A stretch of DNA of 56,378 nucleotides from Gemmatimonas sp. (lineage in GTDB: Bacteria; Gemmatimonadota; Gemmatimonadetes; Longimicrobiales; Longimicrobiaceae): the NCBI GenBank assembly GCA_009380025.1, contig WHSP01000013.1, positions 1 to 56,378 of the forward strand, in the 5' to 3' direction. The position numbers and the translations under genes are program-made. The notes beneath the pieces were generated by a model. That model was not told where the DNA came from and did not search any database. It saw only the letters and a list, made by a program, of their open reading frames with translations. Shown in pieces: positions 1 through 56,378 of this stretch (position 1 is its first letter; each line of letters opens with the position of its first letter).

Positions 1-113
1 ACACCAGCCGTTAGAAATGCGACATGCTCAGGAAGTTATTTCTGAGTCAGCCCTAAAGGTGGATATACGTGACAACCTCTCGTGGCGGACGCCCAGCGTT
101 AGTAACCGAGAGG

Positions 114-250
114 TGGGATAACTTCTGGGATAGGTTCGCCCCCCAAACCCCGCTTTTCACCCCTCCAAACTCCGACAGGCTCTTCCCGAAAATCGAAGTT
201 TAACGCCATTTCTCCGCCTTCACCGCCCCTCCCGCCGGGGCTGTCAATCA
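114..250 (+). repeat. Left copy of a ~137-bp imperfect direct repeat
   Basis: This stretch matches 3513-3650 over its whole length with scattered mismatches. Both begin TGGGATAACTTCTGGGATAG and share CAGGCTCTTCC, ACGCCATTT and CTGTYAATCA near the end. The right copy continues into a tRNA-Asn 3' half; this copy diverges just after CTGTCAATCA. A weaker third copy of the first ~25 bases lies at 3749-3775 inside an integrase remnant, so the repeat probably descends from integrase 3'-end and attachment-site sequence. It marks the left border of an accessory cassette. Confidence 0.75.
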
Positions 251-336
251 TCCGAAGCATCCTCCTTCGCCTCCGACCAATGGGATCAACATCCCTGCGC
301 GGACGGCGAGAAGGTAAGTCGGTAAGACCTCGGATG

Positions 337-374
337 GCGACAAAGTTTAGAGAGGATCAGCGACAAAGTTTAGA
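337..374 (+). promoter_or_regulatory. Two 15-bp direct repeats, possible operator or IS-end remnant
   Basis: GCGACAAAGTTTAGA occurs at 337-351 and again, identical, at 360-374, a 23-bp period or about two helical turns. It lies roughly 200 bp upstream of the first gene of a cassette that encodes a helix-turn-helix protein, so an operator for that protein is plausible. Tandem short repeats of this kind also occur at insertion-sequence ends, and no transposase is visible nearby. Nothing else recognisable was seen between 1 and 569. Confidence 0.35.
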
Positions 375-569
375 CGACTCGCAAGATCGAGGACTCTCAA
401 CGATTTACCGGACTTTCCGCCTTTCCCGTAAAGGCCTACGCTTGCACCTTGCCGGATACCTGCGTGAAGTCTGGCATCCTCCGTGCTTCACATTCCTCTT
501 CACATACGCGTGCTTCGCGTATACCTTGAGACATACACCCGAGGAACGCCACCACTGCAACGGGAAACT

Positions 570-1370
570 GTGAATCCAGCCGAAACGCCGCTGAAGGGAC
601 CACCCCCGGCGGAAGTGCCGCTGAGAGATGCGCCGCTGATTCGCGTCCTTGCCCAGGCGCGTTTCCCACTCATCGCATCAGTGCAGACTCGAGACTTCAT
701 CGGGCCTTTCCAAGAGGCTATCCGGCGAGATTATCCAATTCTACGCCCCCAGCAGAGCCGCGGAGTGCTGCTTGGGGTCGAGGGTGTTGTGGAATCCCGA
801 TCGAGCACCGTTTGGCGGTTTCAGGACAGCAGCGACGCCTGGCGGGTGTCGTTGGCGCCGGATTTTTTAGCGATTGAAACCACCCGATACACCAGTCGCG
901 ACGATTTCCTTCGGAGGTTCGAACTTGTACTCGGAGCACTGCGGGAACATGTCGACCCGCAGGTAATCGATCGGATCGGCATTCGCTATATCGACCGGGT
1001 CGCCGGCGACAATCTCTCGGACCTCCCCGAATTAGTTCGCCCCGAAATCGCGAGCGTGATGGCGACTGCATTGGCCGAAGATGTCCGTCAAGCGATCAGC
1101 GAGAACGTGTTCGCACTGCCTGAGGATGGTGGGCACCTGATCGCGCGGTGGGGACTGGTCCCTCCCAATGGCACAGTCGATCCGGCGGCGATCGATCCCA
1201 TTTCGGAGGCAAGTTGGCTTCTGGACTTGGACGCGTACCTAGAAGAAACACAGAATTTTGATCCGGAGGAGCTGCTGGCCGTGACCCGGAGATTCGCAGA
1301 ACGAATCTACACTTTCTTCCGGTGGTCAGTCACGGACGAATTCCTCCGCCGCTATGGAGGCGAGCTATGA
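570..1370 (+). CDS. TIGR04255-like protein, first gene of accessory operon
   Basis: Protein of about 266 residues. Its N-terminus has the pattern typical of TIGR04255, a family with patchy distribution and no known biochemical role: PLRDAPLIRVLAQARFPLI, followed by a conserved FxxxIRRDYPI stretch. The mid-part IDRIGIRYIDRV and the C-terminal FxWSVTDEFLRRYGG segment also fit. An ATG at 483 would add 29 residues with no family resemblance, so I prefer the GTG at 570. The stop overlaps the ATG of the next gene (ATGA), indicating translational coupling. The gene lies inside the direct-repeat-bounded segment with no metabolic neighbours, which suggests an accessory, possibly conflict-related, role. 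No catalytic motif is visible. Confidence 0.7.
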   Translation: MNPAETPLKGPPPAEVPLRDAPLIRVLAQARFPLIASVQTRDFIGPFQEAIRRDYPILRPQQSRGVLLGVEGVVESRSSTVWRFQDSSDAWRVSLAPDFLAIETTRYTSRDDFLRRFELVLGALREHVDPQVIDRIGIRYIDRVAGDNLSDLPELVRPEIASVMATALAEDVRQAISENVFALPEDGGHLIARWGLVPPNGTVDPAAIDPISEASWLLDLDAYLEETQNFDPEELLAVTRRFAERIYTFFRWSVTDEFLRRYGGEL

Positions 1371-2095
1371 GCATGCTCATCAATACCTCGGTGGAGACCT
1401 CCACTCCCAGCGCCCTGCGAACTCTGGAAGTGGGCGGCTTACGCCGGGTTCCTCATCGGGTTTCGATCATTGCGGCGAGCGGGACTCTTGCGGTCTCCGG
1501 CACCTCCTCGGCTGAGTCAACTCGGTTGTGGGAAGAGCCGTATGTGCACGAATACAGTCTGACTGCCAGCAGTTCCGGCTGGAGCATCCCCACGACTGCT
1601 ACCGACGAGAGAAACGCACGCGAAGGTGCACGCTGGGGGATAGCTGAACTTCGGCGGATCTCTGGCCTGACTTGGGATCAGCTCGGACAGCTATTCGGCG
1701 TCACCCGGCGAAGCGTTCACTTCTGGGCGAGCGGCAAACCCCTTAACGCCGCAAATGAGGAGCGTCTCTTTCGAGCGCTAGACGTTCTACGGGCATGTAA
1801 CAGGGGAGATCCGCGGGCAACGCGACGAGCTCTTGTTGAAGCCTCGGGCGGGATAACTGCACTCGATCTGCTCATCACTGAACGGTTCGATGAAGCGCGC
1901 GCTATGCTGGGGGAAGGAGCACTACGCCCCGAATCAGCCCGGGCCGAGCTCGACGTCGAAGCGAAAGCGGCACGAAAGCCCTTGCCCCCTGAAGACCTCG
2001 TTGGAGCTCTCCACGAGCCGATCCACAAAGAGATCGGGCGAAGCCGAGCCGGCCGGACCGTGAGAAGTAAACGCGACGGTGATCGACGAGGCTGA
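1367..2095 (+). CDS. Helix-turn-helix protein, second gene of accessory operon
   Basis: About 242 residues from the ATG at 1367, which overlaps the preceding stop by four bases. The central part, about residues 85-125, carries an XRE-like helix-turn-helix: WDQLGQLFGVTRRSVHFWAS followed by GKPL and an amphipathic helix. The N-terminal ~80 residues are rich in Ser/Thr and resemble no DNA-binding domain. The C-terminus is charged and ends in an Arg/Lys-rich tail. It may regulate its own operon; the duplicated 15-mer at 337-374 is a candidate site. It could also be a structural partner of the first protein rather than a repressor. Its end overlaps the next gene by 17 bases. Confidence 0.65.
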   Translation: MSMLINTSVETSTPSALRTLEVGGLRRVPHRVSIIAASGTLAVSGTSSAESTRLWEEPYVHEYSLTASSSGWSIPTTATDERNAREGARWGIAELRRISGLTWDQLGQLFGVTRRSVHFWASGKPLNAANEERLFRALDVLRACNRGDPRATRRALVEASGGITALDLLITERFDEARAMLGEGALRPESARAELDVEAKAARKPLPPEDLVGALHEPIHKEIGRSRAGRTVRSKRDGDRRG

Positions 2096-2915
2096 GCGGG
2101 AGCGAATCGATGCTGCTCTGCAGGAGTGGCGGCAGGGTGACTGTGCCCTTGGCGAGATGTGGTTGTTCTCTCGCATCGCGCCGGCAGCTCCGCTCACCCA
2201 GGAGGCCTCCACAGCGGCTGATGAAGGCGTTGACATAGCCGAGACGGAAGTCTCCGGGTTCATGGTCGCCACGCAGACATGCGATATCGTTCGAGCCTGC
2301 GGTGATCGCCCCTTCGTTGAAGTGTGCCCGTTAGTGGGAGTTGATGCTGGCCAATTGCAACACGTTCAGAGGGGGCGCTTCCCGCGCTATGCATTTGTCC
2401 CAGCTCTCATAGATCGGATGCTCGTAGCCGACCTTGACCGAGTAATGACGGTTGAGAAGGCCGTTCTCGCGGAGTGGGCGCGAATCTCCGGCTCCAATTC
2501 CGATGAGGAAGCTCGGCGTCTGTCGCTTTCGTTAGCACGGAAAAGGGCAAGAGTGGCATTTCCCGATGATTTTGTTGAGCTCACCGCTGCGCTCTCCGAC
2601 CGCCTCTCGGGAAAGCATGGAAAGAACAGCGACGAAGGGCGAGCGCTTCGGGGCCTGAGGGAGATTCGCGTCCAGGCGGCTCCGTCCTGGAATGCGGACG
2701 AAGTCGATTTGTTCTTCTGGTTCATCCGAAACGAGGATGAACCAACCTTCGAGGACAAAAGCTGGGATCAGTATCTCGACGGGTGGATGGCGCGAGTACC
2801 GCCATCCGGCCGCTTCAACTCGATCGGCGGAGTCGTTGTAACTCTCGAAGACCTCACCGCCCAAGAGTATGTGGAGAGCGACCCACTTGACCTTGACCAT
2901 TTATCGCTCCGGTGA
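2079..2915 (+). CDS. Unrecognised protein, third gene of accessory operon
   Basis: 278 residues from a GTG start that overlaps the helix-turn-helix gene by 17 bases. I do not recognise a named family. Visible landmarks are a conserved-looking core VATQTCDIVRACGDRPFVEV at about residues 63-82, with a Cys-Asp pair that could be catalytic or metal-binding. A long charged helical middle with Arg/Lys/Glu clusters (about 150-200) and a WNADEVDLFFWFIRNEDE stretch (about 207-224) follow. No signal peptide or membrane segment is present. Strict coupling to the two upstream genes suggests that the three proteins act together. An effector role is a guess from position only. Confidence 0.55.
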   Translation: MIDEAERERIDAALQEWRQGDCALGEMWLFSRIAPAAPLTQEASTAADEGVDIAETEVSGFMVATQTCDIVRACGDRPFVEVCPLVGVDAGQLQHVQRGRFPRYAFVPALIDRMLVADLDRVMTVEKAVLAEWARISGSNSDEEARRLSLSLARKRARVAFPDDFVELTAALSDRLSGKHGKNSDEGRALRGLREIRVQAAPSWNADEVDLFFWFIRNEDEPTFEDKSWDQYLDGWMARVPPSGRFNSIGGVVVTLEDLTAQEYVESDPLDLDHLSLR

Positions 2916-2936
2916 GGTAAGCTTGCCCAACCAGTA

Positions 2937-3107
2937 CTACGCGACAGCAGAGCATGCTCGCTCGACAGCTCCACTTCGAAGCGAACGGCTCGGAGGGCCT
3001 TCGCGATGTCGCCGCGCAGCAGCGTCGCCCCAATGGGCCACCCGCCAGCTGATGGCCTCCACCCAGGTGAGGTCGGCGTCTTCGACGACGGATTCAATGA
3101 AGGACAT
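2937..3107 (-). pseudogene. 5' remnant of a type I restriction subunit (hsdR)
   Basis: Reading leftward from an ATG at 3107, preceded by an AGAGGG ribosome-binding site, the first ~27 residues begin MSFIESVVEDADLTWVEA. This matches the characteristic HsdR N-terminus (ESxVEDAALAWLE), followed by a Trp-Arg-Val stretch. After AHWG the similarity stops. The sequence then continues either in the same frame to a stop at 2937 or, after a shift, through a GDIAKALRAVRFEVEL segment. HsdR is normally about 1000 residues, so this is a dead fragment. No hsdM or hsdS is present nearby. It converges on the three-gene operon and points to an older restriction-modification locus at this site. Confidence 0.55.
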
Positions 3108-3512
3108 CAACCCTCTGTCAGGCTGCACGTCGATCGTTTCTCGTTCGTTCGCTGCAACACCCGTTCTGTCTCACAAGTCGCGATTGGTGAGACGCAACGA
3201 TGATTGAGGAGCATGGGTGAGACACGAGCACGCCGCCGGCTCGGGGATCGGCCGTCGGCTCGGCCTGCTCCCTCCCCTCCGGGATGTCCGGCAGCTCGCG
3301 GAACGCCCGGATTGCCGTCTGGCGACCGCCTCTGGGCCGTAAGACCGTGAGGCGCCCGCCACTGCGCTACCGCTAAGATCCGGCTTTTAGCCCCTTCCCC
3401 TTTCCGAGGGGAGGGCGCGAGTCGTATACGGTGACCTCGCCGTGTCCGGCCACCGACTGGGTGTGGAATGCTGCTCCATGCGCAGCCAAGCCGCTGCAAC
3501 CAGGAAGGGAAC
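3108..3512. other. Non-coding or decayed interval
   Basis: No convincing gene. On the minus strand short open stretches such as AIRAFRELPDIPEGREQ look protein-like but cannot be assigned. The octamer GGTGAGAC appears twice, near 3186 and 3214. Most of the interval looks like eroded mobile-element DNA between the hsdR remnant and the right direct repeat. Confidence 0.4.
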
Positions 3513-3650
3513 TGGGATAACTTCTGGGATAGGTTCGCCCCCCAGACCCCGCTTTTTCGATCTCCAATCTCCGGCAGGCTCTTCCAGAACATCGAGGTTT
3601 TACGCCATTTTGCCGACTTTACCGCCCCCCGCCGAGTCGACTGTTAATCA
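3513..3650 (+). repeat. Right copy of the ~137-bp direct repeat
   Basis: Mate of 114-250, same orientation, about 3.4 kb away. It ends in CTGTTAATCA, which is also the anticodon-loop part of the tRNA-Asn 3' half that continues to 3683. The two copies bound the three-gene operon and the hsdR remnant. The arrangement is that of attachment-site flanks left by one or more integration events. Confidence 0.75.
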
Positions 3651-3683
3651 GAGGGTCGTAGGTTCGAGTCCTACCGCGGGAGC
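3637..3683 (+). tRNA. tRNA-Asn(GTT) 3' fragment, probable attachment site
   Basis: The sequence reads as anticodon loop CTGTTAA, then variable loop AGGGTCG, T-arm TAGGTTCGAGTCCTA and an acceptor strand CGCGGGAGC. This matches the 3' half of bacterial tRNA-Asn. No D-arm or 5' acceptor strand precedes it; the upstream sequence is instead the direct repeat. CCA is not encoded. tRNA 3' halves are classic targets of tyrosine integrases, and a truncated integrase lies immediately beyond. I read this as an attachment-site remnant rather than a functional tRNA. Confidence 0.7.
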
Positions 3684-3692
3684 TTCAAGAAG

Positions 3693-3966
3693 TCAAAGTC
3701 CTAGCTGCGTTTGCGCGGCTGGGCGTTTTGCTTCCGGCGTCGGGTGGGACAACTTTGGGATGGGTTCGGGCGGGCGGTTCCTGCGCGTCGGGTCGGTGAG
3801 CGCCCGCAGGTGGCGGCGCATCTCCCTTCTCGCCTCGGCAGCCCGTGCCCTCACCCGCTCGTTCTGGGCGTCCTGGTAGATGCGCTCGCGGGTCGTGCTC
3901 TCGGTGTGGGCGCTCAGGTGGTTGAGCACACTCGCATCCGGCGCGAACTCGGGCGCTTCGCCACGG
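3693..3966 (-). pseudogene. Tyrosine recombinase C-terminal remnant
   Basis: The open frame on the minus strand contains VLNHLSAHTESTTRERIYQD, which resembles the end of phage-type tyrosine integrases (helix with LNHxSxxTT and the tyrosine nucleophile Y in RxxIY). A basic, Arg-rich tail and a proline-rich end follow. The catalytic R...HxxR region upstream is missing, so only about the last 80-90 residues remain. The 3' end abuts the tRNA-Asn fragment in the orientation expected of an integrase beside its attachment site. Its tail shares nucleotide similarity with the start of the 137-bp repeats, with a one-base offset. Confidence 0.55.
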
Positions 3967-4005
3967 GAGGCGGTCTGCCCTTATCCGGTTGTCTTCCGCG
4001 CCGAC

Positions 4006-4140
4006 CTATTCCTCTCTTAACGCTTCCAACGGCTCGATCCGCAGCCCGCGCCGCGGGACCGAGCGCTGCGAGAAAACCCACGACCGCCATGAGCGCCGCG
4101 GCGGCGGACACGAAGACCACCCCCTGCCCGCCCGATGCCA
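4006..4140 (-). pseudogene. ADOP-type permease 3' remnant (inverted)
   Basis: On the minus strand a hydrophobic helix (SAAAALMAVVGFLAALGPAAR) is followed, after a one-base frame change, by GLRIEPLEALREE and a stop at 4006. This is the signature end of ADOP/MacB-FtsX permeases: the last transmembrane helix, then RxxxxxPxxALRxE. Only about 45 residues of an ~800-900-residue family survive, and the frame is broken. A second ADOP tail lies at 11155-11361 on the opposite strand. The rest of 3967-4488 shows no further gene. Confidence 0.6.
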
Positions 4141-4488
4141 TCCCCAGCCCTCCCACCAGAGTCACCATAGGGTGCCTCGCCTCCGACCGAGGCCGGCCCC
4201 TGCATCGACGCGAGCAGTGGATCCTCGATCTCTGGAACAAGCTGCATCTCAGCCAGCCGGACTTCACCGGACGGAACCTGGTAGCGTTCCTGAAGCAGGT
4301 CGAAAACCGATTGTTAGGCCTGCCGCATCTGAGGCAAGGGCTGGAAGTGGTGACATCAACCAGTCCGTATTCCTACCACGGATTCGTCCGGCCGCTCGTT
4401 TACTCACCCTCGGTCCCGGATTAAGTGTTACCATTCAGGAAGAGATGGCGGACACTCCAACGCCTCCTCACATCCAAGTGAGAGTCCA

Positions 4489-7413
4489 ATGTTCAATTTA
4501 CTCGTCATCCTGGTCCTCGCCTTGCCCGGAGCGCTACTTCTAGTCCGATCGGTAGGAAGGAGGAGCGTTGGCGGGGTTATCTTTGCCGCGGCTCTCGTGC
4601 TGGCGCCGATCGTACTGGCAGGAAGCGCGTTCTCGTTCGCGTACGATTACTACTGGTTTGAGGAACTCGGTAGAATCGAGAGATTCCTGACGGAGATCCA
4701 GTACCGCTGGGGCATCAGCGCCGTTGCCAGCTTGCTGAGCGCATCGATTGCCGGTGTCCTCGCCTGGCACGGGAGAAGCAGCGGGCGGGGCCTGCTCGCG
4801 GGGCTCGTCGCGGGCGTAGTCGGCTTTGGGCTCGGTAGCACCAACTGGGACAAGGTCCTGCTCTGGCGCTCCAGTTCCCCGAGCGGTCAGGTGGACCCCC
4901 TACTCGGGCGCGACCTGACATTCTATATGTTCGACCTGCCGGCGCTCAATTTTGCCCTCACCCTGCTCAGCATGACAGCTGTTGTGGCTGTCGTTGCCGT
5001 ATTGCTGTTTCCTTTCGGAATTTTGGCGACTGCCGAGGCGCTCCGGCGATCTGGACCGGAAGGCATATTGGATATCAGTTCAGGAAAGACGATCCCGCAG
5101 TCTGGCCCGAGGCGTGGCGGACGTCTCGAGGAAATCCTGATGCGGTTTAGCGGCAGAGGCGGGGCCCGGCCAGTCCAGCACCATGATCTCGCGCAAAATT
5201 CCACGGCGAACCCTTCGACGACCAAGAGCGAAGAACGAGTCGCCGAGAGTCGGCCCGCGTCGATCCGCATCCTTGGCGTTCTCGCGATCGTGATCGCAGC
5301 CAGTTCTTTCCTGGGTCGCTATGATCTGATCGTCTCGGGTACCGGCATCGCCGGCGGAGCAGGATGGGTGGACATGAATGTGCGCTACCACCTCTATGCG
5401 GTCGCGGCAGGGCTCTGGCTCTCCTGGGGACTCTTCCTGATCGTCAGAGCCCGATCTGCCACCCACACTCTAGCCGGCGCCGGATTCGGCGTGCTATTCG
5501 GCTTGACCTTTGTGTTGTTTGCCGGCGTTTCCGTCGCCGCCCAGCGACTCCTCGTCTCACCCAATGAAGTTGCACGCGAAGCGCCGTACATCGAATTGGG
5601 CATCGAAGGAACCCGCGTCGGCTTTGGACTGGATCGGGCTGAAGAGCGCGATTTTCCGGCGGACACAGAGGCGTTCGGGCCCGAGTTGCTGGCGAACAAC
5701 TCTTCACTGATGCATGAGGTTCGTCTGTGGGACTATCGTGCGCTCGAGCAGGTGTACGAGCAGTTACAGGCAATCCGACTCTACTACGACTTCACCGATA
5801 TCGACGTCGGCCGGTATGAAATCGGGGGCGAAACGAGACAGATCATGCTTTCGGCCAGGGAGCTGGACGCGGCCCGCCTACCCTCTCGAACGTTTGAGAA
5901 CGAGCGCATCCGGTACACGCACGGCCACGGCGTGGTGGCTTCACCGGTCAGCGAGTTTACCCCATCGGGCAGACCCAACTTTCTGGTGCGCGATCTCCCG
6001 GCAACCTCGTCCGTGCCCGAGCTCGAGATCACGCGCCCGGAGATTTACTACGGACAGCTGACCAATGGGCACGTATATGTCGGCACGACCGAGGACGAGT
6101 TCGGTTACCCGAGCGGCGAGGAGAACGTCTACGAGCGGTACGAGGGCACGGGTGGCGTGCCTCTCTATTCGTTCACCAGGAGGCTGACGGCGGCTTGGAA
6201 TCTGGACGGACACCGCCTCTTCACGTCTCGCTATTTCACATCCGATAGCAAGGCGCTATACGAGCGAAACATCTTCTCGCGAGTTCGGCGGCTTGCTCCA
6301 TTCGTCACCTGGGACAATGACGCCTATATCGTGATCGCCGAGGGCCGATTGGCCTGGATCATCGACGGATACACGACCTCCAACGGCCGGCCGTACTCGC
6401 AGACGCTCAACTTCTGGGGCCGCCCCGCCAACCACGTGCGAAACTCGGTGAAGGCGGTGGTGGACGCCTACAACGGCTCGGTGGACCTGTACCTGTTCGA
6501 CGAAGAGGACCCGGTGGCGAGCGCGTGGGCGTCTGCATACGAAGGACTCTTTACGCCGGCGAACGAGATGCCGGAAAGCCTCCGGCGCCACATCCGGTAT
6601 CCGGAAGCTTTGCTAGTGGTTCAGGCGAGCGTGTACTCGCGCTATCACATGCAGAACGTCCGGAACTTCTACAACCAAGAAGATCTCTGGCAACGTGCTA
6701 CGGAGCTATATCACTCCGATCCGCAGACCGTTGAGCCGTATTACGTCATGTGGCAGGAGCCGGGAACTACGCACGCACAGTTCTCTCTGATGCTCCCGTT
6801 CACCCCGCGCAATCGCCAGAACATGATCGGTTGGATGGCCGGACTCGCCGACCAGGAGCACTACGGGAGGCTCCTTACCTACCAATTCCCCAAGGGAGAG
6901 CTTGTTCCCGGCCCCCAGCAGTTCGAGACGAAGATCGACCAGGACCCGTTCATCTCGGATCGTATGACGCTGTGGGGTCAAAGTGGCTCGAGAGTGATCC
7001 GGGGCAACGTCCTCTCCCTCCCGGTCGGAGAGACGCTGATTCATGTAGAGCCGATCTATCTCGAAGCCGAGAATTCCGCCTATCCTGAACTTCGACTCGT
7101 CGCCGTGATGCACGGAGAATCGTTCGCGTACGGAGAGACCTTCGAGGAGGCGATCAGCAACCTGCTCAACAATGCAGGCAGTAACGCGGCGTTTACGTTG
7201 AGAACCGGCGAGGAGCCTGAAGAAGATCTTGAGCGCGAAGATGGAGTCTCAGCCAGCTTGCCAACAACCAACCAGGCAGACCTCGCACGGCGTGCGAGCC
7301 AGGCCTTTGAGTCTTACCTCGAACTCCAGGCGGAAGGGCGCTTCGAGGAAGCGGCGCGGCACCTGACTGAACTGAGGAATTCCCTCGATCAGCTCGTGGG
7401 AGAGGCGCCCTGA
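4489..7413 (+). CDS. UPF0182 family membrane protein
   Basis: 974 residues, the usual length of UPF0182 (COG1615). The N-terminal third has about seven hydrophobic segments, starting with LLVILVLALPGALLL and including the family hallmark YDYYWFEELG at about residues 44-53. A soluble Lys/Gln-rich insert follows at about 180-255. The large C-terminal region is extracytoplasmic in character and carries the conserved LWDYRALEQVYEQLQAIRLY stretch (about 415-434) and PYYVMWQEPG. The end is a Glu-rich, coiled tail. The family's function is unknown. The gene stands alone, with no operon partner closer than 250 bases. Confidence 0.9.
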   Translation: MFNLLVILVLALPGALLLVRSVGRRSVGGVIFAAALVLAPIVLAGSAFSFAYDYYWFEELGRIERFLTEIQYRWGISAVASLLSASIAGVLAWHGRSSGRGLLAGLVAGVVGFGLGSTNWDKVLLWRSSSPSGQVDPLLGRDLTFYMFDLPALNFALTLLSMTAVVAVVAVLLFPFGILATAEALRRSGPEGILDISSGKTIPQSGPRRGGRLEEILMRFSGRGGARPVQHHDLAQNSTANPSTTKSEERVAESRPASIRILGVLAIVIAASSFLGRYDLIVSGTGIAGGAGWVDMNVRYHLYAVAAGLWLSWGLFLIVRARSATHTLAGAGFGVLFGLTFVLFAGVSVAAQRLLVSPNEVAREAPYIELGIEGTRVGFGLDRAEERDFPADTEAFGPELLANNSSLMHEVRLWDYRALEQVYEQLQAIRLYYDFTDIDVGRYEIGGETRQIMLSARELDAARLPSRTFENERIRYTHGHGVVASPVSEFTPSGRPNFLVRDLPATSSVPELEITRPEIYYGQLTNGHVYVGTTEDEFGYPSGEENVYERYEGTGGVPLYSFTRRLTAAWNLDGHRLFTSRYFTSDSKALYERNIFSRVRRLAPFVTWDNDAYIVIAEGRLAWIIDGYTTSNGRPYSQTLNFWGRPANHVRNSVKAVVDAYNGSVDLYLFDEEDPVASAWASAYEGLFTPANEMPESLRRHIRYPEALLVVQASVYSRYHMQNVRNFYNQEDLWQRATELYHSDPQTVEPYYVMWQEPGTTHAQFSLMLPFTPRNRQNMIGWMAGLADQEHYGRLLTYQFPKGELVPGPQQFETKIDQDPFISDRMTLWGQSGSRVIRGNVLSLPVGETLIHVEPIYLEAENSAYPELRLVAVMHGESFAYGETFEEAISNLLNNAGSNAAFTLRTGEEPEEDLEREDGVSASLPTTNQADLARRASQAFESYLELQAEGRFEEAARHLTELRNSLDQLVGEAP

Positions 7414-7669
7414 GGATAAACGCTAATGGCTCTCAGCATCCGGAAGCAGAGGAGGTAAAGGCGGTCTTCCACGCCTGTCCGCGGCGAGGTAGAGAAGGTT
7501 CGTTGGGAGCGTAGCCACAGCCTGAGTCCTTCGATCCCCGCTTTTCAGGACGGAGGCCTGCGATGGCACAGGTAATCGAAGCGAAACCTGACGAACGGCT
7601 CACCCAATCTTCCGGAATCCGCAAGAGACGCAGATCGAACTCGCCCCTCCTTACAACCCGCGACCGCCG

Positions 7670-9730
7670 ATGCACTACGAGGCAGACAGGGCGCTGGAGT
7701 TGCTCCGCGCTGGCTGCGCCCTACCGGAAGCCGGATTCCGCGAAGGACAAGAAGAAGCCATTCGTCAGGTCGTCGACGGAGACGGTCGGCTCCTCGTAGT
7801 GCAGAAGACAGGATGGGGCAAGAGCTTCGTCTACTTCATCGCGGCGAAGCTGCTTCGTGAGGCAGGACATGGTCCGGCGCTGCTGATCTCCCCGCTTCTC
7901 GCCCTGATGCGAAATCAGCTGGCCGCCGCGGGTCGGATGGGCGTACGAGCCGCGACGATCAATTCCGACAACCAATCCGACTGGGAGCAAGTGGAGAAGG
8001 CAGTCGCCCGAAACGAGATCGACATCCTGCTCGTCTCGCCGGAGCGACTCGCGAATGAGCGCTTCCATGAACGGGTTCTTGCCCTGGTGGGTGCTCGGGC
8101 TTCGCTTCTCGTGGTCGATGAGGCCCACTGCATATCCGATTGGGGACACGATTTCAGGCCGCACTATCGGCTCGTGGACAGGACGATCCGGATGCTCCCG
8201 CCCAACCTGCGCGTTCTCGCGACAACGGCGACCGCGAACGACCGAGTTGTCGAGGATCTGACTGAGGTTCTCGGGCCAGAGCTGTTGATCTCACGCGGAG
8301 ACCTGAATCGCCCCTCGCTCCTACTCCAGACGATTCGTCTGGTCACTCAGGCGGAACGGCTGGCGTGGCTGGCTGAGCGACTGCCGGTGCTTCCCGGTAG
8401 CGGTATCATCTATACGCTTACGAAGCGGGACGCCGAGACGGTCGCTGCCTGGCTGCGTTCACGCGGTCTGAACGTCGAGGCATACACCAGCGATACGGGA
8501 GACCTGCGCGGCCAGCTCGAGGAGGACTTGCTGGCGAATCGCGTCAAGGCGCTGGTCGCCACCTCAGCGCTGGGGATGGGGTACGACAAACCGGATCTCC
8601 ATTTCGTGATCCACTTCCAACGACCCGGGTCGGTGGTCACCTACTACCAGCAGGTTGGGCGGGCTGGTCGCGCTATCGATGCAGCATATGGCGTACTCCT
8701 TAGCGGCGATGAAGATGCCGATATCACCGACTACTTCATCAATTCGGCGTTTCCGACGCCCGACGAGGTGAACACCGTAGTTGACGCTCTCGAGGCGTCG
8801 CCGGAAGGGCTCACATCCAAAGAGCTCTTCCGCCAAGTGAACATCAGTGGACGACGGATAGAGAACGCACTCCAGCTTCTCTCCTTGGAGTCGCCGGCCC
8901 CGATCGTAAAGGAAGGATCGAGATGGCAGCTAACAGTCGCCGACTTGAGTGAGGCGTTCTGGGATCGGGCTCGACGGTTGACGCAGCTCCGCAAGGCCGA
9001 GCAGGCAGAGATGCTCCGGTATCTCGAGCTAGAGAGTGGGCATATGGAGTTCCTCCTGCGGGCTCTGGACGGGAGTCCGGAAGCAGTCGTCCCGCCAACC
9101 ATCCCGCCGCTTTCCACCGAGATCACAGAGGAGCACATTCGGGAGGCGGAAGAATTCCTCCGGCGGACCAGCATCCCCATCGAGCCTAGACGTCAGTGGC
9201 CCGCTGGAGGGCTTCCGCGGTATTCCGTTCGCGGAACGATCCCGACTGAGCTTCGGCCATCTCCCGGGAGGGCGCTTTGTTTCTGGAGGGATGCTGGCTG
9301 GGGCCGTCTCGTCCGCATCGGGAAGTATGACCAGGGGCACTTTTCCGACGAGATCCTTCCCGCGGTCGTAGACTTGATAGGCGCTTGGTCCCCCGATCCG
9401 GCGCCGCAATGGGTGGCGTCGATACCGTCTCTTCGACACCCACGGTTGGTGCCCGGGTTAGCGCGCGGATTGGCAGAGGCTCTTGGCTTGCCATACCATG
9501 ACGTGTTAGGGTGGACCGAAGAGCGCCCTGAGCAAAGAACGATGGCGAACGGCGTCCAGCAGGCTCTCAATCTCGACGGTGCCCTAGCGATTTCGGGAGA
9601 GGTTCCGTCCCGCCCGGTCCTTCTGGTAGACGACATGGTGGACTCACGCTGGACGTTCACGATCGCTGGTTGGCTACTTCGTTCGGCCGGCTCAGGTGTT
9701 GTGTACCCCCTGGCGCTATCGCACGCCTGA
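7670..9730 (+). CDS. RecQ-type DEAH helicase fused to a PRTase-like domain
   Basis: 686 residues. The N-terminal two-thirds is a RecQ-like superfamily 2 helicase: motif [13 protein letters not shown] (~45-56), motif [21 protein letters not shown] (~147-165), motif [11 protein letters not shown] and motif [13 protein letters not shown] (~325-335). The RecQ zinc-binding cysteines and an HRDC domain are not visible. The last ~170 residues differ: they end in a phosphoribosyltransferase PRPP-loop-like motif, [15 protein letters not shown] (~651-665). A ComF/Apt-like PRTase fold C-terminal to a RecQ core is unusual. The stop is 8 bases before the DprA-like gene, so the two are certainly co-transcribed. 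Likely work is DNA unwinding tied to a nucleotide-linked reaction or sensor. Confidence 0.85.
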
Positions 9731-9738
9731 TCTCAACC

Positions 9739-11040
9739 ATGGACGCTTCCGTTTCTCCGAACACTCAGGCGATCCTACTGCTGACGGCCCCGCTGATCGC
9801 GGGGCGCAGGGCGCCGGATTTCAAACTCCTGTCACCCGGTGAGTATCGGCAGCTCGCTCGGCGTCTTCATGACCACGGGAGAACGCCCGCGGATTTGGTC
9901 CGGTCCGGAAGTGAGGAGGTCCTGGCGGAATGTGCAGGACCAATCGACCTGCAACGTCTTCGCGACCTGCTGTCTCGTGGATTCCTCCTCAGCCGAGCGG
10001 TGGATCGCTGGCACTCGAGATCGATCTGGCTCGCGAGTCGAGCAGACCCGGCTTATCCGGACCGGATCCGCCGCCGTGTGAAGGTGGCCGCGCCACCCCT
10101 TTTCTACGGTTCGGGCGACCCGGCGCTCCTCGATTCCGGCGGTCTGGCGGTCGTGGGATCGCGACATATCAACGATGAGATAGCGGCCTATGCCGAAAGG
10201 ATCGGGAGCCTGGCGGCTGAGGCAGGGGTGACCATCGTCTCGGGAGGCGCGCAGGGGGTGGACCAAGCAGCGATGCGAGGTTGCGCGGAGGCCGGGGGTC
10301 GGGTTGTGGCCGTACTTTCTGACCGACTGGAACGCGTCACGCTCGATCGCGCTACCCGCGATCTACTTCGGGACGGACGCCTGACTCTGATCAGCCCGTA
10401 TGACCCTTCAGCCCGGTTCCACGTAGGTCACGCTATGGCGCGCAACAAGCTCATCTACGCCCTCGCCGACACGGGGCTCGTGGCGAGCGCTGAACTGGAG
10501 AAGGGGGGAACGTGGGCGGGGGCTGTGGAGCAGCTCAGAAAGCTGCATTACGTGCCCCTCTTTGTGAGGGAGAATGGCATTGCTCAGCCTGGCCTGCACG
10601 GCTTGCTGGGGATGGGCGCCCAGGCATTGTCGGAACCGGCGTCCCCGGATGAATTGATCGCGAGGATATCGAATGCCGGGGCATCGGACGGATACGCGGC
10701 GACCGGCCAGCGGACGTTGTCACTAGGTGAGAAGCCCGAACCGGGCTACCCAAAGCGGCCCGGAGCCCCCGTCCCTGTCGCGGCAGACCAGCCGGCTCCC
10801 CGTCAGGTTTCGAAGCATGGCGACGTGCCGCCGGAAGTACGAGATCGGCTTCTCAGCTTCAATAGGCCGTTCTCGCTAGCCGAGATAACCCAGGAACTGC
10901 AAGCGCGCCGGCCGCAGGTCTTGAAGTGGTTGAATCAGTTGATGGAGGAAGGCGTTCTCGAGAAGCAGAAGAAGCCGGCGCGGTACAGATGCACGCAGGC
11001 GAGTCTTTCTCTCTTCGGGGTAGACCCATTGCCGTCATGA
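9739..11040 (+). CDS. DprA/Smf-like DNA-processing protein
   Basis: 433 residues from the ATG at 9739; an ATG at 9670 would add residues that merely shadow the helicase. The Rossmann-fold DprA core spans about residues 125-320: [13 protein letters not shown], then [20 protein letters not shown] and [17 protein letters not shown]. These are the ssDNA- and nucleotide-binding motifs of DprA. A C-terminal winged-helix-like domain follows ([20 protein letters not shown], ~378-397). Canonical DprA loads RecA on incoming DNA. Here the tight pairing with a RecQ-PRTase fusion and the absence of topA or xerC neighbours suggest a specialised paralog, perhaps in defence against foreign DNA. Confidence 0.85.
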
Positions 11041-11154
11041 TGTCGGATGTATCGATGAAACCTGCGGGCGAGACGTCAGCGGGAAATTGGCATCCGGACC
11101 GCGATCGGCGCACCTCGTCGTGCAATCCTCCGATCGATCTTCTCCCGCGCTGGG

Positions 11155-11361
11155 GGTCAACTCGCTCTGGGCCTTTCCGTCGGGCTCGTGGCGGTACTCC
11201 TGCTCGATGTGGTCGCCGGGGGCGGGCTCCTGGGAAGCCATAGCACCGTCATTCTGCCCGGCTTCGGATTCCTCATGCTCGTCGCCGGCCTGCTCGCCGC
11301 GCTCGGTCCCGCCCGACGGGCCCTTCGAGTGCAGCCTACCGACGCCCTGCGAGCGGAGTGA
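11155..11361 (+). pseudogene. ADOP-type permease 3' remnant
   Basis: Open frame reading GQLALGLSVGLVAVLLLD, then a hydrophobic helix FLMLVAGLLAALGPARRA and the terminal RVQPTDALRAE before the stop at 11361. This is the last ~68 residues of an ADOP/FtsX permease. No upstream part of such a gene exists between here and the dprA stop at 11040, so it is a fragment. It is oriented opposite to the remnant at 4006-4140, and both share the AALGPA-R block. Confidence 0.7.
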
Positions 11362-12039
11362 CCGACCTTCGTTTTCGAGACATCGTAGCCGTGGCCGTTC
11401 CTCCTGGGGGGCGTCGTGGCCGTCCCAACGATCGCCGCGCTGCTGTTCGGCCTCCACTTGATTCGTTCGTTCCTGCGGACGTTCTTGGTCGACGTGTTCA
11501 CCTCATTCCTCGCTCACTCCTCCCAGCACATGAGGCTCGATCAACGCCACCACTTGGCGGGCGCTGTCCCGAGCGCGCTCGCCATCCGCCGCCGAGTAGA
11601 AGCCGGACGGCGTCAGGCCGCGTGGGAGGGATGGCTGACGCGGAGTAACGGGTGGAGCGTACGCGAGTCGATCTTCCACCACTTCTGGTACGACGCGGCC
11701 GTCGTCACTGCGGCACTGCTCACCCAGGAGCGCGATGCGGAGCTGAGGATCGCGTTCCCGGTGATCCGGCCTTTGGAGTCGGAAAGAAGATGACGAAGGT
11801 GATGCCGGCCGTCTGGGCTCAGGCTCGATCGATAGATCTCCCCGTCCCCTCTCGCCAACCCCCAGGCAGTCTCGTGGCATCCATGTGACAGCATCGAGAC
11901 CGACGCGCGACTCCAGCCGCCTCTTTCCACCTTATTCTCTACGGAACCGCCAATCCGCGATGCTCGGCACGCACTAGCTTTTGATCAGCGCGGCCCGGCG
12001 CTCGTTCGCCCGTTCCATCACACAACCGACTGGGCTGCA
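11362..12039. other. No convincing gene
   Basis: A 678-base stretch between the ADOP remnant and the phosphoesterase. Open frames exist on both strands (for example 11416-11793 on plus and 11613-11930 on minus), but their composition is shadow-like and no family pattern, ribosome-binding site or conserved motif stands out. Given the neighbouring gene remnants it is probably decayed sequence. Confidence 0.4.
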
Positions 12040-13614
12040 ATGTCAAAGTCATCACCCCCGCCCGCCCCGAGGCCGGATAACACCTCGATCAGCCGCCGTG
12101 ACTTCGTCCGGGGCTCCGCGCTGAGCGCCGTGGCGTTCTCCCTTCCCGGCGCGCTCCGGGCCGATCCTTACGCACCGCTGGCGACTCCGACCACCATGCG
12201 CGCTCCCGTGCGAGTGCGAGGGCGCGTCCGCTCGAACGGCGAGGGGGTGGCGGGCGTCGCCGTCAGTGACGGCCTGGAGGTCGTCGCCACGAACGGAGAT
12301 GGCGATTTCGAGCTGGTCACGCAGGGGTGGAGCCGCTTCGTGCGGATCTCGGTTCCGGCCGGATACCGGATTCCCGTCGGTGCCAACGGGACGGCGAGCC
12401 ACTACCGGCGGATCGCGCCGAACAGCGGGGGCGAGATGACGGCGGCCTTCGACCTCGAGCGCCTGGCGGGATCGGACGAAAACCACACCTTCCTCTTCTG
12501 GCCCGACACCCAGACGCAGGACGCCCTCGAGATGGGGTGGCTGCACGAGCAGTCGGTGCCGGATGTAATCGCCCTGGCCCGGGAGCTCGGCGATCAGGCG
12601 CTCTTCGGGATCGCCTGCGGCGACATCATGTACGATGACCTCTCCCTCTATCCCGAGTATGAGCGCGCCGTCACGCGGATGGGAATCCCCTTCTTCCAGG
12701 CCGTCGGCAACCATGATCTGAACTACGACGCGCGCATCTCCGAGGCGTCGACGGAGACTTTTTCTCAGCACTTCGGTCCCGACTACTACTCCTTCGATCG
12801 AGGGAGGGTGCATTACGTGGTGCTGAACGACGTGTTCTGGCACGGGGCTGGCTATCTCGGCTATCTCCCGCGGGAGCAGCTGACCTGGCTGGAGAACGAT
12901 CTTCGGCTGGTCGAGCCGGGGCGGACGGTGATCGTGGCGACGCACATCCCGATCCTGTCCACGGGGGACCTTCGGCGGGGAAGCGCCAATCCCGGCACTG
13001 GCGGGTCCGTGGCCAACCGGGAGGCGCTGTATCGGCTGCTGGAGCCGTATAACGCCCACATCCTCTCCGGGCACACCCACGAGAACGAGCAGTTCCGTGA
13101 CGGCGGCGCCCGGCACCACGTCTCTGGTACGGTCTGCGGAGCCTGGTGGAGCGGCCCCATCTGCGGCGACGGGACACCCAACGGCTACTCCGTCTACGAG
13201 ATCCGCGGGGAACGCGTGACCCACCGCTACAAGCCTACCGGACAGCCGTTCTCCTATCAGCTCCGGGCCTACGCCCACGGTGCCGACCCTGCCGCGCCGA
13301 ACGAGATCGCGGCCAACGTGTGGGACTGGCAAGACGATTGGACCGTCGTCTGGTACGAGGATGGGGAGCCGAAGGGGCGGATGGCACAGCGAAAGGGATT
13401 CGATCCCTGGAGCCTCGAGCTGCACACCGGGCCGGAGCTGCCGCCGCGTCGCGCCTGGGTCGACCCCTATCCGACGGAGCACCTCTTCTACGCTCCTGCC
13501 TCGCGCGAGGCCAGGGAGATCCTGATCGAGGCCACGGACGGCCAGGGCCGGCGATATAGTGCGAGGGTCGGCGATCCGTTCCCCGGAGATCCGGGGCTCT
13601 GGACTGAAGGGTAA
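12040..13614 (+). CDS. Tat-exported calcineurin-like phosphoesterase
   Basis: 524 residues. The N-terminus carries a twin-arginine signal, SISRRDFVRGSALSAVAFSL, with cleavage likely near residue 42. A MetallophosN-like beta-domain (about 48-150) follows, which includes RVRGRVRSNGEGVAGVAVSD. The catalytic domain shows D-Q (FWPDTQ), GDIMYDD, GNHDLNYD, ATHIPILS and GHTHENEQ, the five metal-binding blocks of the calcineurin superfamily. A C-terminal MetallophosC-like domain completes the three-domain architecture known from periplasmic phosphodiesterases of unsettled substrate. The ATG sits 3' of a weak ribosome-binding region. The gene is solitary. Confidence 0.88.
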   Translation: MSKSSPPPAPRPDNTSISRRDFVRGSALSAVAFSLPGALRADPYAPLATPTTMRAPVRVRGRVRSNGEGVAGVAVSDGLEVVATNGDGDFELVTQGWSRFVRISVPAGYRIPVGANGTASHYRRIAPNSGGEMTAAFDLERLAGSDENHTFLFWPDTQTQDALEMGWLHEQSVPDVIALARELGDQALFGIACGDIMYDDLSLYPEYERAVTRMGIPFFQAVGNHDLNYDARISEASTETFSQHFGPDYYSFDRGRVHYVVLNDVFWHGAGYLGYLPREQLTWLENDLRLVEPGRTVIVATHIPILSTGDLRRGSANPGTGGSVANREALYRLLEPYNAHILSGHTHENEQFRDGGARHHVSGTVCGAWWSGPICGDGTPNGYSVYEIRGERVTHRYKPTGQPFSYQLRAYAHGADPAAPNEIAANVWDWQDDWTVVWYEDGEPKGRMAQRKGFDPWSLELHTGPELPPRRAWVDPYPTEHLFYAPASREAREILIEATDGQGRRYSARVGDPFPGDPGLWTEG

Positions 13615-13763
13615 AGGGTGAACAGTGCGTCGAGATCGCAGTCCCACCGAACCGCTGGCGCAGAACCGACTGGGATGACGCGTTCGAGCACCATCGTAAA
13701 TCGCAGCGACTGTCTCCCATTGGCGATCTGTATCGCCTCGTATATCTCGAGTACTGCCCATAG

Positions 13764-14330
13764 CGGCACGCGCCGGCTGGAGGCTACGACGACCTCGAGT
13801 CGCCTTGGGGGTTCGCCGAAAGGTTGACGGCTGACCTGCAGGAAGTGGCGCAGGACAAGCACCTTCGAGTCTCCGCTCCCGGCCCGGCACCAGTGCCCGC
13901 CGACGACGCCGCGCCTCTTCTACCGCCGCGCAGCGAGGGTGGGGTCACGCGGGCGGATCGCCTCTCCGGCGACATCGGCTATATCGATGTCGTTGGCTTC
14001 CCCTCGCTCGCCGTGTTCAAGTCGGCTGTCGATCAGGCGATGGCGTCGCTCGAGGACACTGAGGCGCTGATCATCGACGTGCGGCGCAACGGCGGCGGTA
14101 GCCCGGAGAGCGTCTCCAATCTCGTGAGCTACTTCCTCGACGCGGGTGCGGAACCGGTCAAGATCAACGAGTTCTTCATGTCGGGTGGCTACGTCGCAGC
14201 CAAGGAACCACAGGTTCGAAGGAACGAATTTCACGGGTATCCACTCACGCTAACATACCGGATGGCGTTTCGCATCCATCCCACCGCCCTCGTCGGACGG
14301 GGGCGGGCGGTCGGGGCGCAATGTCTCTGA
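13764..14330 (+). pseudogene. S41-family peptidase fragment
   Basis: The open frame begins just after a stop at 13761 and includes SPWGFAERLTADLQEVAQDK and HLRV, the helix preceding the S41 tail-specific protease core. GDIGYIDVVGFPSL and ALIIDVRRNGGGSPESVSN follow; the latter is the conserved substrate-groove strand. The catalytic Ser/Lys region, which normally follows by about 60 residues, is absent, because similarity ends near residue 140 of the frame. No start codon or signal peptide is present, so both ends are missing. This is a dead internal fragment of a ~400-500-residue secreted peptidase. Flanks at 13615-13763 and 14331-14429 show nothing else. Confidence 0.6.
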
Positions 14331-14429
14331 CTCACGCGTCGGGCGCTGTGACCTTCGAGAGTGTCGGGTGGTAGGCACGCGGCGTGTCGGACTGTACGAC
14401 GGTCCTGTCCGTAAAAGCCGAATCGGGAT

Positions 14430-16031
14430 CTAGCGGTAGAGCTCGATCTCCTTCGTCCTGATCACCGGGTCGCCGCTTTCACCGCTGACCTGCAGCTCGA
14501 GCGTGTACCTTCCCGGCCTCAGCTGCGACAGGTTGAGGGCGAGCGTCCGGCCACGCGCGGGCGCCTCATCGGCCGACATCCCCTCCGACCACTCCAAGCG
14601 AAGGCCCTCGGGTGGCGATGTGATGCGGAGCAAGTCAGTGACGCGCGACAACAATCCGCGGTCCTGCGGTTGTGCGGAGATGGAGACGTCGATGGCATCG
14701 CCGGGAGCCGCACCGTATAGCTCCCAGAACACCCCGACCTCCTGGTCGGCAGGGACGTGCGAGCTGCCGAGCATCCGCGGCAGTACGGCGTCGACTTCCT
14801 GGTTGACACCCTCGCTCCAATCCCAAAGAAGGATGTCAGAGAGATCCAGTCCTTCAGACGGCTCGCCGGGCAAGCCGTGAGCGAAGCGACCGCGCGCGGC
14901 TCCATCCTCCGACGACAGCAGCTCGATGCTCAGCACGTGAGGCTCGGCGGGGACCATCGCCTCGAACAGGTAGCGCGAGCCGTCACTGGTTTCCTCGCGG
15001 ACGCCGGGGTGTAGCTCGTCGGGCTCGCGGGTCAGCACGAGCGCCGCGTCGACGATCGCGTCGGCTTCAAGCTCGAGCCCAGCAATGTCCACGGCCACGG
15101 CAGCGAGGAAGCGATCGCCGCGCCTGAAGAACGCGGTCTGCGGTTCCAACGGATAGATGGGACCGTAGGGCGGATCGTACCACTCGGCGCTCGACGACCC
15201 ATCGAGCGACCAGTCCCCCGGAACGGACTCGAGTGGGTTGAGTCCCGCGAGTCCGCGAGCGATGAAACGATAGCCGGATCCGTCACCGAGATGTCTGTTC
15301 GTCCGCTCGACGCTCCACCACCAGTCCGGCCAGCCTTGCTTGACCTGCGCCTCATGGTGGGCGGGAGAGCAGGTGCTCCCCTCCAGCGCAAGCCACTGAT
15401 GGTGCAGCTCCATCGCGACCATTCGCGCGTAGTGCTCGGTCTTGCGATCGTTTCCGGCGATCAGGTACAGCGGGTCGGCAAGCCACCAGACACGGCGTTC
15501 TTCTTCGATTTGCTCGGGGCAGGCCAATCGGCGGAACTCCCGAGCCGATTCGCCACCGAGCAGGAACCGCGGCAGCTCCTCGAGCCATTCGCAGTGCAGG
15601 TCGGCGGGCATGCCGTCCACGCTCGCGTCGAAGGCGCTCTCCGCCTCGACGAATTCTTCGCGGGCGTGCAGCACGAAGCCGCGTAGGGCGTCGCACCACC
15701 ATGGCTCTGCCCGGCACACTTCGGCCATGGCGAGGGCCTGGTCCAGCTCGCCCTGCATCACGCGCAACCCGATCCGGTGCCCGACGATCCAAGCGTTCCC
15801 CGGGATTACGGTGCCGGCATCGTCCAGGCGTCGGATGACTTTCGGCCGGGCCTCGCGGGCGATACGGGGAGTCCCTGGCGACGGCCGGATCCGCCGTAGC
15901 TGGCGAATGTGCGAGCGGAGGGCGCCGCGGGCGTCTGCGAGCGCGTTTAGCGAATCGCGCTCGGTCGACTGAGCGCCGTAGGCGGGCCCGAGCGGAAACA
16001 GGACGAGCCCGATCAAGAGCAAGCGAAACAT
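14430..16031 (-). CDS. Secreted protein of unknown function
   Basis: About 533 residues starting at the ATG at 16031, which gives a clear signal peptide: MFRLLLIGLVLFPLGPAYGA. Upstream in-frame codons add 37 residues with no signal character. The N-terminal half is helical with TPR-like spacing (LDQALAMAEVCRAEPWWCDA, then FVEAESAFDASVDGMP). The middle contains WPDWWWSVERTNRH. The C-terminal half has beta-rich segments including EVGVFWELYGAAPGD and TLALNLSQLRPGRYTLEL, similar in style to GWxTD-linked proteins frequent in Gemmatimonadota. I cannot assign a family. It is probably periplasmic. It stands alone and is divergent from the histidine kinase. Confidence 0.7.
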   Translation of the reverse strand: MFRLLLIGLVLFPLGPAYGAQSTERDSLNALADARGALRSHIRQLRRIRPSPGTPRIAREARPKVIRRLDDAGTVIPGNAWIVGHRIGLRVMQGELDQALAMAEVCRAEPWWCDALRGFVLHAREEFVEAESAFDASVDGMPADLHCEWLEELPRFLLGGESAREFRRLACPEQIEEERRVWWLADPLYLIAGNDRKTEHYARMVAMELHHQWLALEGSTCSPAHHEAQVKQGWPDWWWSVERTNRHLGDGSGYRFIARGLAGLNPLESVPGDWSLDGSSSAEWYDPPYGPIYPLEPQTAFFRRGDRFLAAVAVDIAGLELEADAIVDAALVLTREPDELHPGVREETSDGSRYLFEAMVPAEPHVLSIELLSSEDGAARGRFAHGLPGEPSEGLDLSDILLWDWSEGVNQEVDAVLPRMLGSSHVPADQEVGVFWELYGAAPGDAIDVSISAQPQDRGLLSRVTDLLRITSPPEGLRLEWSEGMSADEAPARGRTLALNLSQLRPGRYTLELQVSGESGDPVIRTKEIELYR

Positions 16032-16402
16032 GGGCACGCCGGATCGAGGGTGTTCGCAACCGTCGAAGCTCACCCTCGCATGCAGGCCAAAATCGCGCCG
16101 CCACGACGAAACGGGCCTCGAGAGCCGGGCGCCCGAGGTCATAGGTCAGCGGTGCGATTCCCTCCGCCGCTTCTTTGCGGATCTGGTCACCCCGCCGTAT
16201 CCCCGCCTGGCGCTATCGTAAGCAGCGGAACCGACTCTCGTCACAAGAGCGCGCCCCTCCACCGACTAGTCGAGCAAGGGTATTCGGATGGTCGCGAAAA
16301 GCGCCCGAGGCGGCATGAGGCATGCGCCGCCAAGCTGTAGTCGAAGCGTTATCTGAAGGGAGGGTCGCCCGGGTGGAGAGTGATCAAGGGACTCTCGCAA
16401 CG
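16032..16402. other. Divergent intergenic region
   Basis: About 370 bases between the secreted protein gene (minus) and the histidine kinase (plus). It must contain promoters for both, but I could not identify convincing -35/-10 elements or a distinct inverted repeat. The kinase frame is open back to 16322, so part of this may be coding. Confidence 0.3.
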
Positions 16403-17935
16403 ATGCAGCGGCGCGGGGGCGGCGCCATGCCGGGAAGAGCCTTGGGTTGGAGAACACGCTTTCCGGTCATCGCATACGCCTTCGTGATCCTCGTTCTGGT
16501 GATATTGGCGATTGCACCGAGCGTCATAGCGCAGCGCGCAACAGCCGGCAGCAGAGCGATCCAGGCCACATTCGATCCGGCCCAAGATCTGGTCGCCGAA
16601 CTAAGGTTCTTGCTCCTACTCCAGGTCGCGGAATATCGGGCCTTCCGTCGGTCGCGAGACCCGCAGGACCTGGCCGACTACCGCGAAGCGCGCGTTGCCG
16701 AACAGGAGATATTTGAGCGACTTACGCCGATCGTCGACCGGATGAGCCCGATGACCGTTGAGCTTTCGGAGGGCATTCGTGATGCCTCGGCCCGTATGCA
16801 TTCCGTCGCCGACGCCCTTCTCAGTGGGGACATCACCGACGAGGCAGCAGTCGCACAGTTGCCGCAGATCGGAGGGCTTGCAGACTCCACCCTTGCAGCG
16901 ACAAACCTCCTTCAGAACGAGATCGAGCGTAGGTCAGTGGAACGGTTCGAGGCGAATCTCGCGGAAGCGGAGCGCGCGCAGATGGTTGCCTTGATTCTCG
17001 GTCTCGTCGCAGTCCTGGCGGTCATCGCTGTGGGGTGGTTTGCGCGGTTCGAACGTGAGCTCACGCGGCAGCTCACCGCGGCGGTCGGAGAGCAAACGCG
17101 GCTCCGGCGGATATCCGAGCGCCACAGCGACCAACTCGAGCGCGTCACCGCGAGCCGGGCGCGCCTGATGCGAGGCTTCAGCCACGATGTAAAGAACCCC
17201 CTCGGGGCGGCGGATGGCTTCCTCCAGCTGCTGGAGGAAGGGGTCCATGACCACCTCACGGAAGAACAGAACGAGACCGTCGGGAAGTCGCGGCGTTCGA
17301 TCAAGGCGGCGCTGGACCTGATCGAAGACTTGCTCGGGCTTGCACGCGCGCAAACGGATGGGATCGAACTCCACCGCGCGCCGATGGATGTCGCCGAGGT
17401 CGCCCGCGAGGCGGCCGAGGAGTATCGGGCTCAGGCAAAGGCCAAGCATCTCGCCCTGGCGATCGAGCCACCGCGTGACATTCCGAGGATCGAGAGCGAC
17501 GCGCGCCGGGTGCGTCAAGTTCTCGGCAACCTGATCGCGAACGCCGTCAAGTATACGGATGAAGGCGGGATCATGGTGGAGGCGAGTGTCCGTTCGGATG
17601 GCGGCGCGCCGGGGTCCGGCCGCTGGGTCGCGGTGGATGTCCGCGACAGCGGACGAGGTATCCCGCACGACCAGGCCCGCCACCTTTTCCGAGAATTCTC
17701 ACGCCTGGAAACGACCCCAGACACGAAGGGCGCTGGAATCGGCCTCTTCATCAGTCACCAGATCGCCAACGCCCTCGGCGGAGACATCACGGTAAAGAGC
17801 GAGGTAGGGAAGGGATCGACCTTCACGCTCTGGCTGCCAGCACCGGACGAGGTGAGCGGACGCCAACCAGCCGCTGCGCAGGATTCGGACGTGGGTGGGT
17901 CGTCGATTCGGGCGGGCAAGGATCCCGATAGGTAG
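16403..17935 (+). CDS. Membrane sensor histidine kinase
   Basis: 510 residues from the ATG at 16403; ATGs at 16322 and 16427 are alternatives. One transmembrane helix (IAYAFVILVLVILAIAPSVI) is followed by a ~150-residue helical periplasmic sensor of four-helix-bundle type. A second helix (MVALILGLVAVLAVIAVGWF) and the HisKA domain with phosphoacceptor motif FSHDVKNPLGAADG come next. The ATPase domain has N-box NLIANAVKYT, G1 DSGRGIP and G2 GAGIGLFIS. The H-box reads HDVKNP instead of the usual HELRTP, which marks a subgroup. No response regulator is adjacent, so it is an orphan kinase. Confidence 0.88.
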   Translation: MQRRGGGAMPGRALGWRTRFPVIAYAFVILVLVILAIAPSVIAQRATAGSRAIQATFDPAQDLVAELRFLLLLQVAEYRAFRRSRDPQDLADYREARVAEQEIFERLTPIVDRMSPMTVELSEGIRDASARMHSVADALLSGDITDEAAVAQLPQIGGLADSTLAATNLLQNEIERRSVERFEANLAEAERAQMVALILGLVAVLAVIAVGWFARFERELTRQLTAAVGEQTRLRRISERHSDQLERVTASRARLMRGFSHDVKNPLGAADGFLQLLEEGVHDHLTEEQNETVGKSRRSIKAALDLIEDLLGLARAQTDGIELHRAPMDVAEVAREAAEEYRAQAKAKHLALAIEPPRDIPRIESDARRVRQVLGNLIANAVKYTDEGGIMVEASVRSDGGAPGSGRWVAVDVRDSGRGIPHDQARHLFREFSRLETTPDTKGAGIGLFISHQIANALGGDITVKSEVGKGSTFTLWLPAPDEVSGRQPAAAQDSDVGGSSIRAGKDPDR

Positions 17936-18134
17936 AGCCAGGACTGGCTCGCGCCTTGACAAAGTGGCTCCCGTCCCCGAGGAGGTTACTCAACCGTCCG
18001 CTCCGAACGCCCGCGTAGGTACCGCGGGTCGCATCGCCATCGTCTGGTTGTGGATGATCGCCGGCTGGGCCGCGATTAGCGGCCTCTTGTGGCCCTGCTT
18101 CCGGGAGCGAGAACCCAGCGCGCTAGGTACATTC

Positions 18135-18773
18135 TCACCCGTTCTGCCTGCCTCGCTGTCGAGCCTGGAACCGCCGCGCTTTGGCGCGGTTCCCACACTC
18201 CCTCATGTCGCACCAGCGGCGGCTGCGGTTTCGGCTCAGATCCACGAACAACCAGCTACAGCCCTCCCCGGCACACTCCTTCACCCGAGACCGGTCCGCC
18301 GATAGGAGGAGCTCCGTGGCCGAAATCGCCACCGGCCAGAGGAGCTGCTGGAGGGCATCGCTCTCTGGCCAGACCATCACGTAGTCGGTCCCGCTCCGCT
18401 CGATCCGACGCTCCACCGCCGCCTCCGCCGCTGTCCGCCCCAGCTCTTCCAGGTCCTTCACGTCCGGTACTTCCGTCGTGAAGACGCGGTAGATCGCCTC
18501 GCGCAGGGAGCGCGCTCGTGCGATCGTCTCGTCCGCCTTGGTCGGGTTCTCTGTCGCCACCTGCCGCAGTCGCGCCGAACGCCGCGGACCCAACAGCCCG
18601 ACCCGCTCGGCCCAGCCCACCAGGTCGTCGTACGTCCGGAGCTTGTCTTTCAGCTGCTCACCGGTTCGGCCGCTGGCAGTGTTCACCAGCTCCATGCTGA
18701 TGTCGCCCCCCACCAGGTCCATCGCCGCCACCGGCGAGCCGTCACCGCCCTCCACGTTCATAACCATCGTCAT
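18135..18773 (-). CDS. CGNR zinc-finger transcriptional regulator
   Basis: 212 residues. The N-terminal ABATE-like domain starts around MDLVGGDISMELVNTASGR and is followed by a helical region. The C-terminal zinc finger has Cys at KECAGEGCSWLFVD and RRWCDMRECGNRAKARRF, giving the four cysteines and the CGNR sequence that names the family. CGNR proteins are thought to be stress- or ligand-responsive DNA-binding regulators. The gene is divergent from the EamA exporter, with about 330 bases between their starts, the classic arrangement for a regulator and its target. It ends in a basic tail. Confidence 0.88.
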   Translation of the reverse strand: MTMVMNVEGGDGSPVAAMDLVGGDISMELVNTASGRTGEQLKDKLRTYDDLVGWAERVGLLGPRRSARLRQVATENPTKADETIARARSLREAIYRVFTTEVPDVKDLEELGRTAAEAAVERRIERSGTDYVMVWPESDALQQLLWPVAISATELLLSADRSRVKECAGEGCSWLFVDLSRNRSRRWCDMRECGNRAKARRFQARQRGRQNG

Positions 18774-19105
18774 CCCGTTGACTGGTTATCCACGGCACTG
18801 TATTCTATAACTACCATAACGTACTTTGCTGGTCAAGGTGGCGGATAGGACACGGCCTTCCGGAACGCGGACGGGGTCGGCGCGCCTTGCCCGCACCAGG
18901 TCCGCCGGGAGGGGGCGGCGAAAGGGGTAAGCGTGCACCCGGCGTTCCATACGGGTGCCGGGCGGACTCCACGATCGAAAGGACGGACGGAATGCGAGTG
19001 GTGAAGGAGGCGGTCGGTACGACCCCCGGCGACGGGGATACGGAGAGCGGGGTGGCAAGGCGGCATGACCCACGGCCTGCGGCGATAGCGCGTCAAGACG
19101 AGAAT

Positions 19106-20197
19106 ATGGGGCAGCCGGGCGCTCCCGAGACGTCGATGCGCGGCCCGGACCGGCGGGAGCGGATCCTGGTAGTCGCGGCATTTGCGGCGGTCTACATCGT
19201 GTGGGGCTCTACGTACCTGGCGATCGCGTGGGCGGTCGAAACGATTCCACCCTTTATGATGATCGGTGCCCGGTGCCTGATAGCCGGGGCAGTGCTTTAC
19301 GGCTGGACCCGATGGCGTGGTGGGCGGCGCCCGACGATTGGCGAATGGGGCGAGGCGGCCGTCGCGGGAACCCTGCTCTTCGTGACGGGGCAGGCGCTGC
19401 TCGCGTGGGCGGAGACACGCATCGCCTCCGGCCCCGCGGCCCTCCTGGTGGCGACGGAGCCGCTGTTCATCGTCCTCCTTGCGTGGCACGGCGGGCGACT
19501 CGTGGGTGCTGGCCGTGCGGGTACCCGTCCCGCACGGCGAACGATCGGGGCACTGCTGATCGGATTCGCGGGCGTGGGAACCATGGTCCTACCGGGTGCG
19601 GGTGATCGCCTCGATGGAGCGGGTGCGGCAGTGGCCCTCCTGGCCTCGCTTTCCTGGTCCGTCGGCATGTTCCGGACGCGAGCGGTCCCGGGGCGGTCGC
19701 CGGCGCAGCTAGCCGGAATGCAGCTCCTGATGGCCGGTCTGGTGCTGGGGGTCGTCACGCTCGTGGCCGGCGAGACGTCCGCGCTGCCGGAGGGTGGACC
19801 GTCCCCGCGGTCGCTGCTCGCGTTCGGATATCTCGTGGTCTTCGGATCGGTGGTGACGTTCGGCGCATACGTCTGGCTGCTCGAGCGAGTCGGTCCACTT
19901 CGTCTCTCGACGCACGCTTATGTGAACCCGTTGGTTGCCCTCGCGCTTGGGGCCGGCCTCGGTGGAGAAGTCATGACCGGCTCACTCGTCGTGGCCATGA
20001 CACTGATCCTGGGATCCGTAGTTGTCCTCGTGCGGAAGGAGCCCACTGGCCGAAAGGCGGCAGGGGCACGTCGGGCCGGCACATCTTCGCGGCGGGCAAG
20101 GCGCAGACACCAGTGGCGGTCGTCCGCACGGCGGTTGCGCCGAGGGGTGAAGCGGTGGCGAGTGCCTTGCCATTTCTCCATGTATGGACGACCTTAG
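19106..20197 (+). CDS. EamA-family drug/metabolite exporter
   Basis: About 363 residues from the ATG at 19106; ATGs at 18992 and 19136 are also possible. Ten hydrophobic helices in two EamA repeats are visible. The first opens with AAFAAVYIVWGSTYLAIAWA and contains GPAALLVATEPLFIVLLAWH; the second holds LVVFGSVVTFGAYVWLLE and STHAYVNPLVALALGAGL. Both are characteristic of the DMT superfamily (YedA/RhaT type). These carriers export amino acids or small metabolites in the inner membrane. After the last helix the protein has an unusual ~50-residue Arg-rich tail that may be a read-through of a former shorter end. The divergent CGNR regulator is a likely controller. Confidence 0.88.
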   Translation: MGQPGAPETSMRGPDRRERILVVAAFAAVYIVWGSTYLAIAWAVETIPPFMMIGARCLIAGAVLYGWTRWRGGRRPTIGEWGEAAVAGTLLFVTGQALLAWAETRIASGPAALLVATEPLFIVLLAWHGGRLVGAGRAGTRPARRTIGALLIGFAGVGTMVLPGAGDRLDGAGAAVALLASLSWSVGMFRTRAVPGRSPAQLAGMQLLMAGLVLGVVTLVAGETSALPEGGPSPRSLLAFGYLVVFGSVVTFGAYVWLLERVGPLRLSTHAYVNPLVALALGAGLGGEVMTGSLVVAMTLILGSVVVLVRKEPTGRKAAGARRAGTSSRRARRRHQWRSSARRLRRGVKRWRVPCHFSMYGRP

Positions 20198-20226
20198 GAT
20201 AGCAGTCCATTCATGGAGGAAGCACG

Positions 20227-20631
20227 ATGGCCGTTGCCGCCCGAAAGGGAAAGCCGGTCGATCCGGAGAGTGCGGGCGGACCCGCGTTCCGAACGTTCTT
20301 TCGGATTGCCGATCGCTGGAAGCTGTCGCCCGATGAGCAGATGACCCTTTTGGGTCTCACCTCCCGGTCGACGTACTACAAGTGGAGGAACGAGCCCCCG
20401 AAGCGGCTCACGCCGGACCTTCTGGAGCGTCTCTCCTACATCTTCGGGATCTACAAGAACCTGCGAGTCCTCCTACCGGACTCTGCCGCCGCCGACGCCT
20501 GGCTCCGGAAGTCGAACTCGACGCCGCTCTTCAACGGTCGCTCGGCGCTGGATCGTCTCCTGTCGGGTCACGTGGCGGACCTGTACGTGGTGCGGCGGTA
20601 CCTGGATGCGGAGCGAGGTGGATGGTCCTAG
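20227..20631 (+). CDS. Xre/MbcA/ParS-type antitoxin
   Basis: 134 residues. The N-terminal helix-turn-helix contains LSPDEQMTLLGLTSRSTYYK followed by W and basic residues. The C-terminal half matches the MbcA/ParS toxin-binding (DUF2384) domain: LERLSYIFGIYKNLRVLLPD and then FNGRSALDRLLSGHVADLYV. The start is preceded by GGAGGAAGCACG, a strong ribosome-binding site. The end overlaps the RES toxin gene by 10 bases. The antitoxin is expected to neutralise the toxin directly and repress the pair through its helix-turn-helix. Confidence 0.92.
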   Translation: MAVAARKGKPVDPESAGGPAFRTFFRIADRWKLSPDEQMTLLGLTSRSTYYKWRNEPPKRLTPDLLERLSYIFGIYKNLRVLLPDSAAADAWLRKSNSTPLFNGRSALDRLLSGHVADLYVVRRYLDAERGGWS

Positions 20632-21329
20632 ACCCGGTCGCGGTCCCGGTCTCCGACGTCCGGTGGCCGTCCTGTTACCGGGTCATCCCCAGCCGCTTCC
20701 CACCCGTACAATTGTTCGAGGAAGTTGCGAACCCGGAGGATCTCGAGGCGGTCTTCGCGATCGAGGCGCTGACCAACGATCGAATCCGCGACGAAGTGGG
20801 CACGCTGAGCCTCGTGGCGCCCGAGGACCGGGTTACCGGGGCCGGGGCAAGCTCCATCATGGCGGCCTTCACCCATCCGTCCCCGATCGGAGGACGGTTC
20901 ACCGACGGCAGCTTCGGCGCGTACTACACAGCGAGGGATCTCGAGACGGCGATCGAGGAGACCGTCTACCACCGGGAGCGCTTCCTCCGGGCGACGAACG
21001 AGGCGCCCATCGAGCTGGATATGCGGGTACTGCGTGCCCGACTCGGTGCCGAGTTGCATGATCTCCGGAGCCTCGCGCCGGATCACCCCGACATCTATCA
21101 CCTCGACGATTACTCTGCCTCCCAGGCCTTGGCCAGAGGGCTCAGAGCCACAGGGTCATGGGGCATCGCTTATGACAGCGTCCGCCGGACTGGCGGGGAA
21201 TGTGCCGCCGTCCTGCGCCCCCGAGCCCTATCGCGGTGCCAGCAGGCGCAGCACCTGGGTTACGTCTGGGATGGTGCACGGATCAGCACCGTCTACCAGA
21301 AGAAAATCCTGCAGAAGCTCTCAAGTTGA
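20622..21329 (+). CDS. RES-domain toxin (NAD+ degrading)
   Basis: 235 residues from the ATG at 20622, inside the end of the antitoxin gene. RES-domain landmarks are present: CYRVIPSRFPP near the start, then GGRFTDGSFGAYYTARDLET with the conserved Arg and Tyr, and AIEETVYHRERFL with the conserved Glu. The characterised members phosphorolyse NAD+ and arrest growth. Length and order (Xre first, RES second) are canonical for type II RES-Xre systems. The Arg, Tyr and Glu are intact, so the toxin looks active. The chosen start avoids an upstream shadow frame beginning at 20382. Confidence 0.9.
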   Translation: MVLDPVAVPVSDVRWPSCYRVIPSRFPPVQLFEEVANPEDLEAVFAIEALTNDRIRDEVGTLSLVAPEDRVTGAGASSIMAAFTHPSPIGGRFTDGSFGAYYTARDLETAIEETVYHRERFLRATNEAPIELDMRVLRARLGAELHDLRSLAPDHPDIYHLDDYSASQALARGLRATGSWGIAYDSVRRTGGECAAVLRPRALSRCQQAQHLGYVWDGARISTVYQKKILQKLSS

Positions 21330-21566
21330 GCCCGTATCGAACGGCATCCTACCCGAAAACAACGACTTCACCGAAGAGGGCGCAGAGAACTGCGCGATCC
21401 CGCAACCGATGAAGAGGTAACGGCCGTAGAGGGAGGTAGTGGAGGGGGTGAAGGACCATCGATCCCTTGCCAACCCAGGGAATGATCTTACCCTTTGCGA
21501 AGCAAGGGTAGAATCAACCCGTAACCTCGACTGGCGCCGTCCACTCTTCCCCGAACCCGTGCCGAC

Positions 21567-24257
21567 ATGCGAACAGCACCGATCTGGCGGCGCTATCTGC
21601 GGCTTTTGGGAGACGATTTCGCCGGGGACGTTGATGACGAGCTCCGCTTCCACCTGGAGACGCGGATCGATGCGCTGGTCGCCGAAGGGATGTCGAGAGA
21701 AGCAGCGAGGGCGCAGGCCGAGCATGAGTTCGGCGAGATGGCGAAGATCAGGGAGGAGATGAACGAGATGGGGAGAGCGCGGCAGCGGAGGAAGGGAAGG
21801 GCACGCTGGTGGGAAGCGGCAGGACAGGACCTGCGTTTCGCCGGCCGTGGGCTTCGCAAGAACCCGGCGTTCGCGGCGATCTCGATCCTGACGCTAGGGC
21901 TTGGTATTGGGGGGACGACGGCGATATTCAGCGTCGTGGAGGGGGTGCTGCTGCGTCCGCTCGCGTATAGCGAGCCCGATCGGCTCGTCCAAGTCTGGCA
22001 GATCGGCGAGAACGGCGGGCGCACTCAATTCTCGCGGCAGAATCATCAGGACGTACGCGAGCGGAGCCGTAGCTTCGAGGCCCTGGCTGCCTACTCTCCG
22101 GGGTTAACCCCGGTGTCGAGCGGTGACGGCGAGGTATCGCGAGTTTCAGTCGCGGAAGTGTCGGACGAGTTCTTCGAGGTGCTGGACGCGGCGCCCGCGC
22201 TCGGACGGTGGATGGCGCCAGAGGAGGTCGCATCGGGAGCGCCCGTTGCCGTAGTCAGCGCTGAGTTCTGGCGTATGCAACTCGGAGGGGGCGAGCGTCT
22301 CGAGGATCGAGCCGTACGGATTGGCGACCGGCTCCATACGGTGGTGGGTGTAATGCCGCAGACCGCCGATTTCCCATGGGGAACGGGTGCGTGGATTCCG
22401 CGAGATCCGAATCGCACCGAGTACCGTACGGGTCACAACTACCGTATCGTCGGCCGGCTGGCACCCGGCGTGAGCCTCGAGACAGCGGAAGGGGAGCTGA
22501 GCGCGATCGCCCGCGAGCTCAGGGGGATGTATGGCGACGACACATGGATGATGGACGCTGCGGTCGTGCCGCTGCGGGAGCAGCTTGTCGGTGGTGTGCG
22601 GCCCGTCCTTTTCCTCTTGCTGGGTGCTGCCGGGTTCCTGCTGTTGGTCGCTTGCGCGAACGTCGTGAACCTGCTGCTGGCGCGCGCCGCGACCCGCCGC
22701 GCGGAGATCGCCGTCCGGCAGGCGGTCGGGGCCGGGAAGGGGCGGCTGGTGAGGCAGTTCCTAACGGAGGCGCTCCTCCTGTCGGTTCTCGGCGGAGTTC
22801 TGGGGGTGATCCTGGCCCGCTTCGGTGTGGCAGCGCTCCTTGCCCTGGAGCCGGGTCGGCTTCCCCGCGTCGAAGAGGTCGGTCTCGACGCCTCGGTGTT
22901 GGCCTTCGCGATCGCCGTCTCCTTCGCGACGGCCGCTACGATCGGGCTGGTCACGGCGATCCGCGCTGCGGATGGAGACATCCACAATGCGCTTTCCGAG
23001 TCGGTCAGCTCGCGGATCGGAGGGGTGGGTAGCCATCGAGCCCGCCACGGGCTGATGGCACTTCAGATTGTGATGACGTGCGTGCTCCTCGTCGGGGCGG
23101 GCATGCTCATCCGCAGCTTCCTCCGCCTGACGGCCGTCGATCCGGGCTATCGGACGACCGGCACGGTCGTCATCGACGCCTATCTCCCGAGCGGCGATGG
23201 GAACGACGTGGCCGAAGTCGCGGCTCGAGCCAGGGACGATCTGCTGGCGCGTCTCAGCGTCCTTCCCGGTGTCTCCCGCGTGGGTGTCACGAGCTCCTTT
23301 CCGACGAGCGGCGGCGGTTCGAACGGCACCTTTCTCATCCTGACCGAACCGGAAGAGATTGCCAGTCTCGATGACTTCGCGAGGCTGATCGAAGACCCGT
23401 CGCGTCTCGGCCAAGCCGAGTACCGCGTGGCCAGCGGCGACTACTTCCGGGCGATGGGGATCCCGCTTCTGCGCGGGCGTCCCTTCGACGAGCGGGACGC
23501 ACCCGAATCGCCGCACGCCGCGGTGATCAGCGAGTCGCTGGCCGAGCGCAGGTGGTCTGGCGAGGACCCGATCGGAAAGATCATCCAGTACGGCAACATG
23601 GACCGTGACCTGCGCCCCTACACGATCGTTGGGGTGGTGGGCGACATACGCGAGGCTGGTTTGGATGCAGAGCCCCTCCCCACCTTTTACGGGAACGCTC
23701 TCCAGCGCTCGAGGTCCCTCGTCGGACTCTTCTCGCTCGTGCTCGAAGTCGGAGGAAATCCCGCGCCCGTTCTCTCCGCTGCTCGCGTAGCCGCCGCCGA
23801 GGCCGTCCCGGATGTGCCGGTCCGGATCCGAACCGTCGAGGAGATCCTGGGGGCGTCGCTGGCGCAGCGGCGCTTCAGCCTGATCCTCCTCAGCACCTTC
23901 GCCCTGACCGCTCTCGCCCTGGCTGTGGCGGGGGTCTATGGCGTGATCTCGTACCTCGTCGCACAGCGACGCCGGGAGCTGGGAATCCGCCTCACCCTGG
24001 GAGCGACCCGGAGCGATATAATCGGCCACGTCATCGGTCCCGGAATGGCGGTCGTCGCCGGCGGTGTCCTGATCGGCATCATCGGCGCTTTCGCCGCCAC
24101 CCGTTTGCTCGAGAGTCTCCTGTACGGGATCACCCCCACCGACCCACCCACCTTCCTGGCGGTTGCCTTCCTGCTGATCAGTGTGTCCCTGGTTGCGACC
24201 TGGGTGCCCGCCATCCGTGCGGCCCGAACGGACCCGATGATCGCGTTGAGGGAGTAG
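21567..24257 (+). CDS. ADOP-type ABC permease (MacB/FtsX fold)
   Basis: 896 residues. The N-terminal ~80-residue PadR-like ADOP region (DDELRFHLETRIDALVAEGM, then REAARAQAEHEFGE) precedes the first transmembrane helix. The MacB periplasmic core opens with FAAISILTLGLGIGGTTAIF and LLRPLAYSEPDRLVQVWQ. Two FtsX domains follow, at about 350-460 and 770-890; the protein ends in ARTDPMIALRE, as in other ADOPs. These duplicated orphan permeases are abundant in Acidobacteriota and Gemmatimonadota and usually lack an adjacent ATPase, as here. Substrate unknown. Two tail-only relatives are in this window (4006-4140 and 11155-11361). Confidence 0.92.
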   Translation: MRTAPIWRRYLRLLGDDFAGDVDDELRFHLETRIDALVAEGMSREAARAQAEHEFGEMAKIREEMNEMGRARQRRKGRARWWEAAGQDLRFAGRGLRKNPAFAAISILTLGLGIGGTTAIFSVVEGVLLRPLAYSEPDRLVQVWQIGENGGRTQFSRQNHQDVRERSRSFEALAAYSPGLTPVSSGDGEVSRVSVAEVSDEFFEVLDAAPALGRWMAPEEVASGAPVAVVSAEFWRMQLGGGERLEDRAVRIGDRLHTVVGVMPQTADFPWGTGAWIPRDPNRTEYRTGHNYRIVGRLAPGVSLETAEGELSAIARELRGMYGDDTWMMDAAVVPLREQLVGGVRPVLFLLLGAAGFLLLVACANVVNLLLARAATRRAEIAVRQAVGAGKGRLVRQFLTEALLLSVLGGVLGVILARFGVAALLALEPGRLPRVEEVGLDASVLAFAIAVSFATAATIGLVTAIRAADGDIHNALSESVSSRIGGVGSHRARHGLMALQIVMTCVLLVGAGMLIRSFLRLTAVDPGYRTTGTVVIDAYLPSGDGNDVAEVAARARDDLLARLSVLPGVSRVGVTSSFPTSGGGSNGTFLILTEPEEIASLDDFARLIEDPSRLGQAEYRVASGDYFRAMGIPLLRGRPFDERDAPESPHAAVISESLAERRWSGEDPIGKIIQYGNMDRDLRPYTIVGVVGDIREAGLDAEPLPTFYGNALQRSRSLVGLFSLVLEVGGNPAPVLSAARVAAAEAVPDVPVRIRTVEEILGASLAQRRFSLILLSTFALTALALAVAGVYGVISYLVAQRRRELGIRLTLGATRSDIIGHVIGPGMAVVAGGVLIGIIGAFAATRLLESLLYGITPTDPPTFLAVAFLLISVSLVATWVPAIRAARTDPMIALRE

Positions 24258-24582
24258 TCTTGACATCGTATAGAAGGTGGAACCCAGCACAAGCTGGTGA
24301 CCTCTGCCCCAGGCTGGACTCCTCATCGCGGCAAGTGACCTCTGGATTGTCGCGTTCGCCGTCTCTTGAGCCCACTCATCGGAAGGGCACTCACGCGGAG
24401 GGCGCGGAGGATCGCGGAGGTTTCCCAGGGGACCCACGTCGTTCGTAATCGTCCGATAACCGAGCGGGTGCCGAAAAGGGCGGTGGGTGGGCGTGACACG
24501 AGTATCGGAGCGGTTCAAGAAGCTGGCCACCCCGGGGCGTTCGCGCTAGATTTCAGCAGACGTCCTCGAGCCGCCGAGTGAC
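24258..24582. other. Intergenic region with a CACGCGGAGG-type repeat
   Basis: No gene. It contains one copy (about 24391-24420) of the TCACGCGGAGGGCGCGGAGG repeat that also occurs as an inverted pair at 42447-42522. The rest shows no recognisable site. Confidence 0.5.
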
Positions 24583-25188
24583 ATGGTCCAGTCAGGGATT
24601 CCGGTCGCCCCATCCGCCTGTTTGACGCTTCGAGCGCACCACCCGGCTCCGGCGCGGGTGGAGCTGGTGTATCGTCCCGCATCGCGGCGGCTGGCGCGAA
24701 CGCTGTTCTGGATCGTGGCGTGTTGGGGTTCGATTCCTCTGTTGTTGTGGGTGCCGCCGCACTATCCGTGGGTGGCGGGAGCGTTCGTGGCGGGAGCGTA
24801 TCTGGCCTATCGGGACTGGACGGGCCGTTATTCGGTGCACAGCTTCGCGGGGATCTGTCCGCGATGTGGCTCGCCGCTGTCGTTGGGGCTGGATCGGAAG
24901 ATCGATCTACCGCACACGTTGACGTGCTTCAGCTGCCATTTCGAACCGCGGCTGGAGGTGAGCTTCGCTGGGGAAGGTGAAGGTCAGGTGGTGCGATTGG
25001 AGCACCAAGTACCGGAGTGTGTGGGTTTGTGGAAGAAGCGCTGGCTGGCGGACAGCGCGTTTCTATACTGTGAGGAGTGCCACGGCGGGCTGCCGTGGAG
25101 CGACGTGGCGAAAGAGCAGGCGGAAGCGGAGAACGAGCGAGCCGAGATCCTGGCGAGGTTGACGGACGAGGGCCAGCCGTTCATCTGA
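24583..25188 (+). CDS. Membrane protein with a zinc ribbon
   Basis: 201 residues, no family recognised. Two hydrophobic segments lie at about 45-80 (LFWIVACWGSIPLLLW and WVAGAFVAGAYLAYRDW). A CxxC...CxxC zinc ribbon follows: ICPRCGSPLSL and LTCFSCHFEP (about 90-125). A further Cys pair, YCEECHGGLPW, sits near 160. The C-terminus is charged and probably cytoplasmic. The arrangement suggests a membrane-anchored zinc-ribbon protein, perhaps a scaffold or sensor. The 3' end overlaps that of the MarR gene by eight bases in convergent orientation. Confidence 0.6.
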   Translation: MVQSGIPVAPSACLTLRAHHPAPARVELVYRPASRRLARTLFWIVACWGSIPLLLWVPPHYPWVAGAFVAGAYLAYRDWTGRYSVHSFAGICPRCGSPLSLGLDRKIDLPHTLTCFSCHFEPRLEVSFAGEGEGQVVRLEHQVPECVGLWKKRWLADSAFLYCEECHGGLPWSDVAKEQAEAENERAEILARLTDEGQPFI

Positions 25189-25813
25189 GGGGGTTGGGGA
25201 GGGGCGGAGGGTTCTGAATGTTTGTACCCCTGTCGGGGCTGCCGCGAAGGTGCGGAGACCGGCGGGGGTATCCTGTTTCGGGCGATTCGGCGTCGATGGA
25301 GGAACAGGTGCCGCCGCTGGTGTCGACGCGTGCGGCGGCGGCGCGTGCGAGCCGGCCGATCAGGCGAGCCATCTCGCGGCGAACCGCGGGCTCGAACCCG
25401 GCGAGCAGAAGCTTTTCCTCGCAGAGGACCTCGTCGCGAACGTCGCGGAGGAGGGCAACACCACCGGGGGTGGCGCTGATCCGGAGAGCGCGCCGGTCCG
25501 AGGGGTTGGGCTCACGGACGGCATAGTCCTTCCGCTCGAGTGCGTCAACGACCCGGCTGGTGGTGCTCTTGTCGAGGAAGAGCCGAGCGGCGAGGTGGTT
25601 CATCGACAGGGGGCCGTGGCCCGCGATCATCTCGAGTGCGTGGCACTGAGTGACCGAGAGATCATGGCAGCAAATCTTGTCGCGCTCGCGGAACTGGTAG
25701 ACGCGGATCAGGTCGGAAATCGATCGATGGAGGTCTGCCGCGTCGCGGTCGAGGCGAGGGTCTTTGCGCACGTAGTGGAGAGAGGATGGCGCCGGAGCGG
25801 GATGCGTAGCCAT
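25181..25813 (-). CDS. MarR-family transcriptional regulator
   Basis: About 210 residues from the ATG at 25813; the frame is open upstream to 25942, but those residues are basic and do not fit. The winged helix-turn-helix is clear: DLSVTQCHALEMIAGHGPLS, then MNHLAARLFLDKSTTSRVVD and the wing RREPNPSDRRALRISAT-like segment ending in TPGG. A typical MarR protein is ~150 residues. The extra ~45-residue Ser/Pro-rich tail after AARVDTSGG may be an eroded extension reaching the convergent neighbour. The target is unknown; the CDF exporter on the other strand starts 320 bases away and is a candidate. Confidence 0.85.
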   Translation of the reverse strand: MATHPAPAPSSLHYVRKDPRLDRDAADLHRSISDLIRVYQFRERDKICCHDLSVTQCHALEMIAGHGPLSMNHLAARLFLDKSTTSRVVDALERKDYAVREPNPSDRRALRISATPGGVALLRDVRDEVLCEEKLLLAGFEPAVRREMARLIGRLARAAAARVDTSGGTCSSIDAESPETGYPRRSPHLRGSPDRGTNIQNPPPLPNPLR

Positions 25814-26002
25814 ACCGGGACCCGTCCTTGGTGTTCGGCGAGGAGTGAGGGGCTTTTGCGGTTGCGAGCGGCAACGGTAAGGGCGATCGGGTCGCTGCGT
25901 CAAGGGAACAAAAAGAGTGACTAGCGGTCGATGTGGCCGCATGCAACGCAGAGGGCGAACCGTGAGTCTGCACGGGTCCTCTTCGGATTATGCGCAAGAC
26001 AG

Positions 26003-26100
26003 GCCGTCGACAGATCGCGCATCTCTGCGTTTCAGTTCTTCGCCGCCGGTTGCGGCTCGTCGTGCGCCCCGAGCTGCACGATTTCTCTTCGGGCTTCGCT
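26003..26100 (+). repeat. Dispersed repeat family 1, copy A
   Basis: Shares AGATCGCGCATCTCTGCGTT, a GCGGCTCGTCG-type block and GAGCTGCACGATTTCTCTTC with the copy at 50259-50385 and, inverted, with 39903-40000. This copy lacks the central perfect hairpin of the other two and looks degenerate. It lies in the 322-base gap (25814-26135) before the CDF gene, where nothing else was identified. Confidence 0.65.
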
Positions 26101-26135
26101 GAAGCCGGTTTATCAACAGCCCTCGTCACTTCGGT

Positions 26136-27059
26136 ATGAGCGCAGATTCAGCAGTCGGACGGTCGCTCGTGGGGCCCGCGTGGGTCGCCGTCGTGGCTGC
26201 GCTGCTGACGATCGGGCTGAAGGGCGGCGCCTACCTGCTGACGGACTCGGTCGCGATCCTGTCGGACGCGCTCGAGTCTCTGGTCAACCTCGTGGCCTCG
26301 TTGATCGCCCTGGTAGTGCTTGCGATCGCCGCCAGACCGGCCGACGAGCAGCATTCCTACGGTCACACCAAAGTCGAATACTTCGCGAGCGGGTTCGAGG
26401 GCGCGCTCATCCTCTTCACGGCGCTGAGCATCGGCTACGCGTCGATCTCCCGCCTATTCGCCCCCCCGGTTCTGGACGAGGTCGGCGTGGGGTTGGCGAT
26501 CACGGCGTTGGCGACCGTGATAAACCTCGCCGCCGCACGTCTACTCTTCCGGGCGGGACGACGGCACCACTCGGTCGCGCTCGAGTCGGGCGCGCAACAC
26601 CTGATGACGGACGTATGGACGTCCGTGGGGGTCATCGGCGGAGTCGCGGTGGCGAGTGCGACCGGGTGGCTCGTGCTCGATCCGATCATCGCCCTCATCG
26701 TTGCCGTCAACATCCTGACCACGGGCATCGACCTCCTCCGTCGGTCCACGCTCGGCCTGATCGACACGGCCCTACCGGCGGAGACGCGCAAGCTGATCTC
26801 CAGGATCCTCGACGAGCATCGCCCCGAAGGCGTCGAGTACCACGCCCTGCGCACCCGACAGGCGGGGATGTTGCGCTTCATCTCCTTCCACATCCTCGTA
26901 CCGGGAGACTGGACGGTGAAACGCGGACACGACCTGCTCGAAGACCTCGAGGAGCGAATCCGCTCCGCCGTTCCGCACAGCACGGTGTTCACCCATCTCG
27001 AACCCGTCGAGGATCCGCTCTCCTGGCAGGATACCGAGCTGAGGCGGAGCACTGATTAA
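26136..27059 (+). CDS. Cation diffusion facilitator (metal exporter)
   Basis: 307 residues with six transmembrane helices. Metal-site signatures are visible: LLTDSVAILSDALESLVNL in helix 2 (two Asp of site A), DEQHSYGHTKVEYFASGFEG after it, and GAQHLMTDVWTSVGVI in helix 5 (His and Asp of site A). The C-terminal ~90 residues form the usual cytoplasmic ferredoxin-like domain (EGVEYHALRTRQAG, then FISFHILVPGDWTV). This is a FieF/CzcD-like proton-coupled exporter of Zn2+ or Fe2+ at the inner membrane. The exact metal cannot be told. Dispersed repeat A lies just upstream. Confidence 0.92.
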   Translation: MSADSAVGRSLVGPAWVAVVAALLTIGLKGGAYLLTDSVAILSDALESLVNLVASLIALVVLAIAARPADEQHSYGHTKVEYFASGFEGALILFTALSIGYASISRLFAPPVLDEVGVGLAITALATVINLAAARLLFRAGRRHHSVALESGAQHLMTDVWTSVGVIGGVAVASATGWLVLDPIIALIVAVNILTTGIDLLRRSTLGLIDTALPAETRKLISRILDEHRPEGVEYHALRTRQAGMLRFISFHILVPGDWTVKRGHDLLEDLEERIRSAVPHSTVFTHLEPVEDPLSWQDTELRRSTD

Positions 27060-27398
27060 TCCGTCGACTGTCTTCGGCGTCAGCCGAGGGGAGCCGCTGG
27101 AGATTGCGCTTTATGCGGAGCCGCGGAGAGTCGTAGGGCCGGGATGTCGACCCGTCGACTCCCCTGGGTTCCCGCGAACGTGACATTGGCGACGCAACAT
27201 CGGCGTGCGTCGGGCGGTAAAAGGAAGAAGACGGGCACCCCGGAAGCCGGCCCGCCGCACGGGGAAAGTGCAGTCGCGCGGACGAGTGTCCCCCGCCATC
27301 GATGCGAGCTAACCCATTTGTCCTCAGATCGATGGCACAACGGGTGCAAACGCTTGCTTCCACCCGGTTGAGTGGATTCTGCAGAAACGGAGGGTTCT
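27060..27398. other. Intergenic region
   Basis: 339 bases between the CDF gene and the next gene. No gene or strong hairpin was seen. A good ribosome-binding site (CGGAGGGTTCT) occurs at the right end, immediately before the ATG at 27399. Confidence 0.4.
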
Positions 27399-28115
27399 AT
27401 GATTCGACCGAACGTGAGGGCGTCTTTCGGGCGAAGGGAAGCGGAGATCCTACTAGCGATCGCCGGTCCCGACGGTGAGGATCGCCTACGTAAGCACGGG
27501 TTGGACTCGTTGCTCGATGACGCCCAACTGGTTCGGGCGCTGTTGCAGCGAGGCGGCATCGATGTCGCGCCGGCCCCGATGCTCTTCTACTTGCTGGTCC
27601 GGCACGCGCTGTTGGAGCGGGAGATTCACGATCGACAGCTCGCCGACTACACCGCCGCTGTACTCCTGGAGTTCGGGCGGCTGGGTCGGCCGCGCCAGAC
27701 TGGGAAGGACGCCATGCCTGAGACGATCTATCTGGCGGATATTCTGGAGGAGATCGACACTGCGCGCGGGGAGCGGGAGTTCGTCTTGAGGGCGCACCTG
27801 GGCAACGTGGCGCTCTGGATCGGCGGGATCTTCCCCGACTTCATCACCCATCGAGTCCAGCGGCGCGGCGCTCCTCCCATCAGCTACTACGACGAAATCG
27901 GGGCGGAGGGGTTCCGCAGCGCCGGGGCAATGGACCTCGCGCTGAAGTACGACGTCGGCGACCTCTTCCTACGCTTCGCGGACCAGTTTACGAGCGTCCG
28001 CTCGGCCCTGAACGGTCTGTCCGACGCGCTCTTTTTCCCGCATCCGCCCGATGCGGTCGAGCGGGTGCTGCGCGAAGTGGCTGATCGGTATCAGCGGCGG
28101 ATGGGTTGGCAATGA
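27399..28115 (+). CDS. Conserved-looking protein of unknown function
   Basis: 238 residues from the ATG at 27399, chosen because CGGAGGG lies eight bases upstream. No known domain recognised. It is largely helical and soluble; notable blocks are AEILLAIAGPDGEDRLRKHG near the start, a central LADILEEIDTARGEREFVLR and LWIGGIFPDFITHRVQRRGA followed by PPISYYDEIGAEGF. These blocks look conserved, with His, Arg and Tyr clusters that could be functional. It is followed by a terminator-like hairpin before cdd, so it is probably a separate unit from the salvage genes. Confidence 0.65.
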   Translation: MIRPNVRASFGRREAEILLAIAGPDGEDRLRKHGLDSLLDDAQLVRALLQRGGIDVAPAPMLFYLLVRHALLEREIHDRQLADYTAAVLLEFGRLGRPRQTGKDAMPETIYLADILEEIDTARGEREFVLRAHLGNVALWIGGIFPDFITHRVQRRGAPPISYYDEIGAEGFRSAGAMDLALKYDVGDLFLRFADQFTSVRSALNGLSDALFFPHPPDAVERVLREVADRYQRRMGWQ

Positions 28116-28145
28116 GACGGAACGCACGGCATGGAAGATGACACG

Positions 28146-28173
28146 GGCCGGCCCCGAAGGGGTCGGCCGTTTC
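28146..28173 (+). terminator. Terminator-like hairpin
   Basis: GGCCGGCCCC, a GAA loop and GGGGTCGGCC form a 10-bp stem with one G-T pair, followed by GTTTCC. It stands 30 bases after the stop of the preceding gene and 43 bases before cdd, which fits an intrinsic terminator with a short T tract, or an attenuator for cdd. Confidence 0.55.
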
Positions 28174-28215
28174 CATATAGGAGGCCAGCCTACACCGCGT
28201 CGGAGCGAGAGGCGA

Positions 28216-28653
28216 ATGCTCGAACAAAGCGAAGCGGAGGCGTTGTTGGAGGAGGCCCGCCAGGCGGGCGGCTCTGCGTACGCGCCGTACAGTGGATTTC
28301 ACGTCGGCGCCGCCTTGCTCGACGCCGGCGGATCGGTGCACACCGGTGCGAACGTAGAGAACGCGTCGTACGGCCTCAGTACCTGTGCCGAGCGAGCAGC
28401 TGTCGCGTGCGCAGTCGGGCAAGGTGTCAGGGAGTTTCGGGCGATCGCCGTCGCTGGGCCGGACGACCGGGAGCCGTGCCTGCCCTGTGGAAGTTGCCGC
28501 CAGATCCTCCACGAGTTCGCACCCGATCTCGTGGTAGTGGTCACGGCGCCCGGGCATGGATTTCGGGAGATTCCGCTGTCCGACCTGCTACCGGACGCTT
28601 TCGGAGCGGATACCCTCGCTCAGTCCCGCCACCGTGAGGAGGAGAGCGGATGA
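28216..28653 (+). CDS. cdd: Cytidine deaminase
   Basis: 145 residues from the ATG at 28216. It converts cytidine and deoxycytidine to uridine and deoxyuridine with a catalytic zinc. Visible features are SAYAPYSGFHVGAALL, NVENASYGLSTCAERAAV with the zinc ligand Cys and the catalytic Glu of CAE, and PCLPCGSCRQIL with the PCxxC zinc ligands. This is the homotetrameric short form. The stop overlaps the ATG of the thymidine phosphorylase gene (28650), so the two salvage enzymes are translated together. Upstream in-frame codons back to 28051 cover a terminator-like hairpin and are rejected. Confidence 0.95.
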   Translation: MLEQSEAEALLEEARQAGGSAYAPYSGFHVGAALLDAGGSVHTGANVENASYGLSTCAERAAVACAVGQGVREFRAIAVAGPDDREPCLPCGSCRQILHEFAPDLVVVVTAPGHGFREIPLSDLLPDAFGADTLAQSRHREEESG

Positions 28654-29966
28654 GCACGACCCCGTCGATGGTCGTTCTGATCGAGCGAAAGAAGAGGGGC
28701 GAGGCGCTGACGGCCTCTGAGCTTCAGTGGATCTGCCATGGGTATCTGGAGGGCGAGATCCCGGACTACCAGGTCGCGGCCTGGTTGATGGCGGTCCGGT
28801 GGCGGGGGATGACCGGGGCCGAAACGCTGGCGCTGACCGACGCGCTCGTGGGGAGCGGTCGAACCCTCGAGTGGCCGGCCGACCAACCAGTCGTGGACAA
28901 GCACAGTACGGGCGGCGTGGGCGACAAGACGTCGATCGTCCTCGTGCCGTTGCTGGCCGCCGCGGGGATCACTTTCGTGAAGATGTCCGGTCGGGGGCTC
29001 GGGCATACCGGGGGCACGATCGACAAACTCGAGGCGATCCCGGGACTCGAGACTGACCTCGATCTCGACCGCCTGCGGAGGCAGGTTGAGCGAATCGGCT
29101 GCGCCCTCGTCTCGCAGAACCAGAGTCTCGCTCCCGCCGATGGGGCCCTCTACGCATTGCGGGACGTGACCGCGACGGTTGATTCCGAGCCGCTCATCGC
29201 CAGCAGCGTGATGTCGAAGAAGCTGGCCGCAGGGGCACGGGCGATCGTCCTCGACGTGAAGTTCGGTCGAGGTGCGTTCATGGCGAACGAGGAGGAGGCG
29301 GAAGCGCTGGCGGCGACGATGGTAGCGATCGGAAAGGGTGCCGGCCGAAAGGTGCGGGCGGTTCTCAGCCCGATGGACGAGCCGCTCGGCCAGGCCGTTG
29401 GCAACGCACTGGAGGTTCGCGAAGCGATCGATGTGCTGCACGGCGGCGGACCGGCCGACGTTCGTGAGCTGACGCTCGTTCTCGGGTCACACCTGATGGT
29501 CCTGATCGGCTGCGCGGCGACGCTCGGGGATGCGAGGTCGGCGCTGGCTCAGCTGCTCGGCTCGGGTGTCGGGGCGGCGAAGCTGGAGGAGTTGATCCAG
29601 GTCCAGGGTGGAGATTCGCGAGTGGTCGCGGATCCAGACCTCCTGCCGCCGGCACCCCACGTGGAGGTGTTCGAGAGCCCGCAGGACGGCTGGCTCGAAC
29701 GAGTCGATGCCCGACTCATTGCGCAGGCGGCGCTCGAGCTCGGCGCGGGGCGGAGGCGCAAGGGAGATGCGGTCGATCCGCGTACGGGCGTCCGGCTGGT
29801 GGTGAAAGGCGGCCGTCGGATCGCGGCCGGCGAGCCACTCGCCGAAATGCACGCCGCATCGGAAGACGCCTCCCGTGCAGCGCTGGAGACGCTGTCACAG
29901 GCCTTCCGCTGGTCCGACTGCCCCGTGCATCCGTTCCCGCAGGCACACCGGATCATCGAGGGTTGA
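28650..29966 (+). CDS. deoA: Thymidine / pyrimidine-nucleoside phosphorylase
   Basis: 438 residues. It splits thymidine or uridine with phosphate to base and (deoxy)ribose-1-phosphate, the step after cdd. Family signatures are VVDKHSTGGVGDKTSIVLVP (phosphate and nucleoside binding, ~85-104) and SGRGLGHTGGTIDKLEAIPG (~111-130), with SSVMSKKLAAGARAIVLDVK at about 186-205. The C-terminal alpha/beta domain is complete. Whether it is strictly deoA or a broad-specificity pdp cannot be told from sequence. It overlaps cdd by four bases and converges on the hydantoinase gene, 22 bases away. Confidence 0.94.
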   Translation: MSTTPSMVVLIERKKRGEALTASELQWICHGYLEGEIPDYQVAAWLMAVRWRGMTGAETLALTDALVGSGRTLEWPADQPVVDKHSTGGVGDKTSIVLVPLLAAAGITFVKMSGRGLGHTGGTIDKLEAIPGLETDLDLDRLRRQVERIGCALVSQNQSLAPADGALYALRDVTATVDSEPLIASSVMSKKLAAGARAIVLDVKFGRGAFMANEEEAEALAATMVAIGKGAGRKVRAVLSPMDEPLGQAVGNALEVREAIDVLHGGGPADVRELTLVLGSHLMVLIGCAATLGDARSALAQLLGSGVGAAKLEELIQVQGGDSRVVADPDLLPPAPHVEVFESPQDGWLERVDARLIAQAALELGAGRRRKGDAVDPRTGVRLVVKGGRRIAAGEPLAEMHAASEDASRAALETLSQAFRWSDCPVHPFPQAHRIIEG

Positions 29967-29988
29967 TGGGGGAACCGTCCGGGATGGG

Positions 29989-32900
29989 CTACAGGCAGCC
30001 CCATCCTCCGCCGCCCGGAGTTTCGACCACGAGTCGATCGCCTGGCTCCACCCCCTGCCCGTCGACGGAGCCGAGCTCGCGCACCGCTCCGTCACTCGTG
30101 ATGATTCGTTGGCGACCGATAGCCCCCACTTCTCCCCCGTCACTCCCGTACGGCGCCTGAACCCGGTGCTGTGTGAGCACCGAAAGCGTCATTGGTTCCA
30201 GGAACCGGATCTCCCGGACCACGCCGTCCCCTCCGGGATGGCGGCCGCTGCCACCGGACCCGCTACGGATCGCGAAGCGCTCCACGCGCACGGGGTAGCG
30301 ATGCTCCAGGATCTCGGCGTCCGTGATTCGGGTGTTCGTCATGTGCGTGTGTACCGCGCTGGCTCCCGGTCCGGCCCGAGTGGCGCCCTGGCCGCCGCAG
30401 ATCGTCTCGTAGTAGCCAAATCGGGGGTTGCCCCAGAGGATGTTGTTCATCGTCCCCTGGCTGCATGAGGCGATGCCCAGCGCCTTCAGCAGCGTATCGA
30501 CGAGCCGCTGACTCACCTCAGTGTTGCCGCCGACGACCGCCGGTGCCTCGGCGGGGTCCCCGGGAAAGTCTGGAGAAAGCAGGGATCCTGCCGGCAGGCG
30601 AATCGATACCGGTCGCAGCAGCCCCTCGTTCAACGGCAATGGCTCGGCGATGAGGAGGCGGAGGACGTACAGCACGGCGCTTCGAACGATCGCGGGCGTC
30701 GCGTTCAGGTTGCCCGGGTGCACCCTGGCGGTGCCGGCGAAATCTACGCTTGCCCGGCCCGCTGCGACTTCGATCCGCACGGCGAGACGGGCTCCGTCGT
30801 CCAGTGGCTCGATGGCCTCGTAGGCACCGTTGCCGAGCCTCTCCAGGGCCGCGCGGATGCCACGCTCCGACCGGCTGGCGAGCGCATCCATGTACCGCCA
30901 GACCGTCCTCGGGCCATGTCGTTCGCTCAGCTCACGAAACAGATCGGCACCTCGCTTGTTCGCCGCCACCTGGGCACGCAGGTCGGCCAGGTTGTCCGCG
31001 ACGGCACGTGAAGGCAAGGGTGGCACCCTGAGAAGGCTCTCCAGCCGCTCCCAATGCGCAGTGCCGCTCTCGAACAGCTTCGTAGGCGGGATCACCACCC
31101 CTTCTTCCGCCAACGACGTGGCCCGCGGAGGCATCGAGCCGGGTGTCGCACCACCGATCTCCGCGTGGTGCGCTCGGTTCGCGACGTAGCCCAGCAGGTC
31201 GCCGCCGCCGTCGAACACCGGAGTGACGACAGTCACGTCGGGCAGATGAGATCCCCCGAACGCTGGGTGGTTGCAACAGACCACGTCGCCCGGGCGCATT
31301 TCGATCACTTCGGCCAGGGTGCGGACGCAGAGGCCGAGGGCACCGAGGTGCACGGGGATGTGCGGAGCGTTCGCGACCAACTCGCCCTGCGGGCTCAGGA
31401 GCGCGCAGGAGAAGTCCAGGCGCTCCTTCACGTTCACCGAGAGAGCGGTCCGCCGGAGTTGCTCACCCATCTCGCCGACGAGCGCTTCGAATCGGCTCGT
31501 AAACAGCTGCTCCGTCACGGCCTCCGGGGTCGCGGCGTCAGCCGCCTCGCCGCCGGAGGGACGCGCGGGCGCAGCGTCGGAGCGTTCGAGCAGGATCGCC
31601 CCGGAAGGGCCGACGGTCGCGGTCCAGCCGGTCTCCACGACGATTGCGCTGTGCGGGTCGAGGATCAGACACGGCCCGTCGATCCGAGCGTCGCGCGAGA
31701 TCTCGCCACGTTCGTAGACGGGCACGTCCCACCATCTCCCTCCGAGCCACATACGGGTGACGTCGACGGGTCGGCTCGTGCCCGCACGGGCGTTCTCATC
31801 GCCCTCGAAAGTCTCACCGAGCGACGCAGCGGCGATGACCCGCAGGGATTCGACTTCGATCTCCCGGCTCTCGGGTAGGTGCCCGAACACGGCTGCGTAG
31901 CGGTCGAGAAACGAGCTGGTCACCGTGGCGTCGTCCTGGAAATCCACGGCGACTGTGGCGTCCTGTCCGAGGAAGCGAAGGTTGGCGATGCGTCGCACGA
32001 CCTCGATGCTCGCGGAGCCGACACCCTCGCGAGCAACAGCGGCGGTGGCTTCGCTACCGAGCTCCTGAAGGATCCTCAGCAGCCAACCCTCGTCGGGGCC
32101 CAGCCGGCGAAGGAGTTGCCGCTCCGCAACCCGCTCGACCCGAGCGAAGCCGAGTCCCCAGGCGCTCAATAGCCCAGCGTCCGGCGGGATGACGAGCGTC
32201 CGGATCCCGAGGCGGTTGGCCACCCCGCATCCATGCTGTGCGCCGGCCCCTCCGAACACGACGAGGGCGTACTCGGCCGGATCGTAGCCCCGGCGGAGAG
32301 AAATGCTCCGGATGGCGTCGGCCATCGTCTCATCCGCGATATCGACGAGCCCCTGGAGGAGAGGTTGACGAGGAGGAGCAGCACGTCCGGTCGCGCCAGC
32401 GACGCGGTCGCGAAGCGTATCGATCGCCGCCTCCGCGGCATCACGGGACAGAGGAATACCGAACCGGCTCGGGTCGATTCGCCCGAGGAGCAGGTTGCAG
32501 TCGGTGAGGGTGAAGGGCCCACCCGCGCCGTAGCAGGCGGGTCCGGGATCTGCACCGGCGCTTTCCGGCCCCACGGCCAGGCCACCGGCGCGGAATGAGC
32601 AGATCGACCCGCCGCCCGCGGCGACGGTTTCGATCGCCAACGCCGGCGCCAGCAGCTCGACCGCCCCGACTCGGTGCCGCCAGACGTACTCGAAGTCGCC
32701 GTCGTGACGGGAGACGTCCGTGCTCGTACCTCCCATGTCGAAGGCGATTACCCTCTCGTGGCCGGCGTTCCGCCCGGCCGCCGCGGCACCGACCACGCCA
32801 CCCGCCGGCCCGCTGAGAAGTGAATCCTTCGGTGTGAAGTCCTCCGGCCGCACGAGCCCGCCCGCGCTGGTCATGATGTGGAGGGGGGGACCGTTCCGCC

Positions 32901-33834
32901 TGTCCCCGCTGCTGATGACTTCGGCAACGCCTGTGAGGTATTGATTCAGCACCGGCGCCAGATAAGCGTCGGTGACGGCGGTGCCAGCCCGTTGGAGGTG
33001 ACCGATCGACGGCGCGACCGCGGCCGATGCGGTCACATGCTCGAAGCCCTCGCCGACGAGGATCTCCGCGACCCGTCTCTCGTGCGCATCGTTCAGGTAG
33101 GAATGGAGGAAAGCGACCGCTGCGGTTCGGGTGCCGGCAGCCAGCGCTTCACGCGCCGCCGCCCGAACGGCCTGCTCGTCGAGCGGTCGAAGGATCGAGC
33201 CGTCGTTCGACATCCGCTCGTCGACCTCGATGACCCGCGAGTAGAGAGGAGCCGGCCGCTCGTACCGTAGGTCGAACAGGTCGGGCCGCTGCTGGGTACC
33301 GATCACGAGGAGATCGGCGAAGCCGCGCGTGACGAAGAACGCGACGGAGGCGCCGCGGCGCTCCAGGAGCGCGTTCGTTCCGCGCGTCGTGGCCAGCCGC
33401 ATCGAAACGGGCGGAAGGGGTCTCGCCGACCCTGCTCCGGTGAGCATTCTGGCCGCCAGCACAGGGGCTTCATCGGCGGACACGAGTTCGAACGCCGCTC
33501 CGGAGGGCTGGTTTCCAGGGTCTCTACTCAGGCGCAGGAGCCCCTTGGACCGACGGAACTCGACGACCTGGATCGAATCGGTCGAGCGCGATCCCCTTTT
33601 GAGCCAGCGGAACGCGAAACCGGCAACGAGGTCATCGGGACCATCCCACTGCGGTTCGACGAGAAGCGACTGCGGTTCCGGGCGGGAGAGCGCGACACCC
33701 CGGACCGCGCTGGTGCTGAGCACTTTGGCACGGTGGATTCGGCCCCTGGGGTCGAGGCCGACGGCGTCGGTGAACGTACCGCCGGTGTCCACCCAGATGC
33801 GCCACCAACCGTCGTCAGAAATCGGCAGGGTCAA
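29989..33834 (-). CDS. Fused HyuA-HyuB hydantoinase / 5-oxoprolinase
   Basis: 1281 residues, the size of eukaryotic-type 5-oxoprolinase. The HyuA half opens with [19 protein letters not shown] and has the ATP-binding block [18 protein letters not shown] (about 370-387). The HyuB half begins near residue 755 with [20 protein letters not shown] and includes [20 protein letters not shown] and [17 protein letters not shown]. The enzyme hydrolyses 5-oxo-L-proline (or a hydantoin) with ATP in the cytoplasm. Most bacteria encode the halves separately, and a single chain is a less common form. No pxpA-type or transporter gene is adjacent. The gene is convergent with deoA. Confidence 0.92.
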
Positions 33835-34094
33835 CGCGGACGTCGAAACAGAAGTGGAGGCGGTCGGTAAGACGACCGACGAACGAACATGGAGGAGATC
33901 GACAAGAGTCTCACCCGGTCACGGTCGTGGGGCAGGCGCCGACAGGCAATCCACCCCGACGGTGTCAGCGCTCCCAGGAAGGCCCCTTGCTTACTTCACT
34001 TGCAGCGCGCCAACGCGATTTCTACTTTGCGGACCGGCCATCTCGATGGCCGTCCCCGCCTGATACGAATCCGTTGCCCGCCTGAGCCAGCATA

Positions 34095-36050
34095 ATGCGA
34101 GCCCTGCTGGTCGTCCACGATCCACCCGCGTGCGAGATTCTGAAAGACGAGCTCGCTCGGCGGGGATGGCTCGTGGTGCCGGCGGAAAGCACGCAGGAAG
34201 CGATCGAGATATTCCGCGACGATCCGGCTAGGCTCGTCGTGGTGGAGGAGGATCGGACCCGGAGTGGGACGGCGATTTGCGAGGCGCTGCGACGCGAGGC
34301 ACGGGGTGTTGCGGCATACGTTCTCGGCGTCGCCTCGAGGGCCGATTCCGATGCGATCCGGCTGCTCGTCGATGCCGGGGTCGACGAAGTGATCGGTGCG
34401 CCCTTCGACGCGGGCGAGGCGGAGCTGCGGCTCCTCATCGCCGAAACGCGTATCGGTCCGCCGCGTCCGGCGACGCCGCAATCCTTCGACGAAGGATCCG
34501 CGCAGCTCGGCGAGATGCAGCTGAAGTTCCGTATCCAGCGAGCCTTTCTCGAGGGGCTCTTCGAGGGTGCCCCCGGTGGGGTGGCGATCATTACCGAAGA
34601 GGGCCGGATCGTGCGGATCAACCGCGAATTCAGCCGCTTGTTCGGGTACTCGAGCGAGGAGGCCCTCGGTCAGCCGTTGAACGACCTCATCGTGCCCCCC
34701 GACCTGAGGAACGAAGCGATCGAGTTCGACGGAGGTGTGCAGCGCGGAGAGCGTCTGGTCGTCGAGACCGTCCGCCGCCACAAGGACGGCCGAGACCTCG
34801 TGGTTTCCGTGATCGCTACGCCGATCGAGGTCAACGGCCCGATCGGAGCTCTCGCCATCTACCGGGACATCGGGGAGAAGAAGCAACAGGACGCAGCTCT
34901 CCGGGCGAGTGAAGCCCGGTACCGGGCGCTCTTCGACCAGTCTCCTGTGGGCGTCTTCCTCTGCGACCAGGAGCTGCGGATCACCGAGTGTAATGACTAT
35001 CTCTGCCGAATCGTTGGCATTCCGCGTGAAGAAATCGTCGGAGCGGAGCTCCGGAGCCTCCGGAACGCCCGGCTCCTGCCGGGATTGCGAGCCGCGCTGA
35101 AGGGGGACCCGGCGTCCTACGAGGGACCGTTCCGGCTGCGGACCGGTCCGCAGCTCCACGTGTCGCTCCACTACGCCCCCTTGCGGGACCAAGCCGGGGC
35201 CGTCGTTGGGGGCATCGGCGTTCTGGAGGACATCAGTGAGCGCCTGCTATCGGAGCGTCGCCTGCGGGCGCAAGCCGCGGAGATGGAGCGAGTCAACAGC
35301 GCGCTCCACGAGCGCACCCTCGAGCTGGAAGCGGCGATGCAGGCCCGCAGCCGCCTCTACTCGGCGATGAACCACGAGCTGCGAACCCCGATCAGTGCGA
35401 TCATGCTGTACCAGGAGCTCCTGCTGGCCGGTAGCCTGGGCCCGCTCGCCGATGAGCAGCTCCAAGCGCTCCAGCATTCCCACACCGCCACCAGCCACCT
35501 CCTCGATCTGGTTCGCGACATCCTCGATTTGAGCAAGATCGAAGCGGGCAGGGTTTCGATTCAACCGGTCGAGGTGTCTCCACGGGAACTGCTCGCCGAG
35601 CTTCAGGCCTCTGTATCCCCGCTGACCGAGCGATACGGATCGGCCCTCCGGGTGGAAGTCGACCCCGAGGTTGAGCCAATCATTACCGATCCTCAACGGG
35701 TGCGGCAGATTCTGATGAACTTCGTATCCAACGCAGCCAAGTACGGACGGCGTGGCCCGATCGACATCCGCTGCCGGTACGGCGAACCCGGCGAGCTCGT
35801 GATCGGGGTGGCGGACCGTGGGGTCGGGATCGCACAGCACGACCTCGCCGCCATCTTCGAGGACTTCGTCCAGCTCGGCTCGCAGAACGAGGAAGGCACG
35901 GGTCTGGGTCTGGCCATCTCGCGCCGGCTGGCCGACCTACTCGGCGGGCGGTTGGAGGTCGAGTCGGAGCTCGGCGTTGGCAGCACCTTCCGGCTGGTTC
36001 TCCCGACGGGCTCCGGGTCACGCCCCGATCCAACTGCCGAGGTCGTATGA
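34095..36050 (+). CDS. PAS histidine kinase with a degenerate receiver domain
   Basis: 651 residues, soluble. Residues 1-120 have a receiver-like fold (MRALLVVHDPPACEIL, then ARLVVVEEDRTRSG), but the phosphoacceptor aspartate position appears replaced. Two PAS domains follow at about 150-265 and 275-395 (GRIVRINREFSRLFGYSSEE and ALFDQSPVGVFLCDQELRIT). HisKA carries the H-box MNHELRTPISAIML (~420), and the ATPase domain has NFVSNAAKYG, DRGVGIAQ and GTGLGLAISRR. The kinase probably responds to a cytoplasmic signal. Its stop overlaps the next gene by four bases (ATGA), tying it to a LiaF-like protein; no response regulator is adjacent. Confidence 0.9.
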   Translation: MRALLVVHDPPACEILKDELARRGWLVVPAESTQEAIEIFRDDPARLVVVEEDRTRSGTAICEALRREARGVAAYVLGVASRADSDAIRLLVDAGVDEVIGAPFDAGEAELRLLIAETRIGPPRPATPQSFDEGSAQLGEMQLKFRIQRAFLEGLFEGAPGGVAIITEEGRIVRINREFSRLFGYSSEEALGQPLNDLIVPPDLRNEAIEFDGGVQRGERLVVETVRRHKDGRDLVVSVIATPIEVNGPIGALAIYRDIGEKKQQDAALRASEARYRALFDQSPVGVFLCDQELRITECNDYLCRIVGIPREEIVGAELRSLRNARLLPGLRAALKGDPASYEGPFRLRTGPQLHVSLHYAPLRDQAGAVVGGIGVLEDISERLLSERRLRAQAAEMERVNSALHERTLELEAAMQARSRLYSAMNHELRTPISAIMLYQELLLAGSLGPLADEQLQALQHSHTATSHLLDLVRDILDLSKIEAGRVSIQPVEVSPRELLAELQASVSPLTERYGSALRVEVDPEVEPIITDPQRVRQILMNFVSNAAKYGRRGPIDIRCRYGEPGELVIGVADRGVGIAQHDLAAIFEDFVQLGSQNEEGTGLGLAISRRLADLLGGRLEVESELGVGSTFRLVLPTGSGSRPDPTAEVV

Positions 36051-36703
36051 CCGACCTTCCCTCGAACCCCGCCGCTCTTCGACGACAGAGCGAAGCGACC
36101 ATCAATCAGCTCTGCGAGCATTTCGCGGCCGATCACATCCAGGCGGACGAGCTCGAACGACTTATCGATCGCGCGCACCTGGCCAAGTCGCCAGCCGAGC
36201 TGCAAGCTCTGCTCGAGGATCTTCCGGCGGTCACCGCGTCGTCGGTACCCACACGGCCTCCGGCGAAGCACATCGAGCTTCACCAGACAATCGTGGCGAT
36301 CATGGGTGGGGCCGATCGCAAGGGTTCGTGGTGCCCCGCGCGGATGACGCGCACACTGGCGCTGATGGGTGGCGCCGTTCTCGATTTCCGCGAAGTTCAT
36401 CTGCCCCCGGGCACCACGGACGTCCAGGTGTACGCAGTCATGGGCGGCGTCGAGATCATCGTCCCACCCGGGGTTCGCGTGGCGAGCGAGGGAATCGGGA
36501 TCATGGGCGCATTCGAGCACGTCGCCTCCAGCGTGCCACCAGCTTCTGACGCGGATGCGCCGCTCCTGCGGATCACTGGCTTCGCCCTGATGGGCGCGGT
36601 GGAGATCCACGAGCGACATCCAGGCGAATCGCCACGAGATGCGAACAGACGACGAAAACTCGAAGCGAAGGCGCGACGAGGGGCCCGCAGTCGCGATGGT
36701 TGA
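36047..36703 (+). CDS. DUF1707 / LiaF-like protein
   Basis: 218 residues. The N-terminal ~60 residues match DUF1707 (INQLCEHFAADHIQADELER, then the LIDRAHLAKSPAELQALLED helix). From about 85 the LiaF-like C-terminal domain appears as a beta-helix with repeated MGG/MGA turns: IVAIMGGADRKG, LALMGGAVLDF, VYAVMGGVEIIVPPGV, GIGIMGAFEH and ALMGAVEI. In Firmicutes, LiaF restrains the LiaS kinase. Translational coupling to the upstream kinase suggests a comparable modulator, which is an inference. There is no transmembrane segment, unlike true LiaF, and the C-terminus is basic. Confidence 0.85.
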   Translation: MTDLPSNPAALRRQSEATINQLCEHFAADHIQADELERLIDRAHLAKSPAELQALLEDLPAVTASSVPTRPPAKHIELHQTIVAIMGGADRKGSWCPARMTRTLALMGGAVLDFREVHLPPGTTDVQVYAVMGGVEIIVPPGVRVASEGIGIMGAFEHVASSVPPASDADAPLLRITGFALMGAVEIHERHPGESPRDANRRRKLEAKARRGARSRDG

Positions 36704-36739
36704 ATGAGAATCCGGTGACGATGGATTCAGGTTTCTGGA

Positions 36740-36860
36740 AGCGCGGACCTATGGCCCGCATGGACGCCGGGCGCCGAGCGGGCGAGACGCCCGCACTCCC
36801 AGGGGAATTTCGATACTCGCATGGTTCTGTACTGGTTCGCAGGGGAATGACGACGTGCAC
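36740..36860 (+). repeat. Dispersed repeat family 2, copy A
   Basis: Shares CCCGCATGGACGCC, GCGGGCGAGACGCCCGC, CTCCCAGGGG and TTCGCAGG..ATGACG with the inverted copy at 55748-55860. The core GCGGGCG-AGA-CGCCCGC is itself a perfect 7-bp hairpin with a three-base loop. It fills most of the 220-base gap between the LiaF-like gene and pntA1. Confidence 0.65.
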
Positions 36861-36923
36861 AGGTCGTAGCCACGGGCACCTGACAGATCCACGACGAACA
36901 CCGAACAGGGGTGAGCTGAAACC

Positions 36924-38033
36924 ATGTCGATCGTAGCTTTGGGGAAGGAAACGGCGGAGGGAGAACGTCGGGTCGCGCTCGTTCCGGAGAGTGTGGGGAG
37001 GCTGACTCGGGCGGGTGTCGAGGTCCGGGTGGAGCGGGGAGCCGGATCTGGCGCGCTCATTTCCGACCAGGAGTACGCCAAGGCCGGCGCGAGCGTCGTG
37101 GACGGGGGGGAAGCACTCCTCGATGGGGCAGACGCCCTCATCCGCGTCCGACGTCCGACAGCCGAAGAGGCCTCGTCGCTCCCGGCGGGGATCGCCCTCA
37201 TCGCCCTACTTCAACCCGGCAGTGATGAGGGGATGGAGTCGATCCTTCAAGAGCGAGGGGTCAACGCCCTGTCGCTCGAGCGGGTGCCGCGGATCACCCG
37301 GGCGCAGTCGATGGACGTCCTGTCGTCGCAGAGCACGGTGGCCGGCTACGTCGCGGTGCTACTCGGTGCGGGCGGGCTCGACAAGTTCCTACCCATGCTC
37401 ACTACGGCCGCCGGAGCGATTCCTCCTGCCAAGGTCTTCGTCATCGGTGCAGGCGTCGCTGGCCTGCAGGCGATCGCGACGGCGAAGCGGCTGGGCGCCA
37501 ACGTCTCCGGCTTCGATATCCGGCCCGCCGCGGCGGAGCAGGTCAAGAGCCTCGGCGCCAGCTTCGTGGGACCGGATGCCCTCGCCGCCGACGCCGAGAC
37601 GGCGGGAGGCTACGCCAATGAGCAGTCGCAGGACGCGCAAGCCCGAACCCTCGAGATCGTCGGCACCCATATCCGTGACATGGACCTCGTCATCACGACG
37701 GCCCAGATCCCCGGCCGGCCGGCGCCGCGCCTGATCACCGAGACCATGCTCGGGTCGATGCGTCCCGGATCGGTCATTGTCGATCTCGCCGCCGAGACCG
37801 GCGGCAACTGCGAGAGCACCCGCGCCGGCAGCGATCTCGTCGTCGCCGGAGTTACGGTCATGGGGCCCGTCGACGTCCCCTCCCGCCTGCCGCTCCACGC
37901 TAGCCAGATGTTCAGCCGCAACGTGCTTACGCTGCTCCAGCACATGCTGAAGGACGACGGTCTGGTCGTCGATCCGGAAGACGAGATCGTCGGCCCGATG
38001 CTACTCACCGCACCCGTCGGAAGCACGCCCTGA
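36924..38033 (+). CDS. pntA: NAD(P) transhydrogenase alpha subunit part 1
   Basis: 369 residues: the soluble NAD(H)-binding domain I of proton-translocating transhydrogenase. The alanine-dehydrogenase-like N-terminus reads GKETAEGERRVALVPESVGR and the Rossmann motif KVFVIGAGVAGLQAIATAKR lies at about 171-190. An RQD-type contact region with AEQVKSLGA and the mobile-loop LITETMLGSMRPGSVIVDLA complete the domain. In this organism the alpha chain is split as in Rhodospirillum rubrum: the membrane part is the next gene, 73 bases downstream. The complex uses the proton gradient to make NADPH from NADH. Confidence 0.94.
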   Translation: MSIVALGKETAEGERRVALVPESVGRLTRAGVEVRVERGAGSGALISDQEYAKAGASVVDGGEALLDGADALIRVRRPTAEEASSLPAGIALIALLQPGSDEGMESILQERGVNALSLERVPRITRAQSMDVLSSQSTVAGYVAVLLGAGGLDKFLPMLTTAAGAIPPAKVFVIGAGVAGLQAIATAKRLGANVSGFDIRPAAAEQVKSLGASFVGPDALAADAETAGGYANEQSQDAQARTLEIVGTHIRDMDLVITTAQIPGRPAPRLITETMLGSMRPGSVIVDLAAETGGNCESTRAGSDLVVAGVTVMGPVDVPSRLPLHASQMFSRNVLTLLQHMLKDDGLVVDPEDEIVGPMLLTAPVGSTP

Positions 38034-38106
38034 GGATACTCCGACCCGCGGGTCGACCCGGTCGATCCGGCTTCGAACTTACCTTCGTTTCGTTCGGGAG
38101 GATGAG

Positions 38107-38394
38107 ATGGCGGAAGGTCTGATCGTAGGCGTCATCGTGTTCACGCTCGCCACCTTTCTCGGGTACGAGCTCATTCATCGCGTACCTCCCACCCTGCACA
38201 CCCCGCTGATGTCCGGAGCGAATGCGATCAGCGGCATTACCATCGTGGGCGCGTTGCTCGTCGCTGGCAGCGGGCTCGGCTGGATCTCGACCGTGCTTGG
38301 CTTCCTGGCGATTGTGTTCGCGATGATCAACGTCGCCGGCGGCTACGCCGTTACCGACCGAATGCTCCAGATGTTCAGGAAGGAGAGGCGATGA
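38107..38394 (+). CDS. NAD(P) transhydrogenase alpha subunit part 2
   Basis: 95 residues, an integral membrane protein with three helices: LIVGVIVFTLATFLGYELIH, ISGITIVGALLVAGSGLGWI and VLGFLAIVFAMINVAGGYAV. It matches the PntAB / alpha-2 subunit that forms part of the proton channel, including the VTDRMLQMF end. The start is preceded by GGGAGGATGAG. Its stop overlaps the pntB start by four bases, so both membrane subunits are made together. Confidence 0.93.
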   Translation: MAEGLIVGVIVFTLATFLGYELIHRVPPTLHTPLMSGANAISGITIVGALLVAGSGLGWISTVLGFLAIVFAMINVAGGYAVTDRMLQMFRKERR

Positions 38395-39800
38395 TCCCCG
38401 AGCCTCTCGTTGCCATCGTCTATCTGATCTCGGCGGCACTCTTCATCCTCGGTCTCAAGAGACTGTCGAGCCCGGCATCCGCCCGAGTGGGCAACATTCT
38501 GTCCGGGAGCGGGATGTTGCTGGCCATCCTGGTGACGCTCTTCGATCGTGCGATCGTTTCGTACGGAGTGATTGCGGCCGGGATCATCGTCGGGGGGGGC
38601 ATCGGGCTCTGGATGGCGCGTGCCGTCCAGATGACATCGATGCCGCAGATGATTGCGCTACTCAACGGCTTCGGAGGAGCGGCGTCGCTAACGGTCGGTG
38701 GCGCCGAGTTGTTGCGGGCGGAAGTCGTCGGTGAGGTCCTCGCCGTCGGCGCGTCGACCACTATCCAACTCGCCGTCGTCATCGGTGCCGTCACCTTCAC
38801 GGGCAGCCTGGTCGCTTTCGCCAAGCTCCAGGAGCTGATGACGGGGCGGCCGATCCTCTTCCCCGGCCAGAAGGTGTTCAACGGCGCGCTCTTCGCGGCG
38901 ATCATCGCCCTCGCTCTCTATCAGGTGGCCAGCCCCGAGCCCCTGCTCTGGCCATTCTACGCCGTCGTCATCCTCTCCCTGTTGATCGGTGTCATGCTGG
39001 TCATCCCAATCGGCGGGGCGGACATGCCCGTCGTGATCTCGCTGCTCAACTCGTACTCCGGTCTCGCGGCGGCGATGACGGGCTTCGTAATCGGGAATCA
39101 CGTGCTGATCATCGCGGGCGCCCTGGTGGGCTCGTCGGGCCTGATCCTGAGCCAAATCATGTGTCGGGCGATGAACCGCTCGCTGACCAACGTCCTGTTC
39201 GGGGCGTTCGGAACGGCCGCTTCCGTCGCCGCGCGCAGTTCGGAGGGGCTGACGGCGAAGCAGCTGAGCGCCGAAGACGCGTCGATTCAGTTGGCGTACG
39301 CACGGCTCGTCGTGGTGATTCCGGGATACGGCCTCGCCGTTGCCCAGGCGCAGCACCAGGTACGGGAACTGGCCGAGCTGATCGAGAAGCAGGGAGGCGA
39401 GGTTCGCTACGCGATCCACCCGGTCGCCGGCCGGATGCCTGGCCATATGAACGTGCTGCTCTCGGAGGCCAACATCCCCTACGACAAGCTGATCACGGAC
39501 GTCGACGAGGCCAACAGCATCCTCCCGCGAGCGGACATCGCGATCGTCGTCGGGGCCAACGATATCGTGAACCCGGCGGCCCTCGAGGACCCGGGCTCGC
39601 CGATCTACGGCATGCCGATCATCCGGGCCGATACGGCCCAGCGCGCGATCGTGATGAAGCGCAGTATGGCGAGCGGCTTCGCGGGAATCGAGAACGACCT
39701 CTTCTATCGCGACAATACCTACATGCTATTCGGAGACGCGAAGCAGACTCTCAACGGCCTGGTCACGGAGATCAAGCAGGAGATCGGGGCGGGCGTATAA
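38391..39800 (+). CDS. pntB: NAD(P) transhydrogenase beta subunit
   Basis: 469 residues. The N-terminal ~270 residues form about nine transmembrane helices (for example VAIVYLISAALFILGLKRL and VVILSLLIGVMLVIPIGGAD). The C-terminal NADP(H)-binding domain III begins near 300 with VVVIPGYGLAVAQAQHQVRE and has VAGRMPGHMNVLLSEANIPY, DVDEANS and ADIAIVVGANDIVNPAA, all family signatures. It completes the pntA1-pntA2-pntB operon. A GC-rich hairpin follows the stop. Confidence 0.95.
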   Translation: MIPEPLVAIVYLISAALFILGLKRLSSPASARVGNILSGSGMLLAILVTLFDRAIVSYGVIAAGIIVGGGIGLWMARAVQMTSMPQMIALLNGFGGAASLTVGGAELLRAEVVGEVLAVGASTTIQLAVVIGAVTFTGSLVAFAKLQELMTGRPILFPGQKVFNGALFAAIIALALYQVASPEPLLWPFYAVVILSLLIGVMLVIPIGGADMPVVISLLNSYSGLAAAMTGFVIGNHVLIIAGALVGSSGLILSQIMCRAMNRSLTNVLFGAFGTAASVAARSSEGLTAKQLSAEDASIQLAYARLVVVIPGYGLAVAQAQHQVRELAELIEKQGGEVRYAIHPVAGRMPGHMNVLLSEANIPYDKLITDVDEANSILPRADIAIVVGANDIVNPAALEDPGSPIYGMPIIRADTAQRAIVMKRSMASGFAGIENDLFYRDNTYMLFGDAKQTLNGLVTEIKQEIGAGV

Positions 39801-39828
39801 CAGGGAGCGACAAAGGAAGGGTCAAACG

Positions 39829-39861
39829 ACGAGGTTGGGGGCCAGGCCGGCCCCGCCTCGT
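39829..39861 (+). terminator. GC-rich hairpin after pntB
   Basis: ACGAGG-TT-GGGGGCC and GGCCCC-G-CCTCGT pair across a short loop 28 bases after the pntB stop. There is no T run, so it may act as a transcript stabiliser or weak terminator rather than a canonical intrinsic one. Confidence 0.4.
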
Positions 39862-39902
39862 AGCGGTGTGTTCGCAGAAGGCTGCTGTCAAACAAGCTTC
39901 GG

Positions 39903-40000
39903 CAGGGCCGAAGAGAAATGGTGCAGATCAAGGCACGGGGCGAGCCGCGAGTGAGGCGTACTTTCGTACGCCGCCGGGAGCGTCGAGGAAGCGCGCGCCC
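39903..40000 (-). repeat. Dispersed repeat family 1, copy B (inverted)
   Basis: Reverse-oriented relative of 50259-50385: CCGAAGAGAAATGGTGCAGA, TCAAGGCACG and GTGAGGCGTACTTTCGTACG are shared with few changes. It carries a perfect 7-bp hairpin GGCGTAC-TTTC-GTACGCC at 39955-39972. The same stem occurs in the other copy with loop GGAA, in reverse orientation. Confidence 0.75.
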
Positions 40001-40045
40001 GAAGGAAGCATCCCATGGCAGAGCTGCAATTTCTCGTGGGTCTTT

Positions 40046-40360
40046 CTACGCGGGGCTGACGTGCTCGTTTACCAGCTTCGTCATCTCGAACATGGAGACC
40101 CTGTCTTTCCCACCGAAGACGGGCCGCAGGTTGTCGTCAGCCTGGATGGTGCGTCGGTCTTTCGGATCCTGGAGGTTGTTCGTCTTCACATAGTCCCAAA
40201 CGATCTTCGTCAGCGCGGCGCGCGTCATGGTGTCGCTGCCCACGACCCTGGCAAGCGTCGGATCCGGTCTCACCGGCGTCGCGAGCCCGCCGCGCGCGCT
40301 CCGGGTGGTCTTCTCCCGACTACCCGCCGCCTTGCCTCTACTCCTTGTTTCCCCCGCCAT
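40046..40360 (-). CDS. SWIB/MDM2-domain protein
   Basis: 104 residues: a basic, Lys/Arg/Gly-rich N-terminal tail (~35 residues) and a complete SWIB domain. Landmarks are LARVVGSDTMTRAALTKIVW, DYVKTNNLQDPKDRRTIQAD and NLRPVFGGKDRVSMFEMTKL. SWIB domains are best known in eukaryotic BAF60b and in chlamydial nucleoid or topoisomerase proteins. Stand-alone bacterial versions are thought to bind DNA or chromatin-like structures. The basic tail supports nucleic-acid binding. The gene follows the PLP-enzyme/cupin pair on the same strand, with a ~120-base gap. Confidence 0.92.
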   Translation of the reverse strand: MAGETRSRGKAAGSREKTTRSARGGLATPVRPDPTLARVVGSDTMTRAALTKIVWDYVKTNNLQDPKDRRTIQADDNLRPVFGGKDRVSMFEMTKLVNEHVSPA

Positions 40361-40483
40361 TTTCCCCTCCTGGTTGCGAAGAACGAAACCTCCCAGACGA
40401 AGGGTTCGACGCTGTGCAAGGGATGGGCCGGAGAGCTATCGACGATGAGCTTTCAGCTCTGTCAGCGAACGATAAAACGGATT

Positions 40484-40867
40484 CTATTCGGCTGCGAACA
40501 CCGCGTCCGTCACCGGCTCGAGCCAGGTGGTGTCCTCGTTCTCGATGTTGATTGCGACGTGCTCGGTGGTCACATCGTCGGCGGCGCCATGCCAGTGTCG
40601 CACTCCCGGTGCGAAGCGGATGCTCCGACCTGAGGTCGCCTCGCGAACCGCTTCACCCTCGCGCTGGTAGCGACAGCGTCCCCGCGTAACGACGAGGATC
40701 TGCTCGCCCGAGTGGATATGCCAGTTTGTTCGGGCCGCGGGCTCGAACTGGACGTAGTAGAGTTTGACGTCGACTTCGTCACCGGCCGACCCGACGACCC
40801 GAGTGTGGGCATTGCCCACGAAGTTCTTGGGGTCCGCCGCGGACAGAGTCCAGACGAGTTCAGGCAT
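40484..40867 (-). CDS. Cupin-domain protein
   Basis: 127 residues from the ATG at 40867. A single small-barrel cupin: motif 1 is NWHIHSGEQILVVTRGRCRY, with two His and the Glu of a metal site, and motif 2 is RFAPGVRHWHGAADD. It resembles cupins of the carboxymuconolactone-decarboxylase-associated kind, but that is weak. It starts eight bases before the end of the upstream PLP enzyme gene, so translation is coupled. The product may be a small-molecule isomerase or sensor working with it. Confidence 0.85.
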   Translation of the reverse strand: MPELVWTLSAADPKNFVGNAHTRVVGSAGDEVDVKLYYVQFEPAARTNWHIHSGEQILVVTRGRCRYQREGEAVREATSGRSIRFAPGVRHWHGAADDVTTEHVAINIENEDTTWLEPVTDAVFAAE

Positions 40868-42104
40868 CGTGTCGTCGAGCGTGTAGAGTATGGGATTCGA
40901 GCGCGAACCCGAGTTCGGCCGGCAAGCCTGCCCAGTCGGTCGGGGTCGCGATAGGGGCCGAGTTGTAGGTGTTCCAGAAAAGCACAGTCGTTTCGCCACT
41001 GATGGTAGCGATCTGCTCGAGGCAAGCTGCCAGGGCTTTCCCCGAGTACGTGGTGTCGAGGGAGAGCCTGGGCTCCGCCCAGCGGATAGCTCGTTCCCCC
41101 GCGGCGGTCGGGACGCCGTAGCCCTCGCCGTAGTGATGCGTGACGACATCGAAGTCGTGAGGGTGGATCCAGATACGGGGCACCGCGGGATCGCACCGGT
41201 GCAGGAAGTCGCCGACGTCCTGGGCGAGGTATCGAAGGGTCGTGCGGTTGGCAGGGAAGGCGTCGGCGACGCGAACCGCAACGACCCGGGTTCGCAGCCC
41301 GGCGATCTTCAGCCCGGCGATCAGACCTGCGGCGGTTCCGCAGGTGCCGAGCGGGACGAAGAGCCGATCGGGCTCGGGAAGGAGGCCATCCGCCACCTGA
41401 CGTGCCAACTCGATCGCCGCGGAGACGTGACCGATACAGCCGAGCCGGGACGTGCCGCCGACCATGATGAAGTACGGCGCCTTCCCCTCCCCGGCGTGAC
41501 GGCGGAAGAGGGCCCCGCAGGTCACGAACGCACGCGGGATCGAGTGTGCGACGTGCAAGCGTGCTCCCGCGGCAAGGAATCCGCCGAGGTTCCTGGCGAC
41601 GGCCGGAGTCATCGGCTGGTCGTACAGGACGAGGTCGACGTCCAATCCCAGCGCTTGCCCATGCGTCGCGGTAGCCAGTGCGTGGTTCGAGCCGATCCCA
41701 CCGAGCGTGATGAGGGTGCGGCTGCCCGACAGCTCGGCATCGGCGAGAAAGTGCTCCAGCTTGCGGACCTTGTTCCCACCGTACGAGGGTGCCGAGAGGT
41801 CGTCGCGTTTGACGAACAGCCGCACGTCGCCGTCCGGCCCGGGCAGCTCTTCGACCGGCGTCGGCAAGGACGCGAGCGGGCGCCATGGGATGCGATCGGC
41901 CAGGGCCGGATAAAGATCGAACAGGGGATTGCTCGCGTCGCCACGCAACCTGCGAAGTGCCGCGGGGGGATGGTGCCGGATCGCGTTGATCCGGTGCAGC
42001 AGGTACATCGCGCCCGCTCCACTTATAGCCGACGCCGCCGCGCCGGCTCGCAGGACATTCGCGAAGCGCCCGCCCTTGGGCCGCTGTGCAAGGTAGGACG
42101 ACAT
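40860..42104 (-). CDS. PLP-dependent D-cysteine desulfhydrase / ACC deaminase family
   Basis: 414 residues from the ATG at 42104 (GGAG nine bases upstream); a TTG at 42170 is the longer alternative. The family core appears with VRLFVKRDDLSAPSYGGNKV (the Lys after GGN is the PLP base), TLITLGGIGSNHALATATHG and APYFIMVGGTSRLGCIGHVS. These define the 1-aminocyclopropane-1-carboxylate deaminase / D-cysteine desulfhydrase group. The first ~85 residues are an unusual extension containing a possible helix (AGAAASAISGAGAMYLL), so a membrane-proximal form is possible. Substrate cannot be decided. It is coupled to the cupin gene. Confidence 0.88.
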   Translation of the reverse strand: MSSYLAQRPKGGRFANVLRAGAAASAISGAGAMYLLHRINAIRHHPPAALRRLRGDASNPLFDLYPALADRIPWRPLASLPTPVEELPGPDGDVRLFVKRDDLSAPSYGGNKVRKLEHFLADAELSGSRTLITLGGIGSNHALATATHGQALGLDVDLVLYDQPMTPAVARNLGGFLAAGARLHVAHSIPRAFVTCGALFRRHAGEGKAPYFIMVGGTSRLGCIGHVSAAIELARQVADGLLPEPDRLFVPLGTCGTAAGLIAGLKIAGLRTRVVAVRVADAFPANRTTLRYLAQDVGDFLHRCDPAVPRIWIHPHDFDVVTHHYGEGYGVPTAAGERAIRWAEPRLSLDTTYSGKALAACLEQIATISGETTVLFWNTYNSAPIATPTDWAGLPAELGFALESHTLHARRHDA

Positions 42105-42232
42105 CTTTCGGGGCTCCAGGAGATCGACGGCCGCCAGGACAGCATAAGCCCCCCGACAGACGCCTAGCAACTGGCGAAGGGCAAGGCTATTGCAAGCCCT
42201 CCGGCGAGAAACCGAAAACCGGAGATGTATTC

Positions 42233-42352
42233 ATGCAGCGAGCCGCTCGTGGTTGTCTTGCCGGTTGGGGCGCGAGCCGCCTGGGCGGTGGCTGCTTCGG
42301 CACGATAATTCTCTTCATTATCCTGTATTGGCTCCTCGGCTACGTATTCTGA
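42233..42352 (+). CDS. 39-residue membrane protein
   Basis: Starts at an ATG with GGAG eight bases upstream. The product has a short Gly-rich basic head and one helix, CFGTIILFIILYWLLGYVF, ending at the stop. Small proteins of this type recur in related genomes but have no known role. It lies in the gap between the PLP enzyme (minus) and the Nudix-like gene. Confidence 0.5.
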   Translation: MQRAARGCLAGWGASRLGGGCFGTIILFIILYWLLGYVF

Positions 42353-42446
42353 GACGGCCTTCTGGCCCCACTCTCTCCCGAGAAAAGACTCCGGTTGCGC
42401 TCGGGCTTCGAGGACCGTTACGCTGCGGTCTCCATATACAAAATCC

Positions 42447-42522
42447 TCACGCGGAGCACGCAGAGGATACGGAGGTTGATTCGTGTAGCTGTTCTCCGCG
42501 TGCCTCCGCGCCCTCCGCGTGA
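42447..42522 (+). repeat. Imperfect inverted repeat of the CACGCGGAGG type
   Basis: TCACGCGGAGCACGCAGAGG at 42447 is mirrored by CCTCCGCGCCCTCCGCGTGA ending near 42522, giving a large imperfect stem. A single-arm copy is at 24391-24420, and a weaker relative near 21371-21390. Confidence 0.55.
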
Positions 42523-42548
42523 AACATTGGGTTGGGAAGGGGCGAGAA

Positions 42549-42980
42549 TTGAAACCGATTCGAACCTCGGTCGCCGCGGTGGTTCGCCGCGATGGTGACG
42601 ACGTCTTCCTGGCGGTTCGACGTCCACCGGACGACGATCGTCTGCCGGACGTGTGGGGACTCCCAGCTGTGACCCTACATGAAGGTGAGTTGCCCGAAGC
42701 CGGGCTTCGCCGCGTCGGTCGTGAGAAACTGGGTGTGGAGCTCGAACCGATCCGATTCCTCGGGATCCAATCCGCCGATCGCGGAGAGTACGAGCTGATC
42801 CTGATGGATATAGAGGCCCGGGTCGCCAGCGGCGACCCGGATGTGCGCGCATCTACCTCAGCTGGGACTCGCTATGTCGACCAGAAATGGACCGATCGGC
42901 TCGAGATCCTTGCTGACGCCGCCGCCCGCGGCTCCCTCTGCTCCCAAATTCTGCTCGATTGCTGCGGCTTTCCCTATTGA
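42549..42980 (+). CDS. Nudix-like protein with a degenerate catalytic box
   Basis: 143 residues from the TTG at 42549, preceded by AAGGGGCG; a GTG at 42519 would lie inside the inverted repeat. The fold pattern is Nudix: SVAAVVRRDGDDVFLAVRRP, DVWGLPAVTLHEGELPEAGL and RRVGREKLGVELEPIRFLGI. In the Nudix box (GX5EX7REUXEEXGU) the first Glu of RE and the last Glu of EE appear replaced by Val and Lys. The usual Mg-binding set is therefore incomplete, and hydrolase activity is doubtful. It may be a binding or regulatory domain. Confidence 0.7.
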   Translation: MKPIRTSVAAVVRRDGDDVFLAVRRPPDDDRLPDVWGLPAVTLHEGELPEAGLRRVGREKLGVELEPIRFLGIQSADRGEYELILMDIEARVASGDPDVRASTSAGTRYVDQKWTDRLEILADAAARGSLCSQILLDCCGFPY

Positions 42981-43162
42981 ACCGCCCGAGTCCGAGCCAG
43001 GTCCCGCTCGCATCCCGTAATCCGGCGACCAGGGGTCGACGATCAGGGATAGCCCGCGTAGTTCCGCCATCGGGTACCGGCCGTTAGTTTCCAACCCGTT
43101 TCGACTCATGAACCCCACCGTGGGGGGTTCCCTCTATTTCACGAAGGTTCGGCAATATAGGC

Positions 43163-43285
43163 ATGGTCAATCCTCACGACGAACACGGGAAGTCCGATCT
43201 GAAGATCGGATTGCTGGGACTCAGCGCGGGCCTCGTCTGGGTTCTGATTGTTGGAACCCTCGCGTACCTGCTGGCGATCCGGTAG
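43163..43285 (+). CDS. 40-residue membrane protein
   Basis: ATG start, hydrophilic head VNPHDEHGKSDLKIG and one transmembrane helix LSAGLVWVLIVGTLAYLLAI, then a stop. A tail-anchored or single-pass micro-protein of unknown role. The ribosome-binding site is weak, so expression is uncertain, but the head-helix layout is protein-like. Confidence 0.45.
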   Translation: MVNPHDEHGKSDLKIGLLGLSAGLVWVLIVGTLAYLLAIR

Positions 43286-43359
43286 TCGAGCTGCGCGGTT
43301 TGTGTGCCTGCACGTGCTGCAGGTCCGATCGTCTCGAACCGGAGGCGCCGGAGGGCACT

Positions 43360-43548
43360 GTGACCGATGAGGAGATCGCGGCAGAGATCAAGCGCCGAGG
43401 GCTCGAGGTCGAGTACCTTTGCGAGCTCGCCGCCTCCCTTGGCTTCGACGAGGAGGAAGGCTGGAGCGAAGCGGTGTTCGCGGCGATCGAGGCCGCGACG
43501 CACGAACAAAGGCGGTCAGCTGCGGAGCGTACACTACGCCTGTCGTAA
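43360..43548 (+). CDS. Small acidic protein of unknown function
   Basis: 62 residues from a GTG with CGGAGGG five bases upstream. The sequence is helical and acidic: TDEEIAAEIKRRGLEVEYLC, then a DEEEGWSEAVFAAIEA segment. No family recognised. It is the middle of a run of short genes on the plus strand. Confidence 0.5.
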   Translation: MTDEEIAAEIKRRGLEVEYLCELAASLGFDEEEGWSEAVFAAIEAATHEQRRSAAERTLRLS

Positions 43549-43551
43549 TGG

Positions 43552-43713
43552 ATGAACCGCCTGTCACCCGTGTTTGTGGATGCCGATAAGATCCACGCCC
43601 ACTTCCAGAACGGAATCCTCTCGGTCTGCGTGCCGAAGAGCGAGCGCCCTGCGGCTTCGGATCGAGGTCCACGGCAGTACGACCTCGCAGAGCACAGGCG
43701 TCGGGCCCGCTGA
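43552..43713 (+). pseudogene. Hsp20 (alpha-crystallin) C-terminal remnant
   Basis: The frame MNRLSPVFVDADKIHAHFQN continues GILSVCVPKSERPAASD. The segment VDADKIHAHFQNGILSVCVP fits the last strands of the small heat-shock alpha-crystallin domain (xAxFxNGxLxVxxPK). Only ~35 of the ~140 residues remain, and no upstream domain exists. It is a 3' fragment that lost its own C-terminal extension. Confidence 0.5.
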
Positions 43714-43813
43714 AGTCATGCTCTCGGCCCCTGGGTTGCATCCGGAGACGGTATTCGGGACTCTCCCGGGCCCGCCGCCTCGATTTTCCGGAGCCCTCTG
43801 CCTGGAGGACGTC

Positions 43814-44047
43814 GTGCTGTTACCGATGCTCGTTCTGACCGTGGTCGGAGTCGCCCTCCTGGCCGGCGCCCCCCTGCTCGCCCGGTACATCCTCAGACCG
43901 GACCAGGATCCCGTCGGGATGACCCGCATGCTGCAGGCGCTCGCCGTCGTGCTCTTGATCGGTGCCCTGCTTATCCGACCCCGCAATCTCGAAACGACCG
44001 CCGTCCCGCCACCGCCGGATCTTGCACCCGCCACCACCAATGACTGA
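43814..44047 (+). CDS. Small two-helix membrane protein
   Basis: 77 residues from a GTG with GGAGG seven to nine bases upstream. Two hydrophobic helices (PMLVLTVVGVALLAGAPLLA and LQALAVVLLIGALLI) flank a short RYILRPDQDPVGMTRM loop. The C-terminus is Pro-rich (PPPPDLAPATTND). Unknown function. A clear intrinsic terminator follows. Confidence 0.55.
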   Translation: MLLPMLVLTVVGVALLAGAPLLARYILRPDQDPVGMTRMLQALAVVLLIGALLIRPRNLETTAVPPPPDLAPATTND

Positions 44048-44059
44048 GAAACGATGAAA

Positions 44060-44095
44060 CGTCCCGATTCAGATCGGGACGCTTCGTTCGTTTTC
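44060..44095 (+). terminator. Intrinsic terminator
   Basis: CGTCCCGAT-TCAG-ATCGGGACG is a perfect 9-bp stem with a four-base loop at 44060-44081, followed by CTTCGTTCGTTTT. It ends the short-gene run on plus and stands just beyond the 3' end of the convergent sigma-factor gene, possibly serving both. Confidence 0.8.
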
Positions 44096-44112
44096 GGCCG
44101 TCAATGATCAGT

Positions 44113-44817
44113 TCACACAGGAACTGGGAAAAGCTGTTGGAATGCATTTCTTGCCCGGAAGAGGCGGCTCTTGACGGTGCCGACCGGCACCCCGATCGCC
44201 TCCGAGATCTCCTCGTATGTGCGGTCTTCCACCTCGCGCATCACGAAGGGCACGCGATGGTGTTCATCCATACGCTCGATGGCATCCCGAATCGCCTCGC
44301 GAAGCTCGTGCTGGTACGCGATCCGTTCCGGGTCCGCGGTGTCGCTCTCGAACTCGACCGGCCGGGAAGGTGCCCCCTGCATCGACTCACGCCGAAGATC
44401 CGTGAAGCTCGTCTCCCGCTTCCGTGACCGATTCCTGTACTCGTTCTTCAGCAGGTTGCTCGCGATCGTGTAGATCCACGTCGAGAACTTTCGGCTGGCA
44501 TCGTACCGCTGGCGCGCGCGGTGGACCCGCAGAAACGTGTCCTGCGTGAGATCCTCGACCCGCTCCTCGTCCTTCAAGCGCTTATGAAGGAACCCCTTGA
44601 TCGAAGGTTCGTAGCGTGCCACGATTACGCGGAACGCATCATCCTCGCCAGCCTGATATCGTGCGAAGAGCTGCTCGTCCGTCAGCTCGTCGAGACTCTT
44701 CGTTGTGTTGGAGTCCACCGAGACTACCTCGGTTCGCAGCTCGATCGGCCGCACCTCTGCCAGCCGCCGCGGACTCCCCGTGTACCGACGCTTGGTTTTG
44801 GTTTTCATGTCTTTCAA
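44113..44817 (-). CDS. ECF-type RNA polymerase sigma factor
   Basis: 234 residues. Region 2: LFARYQAGEDDAFRVIVARY, then RVEDLTQDTFLRVHRARQRY with the core-binding DLTQDTF and KFSTWIYTIASNLLKNEYRN. Region 4: FVMREVEDRTYEEISEAIGV and PVGTVKSRLFRARNAFQQLF, the -35 recognition helix. There is a ~45-residue leader before region 2. No anti-sigma factor is adjacent, which is unusual for the group; the stimulus is unknown. The start is the ATG at 44817. Confidence 0.93.
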   Translation of the reverse strand: MKDMKTKTKRRYTGSPRRLAEVRPIELRTEVVSVDSNTTKSLDELTDEQLFARYQAGEDDAFRVIVARYEPSIKGFLHKRLKDEERVEDLTQDTFLRVHRARQRYDASRKFSTWIYTIASNLLKNEYRNRSRKRETSFTDLRRESMQGAPSRPVEFESDTADPERIAYQHELREAIRDAIERMDEHHRVPFVMREVEDRTYEEISEAIGVPVGTVKSRLFRARNAFQQLFPVPV

Positions 44818-45246
44818 CTTAGCGCTTCACGGCGCCGCGAACCACCGGCGAACCGCGACGTTAACCAAGAATTAACCGAGACTTCGGCGGGCCGTGCGGC
44901 GGCCGACGTAAGTGCTCGAGGGACCTCGAGCCTCAAACCGTGGTACCGCACAACCAACCGTTTCAATCCAAAGAGCTAAAGTCGGCATTCACCAATTCAC
45001 CCTTCACTATTCGCCATTCTAGTGGGTCCTGGTATCGACAACTTCTTCTACGAAGGCGAGGCGGATCCGTACGTGCGGCACGGCCTGGTGACCGGCTGGC
45101 AGGTCCGCCAATGGGCCACGGTGGTGGGGGAGGGGGTGGAGCACCCGATCCCATGAGCCGCTTGGGACACGGCACTCCCCTTGCCCCATGAGGGCGGGGA
45201 TTGCGGCAGCGGAACGCCACACGATCACACCGCCGACTCGAGGTGC
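44818..45246. other. Intergenic region with a possible coding remnant
   Basis: Between the sigma factor and treZ. From a GTG at 45022 to a stop at 45154 a 44-residue frame reads GPGIDNFFYEGEADPYVRHG then LVTGWQVRQWATVVGEGVEH. It looks protein-like but matches nothing I know, and may be the tail of a lost gene. Upstream of it the sequence is AT-richer and probably holds the sigma-gene promoter. Confidence 0.35.
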
Positions 45247-47232
45247 ATGTCAACGATCGGAACCGACCGAGGTCTGGACATTGGCGCCGAACCGCTCGCC
45301 AGCGGGGGCGTGAGGTTCCGTGTCTGGGCACCGGCCCGCGAGAGGGTGGAGGCAGTGATCGAATCGCCCGGGGTGTCGGGCGATGGGCGGTCGATCCCGC
45401 TCGAGCCGGAGGATGACGGATACTTCGCGGGGTGGGCAGCGGGCATCGGTCCAGGCGCCCTCTACCGATACCGGTTGGACGGGAAGGACGAGCTATTCCC
45501 GGACCCTGCTTCGCGATACCAGCCCTCCGGCCCGCACGGGCCGTCGCTCGTGGTGGACCCTTCCCGTTTCGAATGGACGGATTTCGGTTGGGGCGGGCCG
45601 GCCCCTGACCGGCAGGTGATCTACGAACTGCATGTCGGGACCTTCACGGCCGCCGGAACCTGGTCGGCGGCCATGGTGGAGCTGCCAGTGCTCGCCGACA
45701 CGGGGATCACGACGGTCGAATTGATGCCGATCGCCGAGTTCGACGGCGGGTTCGGGTGGGGGTACGACGGAGTCGACCTGTTCGCGCCATCCCACCTATA
45801 CGGCTCGCCGGACGATCTCCGCCGCTTCGTCGATCGGGCGCATTCCCTCGAGATCGCAGTCATCCTCGACGTGGTCTACAACCACCTCGGTCCCTCCGGC
45901 AACTACCTCGCGCGCTTCTCGCCGCACTACTTCTCGGACCGATACCAGAACGACTGGGGCGACCCGCTCAACTTCGACGGTCCCAGCTCGCTGCCGGTGC
46001 GCGGGTTCTTCCTCCAGAACGCCGAGTACTGGATCCGGGACTTCCATCTCGACGGACTCCGCTTCGACGCAACGCAGCAGATCTTCGATGCGTCGTCCGT
46101 GCACATCCTGGCCGAGATCGCGGAACGGGTTCGGCGCGTAGCGGGCAGTCGGCGGACCCTCCTCGTCGCGGAGAACGAGCCGCAGGAGACCCGGTTCCTG
46201 CGGTCTCCGACCGAAGGGGGCTACGGCTTCGACGGCCTCTGGAACGACGACTTCCATCACTCCGCAGTCGTGGCGCTCACCGGTCGGAACGAAGCGTATT
46301 ACGGCGACTACCTCGGAACGCCGCAGGAGCTGATCTCCAGCGTGAAGTACGGCTTCCTCTACCAGGGTCAGAGGTCCACGTGGCAGGAGGGACGGCGCGG
46401 CACTGTGGCGTTCGATATCCCGCCACGCCGCTTCGTCAACTTCATCGAGAACCATGATCAGGTCGCCAACTCCAGCACGGGAGCGCGCCTGCACACCCGT
46501 TCCGGTCCGGGCATGTATCGGGCGATTACAGCGCTGCTCCTGCTCGGCCCGGGGACGCCGATGCTGTTTCAGGGGCAGGAGTTCGGAGCTACGGCACCCT
46601 TCCTCTACTTTGCAGACCACGATCCGGAGCTCGCCGAGCAGGTCCGCCGCGGACGGGAGCAGTCCCTGGAGCAGTTCCGCAGTCTCGCCCGAAGCGGCAG
46701 GGAAAATCGGCTGGCCGATCCAGCCGATCCCGACACCTTTTTGCGCTGCAAGCTCGACCACTCCGAACGCGCCCGTCATCCCCAGGCGTATGCCTTGCAC
46801 CGGGACCTGCTCCATCTGCGGCGGGACGATCCGGTGTTTCGGATCGGGGGGGTCGGAGGGGTCGATGGGGCGACGCTGACGCCGGAGGCATTCCTGATCC
46901 GTTTCTTTGGAGGCGGGACGGGTGAACGGCTGCTGATCGTGAACCTGGGGCGTGATCTGGCTCTGCGCCCTGCGCCACAGCCGCTCCTCGCGCCGCCACC
47001 GGCGCATAGGTGGGAGGTTCTGTGGTCGAGCGAACACTCGGCCTACGGAGGTTCAGGGGTCGGAGAGGTCGAAAGCGACGATGGCTGGGTCATCCAGGGA
47101 AACGCCGCAGTCGTGCTGGCGCCCTGCCGGGACCTGCCGCCAAAGGGCGCGACTCCGGAACGGAGTACGTCGATAGCAACGAACAGGGAGGGGACGAGTC
47201 GTGAGCGAGGGCACCTTCGACAGGCCGAGTGA
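45247..47232 (+). CDS. treZ: Malto-oligosyltrehalose trehalohydrolase
   Basis: 661 residues. It releases trehalose from the maltooligosyl-trehalose end made by TreY. The N-terminal carbohydrate-binding domain (VRFRVWAPARERVEAVIESP) precedes the GH13 barrel. Barrel motifs are DVVYNHLGPSGNYLARFSPH (region I, with the TreZ-type insertion), GLRFDATQQI (nucleophile Asp), LLVAENEPQE (acid/base Glu) and FIENHDQVAN (third Asp). The insertion after region I separates TreZ from branching enzymes. TreY and GlgX, its usual partners, are not in the window; instead an alpha-glucosidase follows, overlapping the 3' end by 32 bases. Confidence 0.93.
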   Translation: MSTIGTDRGLDIGAEPLASGGVRFRVWAPARERVEAVIESPGVSGDGRSIPLEPEDDGYFAGWAAGIGPGALYRYRLDGKDELFPDPASRYQPSGPHGPSLVVDPSRFEWTDFGWGGPAPDRQVIYELHVGTFTAAGTWSAAMVELPVLADTGITTVELMPIAEFDGGFGWGYDGVDLFAPSHLYGSPDDLRRFVDRAHSLEIAVILDVVYNHLGPSGNYLARFSPHYFSDRYQNDWGDPLNFDGPSSLPVRGFFLQNAEYWIRDFHLDGLRFDATQQIFDASSVHILAEIAERVRRVAGSRRTLLVAENEPQETRFLRSPTEGGYGFDGLWNDDFHHSAVVALTGRNEAYYGDYLGTPQELISSVKYGFLYQGQRSTWQEGRRGTVAFDIPPRRFVNFIENHDQVANSSTGARLHTRSGPGMYRAITALLLLGPGTPMLFQGQEFGATAPFLYFADHDPELAEQVRRGREQSLEQFRSLARSGRENRLADPADPDTFLRCKLDHSERARHPQAYALHRDLLHLRRDDPVFRIGGVGGVDGATLTPEAFLIRFFGGGTGERLLIVNLGRDLALRPAPQPLLAPPPAHRWEVLWSSEHSAYGGSGVGEVESDDGWVIQGNAAVVLAPCRDLPPKGATPERSTSIATNREGTSRERGHLRQAE

Positions 47233-48847
47233 ACAAGAATACGTCTGGTGGCAACGTGGCATCGTCTATCAGATCTATCCGCGATCCTTCCAGGATTCGA
47301 ATGGCGACGGAATCGGCGACTTGCCGGGCATCACCTCCCGGCTCGACCACTTCCGCTGGCTCGACGTCGACGCCGTCTGGATCTCCCCGATCTACCCCTC
47401 CCCGATGGCCGACTTCGGCTATGACGTCGCCGACTATACCGACATCCATCCGATCTTCGGTACCCTCGACGACTTCGATCGCCTGCTCGAAGAGGCGCAC
47501 GGCCGCGGGCTCAAAATCATCCTCGATTTCGTGCCCAATCACACGTCCGTTGAGCATCCCTGGTTCAAGGAATCCCGCTCCTCCTGGGACAACCCGAAGC
47601 GCGACTGGTACATCTGGCAGGATCCGGCCCTGGATGGTGGGCCCCCGAACAATTGGCTCTCGAACTTCGGCGGCCCCGCTTGGACGCTCGACGAGGAGAC
47701 CGGCCAGTACTACTACCATGCCTTCTTGCCCGAACAGCCCGACCTGAACTGGCGGAATCCGGAAGTCGTCAATGCGATGCTCGACGTCCTCCGCTTCTGG
47801 CTCGATCGCGGGGTCGACGGCTTCCGGGTGGACGTGATCTGGCACCTGATCAAGGACGAGCACTTCCGCGACAATCCCGAGAACCCGGACTGGTCGCCAG
47901 GTGACAACCCCTACGATGCTGTCGTCTCGCTCTACACGGCGGACCGTCCCGAAGTCCACGACATCATCGTCCACATGCGTCGTCTCTTCGACGAGTACGA
48001 AGGGCGCGTCTTGATCGGCGAGACCTACCTGCCCGTCGAGCGGCTCGTTCACTACTACGGCGAGGATCAGGCCGGTGTCCATCTCCCGTTCAACTTCCAG
48101 CTCATCCTGGCCGATTGGGACGCGGCGAACGTCTCGCAGCTCATCCAGGAGTACGAGGAGGCACTCCCCGCGGGCGGCTGGCCGAACTGGGTCCTCAGCA
48201 ATCACGACCAGCACCGCATCGCCTCACGCGTCGGGCTGGAACAGGCTCGCGTTGCCGCGATGATGCTGCTGACGCTCCGTGGCACCCCTACCCTCTATTA
48301 CGGCGACGAGATCGGCATGCGGGACGTCGAGATCCCCGCGGAGCTGGTCCAGGACCCGTGGGAGAAGAACGTCCCTGGAAAGGGACTCGGTCGCGATCCC
48401 GAACGAACCCCGATGCAGTGGAGCCGCGAGCCCAATGCCGGCTTCACTCGGGGTGTCCCTTGGCTTCCCGTTTCCAAGGAGTACCCTTCGACCAACATTG
48501 AAGCTCAGCGTGACGATCCCCACTCGATGCTCAGCTTGTACCGCCGGCTGATCGATCTCCGACGTGGTGAACCTGCCATGGAGATGGGCGACTATCGAAC
48601 CGTCTCGGCGTTCCGCGACGTGCTGGCCTACGTCCGGGACGGACGGCGCGGTGAGGATAGCTTCCTCGTCGCGCTCAACCTCGGCCCACACCCTCATGTG
48701 CTGAAGGCTCCCGAGGGTGCCGATACCGGGACTGTGGTGCTGTCGACGTATCTCGATAGGGCTGAAGAGGAGGTGGCGGGGGAGGTGGAGCTGAGGCCGA
48801 ACGAAGGGCTGGTGATACGACTAAACGAGCCAGCAGCTTTCGGCTAG
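47201..48847 (+). CDS. GH13 alpha-glucosidase
   Basis: 548 residues from a GTG with GGAGGGG upstream, overlapping treZ. It hydrolyses terminal alpha-1,4 or alpha-1,6 glucosides. The oligo-1,6-glucosidase/alpha-glucosidase signature WWQRGIVYQIYPRSFQDSNG opens the barrel; GH13 regions are DFVPNHTS, GFRVDVIWHL (nucleophile Asp), LIGETYLP (acid/base Glu) and VLSNHDQHR. The PPNNWLSNFGGPAW loop is typical of the subfamily. Pairing with treZ suggests turnover of malto-oligosaccharides or trehalose. Specificity between alpha-1,4 and alpha-1,6 cannot be called. Confidence 0.93.
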   Translation: MSEGTFDRPSEQEYVWWQRGIVYQIYPRSFQDSNGDGIGDLPGITSRLDHFRWLDVDAVWISPIYPSPMADFGYDVADYTDIHPIFGTLDDFDRLLEEAHGRGLKIILDFVPNHTSVEHPWFKESRSSWDNPKRDWYIWQDPALDGGPPNNWLSNFGGPAWTLDEETGQYYYHAFLPEQPDLNWRNPEVVNAMLDVLRFWLDRGVDGFRVDVIWHLIKDEHFRDNPENPDWSPGDNPYDAVVSLYTADRPEVHDIIVHMRRLFDEYEGRVLIGETYLPVERLVHYYGEDQAGVHLPFNFQLILADWDAANVSQLIQEYEEALPAGGWPNWVLSNHDQHRIASRVGLEQARVAAMMLLTLRGTPTLYYGDEIGMRDVEIPAELVQDPWEKNVPGKGLGRDPERTPMQWSREPNAGFTRGVPWLPVSKEYPSTNIEAQRDDPHSMLSLYRRLIDLRRGEPAMEMGDYRTVSAFRDVLAYVRDGRRGEDSFLVALNLGPHPHVLKAPEGADTGTVVLSTYLDRAEEEVAGEVELRPNEGLVIRLNEPAAFG

Positions 48848-48873
48848 GAAGCGGCCTCCCGAAGGAAGCCCCG

Positions 48874-48902
48874 GTTCTCGCGCCGAGAACTACGCGGTTT
48901 TA
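48874..48902 (+). terminator. Probable terminator after the GH13 pair
   Basis: GTTCTCG-CGC-CGAGAAC, a perfect 7-bp stem, is followed by TACGCGGTTTTAT. It lies 27 bases after the alpha-glucosidase stop. Confidence 0.6.
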
Positions 48903-49043
48903 TCAACGGCCTTTAGAGAGTGACTGATCGCGGCTGATAGCCGAGAACCGCTGGCCCAACGCTCCTCAGGATTGCATACTCCGGTACGTCGAAAGGGCCG
49001 ATGACCCGCGATCTGCCCGATCACCAGCAATCCGGAGGGCCAA

Positions 49044-50003
49044 GTGAGGGGGATTCGAGTAGGGACGCCCGGTGGTTCGGAGGCGATGGAGTATCTCGAG
49101 TTCGAAACGCCGAAGCCGGGGCCGAGCGAGGCGCTGGTTCGTGTAGAAGCGGCTGGGGTGAACTTCATCGACGTCTATCACCGGACCGGGCTGTATCCTC
49201 TGCCGACCCCCTTCACGCCCGGTTCGGAGGGCGCAGGGGTGGTGGAGGCGGTGGGAAGCGGGGTTACGGAAGTCAGGGAGGGCGATCGCGTCGCATTCTT
49301 CCATATCGGAGCGTACGCCGAGAAGAACCTGGTACCCGCGGCCAAGCTGGTGCCGATCCCGCAAGGGATCGACACGAAGACGGCGGCGGCCGCGCTGCTC
49401 CAAGGTGCGACGGCGCATTATCTGACGACGAGTACGTTTCCCCTCGGGGGCGGCGAGAAGGTGCTGGTACACGCTGCGGCCGGGGGGGTGGGTGGAATCC
49501 TCGTCCAGATGTGTAAGCGGCGAGAGGCGTACGTCTTCGGCACGGCCTCGACGAGCAAATTGGCCATGGTCCGGGAGGCGGGTGCGGACGTGGTGATCGA
49601 CTACACCAGTGCCGATTTCGAGCAGGAGGTCCTGGGTGCGACGGACGGCGTCGGGCTCGATGTCGTGTACGATTCGGTTGGGCAGTCAACGTTCGATGGG
49701 AGCTTCAACTGCGTGAAGCAGCGGGGAATGCTAGTGATGTTCGGGCAGTCGAGCGGCCCGGTGCCGCCCTTCGACATCCTGAGGCTCTCGAAGAAGAGCA
49801 TCTTCCTGACACGCCCCACATTGGGTCACTACGTCGGCGATCCGAACGAACTTCTCTGGAGGGCACGGGAGCTATTCGATGCGATTGCGTCCGGTGTCGT
49901 CCAGATCCGGGTCGATAGGGAGCTGCCGCTGTCGGAGGCCGGTGAGGCCCATCGTCTGCTGGAGGGGCGGAAGACGGTGGGGAAGCTTCTCCTAATCCCC
50001 TGA
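49044..50003 (+). CDS. NADPH:quinone oxidoreductase (zeta-crystallin type)
   Basis: 319 residues from a GTG preceded by CCGGAGGGCCAA. It reduces quinones with NADPH in the cytosol, a medium-chain dehydrogenase/reductase without zinc. Signatures are AAGVNFIDVYHRTGLYPLPT and PFTPGSEGAGVVEAVGSGV in the GroES-like part, and VLVHAAAGGVGGILVQMCKR as the nucleotide-binding motif at about 146-165. The family's conserved DVVYDSVGQSTFDGS also appears. No catalytic zinc cysteines are present, as expected. A small membrane protein follows 32 bases on. Confidence 0.92.
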   Translation: MRGIRVGTPGGSEAMEYLEFETPKPGPSEALVRVEAAGVNFIDVYHRTGLYPLPTPFTPGSEGAGVVEAVGSGVTEVREGDRVAFFHIGAYAEKNLVPAAKLVPIPQGIDTKTAAAALLQGATAHYLTTSTFPLGGGEKVLVHAAAGGVGGILVQMCKRREAYVFGTASTSKLAMVREAGADVVIDYTSADFEQEVLGATDGVGLDVVYDSVGQSTFDGSFNCVKQRGMLVMFGQSSGPVPPFDILRLSKKSIFLTRPTLGHYVGDPNELLWRARELFDAIASGVVQIRVDRELPLSEAGEAHRLLEGRKTVGKLLLIP

Positions 50004-50035
50004 ACGTCAGATCGAACGAAGGACGAGAAGGCGTC

Positions 50036-50257
50036 ATGGCAGACCAAGTCGACGGCATCGGAGCTCGGAGTCAGGCGACGAACGAAGCGGGTGACTACCG
50101 ATTGCGGCGGACAACGGAGGCGCTCAACGACTGGCTGGGTCTCTACCTGTCGGAGGAGCAGCAACGCGGACTGGCAACCGGCCTGCTCGTCGGCGTGGCG
50201 CTCGGCGCGGCGATCCTGACGTGGGGTGTGGTAGCGTCCGTGCGGCGGTGGGACTAG
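50036..50257 (+). CDS. Small single-pass membrane protein
   Basis: 73 residues with a charged head (YRLRRTTEALNDWLGLYLSE) and one helix, ATGLLVGVALGAAILTWGVV, then a basic end. GAAGGACGAGAAGGCG precedes the ATG. Unknown function; probably in one transcript with the quinone reductase. Confidence 0.6.
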   Translation: MADQVDGIGARSQATNEAGDYRLRRTTEALNDWLGLYLSEEQQRGLATGLLVGVALGAAILTWGVVASVRRWD

Positions 50258-50258
50258 A

Positions 50259-50385
50259 AGGCCTTCGATAAATCGCGCAGCTCCGCGTTACGCTTCCTCG
50301 CCGCTCCCTGCGGCGTACGGAAGTACGCCTCACTCGCAGCTCGTCGCGTGCCTTGATCTGCACGATTTCTCTTCGGCCTTCGCAC
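50259..50385 (+). repeat. Dispersed repeat family 1, copy C
   Basis: Best-preserved copy. It carries the perfect hairpin GGCGTAC-GGAA-GTACGCC at 50312-50329 and the blocks GCAGCTCCGCGTTACGCTTC, CTCACTCGCAGCTCGTCGCG and TGATCTGCACGATTTCTCTT. Related to 39903-40000 (inverted) and 26003-26100. Confidence 0.75.
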
Positions 50386-50428
50386 GATGGCCGCTCACGT
50401 CGCCGCAATCATCCCGTTCGACCTGGAG

Positions 50429-50917
50429 ATGGGGATCCTGGACTGGCTGAATCCTCGAGGGGATGAATCTGGCGAACGCCCCGGGCTGTCGCGCCGCGAC
50501 TTCTTTGCCCGCGTCGTCGGGCGATCCGGCGAGGCTGCGGAGCAGCAGCGACCCGCTGCAAGAGACCCGAATGTGCTCCACGTCTTTCACGTCGACGGGT
50601 TCCCGTTCTACGACGGACCTGTGCTCGTCCCCGTTCTACGCCCTGGGACCAACTTCGAGCTGGTCCCAGAGACGGGGCACGCGACCGACCCCAACGCCCT
50701 CCGTATCCAGTGGAAACGGGATCACCTGGGATACGTGCCGGCGGAGCTTGCCGAGGAGCTGAGGGCGCTGCTCGCCGGGGGTGTGAAGCTGGTGTGCCGT
50801 GCCGTCCGGGTCAGCCCGAACGTCGAGCTATCCAGAGTCCTGGAGGTGGAGGTGCGACGGGTGGAGGAGGAGCCGGGGCCCGACCGGAACGACGACGAAT
50901 CGGGGGGAGTCGAGTAA
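50429..50917 (+). CDS. HIRAN-domain protein
   Basis: 162 residues from the ATG at 50429; the ATG at 50387 abuts the dispersed repeat. The N-terminal ~30 residues contain a basic twin-arginine-like stretch, LSRRDFFARVVGRSG, but lack a hydrophobic segment, so export is unlikely. The HIRAN domain spans about 60-140: HVFHVDGFPFYDGPVLVPVL, FELVPETGHATDPNALRIQW and RDHLGYVPAELAEELRALLA. HIRAN binds DNA 3' ends in eukaryotic HLTF; in bacteria it occurs alone or with helicases. Function here is unknown. The acidic tail is low-complexity. Confidence 0.82.
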   Translation: MGILDWLNPRGDESGERPGLSRRDFFARVVGRSGEAAEQQRPAARDPNVLHVFHVDGFPFYDGPVLVPVLRPGTNFELVPETGHATDPNALRIQWKRDHLGYVPAELAEELRALLAGGVKLVCRAVRVSPNVELSRVLEVEVRRVEEEPGPDRNDDESGGVE

Positions 50918-51132
50918 GTGTGCCGGGGTCGACCGAGGGTGCCGCCGGCCTGTCTGTTTGGGCGCGTAGGCTTCGCGACATGGACGCGCGGCCCCCAACC
51001 CCCTGGCGGCGGCCAGGAGGATTGGGGCGCACAGTCACTGCCGAGGTCGTTGGCTTCATCTCGATGTTCCGTCGCCAGCGGCGGTCACCTGAAAGGTTGG
51101 ACGGCGCGGACAGCAGGATTGTTTGGTCCCGC

Positions 51133-52926
51133 TCAATCCGCCATGACCTCGAGGCCGGTCTGGACGCGCCAAAGGCTGGCGTAGACGCCGTCGCGGGCGA
51201 GGAGCTCGTCGTGGGTTCCCGTCTCGGCTACCCCGCCGTCTTCGAGGACCACGATGCTGTCGGCGTTGCGGATCGTCGAGAGGCGGTGTGCGATCGCGAT
51301 CGTCGTGCGGTCGCGGGAGATTCGTTCCAGGGAGCGTTGGATCGCGGCCTCGGTTTCGTTATCGACCGCGCTAGTCGCCTCGTCGAGGACCAGGATCGCC
51401 GGGTCCTTCAGGATGGCCCGGGCGATCGCGATCCGCTGCCTCTGGCCGCCCGAGAGCTTCTGCCCTCGCTCCCCTACGACTGTTTCGTATCCGCGCGGCA
51501 GCTTCACGATGAACTCCTCGGCCTCGGCCAACCTCGCCGCACGGCGGACTTCGTCTTCTGATGCACTCCAGCTGCCATAGGTGATGTTCTCGCGAACCGT
51601 ACCGTGGAACAGGAAGACGTCCTGGCTGACGAGCCCGATCGCGCCGCGGAGATCCTCGAGCCGGAAGTCGGAAATCGGCAAGCCGTCGAGGGCGATCGTG
51701 CCCTGATCGACCTCGTAGAGACGCAGCAGCAACTTGACGAGGGTGCTTTTGCCCGAGCCGGTCGACCCGACGATGCCGACCGTCCACCCCGCAGGGACCG
51801 TCATCGAAACGTCGTCGAGGACGTCCAGTCCGCCAGAATAGGAGAAGGTCACGTTTCGGAACTCGATCTCGCCGCGGATCGACTCGCGCGGGAGGGTGCG
51901 TTGACCGGGGTGGATCTCGAAAGGAGTGTCGAGGAGCGCCATGACGCGGCCGGTCGAGGCCATTGCTCGCTGGTACTGGTCGAGCGTCTCGCCGAGACGA
52001 GTGAGGGGCCAGAGGAGGCGCTGGGTGAGAAAGACGAGCACGCTGTAGGTGCCGACGGAGAGCTCGCCGTTGACGGCCGCCAGGCCGCCGAACAGGAGCG
52101 TGGCGGTGAAGCCGACGAGAATCACCATCCGGATCAGGGGAACGAATGCCGCACTGACCCGGATCGCACTACGGTTGCTCTCCCGATAGTCTTCGCTTTC
52201 GCGGCGGACCTGAGCGGTCTCGAAGGTCTCGGCGGTGAACGACTTGATCGTCATGATGCCGCCGAAGTTGTTGGCCAGCCTCGCATTCAACACGCTGACC
52301 CGTTCGCGCACATCCGCGTAGTAGGGCGCGAGGTGCTTCTGGAACCAGATCGAGCCCCAGACGACGAGCGGCATCGGGAGGATTGCCATCCACGCGACGG
52401 ACGGGGCTAGCACCAGGAAGGCGCCACCGATCACCAGGACCGTCGTCGCGACCTGGATCAACGCGTTCGCCCCTATGTCGAGGAACCTCTCGAGCTGGTT
52501 GATGTCGTCGTTGAGGACGGCCATCAGCCTGCCGGTGCTCCGTTCCTCGAAGTAGGCGAGCTCCAGTCCCTGCAGGTGTTCGTACGCGTCGAGTCTCAGG
52601 TCGTGCTCGATCGTCTGGGCGAGGTTCCGCCAGAGCAGCGAGTAGGTGTACTGGAAGATCGACTCGAGGGTCCAGATCGCGAAAGTGAGCCCGGAGAGGA
52701 CCAGCAGTTGGGTCCAGACATCCGTGATCCCCAGGCGAGCCAAGAACGAGTTCTCCTGCTGGACGATGATGTCGACCGCGATGCCGATGAGCGCCGGCGG
52801 TCCGAGGTCGAAGATCTTATTGAGGATCGAGCAGGCCGAGGCGAGCCAGATTCGGCCGCGGTAGGGACGCGAATAGCGAATGAGTCGACGTAGCGGTTCG
52901 GTCGCCGCGGGATCGGTCGATTGCAT
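51133..52926 (-). CDS. ABC exporter (fused permease-ATPase)
   Basis: 597 residues. A six-helix type-1 exporter domain (about 20-320, opening with [20 protein letters not shown]) is followed by the ATPase: Walker [21 protein letters not shown] (~380), Q-loop [20 protein letters not shown], signature [16 protein letters not shown], Walker [13 protein letters not shown] and H-loop [14 protein letters not shown]. It is an MsbA/LmrA-like half-transporter that should act as a homodimer. Substrate is unknown, since no partner gene is beside it. The beta-propeller gene lies 16 bases upstream on the same strand. Confidence 0.95.
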
Positions 52927-52942
52927 GTATTCCGGGTTGGTG

Positions 52943-54091
52943 CTACGGGATGAGCCTGGGGATGAACTTCGTCAGCCCCTGTACGGGCCCGACTTCACCG
53001 GCGAAGACATTCCCTTCGGCGTCGGCGGTGACACCCTCCCCCATCGATCCGTAGCCGCCCATACCCGAGGCACGCTCCGAAACGTGCTCGGGGACGAAGT
53101 ACCACACCTCGCCGGTGCTCGCGTTCCCAACCCGCAACCCCTTTCGCCAACCAGGGTTGTAGTTGTCGTCGGACTCGGAGTCGATCGCGTAGAGGACGTC
53201 GTCGGCGTCGATGAACAGACCGCTGATCCGGCTGAACTGGTACCAGGTGTCGAGGTGGTTCCCTTCCTGATCGAAGATCTGGATCCGCCGGTTCCCGCGG
53301 TCGGCGACGAAAAGACGGCCCTGCGAATCCATCGCCAGAGCGTGCGGGCCCCGGAACTGACCGTCTTCGTACCCCCAACTGCCAAAGCTCATGATGAACG
53401 TGCCGTCGGCAGCGAACTTCGAGATTCGCCCGATCGCGTTCTCCCCGGCCTCGTCGAGGAACTGCGCGTTGTGAGATTCCGAGACGAAGATGCTGCCGTC
53501 AGGGACGACGAGCACGTCGTTGGGCTCGGTGAAGTGGGTCGGCGGGTCGCCGGCTTCGCCCGGAGTACCGAGCACCATCAGGACCTCTCCCTCCGGGCTG
53601 AACTTGACCACCTGGTGCCCGAGGTTCTCCACTCCGGGGTACTGCTCGAGCTCCTGTTCGTTCGGGCCCCGCGCGTCTGCCACCCAGACGTTCCCTTCCG
53701 TGTCGACCTCCATTCCGTGCGGCCAGACCAGCGTCCCTGCGCCGAACGCCGCGACGACATTGCCTTCCGGGTCGAGCTTCACGATCGGGTCCACATCCGA
53801 TCCGGCGCAGGCGTTCGTTCCGCAGCGATCCCCCGCCCAGATGTGGCGACCGTCGACATCCACATGAACGGCGCTGACCGATCCCCAGCTGCGGCCATCG
53901 GGGAGCGTTCCCCAGTCCCGCACCGTCTCGTAGGGGTTCGGTAGGTGGTTCACCGGTTCGATGGCTGCGTGCTCGGGGGGGCCGGATGCGCCGGCCTGGC
54001 CGATCGCGGGCCTCGGAGCGAGCAGGGTCATCGCGAGCCCCGATACGAGGACCCCGAAGTTTCGGAGACACATACTTTGATGGTGGGTCAT
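52943..54091 (-). CDS. Secreted NHL-repeat beta-propeller
   Basis: 382 residues from the ATG at 54091 (CGGAGGTG upstream). The signal peptide is [23 protein letters not shown]-type repeats follow in six blades: [76 protein letters not shown] and [20 protein letters not shown]. It is probably a periplasmic peptidyl-alpha-hydroxyglycine lyase-like or ligand-binding propeller; the lyase metal residues cannot be checked by eye. The small gap to the ABC exporter suggests a shared transcript. Confidence 0.85.
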
Positions 54092-54196
54092 TCTGTACAC
54101 CTCCGGAATGAAAGGGTCGGTGTGGGCGCTACGGCCCGATGCAGGTTCGTGAAAGGTGCGTTGGCGTCGACGGCGCCGAAAGGGGATGGTTCGAAG

Positions 54197-54267
54197 GTTG
54201 CCAGCTACCGGGTACCAGTCGCCAGTTGGTACCGGTAGTTGGCGACAGCCAACCGGCAACCGCCAAC
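54197..54267. repeat. Nested inverted repeats before lpd
   Basis: Within 70 bases GTCGCCA pairs with TGGCGAC, CTACCG/GGTACC with GGTACC/GGTAG and GTTGCC with GGCAAC. The sequence could fold into alternative hairpins about 80 bases before the lpd start. It may be a regulatory leader or a dispersed repeat; no second copy was seen. Confidence 0.4.
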
Positions 54268-54342
54268 CCTGTTACGGCCGCCCTTGCCACGATAGCTTAC
54301 CGCGCCAGTCCATGGTATGAACTCGAAACGCGAGGTGGAATT

Positions 54343-55743
54343 TTGGCGGAGAACAGCTTCGACATCGTGGTGGTGGGCGCGGGACCGGGGGGCTACGTCG
54401 CGGCGATCAAGGCCGCGCAACTCGGTTTCCAGACCGCCTGCGTGGAGGAGCAGTTCCTTGGCGGCGTCTGCCTGAACATCGGATGCATCCCAACCAAAGC
54501 GTTACTCGAGAGTGCCGCGATGATCAGCCGTCTCGGGCACGCGAAGGAGTTCGGCATCGACGTCGGTGAGGTCAAGACGGATCTCGCGCAAGCGGTGAAG
54601 CGGTCGCGCGAAGTCTCCGACCGCATGACCCGCGGGATTGCCTTCCTCTTCAAGAAATACAAGGTGACCCACATCGAGGGTCGTGGTCGCCTCGCCGGCA
54701 AGGGGAACCTCCAGGTGACGAACGGCGGCAAGAATCAGGAGGTGAAGGCGAAGCACATCATACTGGCGACGGGCTCGCGTCCGCGGGATCTGCCATTTCT
54801 GAAGGTAGACCATGATCGCGTTTGGGATTCAACGGACGCGCTCCTGGCCGAGACGCTGCCCAAGACCCTCGCCATCGTTGGCGCCGGGGCGATTGGCTGC
54901 GAGTTCGCCGACGTCTACGCGGCCTTCGGCACGAAAGTGACCATCATCGAGGCGCTCGACCGGATCCTGCCGCTGGAGGACAAGGATTGCTCGGCCGTCG
55001 TCGAGAAGAGCTTTAAGAAACGAGGTATGGACGTTTTCACCGGGGCTCGCCTGGAGAAGGCGGACATCGGGAGCAAGGGGGTGGCGATCAGCTTCAAGAC
55101 GTCGAAGGGCGAGGAAAAGGAGATGAAGGTCGACCGGGTTCTCTCGGCGATCGGACGCGCTCCGAACGTAGAGGACATCGGCCTCGAGGACGCGGGTGTC
55201 GAGCTGACCGACCAAGGCTTCATCGGGATTGATGCTCAGATGCGGACCAACGTTGAGGGTATCTACGCGATCGGGGACGTCGCCGGACCACCGCTGCTCG
55301 CGCACAAAGGCTCCCACGAGGGGATCGCCTGCGTCGAGGCGATCAAGGGAGACCGTCACGCCGGTGTCGACTACGAGAACATTCCGAACTGCACATATTG
55401 CCATCCGGAGGTCGCGTCGGTGGGCCTGACGGAGGAACAGGCGAAGGAGAAGGGTCTGGAGATCGAGGTGGGGATGTTCCCGTGGACGGCGAACGGCCGC
55501 GCGCTGACCGCCGGGGAGACCGAGGGTTTCGTGAAGATCGTGCGGGACAAGAAGTACTCCGAGGTGATCGGGGCGCATATCGTCGGGCCGCACGCGACCG
55601 AGTTGATCGCGGAGTTCGTCGTGGGCCGTCACCTCGAAACGACCGTCGAGGAGATGGATCGCGCGATGCACCCCCACCCGACGCTCTCGGAGGCAGTGGC
55701 GGAAGCCTCGCTCGCGGCGCTCGGCCACCCGCTCCATATCTAG
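54343..55743 (+). CDS. lpdA: Dihydrolipoyl dehydrogenase
   Basis: 466 residues from the TTG at 54343 (GAGGTGG upstream); the longer frame from 54139 reads through the inverted repeats. It reoxidises dihydrolipoamide in 2-oxoacid dehydrogenase or glycine-cleavage complexes using FAD and NAD+. Visible: FAD motif [20 protein letters not shown], redox pair [18 protein letters not shown] motif [20 protein letters not shown], second FAD contact [20 protein letters not shown] and active-site HPHPTLSEA. All catalytic residues are intact. No E1 or E2 gene is nearby. Confidence 0.96.
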
Positions 55744-55747
55744 TCCT

Positions 55748-55860
55748 CACACTCGCGCCCGTCATCCTGCGAAGCGAAGGGGTGCAGGCCACGCGGGATC
55801 CCCCTGGGAGCGCGGGCGTCTCGCCCGCCCGGCACACGGCGTCCATGCGGGCCAGAGCAG
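55748..55860 (-). repeat. Dispersed repeat family 2, copy B (inverted)
   Basis: Reverse-oriented mate of 36740-36860. It contains GCGGGCG-TCT-CGCCCGC, a perfect 7-bp hairpin, with CGGCGTCCATGCGGGC and CATCCTGCGAAGCGAAGG beside it. It fills the gap between lpd and the amidase. Confidence 0.65.
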
Positions 55861-55904
55861 AGCGGTCCGACAATCCGTTCCACCCCATCCGGAGACCCAG
55901 CCCA

Positions 55905-56378
55905 GTGTCCTTCCCCGACTTCGACCAGTACGACGCCACCGGTCTCGCCGCGCTCGTGCGTTCGGGACAGGTCGAAGCCGCGGAGCTCCTGGAAGAAGCC
56001 ATCGCACGAACGGAGGCGGTCAACCCTTTGATCAACGCCGTCGTCACCCCGCTGTACGATCATGGACGCAGGGTGGTGGCCAGTGCGCTCGAAGGGCCTT
56101 TCGCCGGCGTCCCGTTTCTGTTGAAAGATCTGCTCCAGTCGCTCGCCGGGGTCCCCATGACATCCGGCAGCGGCGCCCTTCGAGGGTACGTTCCGGAGCG
56201 GGACAGCGACGTCGTCATGCGCTATAAGCGCGCGGGTCTTGTCGTGTACGGGAAGACGAACGTGCCGGAGTTCGGGCTGGTGGCGACGACGGAGCCGAAG
56301 GCCTTCGGGCCGACGTTGAACCCGTGGGATCCGACCCGCTCGGCTGGAGGTTCCAGTGGCGGCTCCGCGGCGGCGGTG
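55905..56378 (+). CDS. Amidase-signature enzyme, 5' part (cut by window end)
   Basis: 158 codons from a GTG (GGAG ten bases upstream) to the window edge. The catalytic Lys motif [20 protein letters not shown] and the Ser-cisSer region [16 protein letters not shown] are present, as in amidase-signature hydrolases such as GatA and aryl-amidases. FFDQY-like N-terminus [20 protein letters not shown] fits the family start. The full protein should be about 450-500 residues; its second catalytic Ser-containing block lies outside the window. Specificity cannot be told. Confidence 0.9.

Follow-up and report, generated by a model that had tools for sequence, protein, structure and literature searches.

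The two adjacent genes described here, which lie in a window of 56,378 nt (positions 1 to 56,378 of contig WHSP01000013.1 of Gemmatimonas sp.), are PsyrTA, alias RqlHI, and encode a RecQ-like helicase with a C-terminal PRTase toxin domain and a DprA-fold antitoxin. The original description of PsyrTA is reportedly that of Sberro et al. in 2013, and RqlHI was reported independently from extraintestinal E. coli (PMC4670107). As the family is already known (2013-2015), the window copy adds one member to it, fairly ordinary apart from a missing zinc site. We consider it quite probable that the pair is a toxin-antitoxin operon in which the PRTase toxin is restrained by PsyrA, a behaviour that would be transferred to the window by homology from E. 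coli RqlHI.

The helicase-PRTase protein and its DprA-like partner

The PADLOC model of PsyrT matched the first ORF with E=2.5e-261 (aa 1-685) and that of PsyrA the second with E=3.4e-117 (aa 5-418), the runner-up families, DpdF helicases and ShosA, being far weaker. PADLOC lists the PsyrTA family as a defence system. The psyrT stop codon and the psyrA ATG are separated by 8 nt on the same strand (Table 1), a spacing that, like the coordinates of both genes, had been given exactly in a first-pass annotation of this DNA. The link between DprA and PRTase-type proteins, which that annotation cited as a possible immunity theme from comparative genomics, already has a name and experiments behind it, as PsyrTA/RqlHI (PADLOC; PMC4670107). 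Full-length PsyrT relatives are 50-68% identical to the window PsyrT.

Table 1. Features of the psyrTA pair (positions in the window).
Feature	Position	Strand	Basis
psyrT / rqlH, RecQ-like helicase fused to C-terminal PRTase (toxin)	7670..9730	+	PADLOC PsyrT; 686 aa
RecQ helicase core, aa 1-345	7670..8704	+	TIGR00614; DEAD and Helicase_C Pfam matches
Walker A, TGWGKS	7799-7825	+	helicase core motif
DEAHC box	8111-8161	+	helicase core motif
Region corresponding to the RecQ four-cysteine zinc motif, cysteine-free here, aa 455-488	9032..9133	+	78 aligned PsyrT proteins
PRTase domain with ComF/PurF/APRT-like fold, aa 505-686	9182..9727	+	AlphaFold model and PDB fold matches
PRPP loop, aa 649-664; D654, D655 and D658 retained	9614..9661	+	alignment with the loop in all relatives
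psyrA / rqlI, DprA-like antitoxin	9739..11040	+	PADLOC PsyrA; 433 aa
DprA/SLOG Rossmann core of PsyrA, aa 92-294	10012..10620	+	PF02481 E=1.3e-31; model matches DprA 3uqz and ShosA 8zva
PsyrA C-terminal winged helix (aa 365-420), preceded by disordered linker	10831..10998	+	weak TrmB/HTH_27 matches; helices and hairpin with pLDDT ~95

The helicase part of PsyrT scored 220.6 bits against the RecQ-family subfamily model TIGR00614 (NCBIfam; aa 22-351), above the cut-off, and fell far under the cut-off of the NCBIfam model of the housekeeping RecQ. The QxxGRAGR motif is present, the helicase motifs align with those of the relatives, and none of the 154 columns conserved in at least 90% of the family deviates in the core. 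The RecQ core seen in the first-pass annotation is thus supported, as is the absence of an HRDC domain, since neither RQC nor HRDC was matched in the window PsyrT by Pfam.

By sequence alone the PRTase is weak (Pfam Pribosyl_synth, E=0.1; PDB sequence search, E of at least 0.07). An AlphaFold model of aa 468-686, built from 80 aligned sequences (the structure-prediction alignments omit rows from annotated plasmid records), reached a mean pLDDT of 91.5, and all 18 PDB matches found with it by Foldseek at E<0.001 were PRTase-fold proteins (APRT, H. pylori ComF, PurF, PRPP synthetase), the highest query TM-score among them, 0.50, belonging to H. pylori ComF. The PRTase fold that had been suspected in the C-terminus of PsyrT is therefore found, and the motif that had prompted the suspicion aligns with the same PRPP loop in every family member. 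The acidic residues D654 and D655 of the loop are kept, and so is D658, which by analogy with HPRT we take to be the likely general base. A sister PsyrT group (L005, L006 and L007, relatives in genomes G028, G049 and G052) carries Gly instead of Asp at this last position (DDxVGSRWT), so that the catalytic role of the position may differ there. The window loop reads DSR where E. coli RqlH has DSG; the Arg was considered as a mark of inactivation and rejected, Arg being the commoner residue in the family. Among the 59 PRTase columns conserved to at least 90%, 7 deviate in the window protein, the fourth highest count of 76 proteins, compared with a median of 1.5 in the family and with 0 of 154 in its own helicase core; the domain therefore appears mildly divergent, and its activity could be altered.

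The predicted structure of the 433-aa PsyrA (pLDDT 87.9) resembles pneumococcal DprA (3uqz) and E. coli ShosA (8zva). PsyrA stayed below the cut-off of the canonical DprA model (TIGR00732, 81.1 bits against 191.15), its C-terminal winged helix differs from that of DprA, with no Pfam match to DprA_WH (PF17782), and the ShosA models of PADLOC matched it weakly (E=2.6e-22, against 3.4e-117 for the PsyrA model). A second, housekeeping dprA, whose existence bears on the first-pass view of the gene as a DprA paralog, was found on contig C475 of the same genome (G000:C475; 252.6 bits), where it adjoins the Obg GTPase gene and encodes the full set of HHH, DprA core and DprA_WH domains; ComEC is encoded on contig C155. 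PsyrA is therefore not the competence DprA, and the view of it as a paralog distinct from the housekeeping protein holds.

A branch of PsyrT proteins without the zinc site

After the PsyrT helicase core, the motif C-x(16-17)-C-xx-C-xx-C, which we take to be the RecQ zinc site, is present in 43 of 78 aligned proteins and absent from 35, i.e., from the window PsyrT and 34 others. In the test for the canonical RQC zinc site none of the four cysteines was found after the window's helicase core, as had been claimed from the first reading of the sequence and as the alignment with relatives bears out. The motif is retained in E. coli RqlH and in cyanobacterial and other relatives outside the zinc-free clade. 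The 35 zinc-free proteins, which come from many phyla, are all separated from the rest by a single branch in the whole-protein tree (support 100) and again in a helicase-core tree built without the zinc columns (support 99); on a tree of the PRTase only, the distribution of the site needs two changes. Since RecQ itself carries the motif, loss rather than gain is the simpler reading of the pattern.

We found no description of the zinc-free clade in the literature searched, the coverage of which was incomplete. A clade-level loss of the zinc site is a variation worth noting within a known family; the branch is diverse, and its simpler helicase core might be more tractable. One speculative view, to which we give little credence, is that the RecQ motor of this clade no longer serves to unwind duplexes and has become a DNA sensor or translocase whose sole role would be to gate the PRTase: the helicase would read the state of the DNA, the DprA-fold partner would hold the PRTase, and the PRTase would deliver a toxic reaction based on phosphoribosyl.

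Distribution, surroundings and loss of the toxin gene

The PRTase alignment, run against 84,980 species genomes, picked out 80 loci, and in all 77 that extend far enough psyrT is followed directly by psyrA on the same strand; in the remaining 3 the sequence stops at or near the end of PsyrT. The neighbourhood survey that had been proposed for the pair thus gives the order T-then-A in many phyla, and the figure of 77 of 77 applies to this branch, as the query was built from paired proteins. The median gap between the two genes, on the same strand in 83 loci, is 3 nt, and 29 of these loci have an ATGA-type overlap of 4 nt. Solo RqlH without RqlI was found in an Arthrobacter and on a haloarchaeal plasmid, and Gram-positive bacteria are reported to carry solo RqlH (PMC4670107); the PsyrT/RqlH family is thus not always a toxin-antitoxin pair.

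Phyla are thoroughly mixed on the PsyrT tree, which points to a spread of PsyrTA by horizontal transfer. On an E. coli conjugative plasmid (L104, 3989-7506) the pair sits within a type I restriction operon, with the S gene on one side and the R gene on the other, and Nostoc carries the pair on a plasmid. Near-identical pairs of the L104 type occur in 53 of 5426 E. coli genomes, one copy with an IS3-like insertion. In S. meliloti pSymB Ak57 (L107) the PsyrT is 64.5% identical to that of the window, psyrA is seemingly split into two frames, and IS elements and an integrase lie on the same stretch.

The first-pass annotation had described the pair as flanked by gene remnants. This applies to the downstream side, with a C-terminal fragment of an FtsX/MacB permease at 11086-11361 (a sub-threshold Pfam match) and a truncated S41 peptidase at 13824-14327 (64 of 165 profile positions covered), but not to the immediate upstream side, where an intact, full-length UPF0182 gene occupies 4489-7413; farther left lie part of a tRNA-Asn gene and what may be a permease fragment. 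The latter, at about 4044-4093, is a 50-nt inverted match, 74% complementary, to the FtsX fragment. The former, at 3640-3684, is a 3' part of tRNA-Asn(GTT), identical to a complete gene on contig C410 except for the first bases; a further truncated copy lies on contig C54, and a 116-nt direct repeat (114-229 and 3513-3628, 86% identical) adjoins the one in the window. This truncated tRNA looks like an integration-site scar, in which case the inserted element would lie left of 3640 and not around the pair. Rfam gave no matches on the first 20 kb of the window. Nothing usable as an empty site was found in the genomes searched, because neither of the flanking genes (UPF0182 and phosphoesterase) has a close relative in synteny there. 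Among the 20 other window proteins scanned there was no convincing PADLOC match to a defence gene, and no competence gene was found among 20 window proteins scanned. The nearest neighbours of the 80 related loci gave scattered matches to restriction and other defence genes, any one family accounting for at most 2 of 131 proteins; as this survey had no control set, an enrichment of defence islands was set aside as evidence.

Within the window's order, PsyrA is present in 16 of 154 genomes (4 of 61 genera) and strong PsyrT matches in 12 of 154, all 12 of which also encode PsyrA; a strong PsyrT match without PsyrA was found in none of the 154. Five of the 16 PsyrA genomes lack a working PsyrT. 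PsyrA is kept in G046 (L138), where psyrT is frameshifted, in G074 (L148), where about 377 codons of psyrT are deleted out of frame, in G038 (L142), where an Rpn/YhgA-like gene (PF04754) stands at the place of psyrT, and in G036 (L141), where nothing recognisable remains there; in G072 (L150) the last 20-25 psyrT codons remain and PsyrA is also frameshifted near its start. The copy of G061 may likewise be frameshifted at its start. These genomes are draft assemblies, and some of the frameshifts may be errors. Loss of the toxin with retention of the antitoxin, and never the reverse, fits the pattern predicted by toxin-antitoxin logic and lends it independent comparative support outside E. coli.

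Proposed mechanism, alternatives and known systems

In E. coli, the toxicity of RqlH is abolished by deletion of the PRTase or by the exchange D663A in the PRPP pocket, requires the DIVD segment equivalent to the PRPP loop of the window protein, and is relieved by RqlI, which interacts physically with RqlH; helicase-dead RqlH mutants are more genotoxic (PMC4670107). By analogy, PsyrT would be an ATP-driven, RecQ-like 3'-5' DNA translocase that ends in a ComF-like PRTase. This domain would be the harmful part, which probably acts with PRPP on DNA, on nucleotides or on some other target. PsyrA, encoded on a transcript shared with PsyrT and combining a DprA fold with a winged helix, would bind PsyrT and restrain its PRTase. 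Disturbed DNA metabolism, whether through replicating phage, DNA damage or loss of the operon, would lift this restraint, and the PRTase would then arrest the cell. We infer such a trigger, such a PRTase substrate and an anti-phage benefit of PsyrTA. A role of the window pair in phage defence is plausible, since the DprA and PRTase system of P2-like phages protects against T7 and lambda (PMC9122126) and since mobile contexts recur among the relatives; against it stands that there is no clear defence island in the window or at the nearest neighbours of related loci. One study detected no protection by native E. coli PsyrTA against the phages tested (PMC12409345).

The two proteins might instead form a module for DNA repair or recombination that acts jointly on damaged or stalled DNA, the toxicity of PsyrT alone being a by-product of uncoupling. 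In M. smegmatis RqlH is reported to function as a helicase, in a paper whose authors propose a cooperative DNA function (PMC4670107), solo RqlH is common in Gram-positives, and the helicase motifs of the window PsyrT are perfectly conserved. We nevertheless regard this explanation as unlikely, in view of the sporadic, phylum-mixed spread (16 of 154 genomes of the order), the location of pairs on plasmids and within a restriction-modification operon, the loss of the toxin while the antitoxin is retained, and a deletion of rqlHI in E. coli with no observed fitness cost (PMC4670107).

That the window operon is a decaying copy, no longer functional and lying amid gene debris, is suggested by the fragmentary genes nearby, by the 7 deviating PRTase columns and by broken psyrT genes in related genomes; both ORFs are, however, of full length without frameshift, and the PRPP-loop acids, the helicase motifs and the conserved residues of PsyrA are intact, which makes decay rather improbable. 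Even less can be said for a module of natural transformation in which helicase, ComF-like PRTase and DprA echo ComFA, ComFC and DprA and process incoming DNA. The fold comparisons do place ComF among the best matches of the PRTase and DprA among those of PsyrA, but the genome encodes a separate DprA beside obg and a ComEC, both on other contigs, the scanned window proteins include no competence gene, and the winged helix of PsyrA is of a different kind; we hold this explanation to be very improbable.

As the toxin-antitoxin operon that we favour, the window pair shares its domain set and gene order with RqlHI of extraintestinal E. coli, where the DprA-like gene directly follows the helicase-PRTase gene (Russell and Mulvey 2015, PMC4670107). 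The E. coli plasmid pair of the RqlHI kind is about 47% identical to the window in PsyrT and 31-32% in PsyrA; E. coli RqlH has the four-cysteine zinc motif that the window PsyrT lacks, besides the difference in the PRPP loop. In ShosTA and in the DprA and PRTase system of P2 phages (PMC9122126), a DprA-fold partner likewise stands beside a PRTase and the ShosA fold (8zva) is similar to PsyrA, but the PRTase is a separate protein, whereas in the window it is fused to the RecQ helicase. The ComF-like PRTase fold and the DprA fold are also common to the competence proteins ComFC and ComFA/DprA, which, unlike the pair, are encoded by separate genes with housekeeping roles. The PsyrT and PsyrA models of PADLOC are matched by the two window proteins over their whole length, clade-level sequence changes being the sole difference found from PsyrTA.
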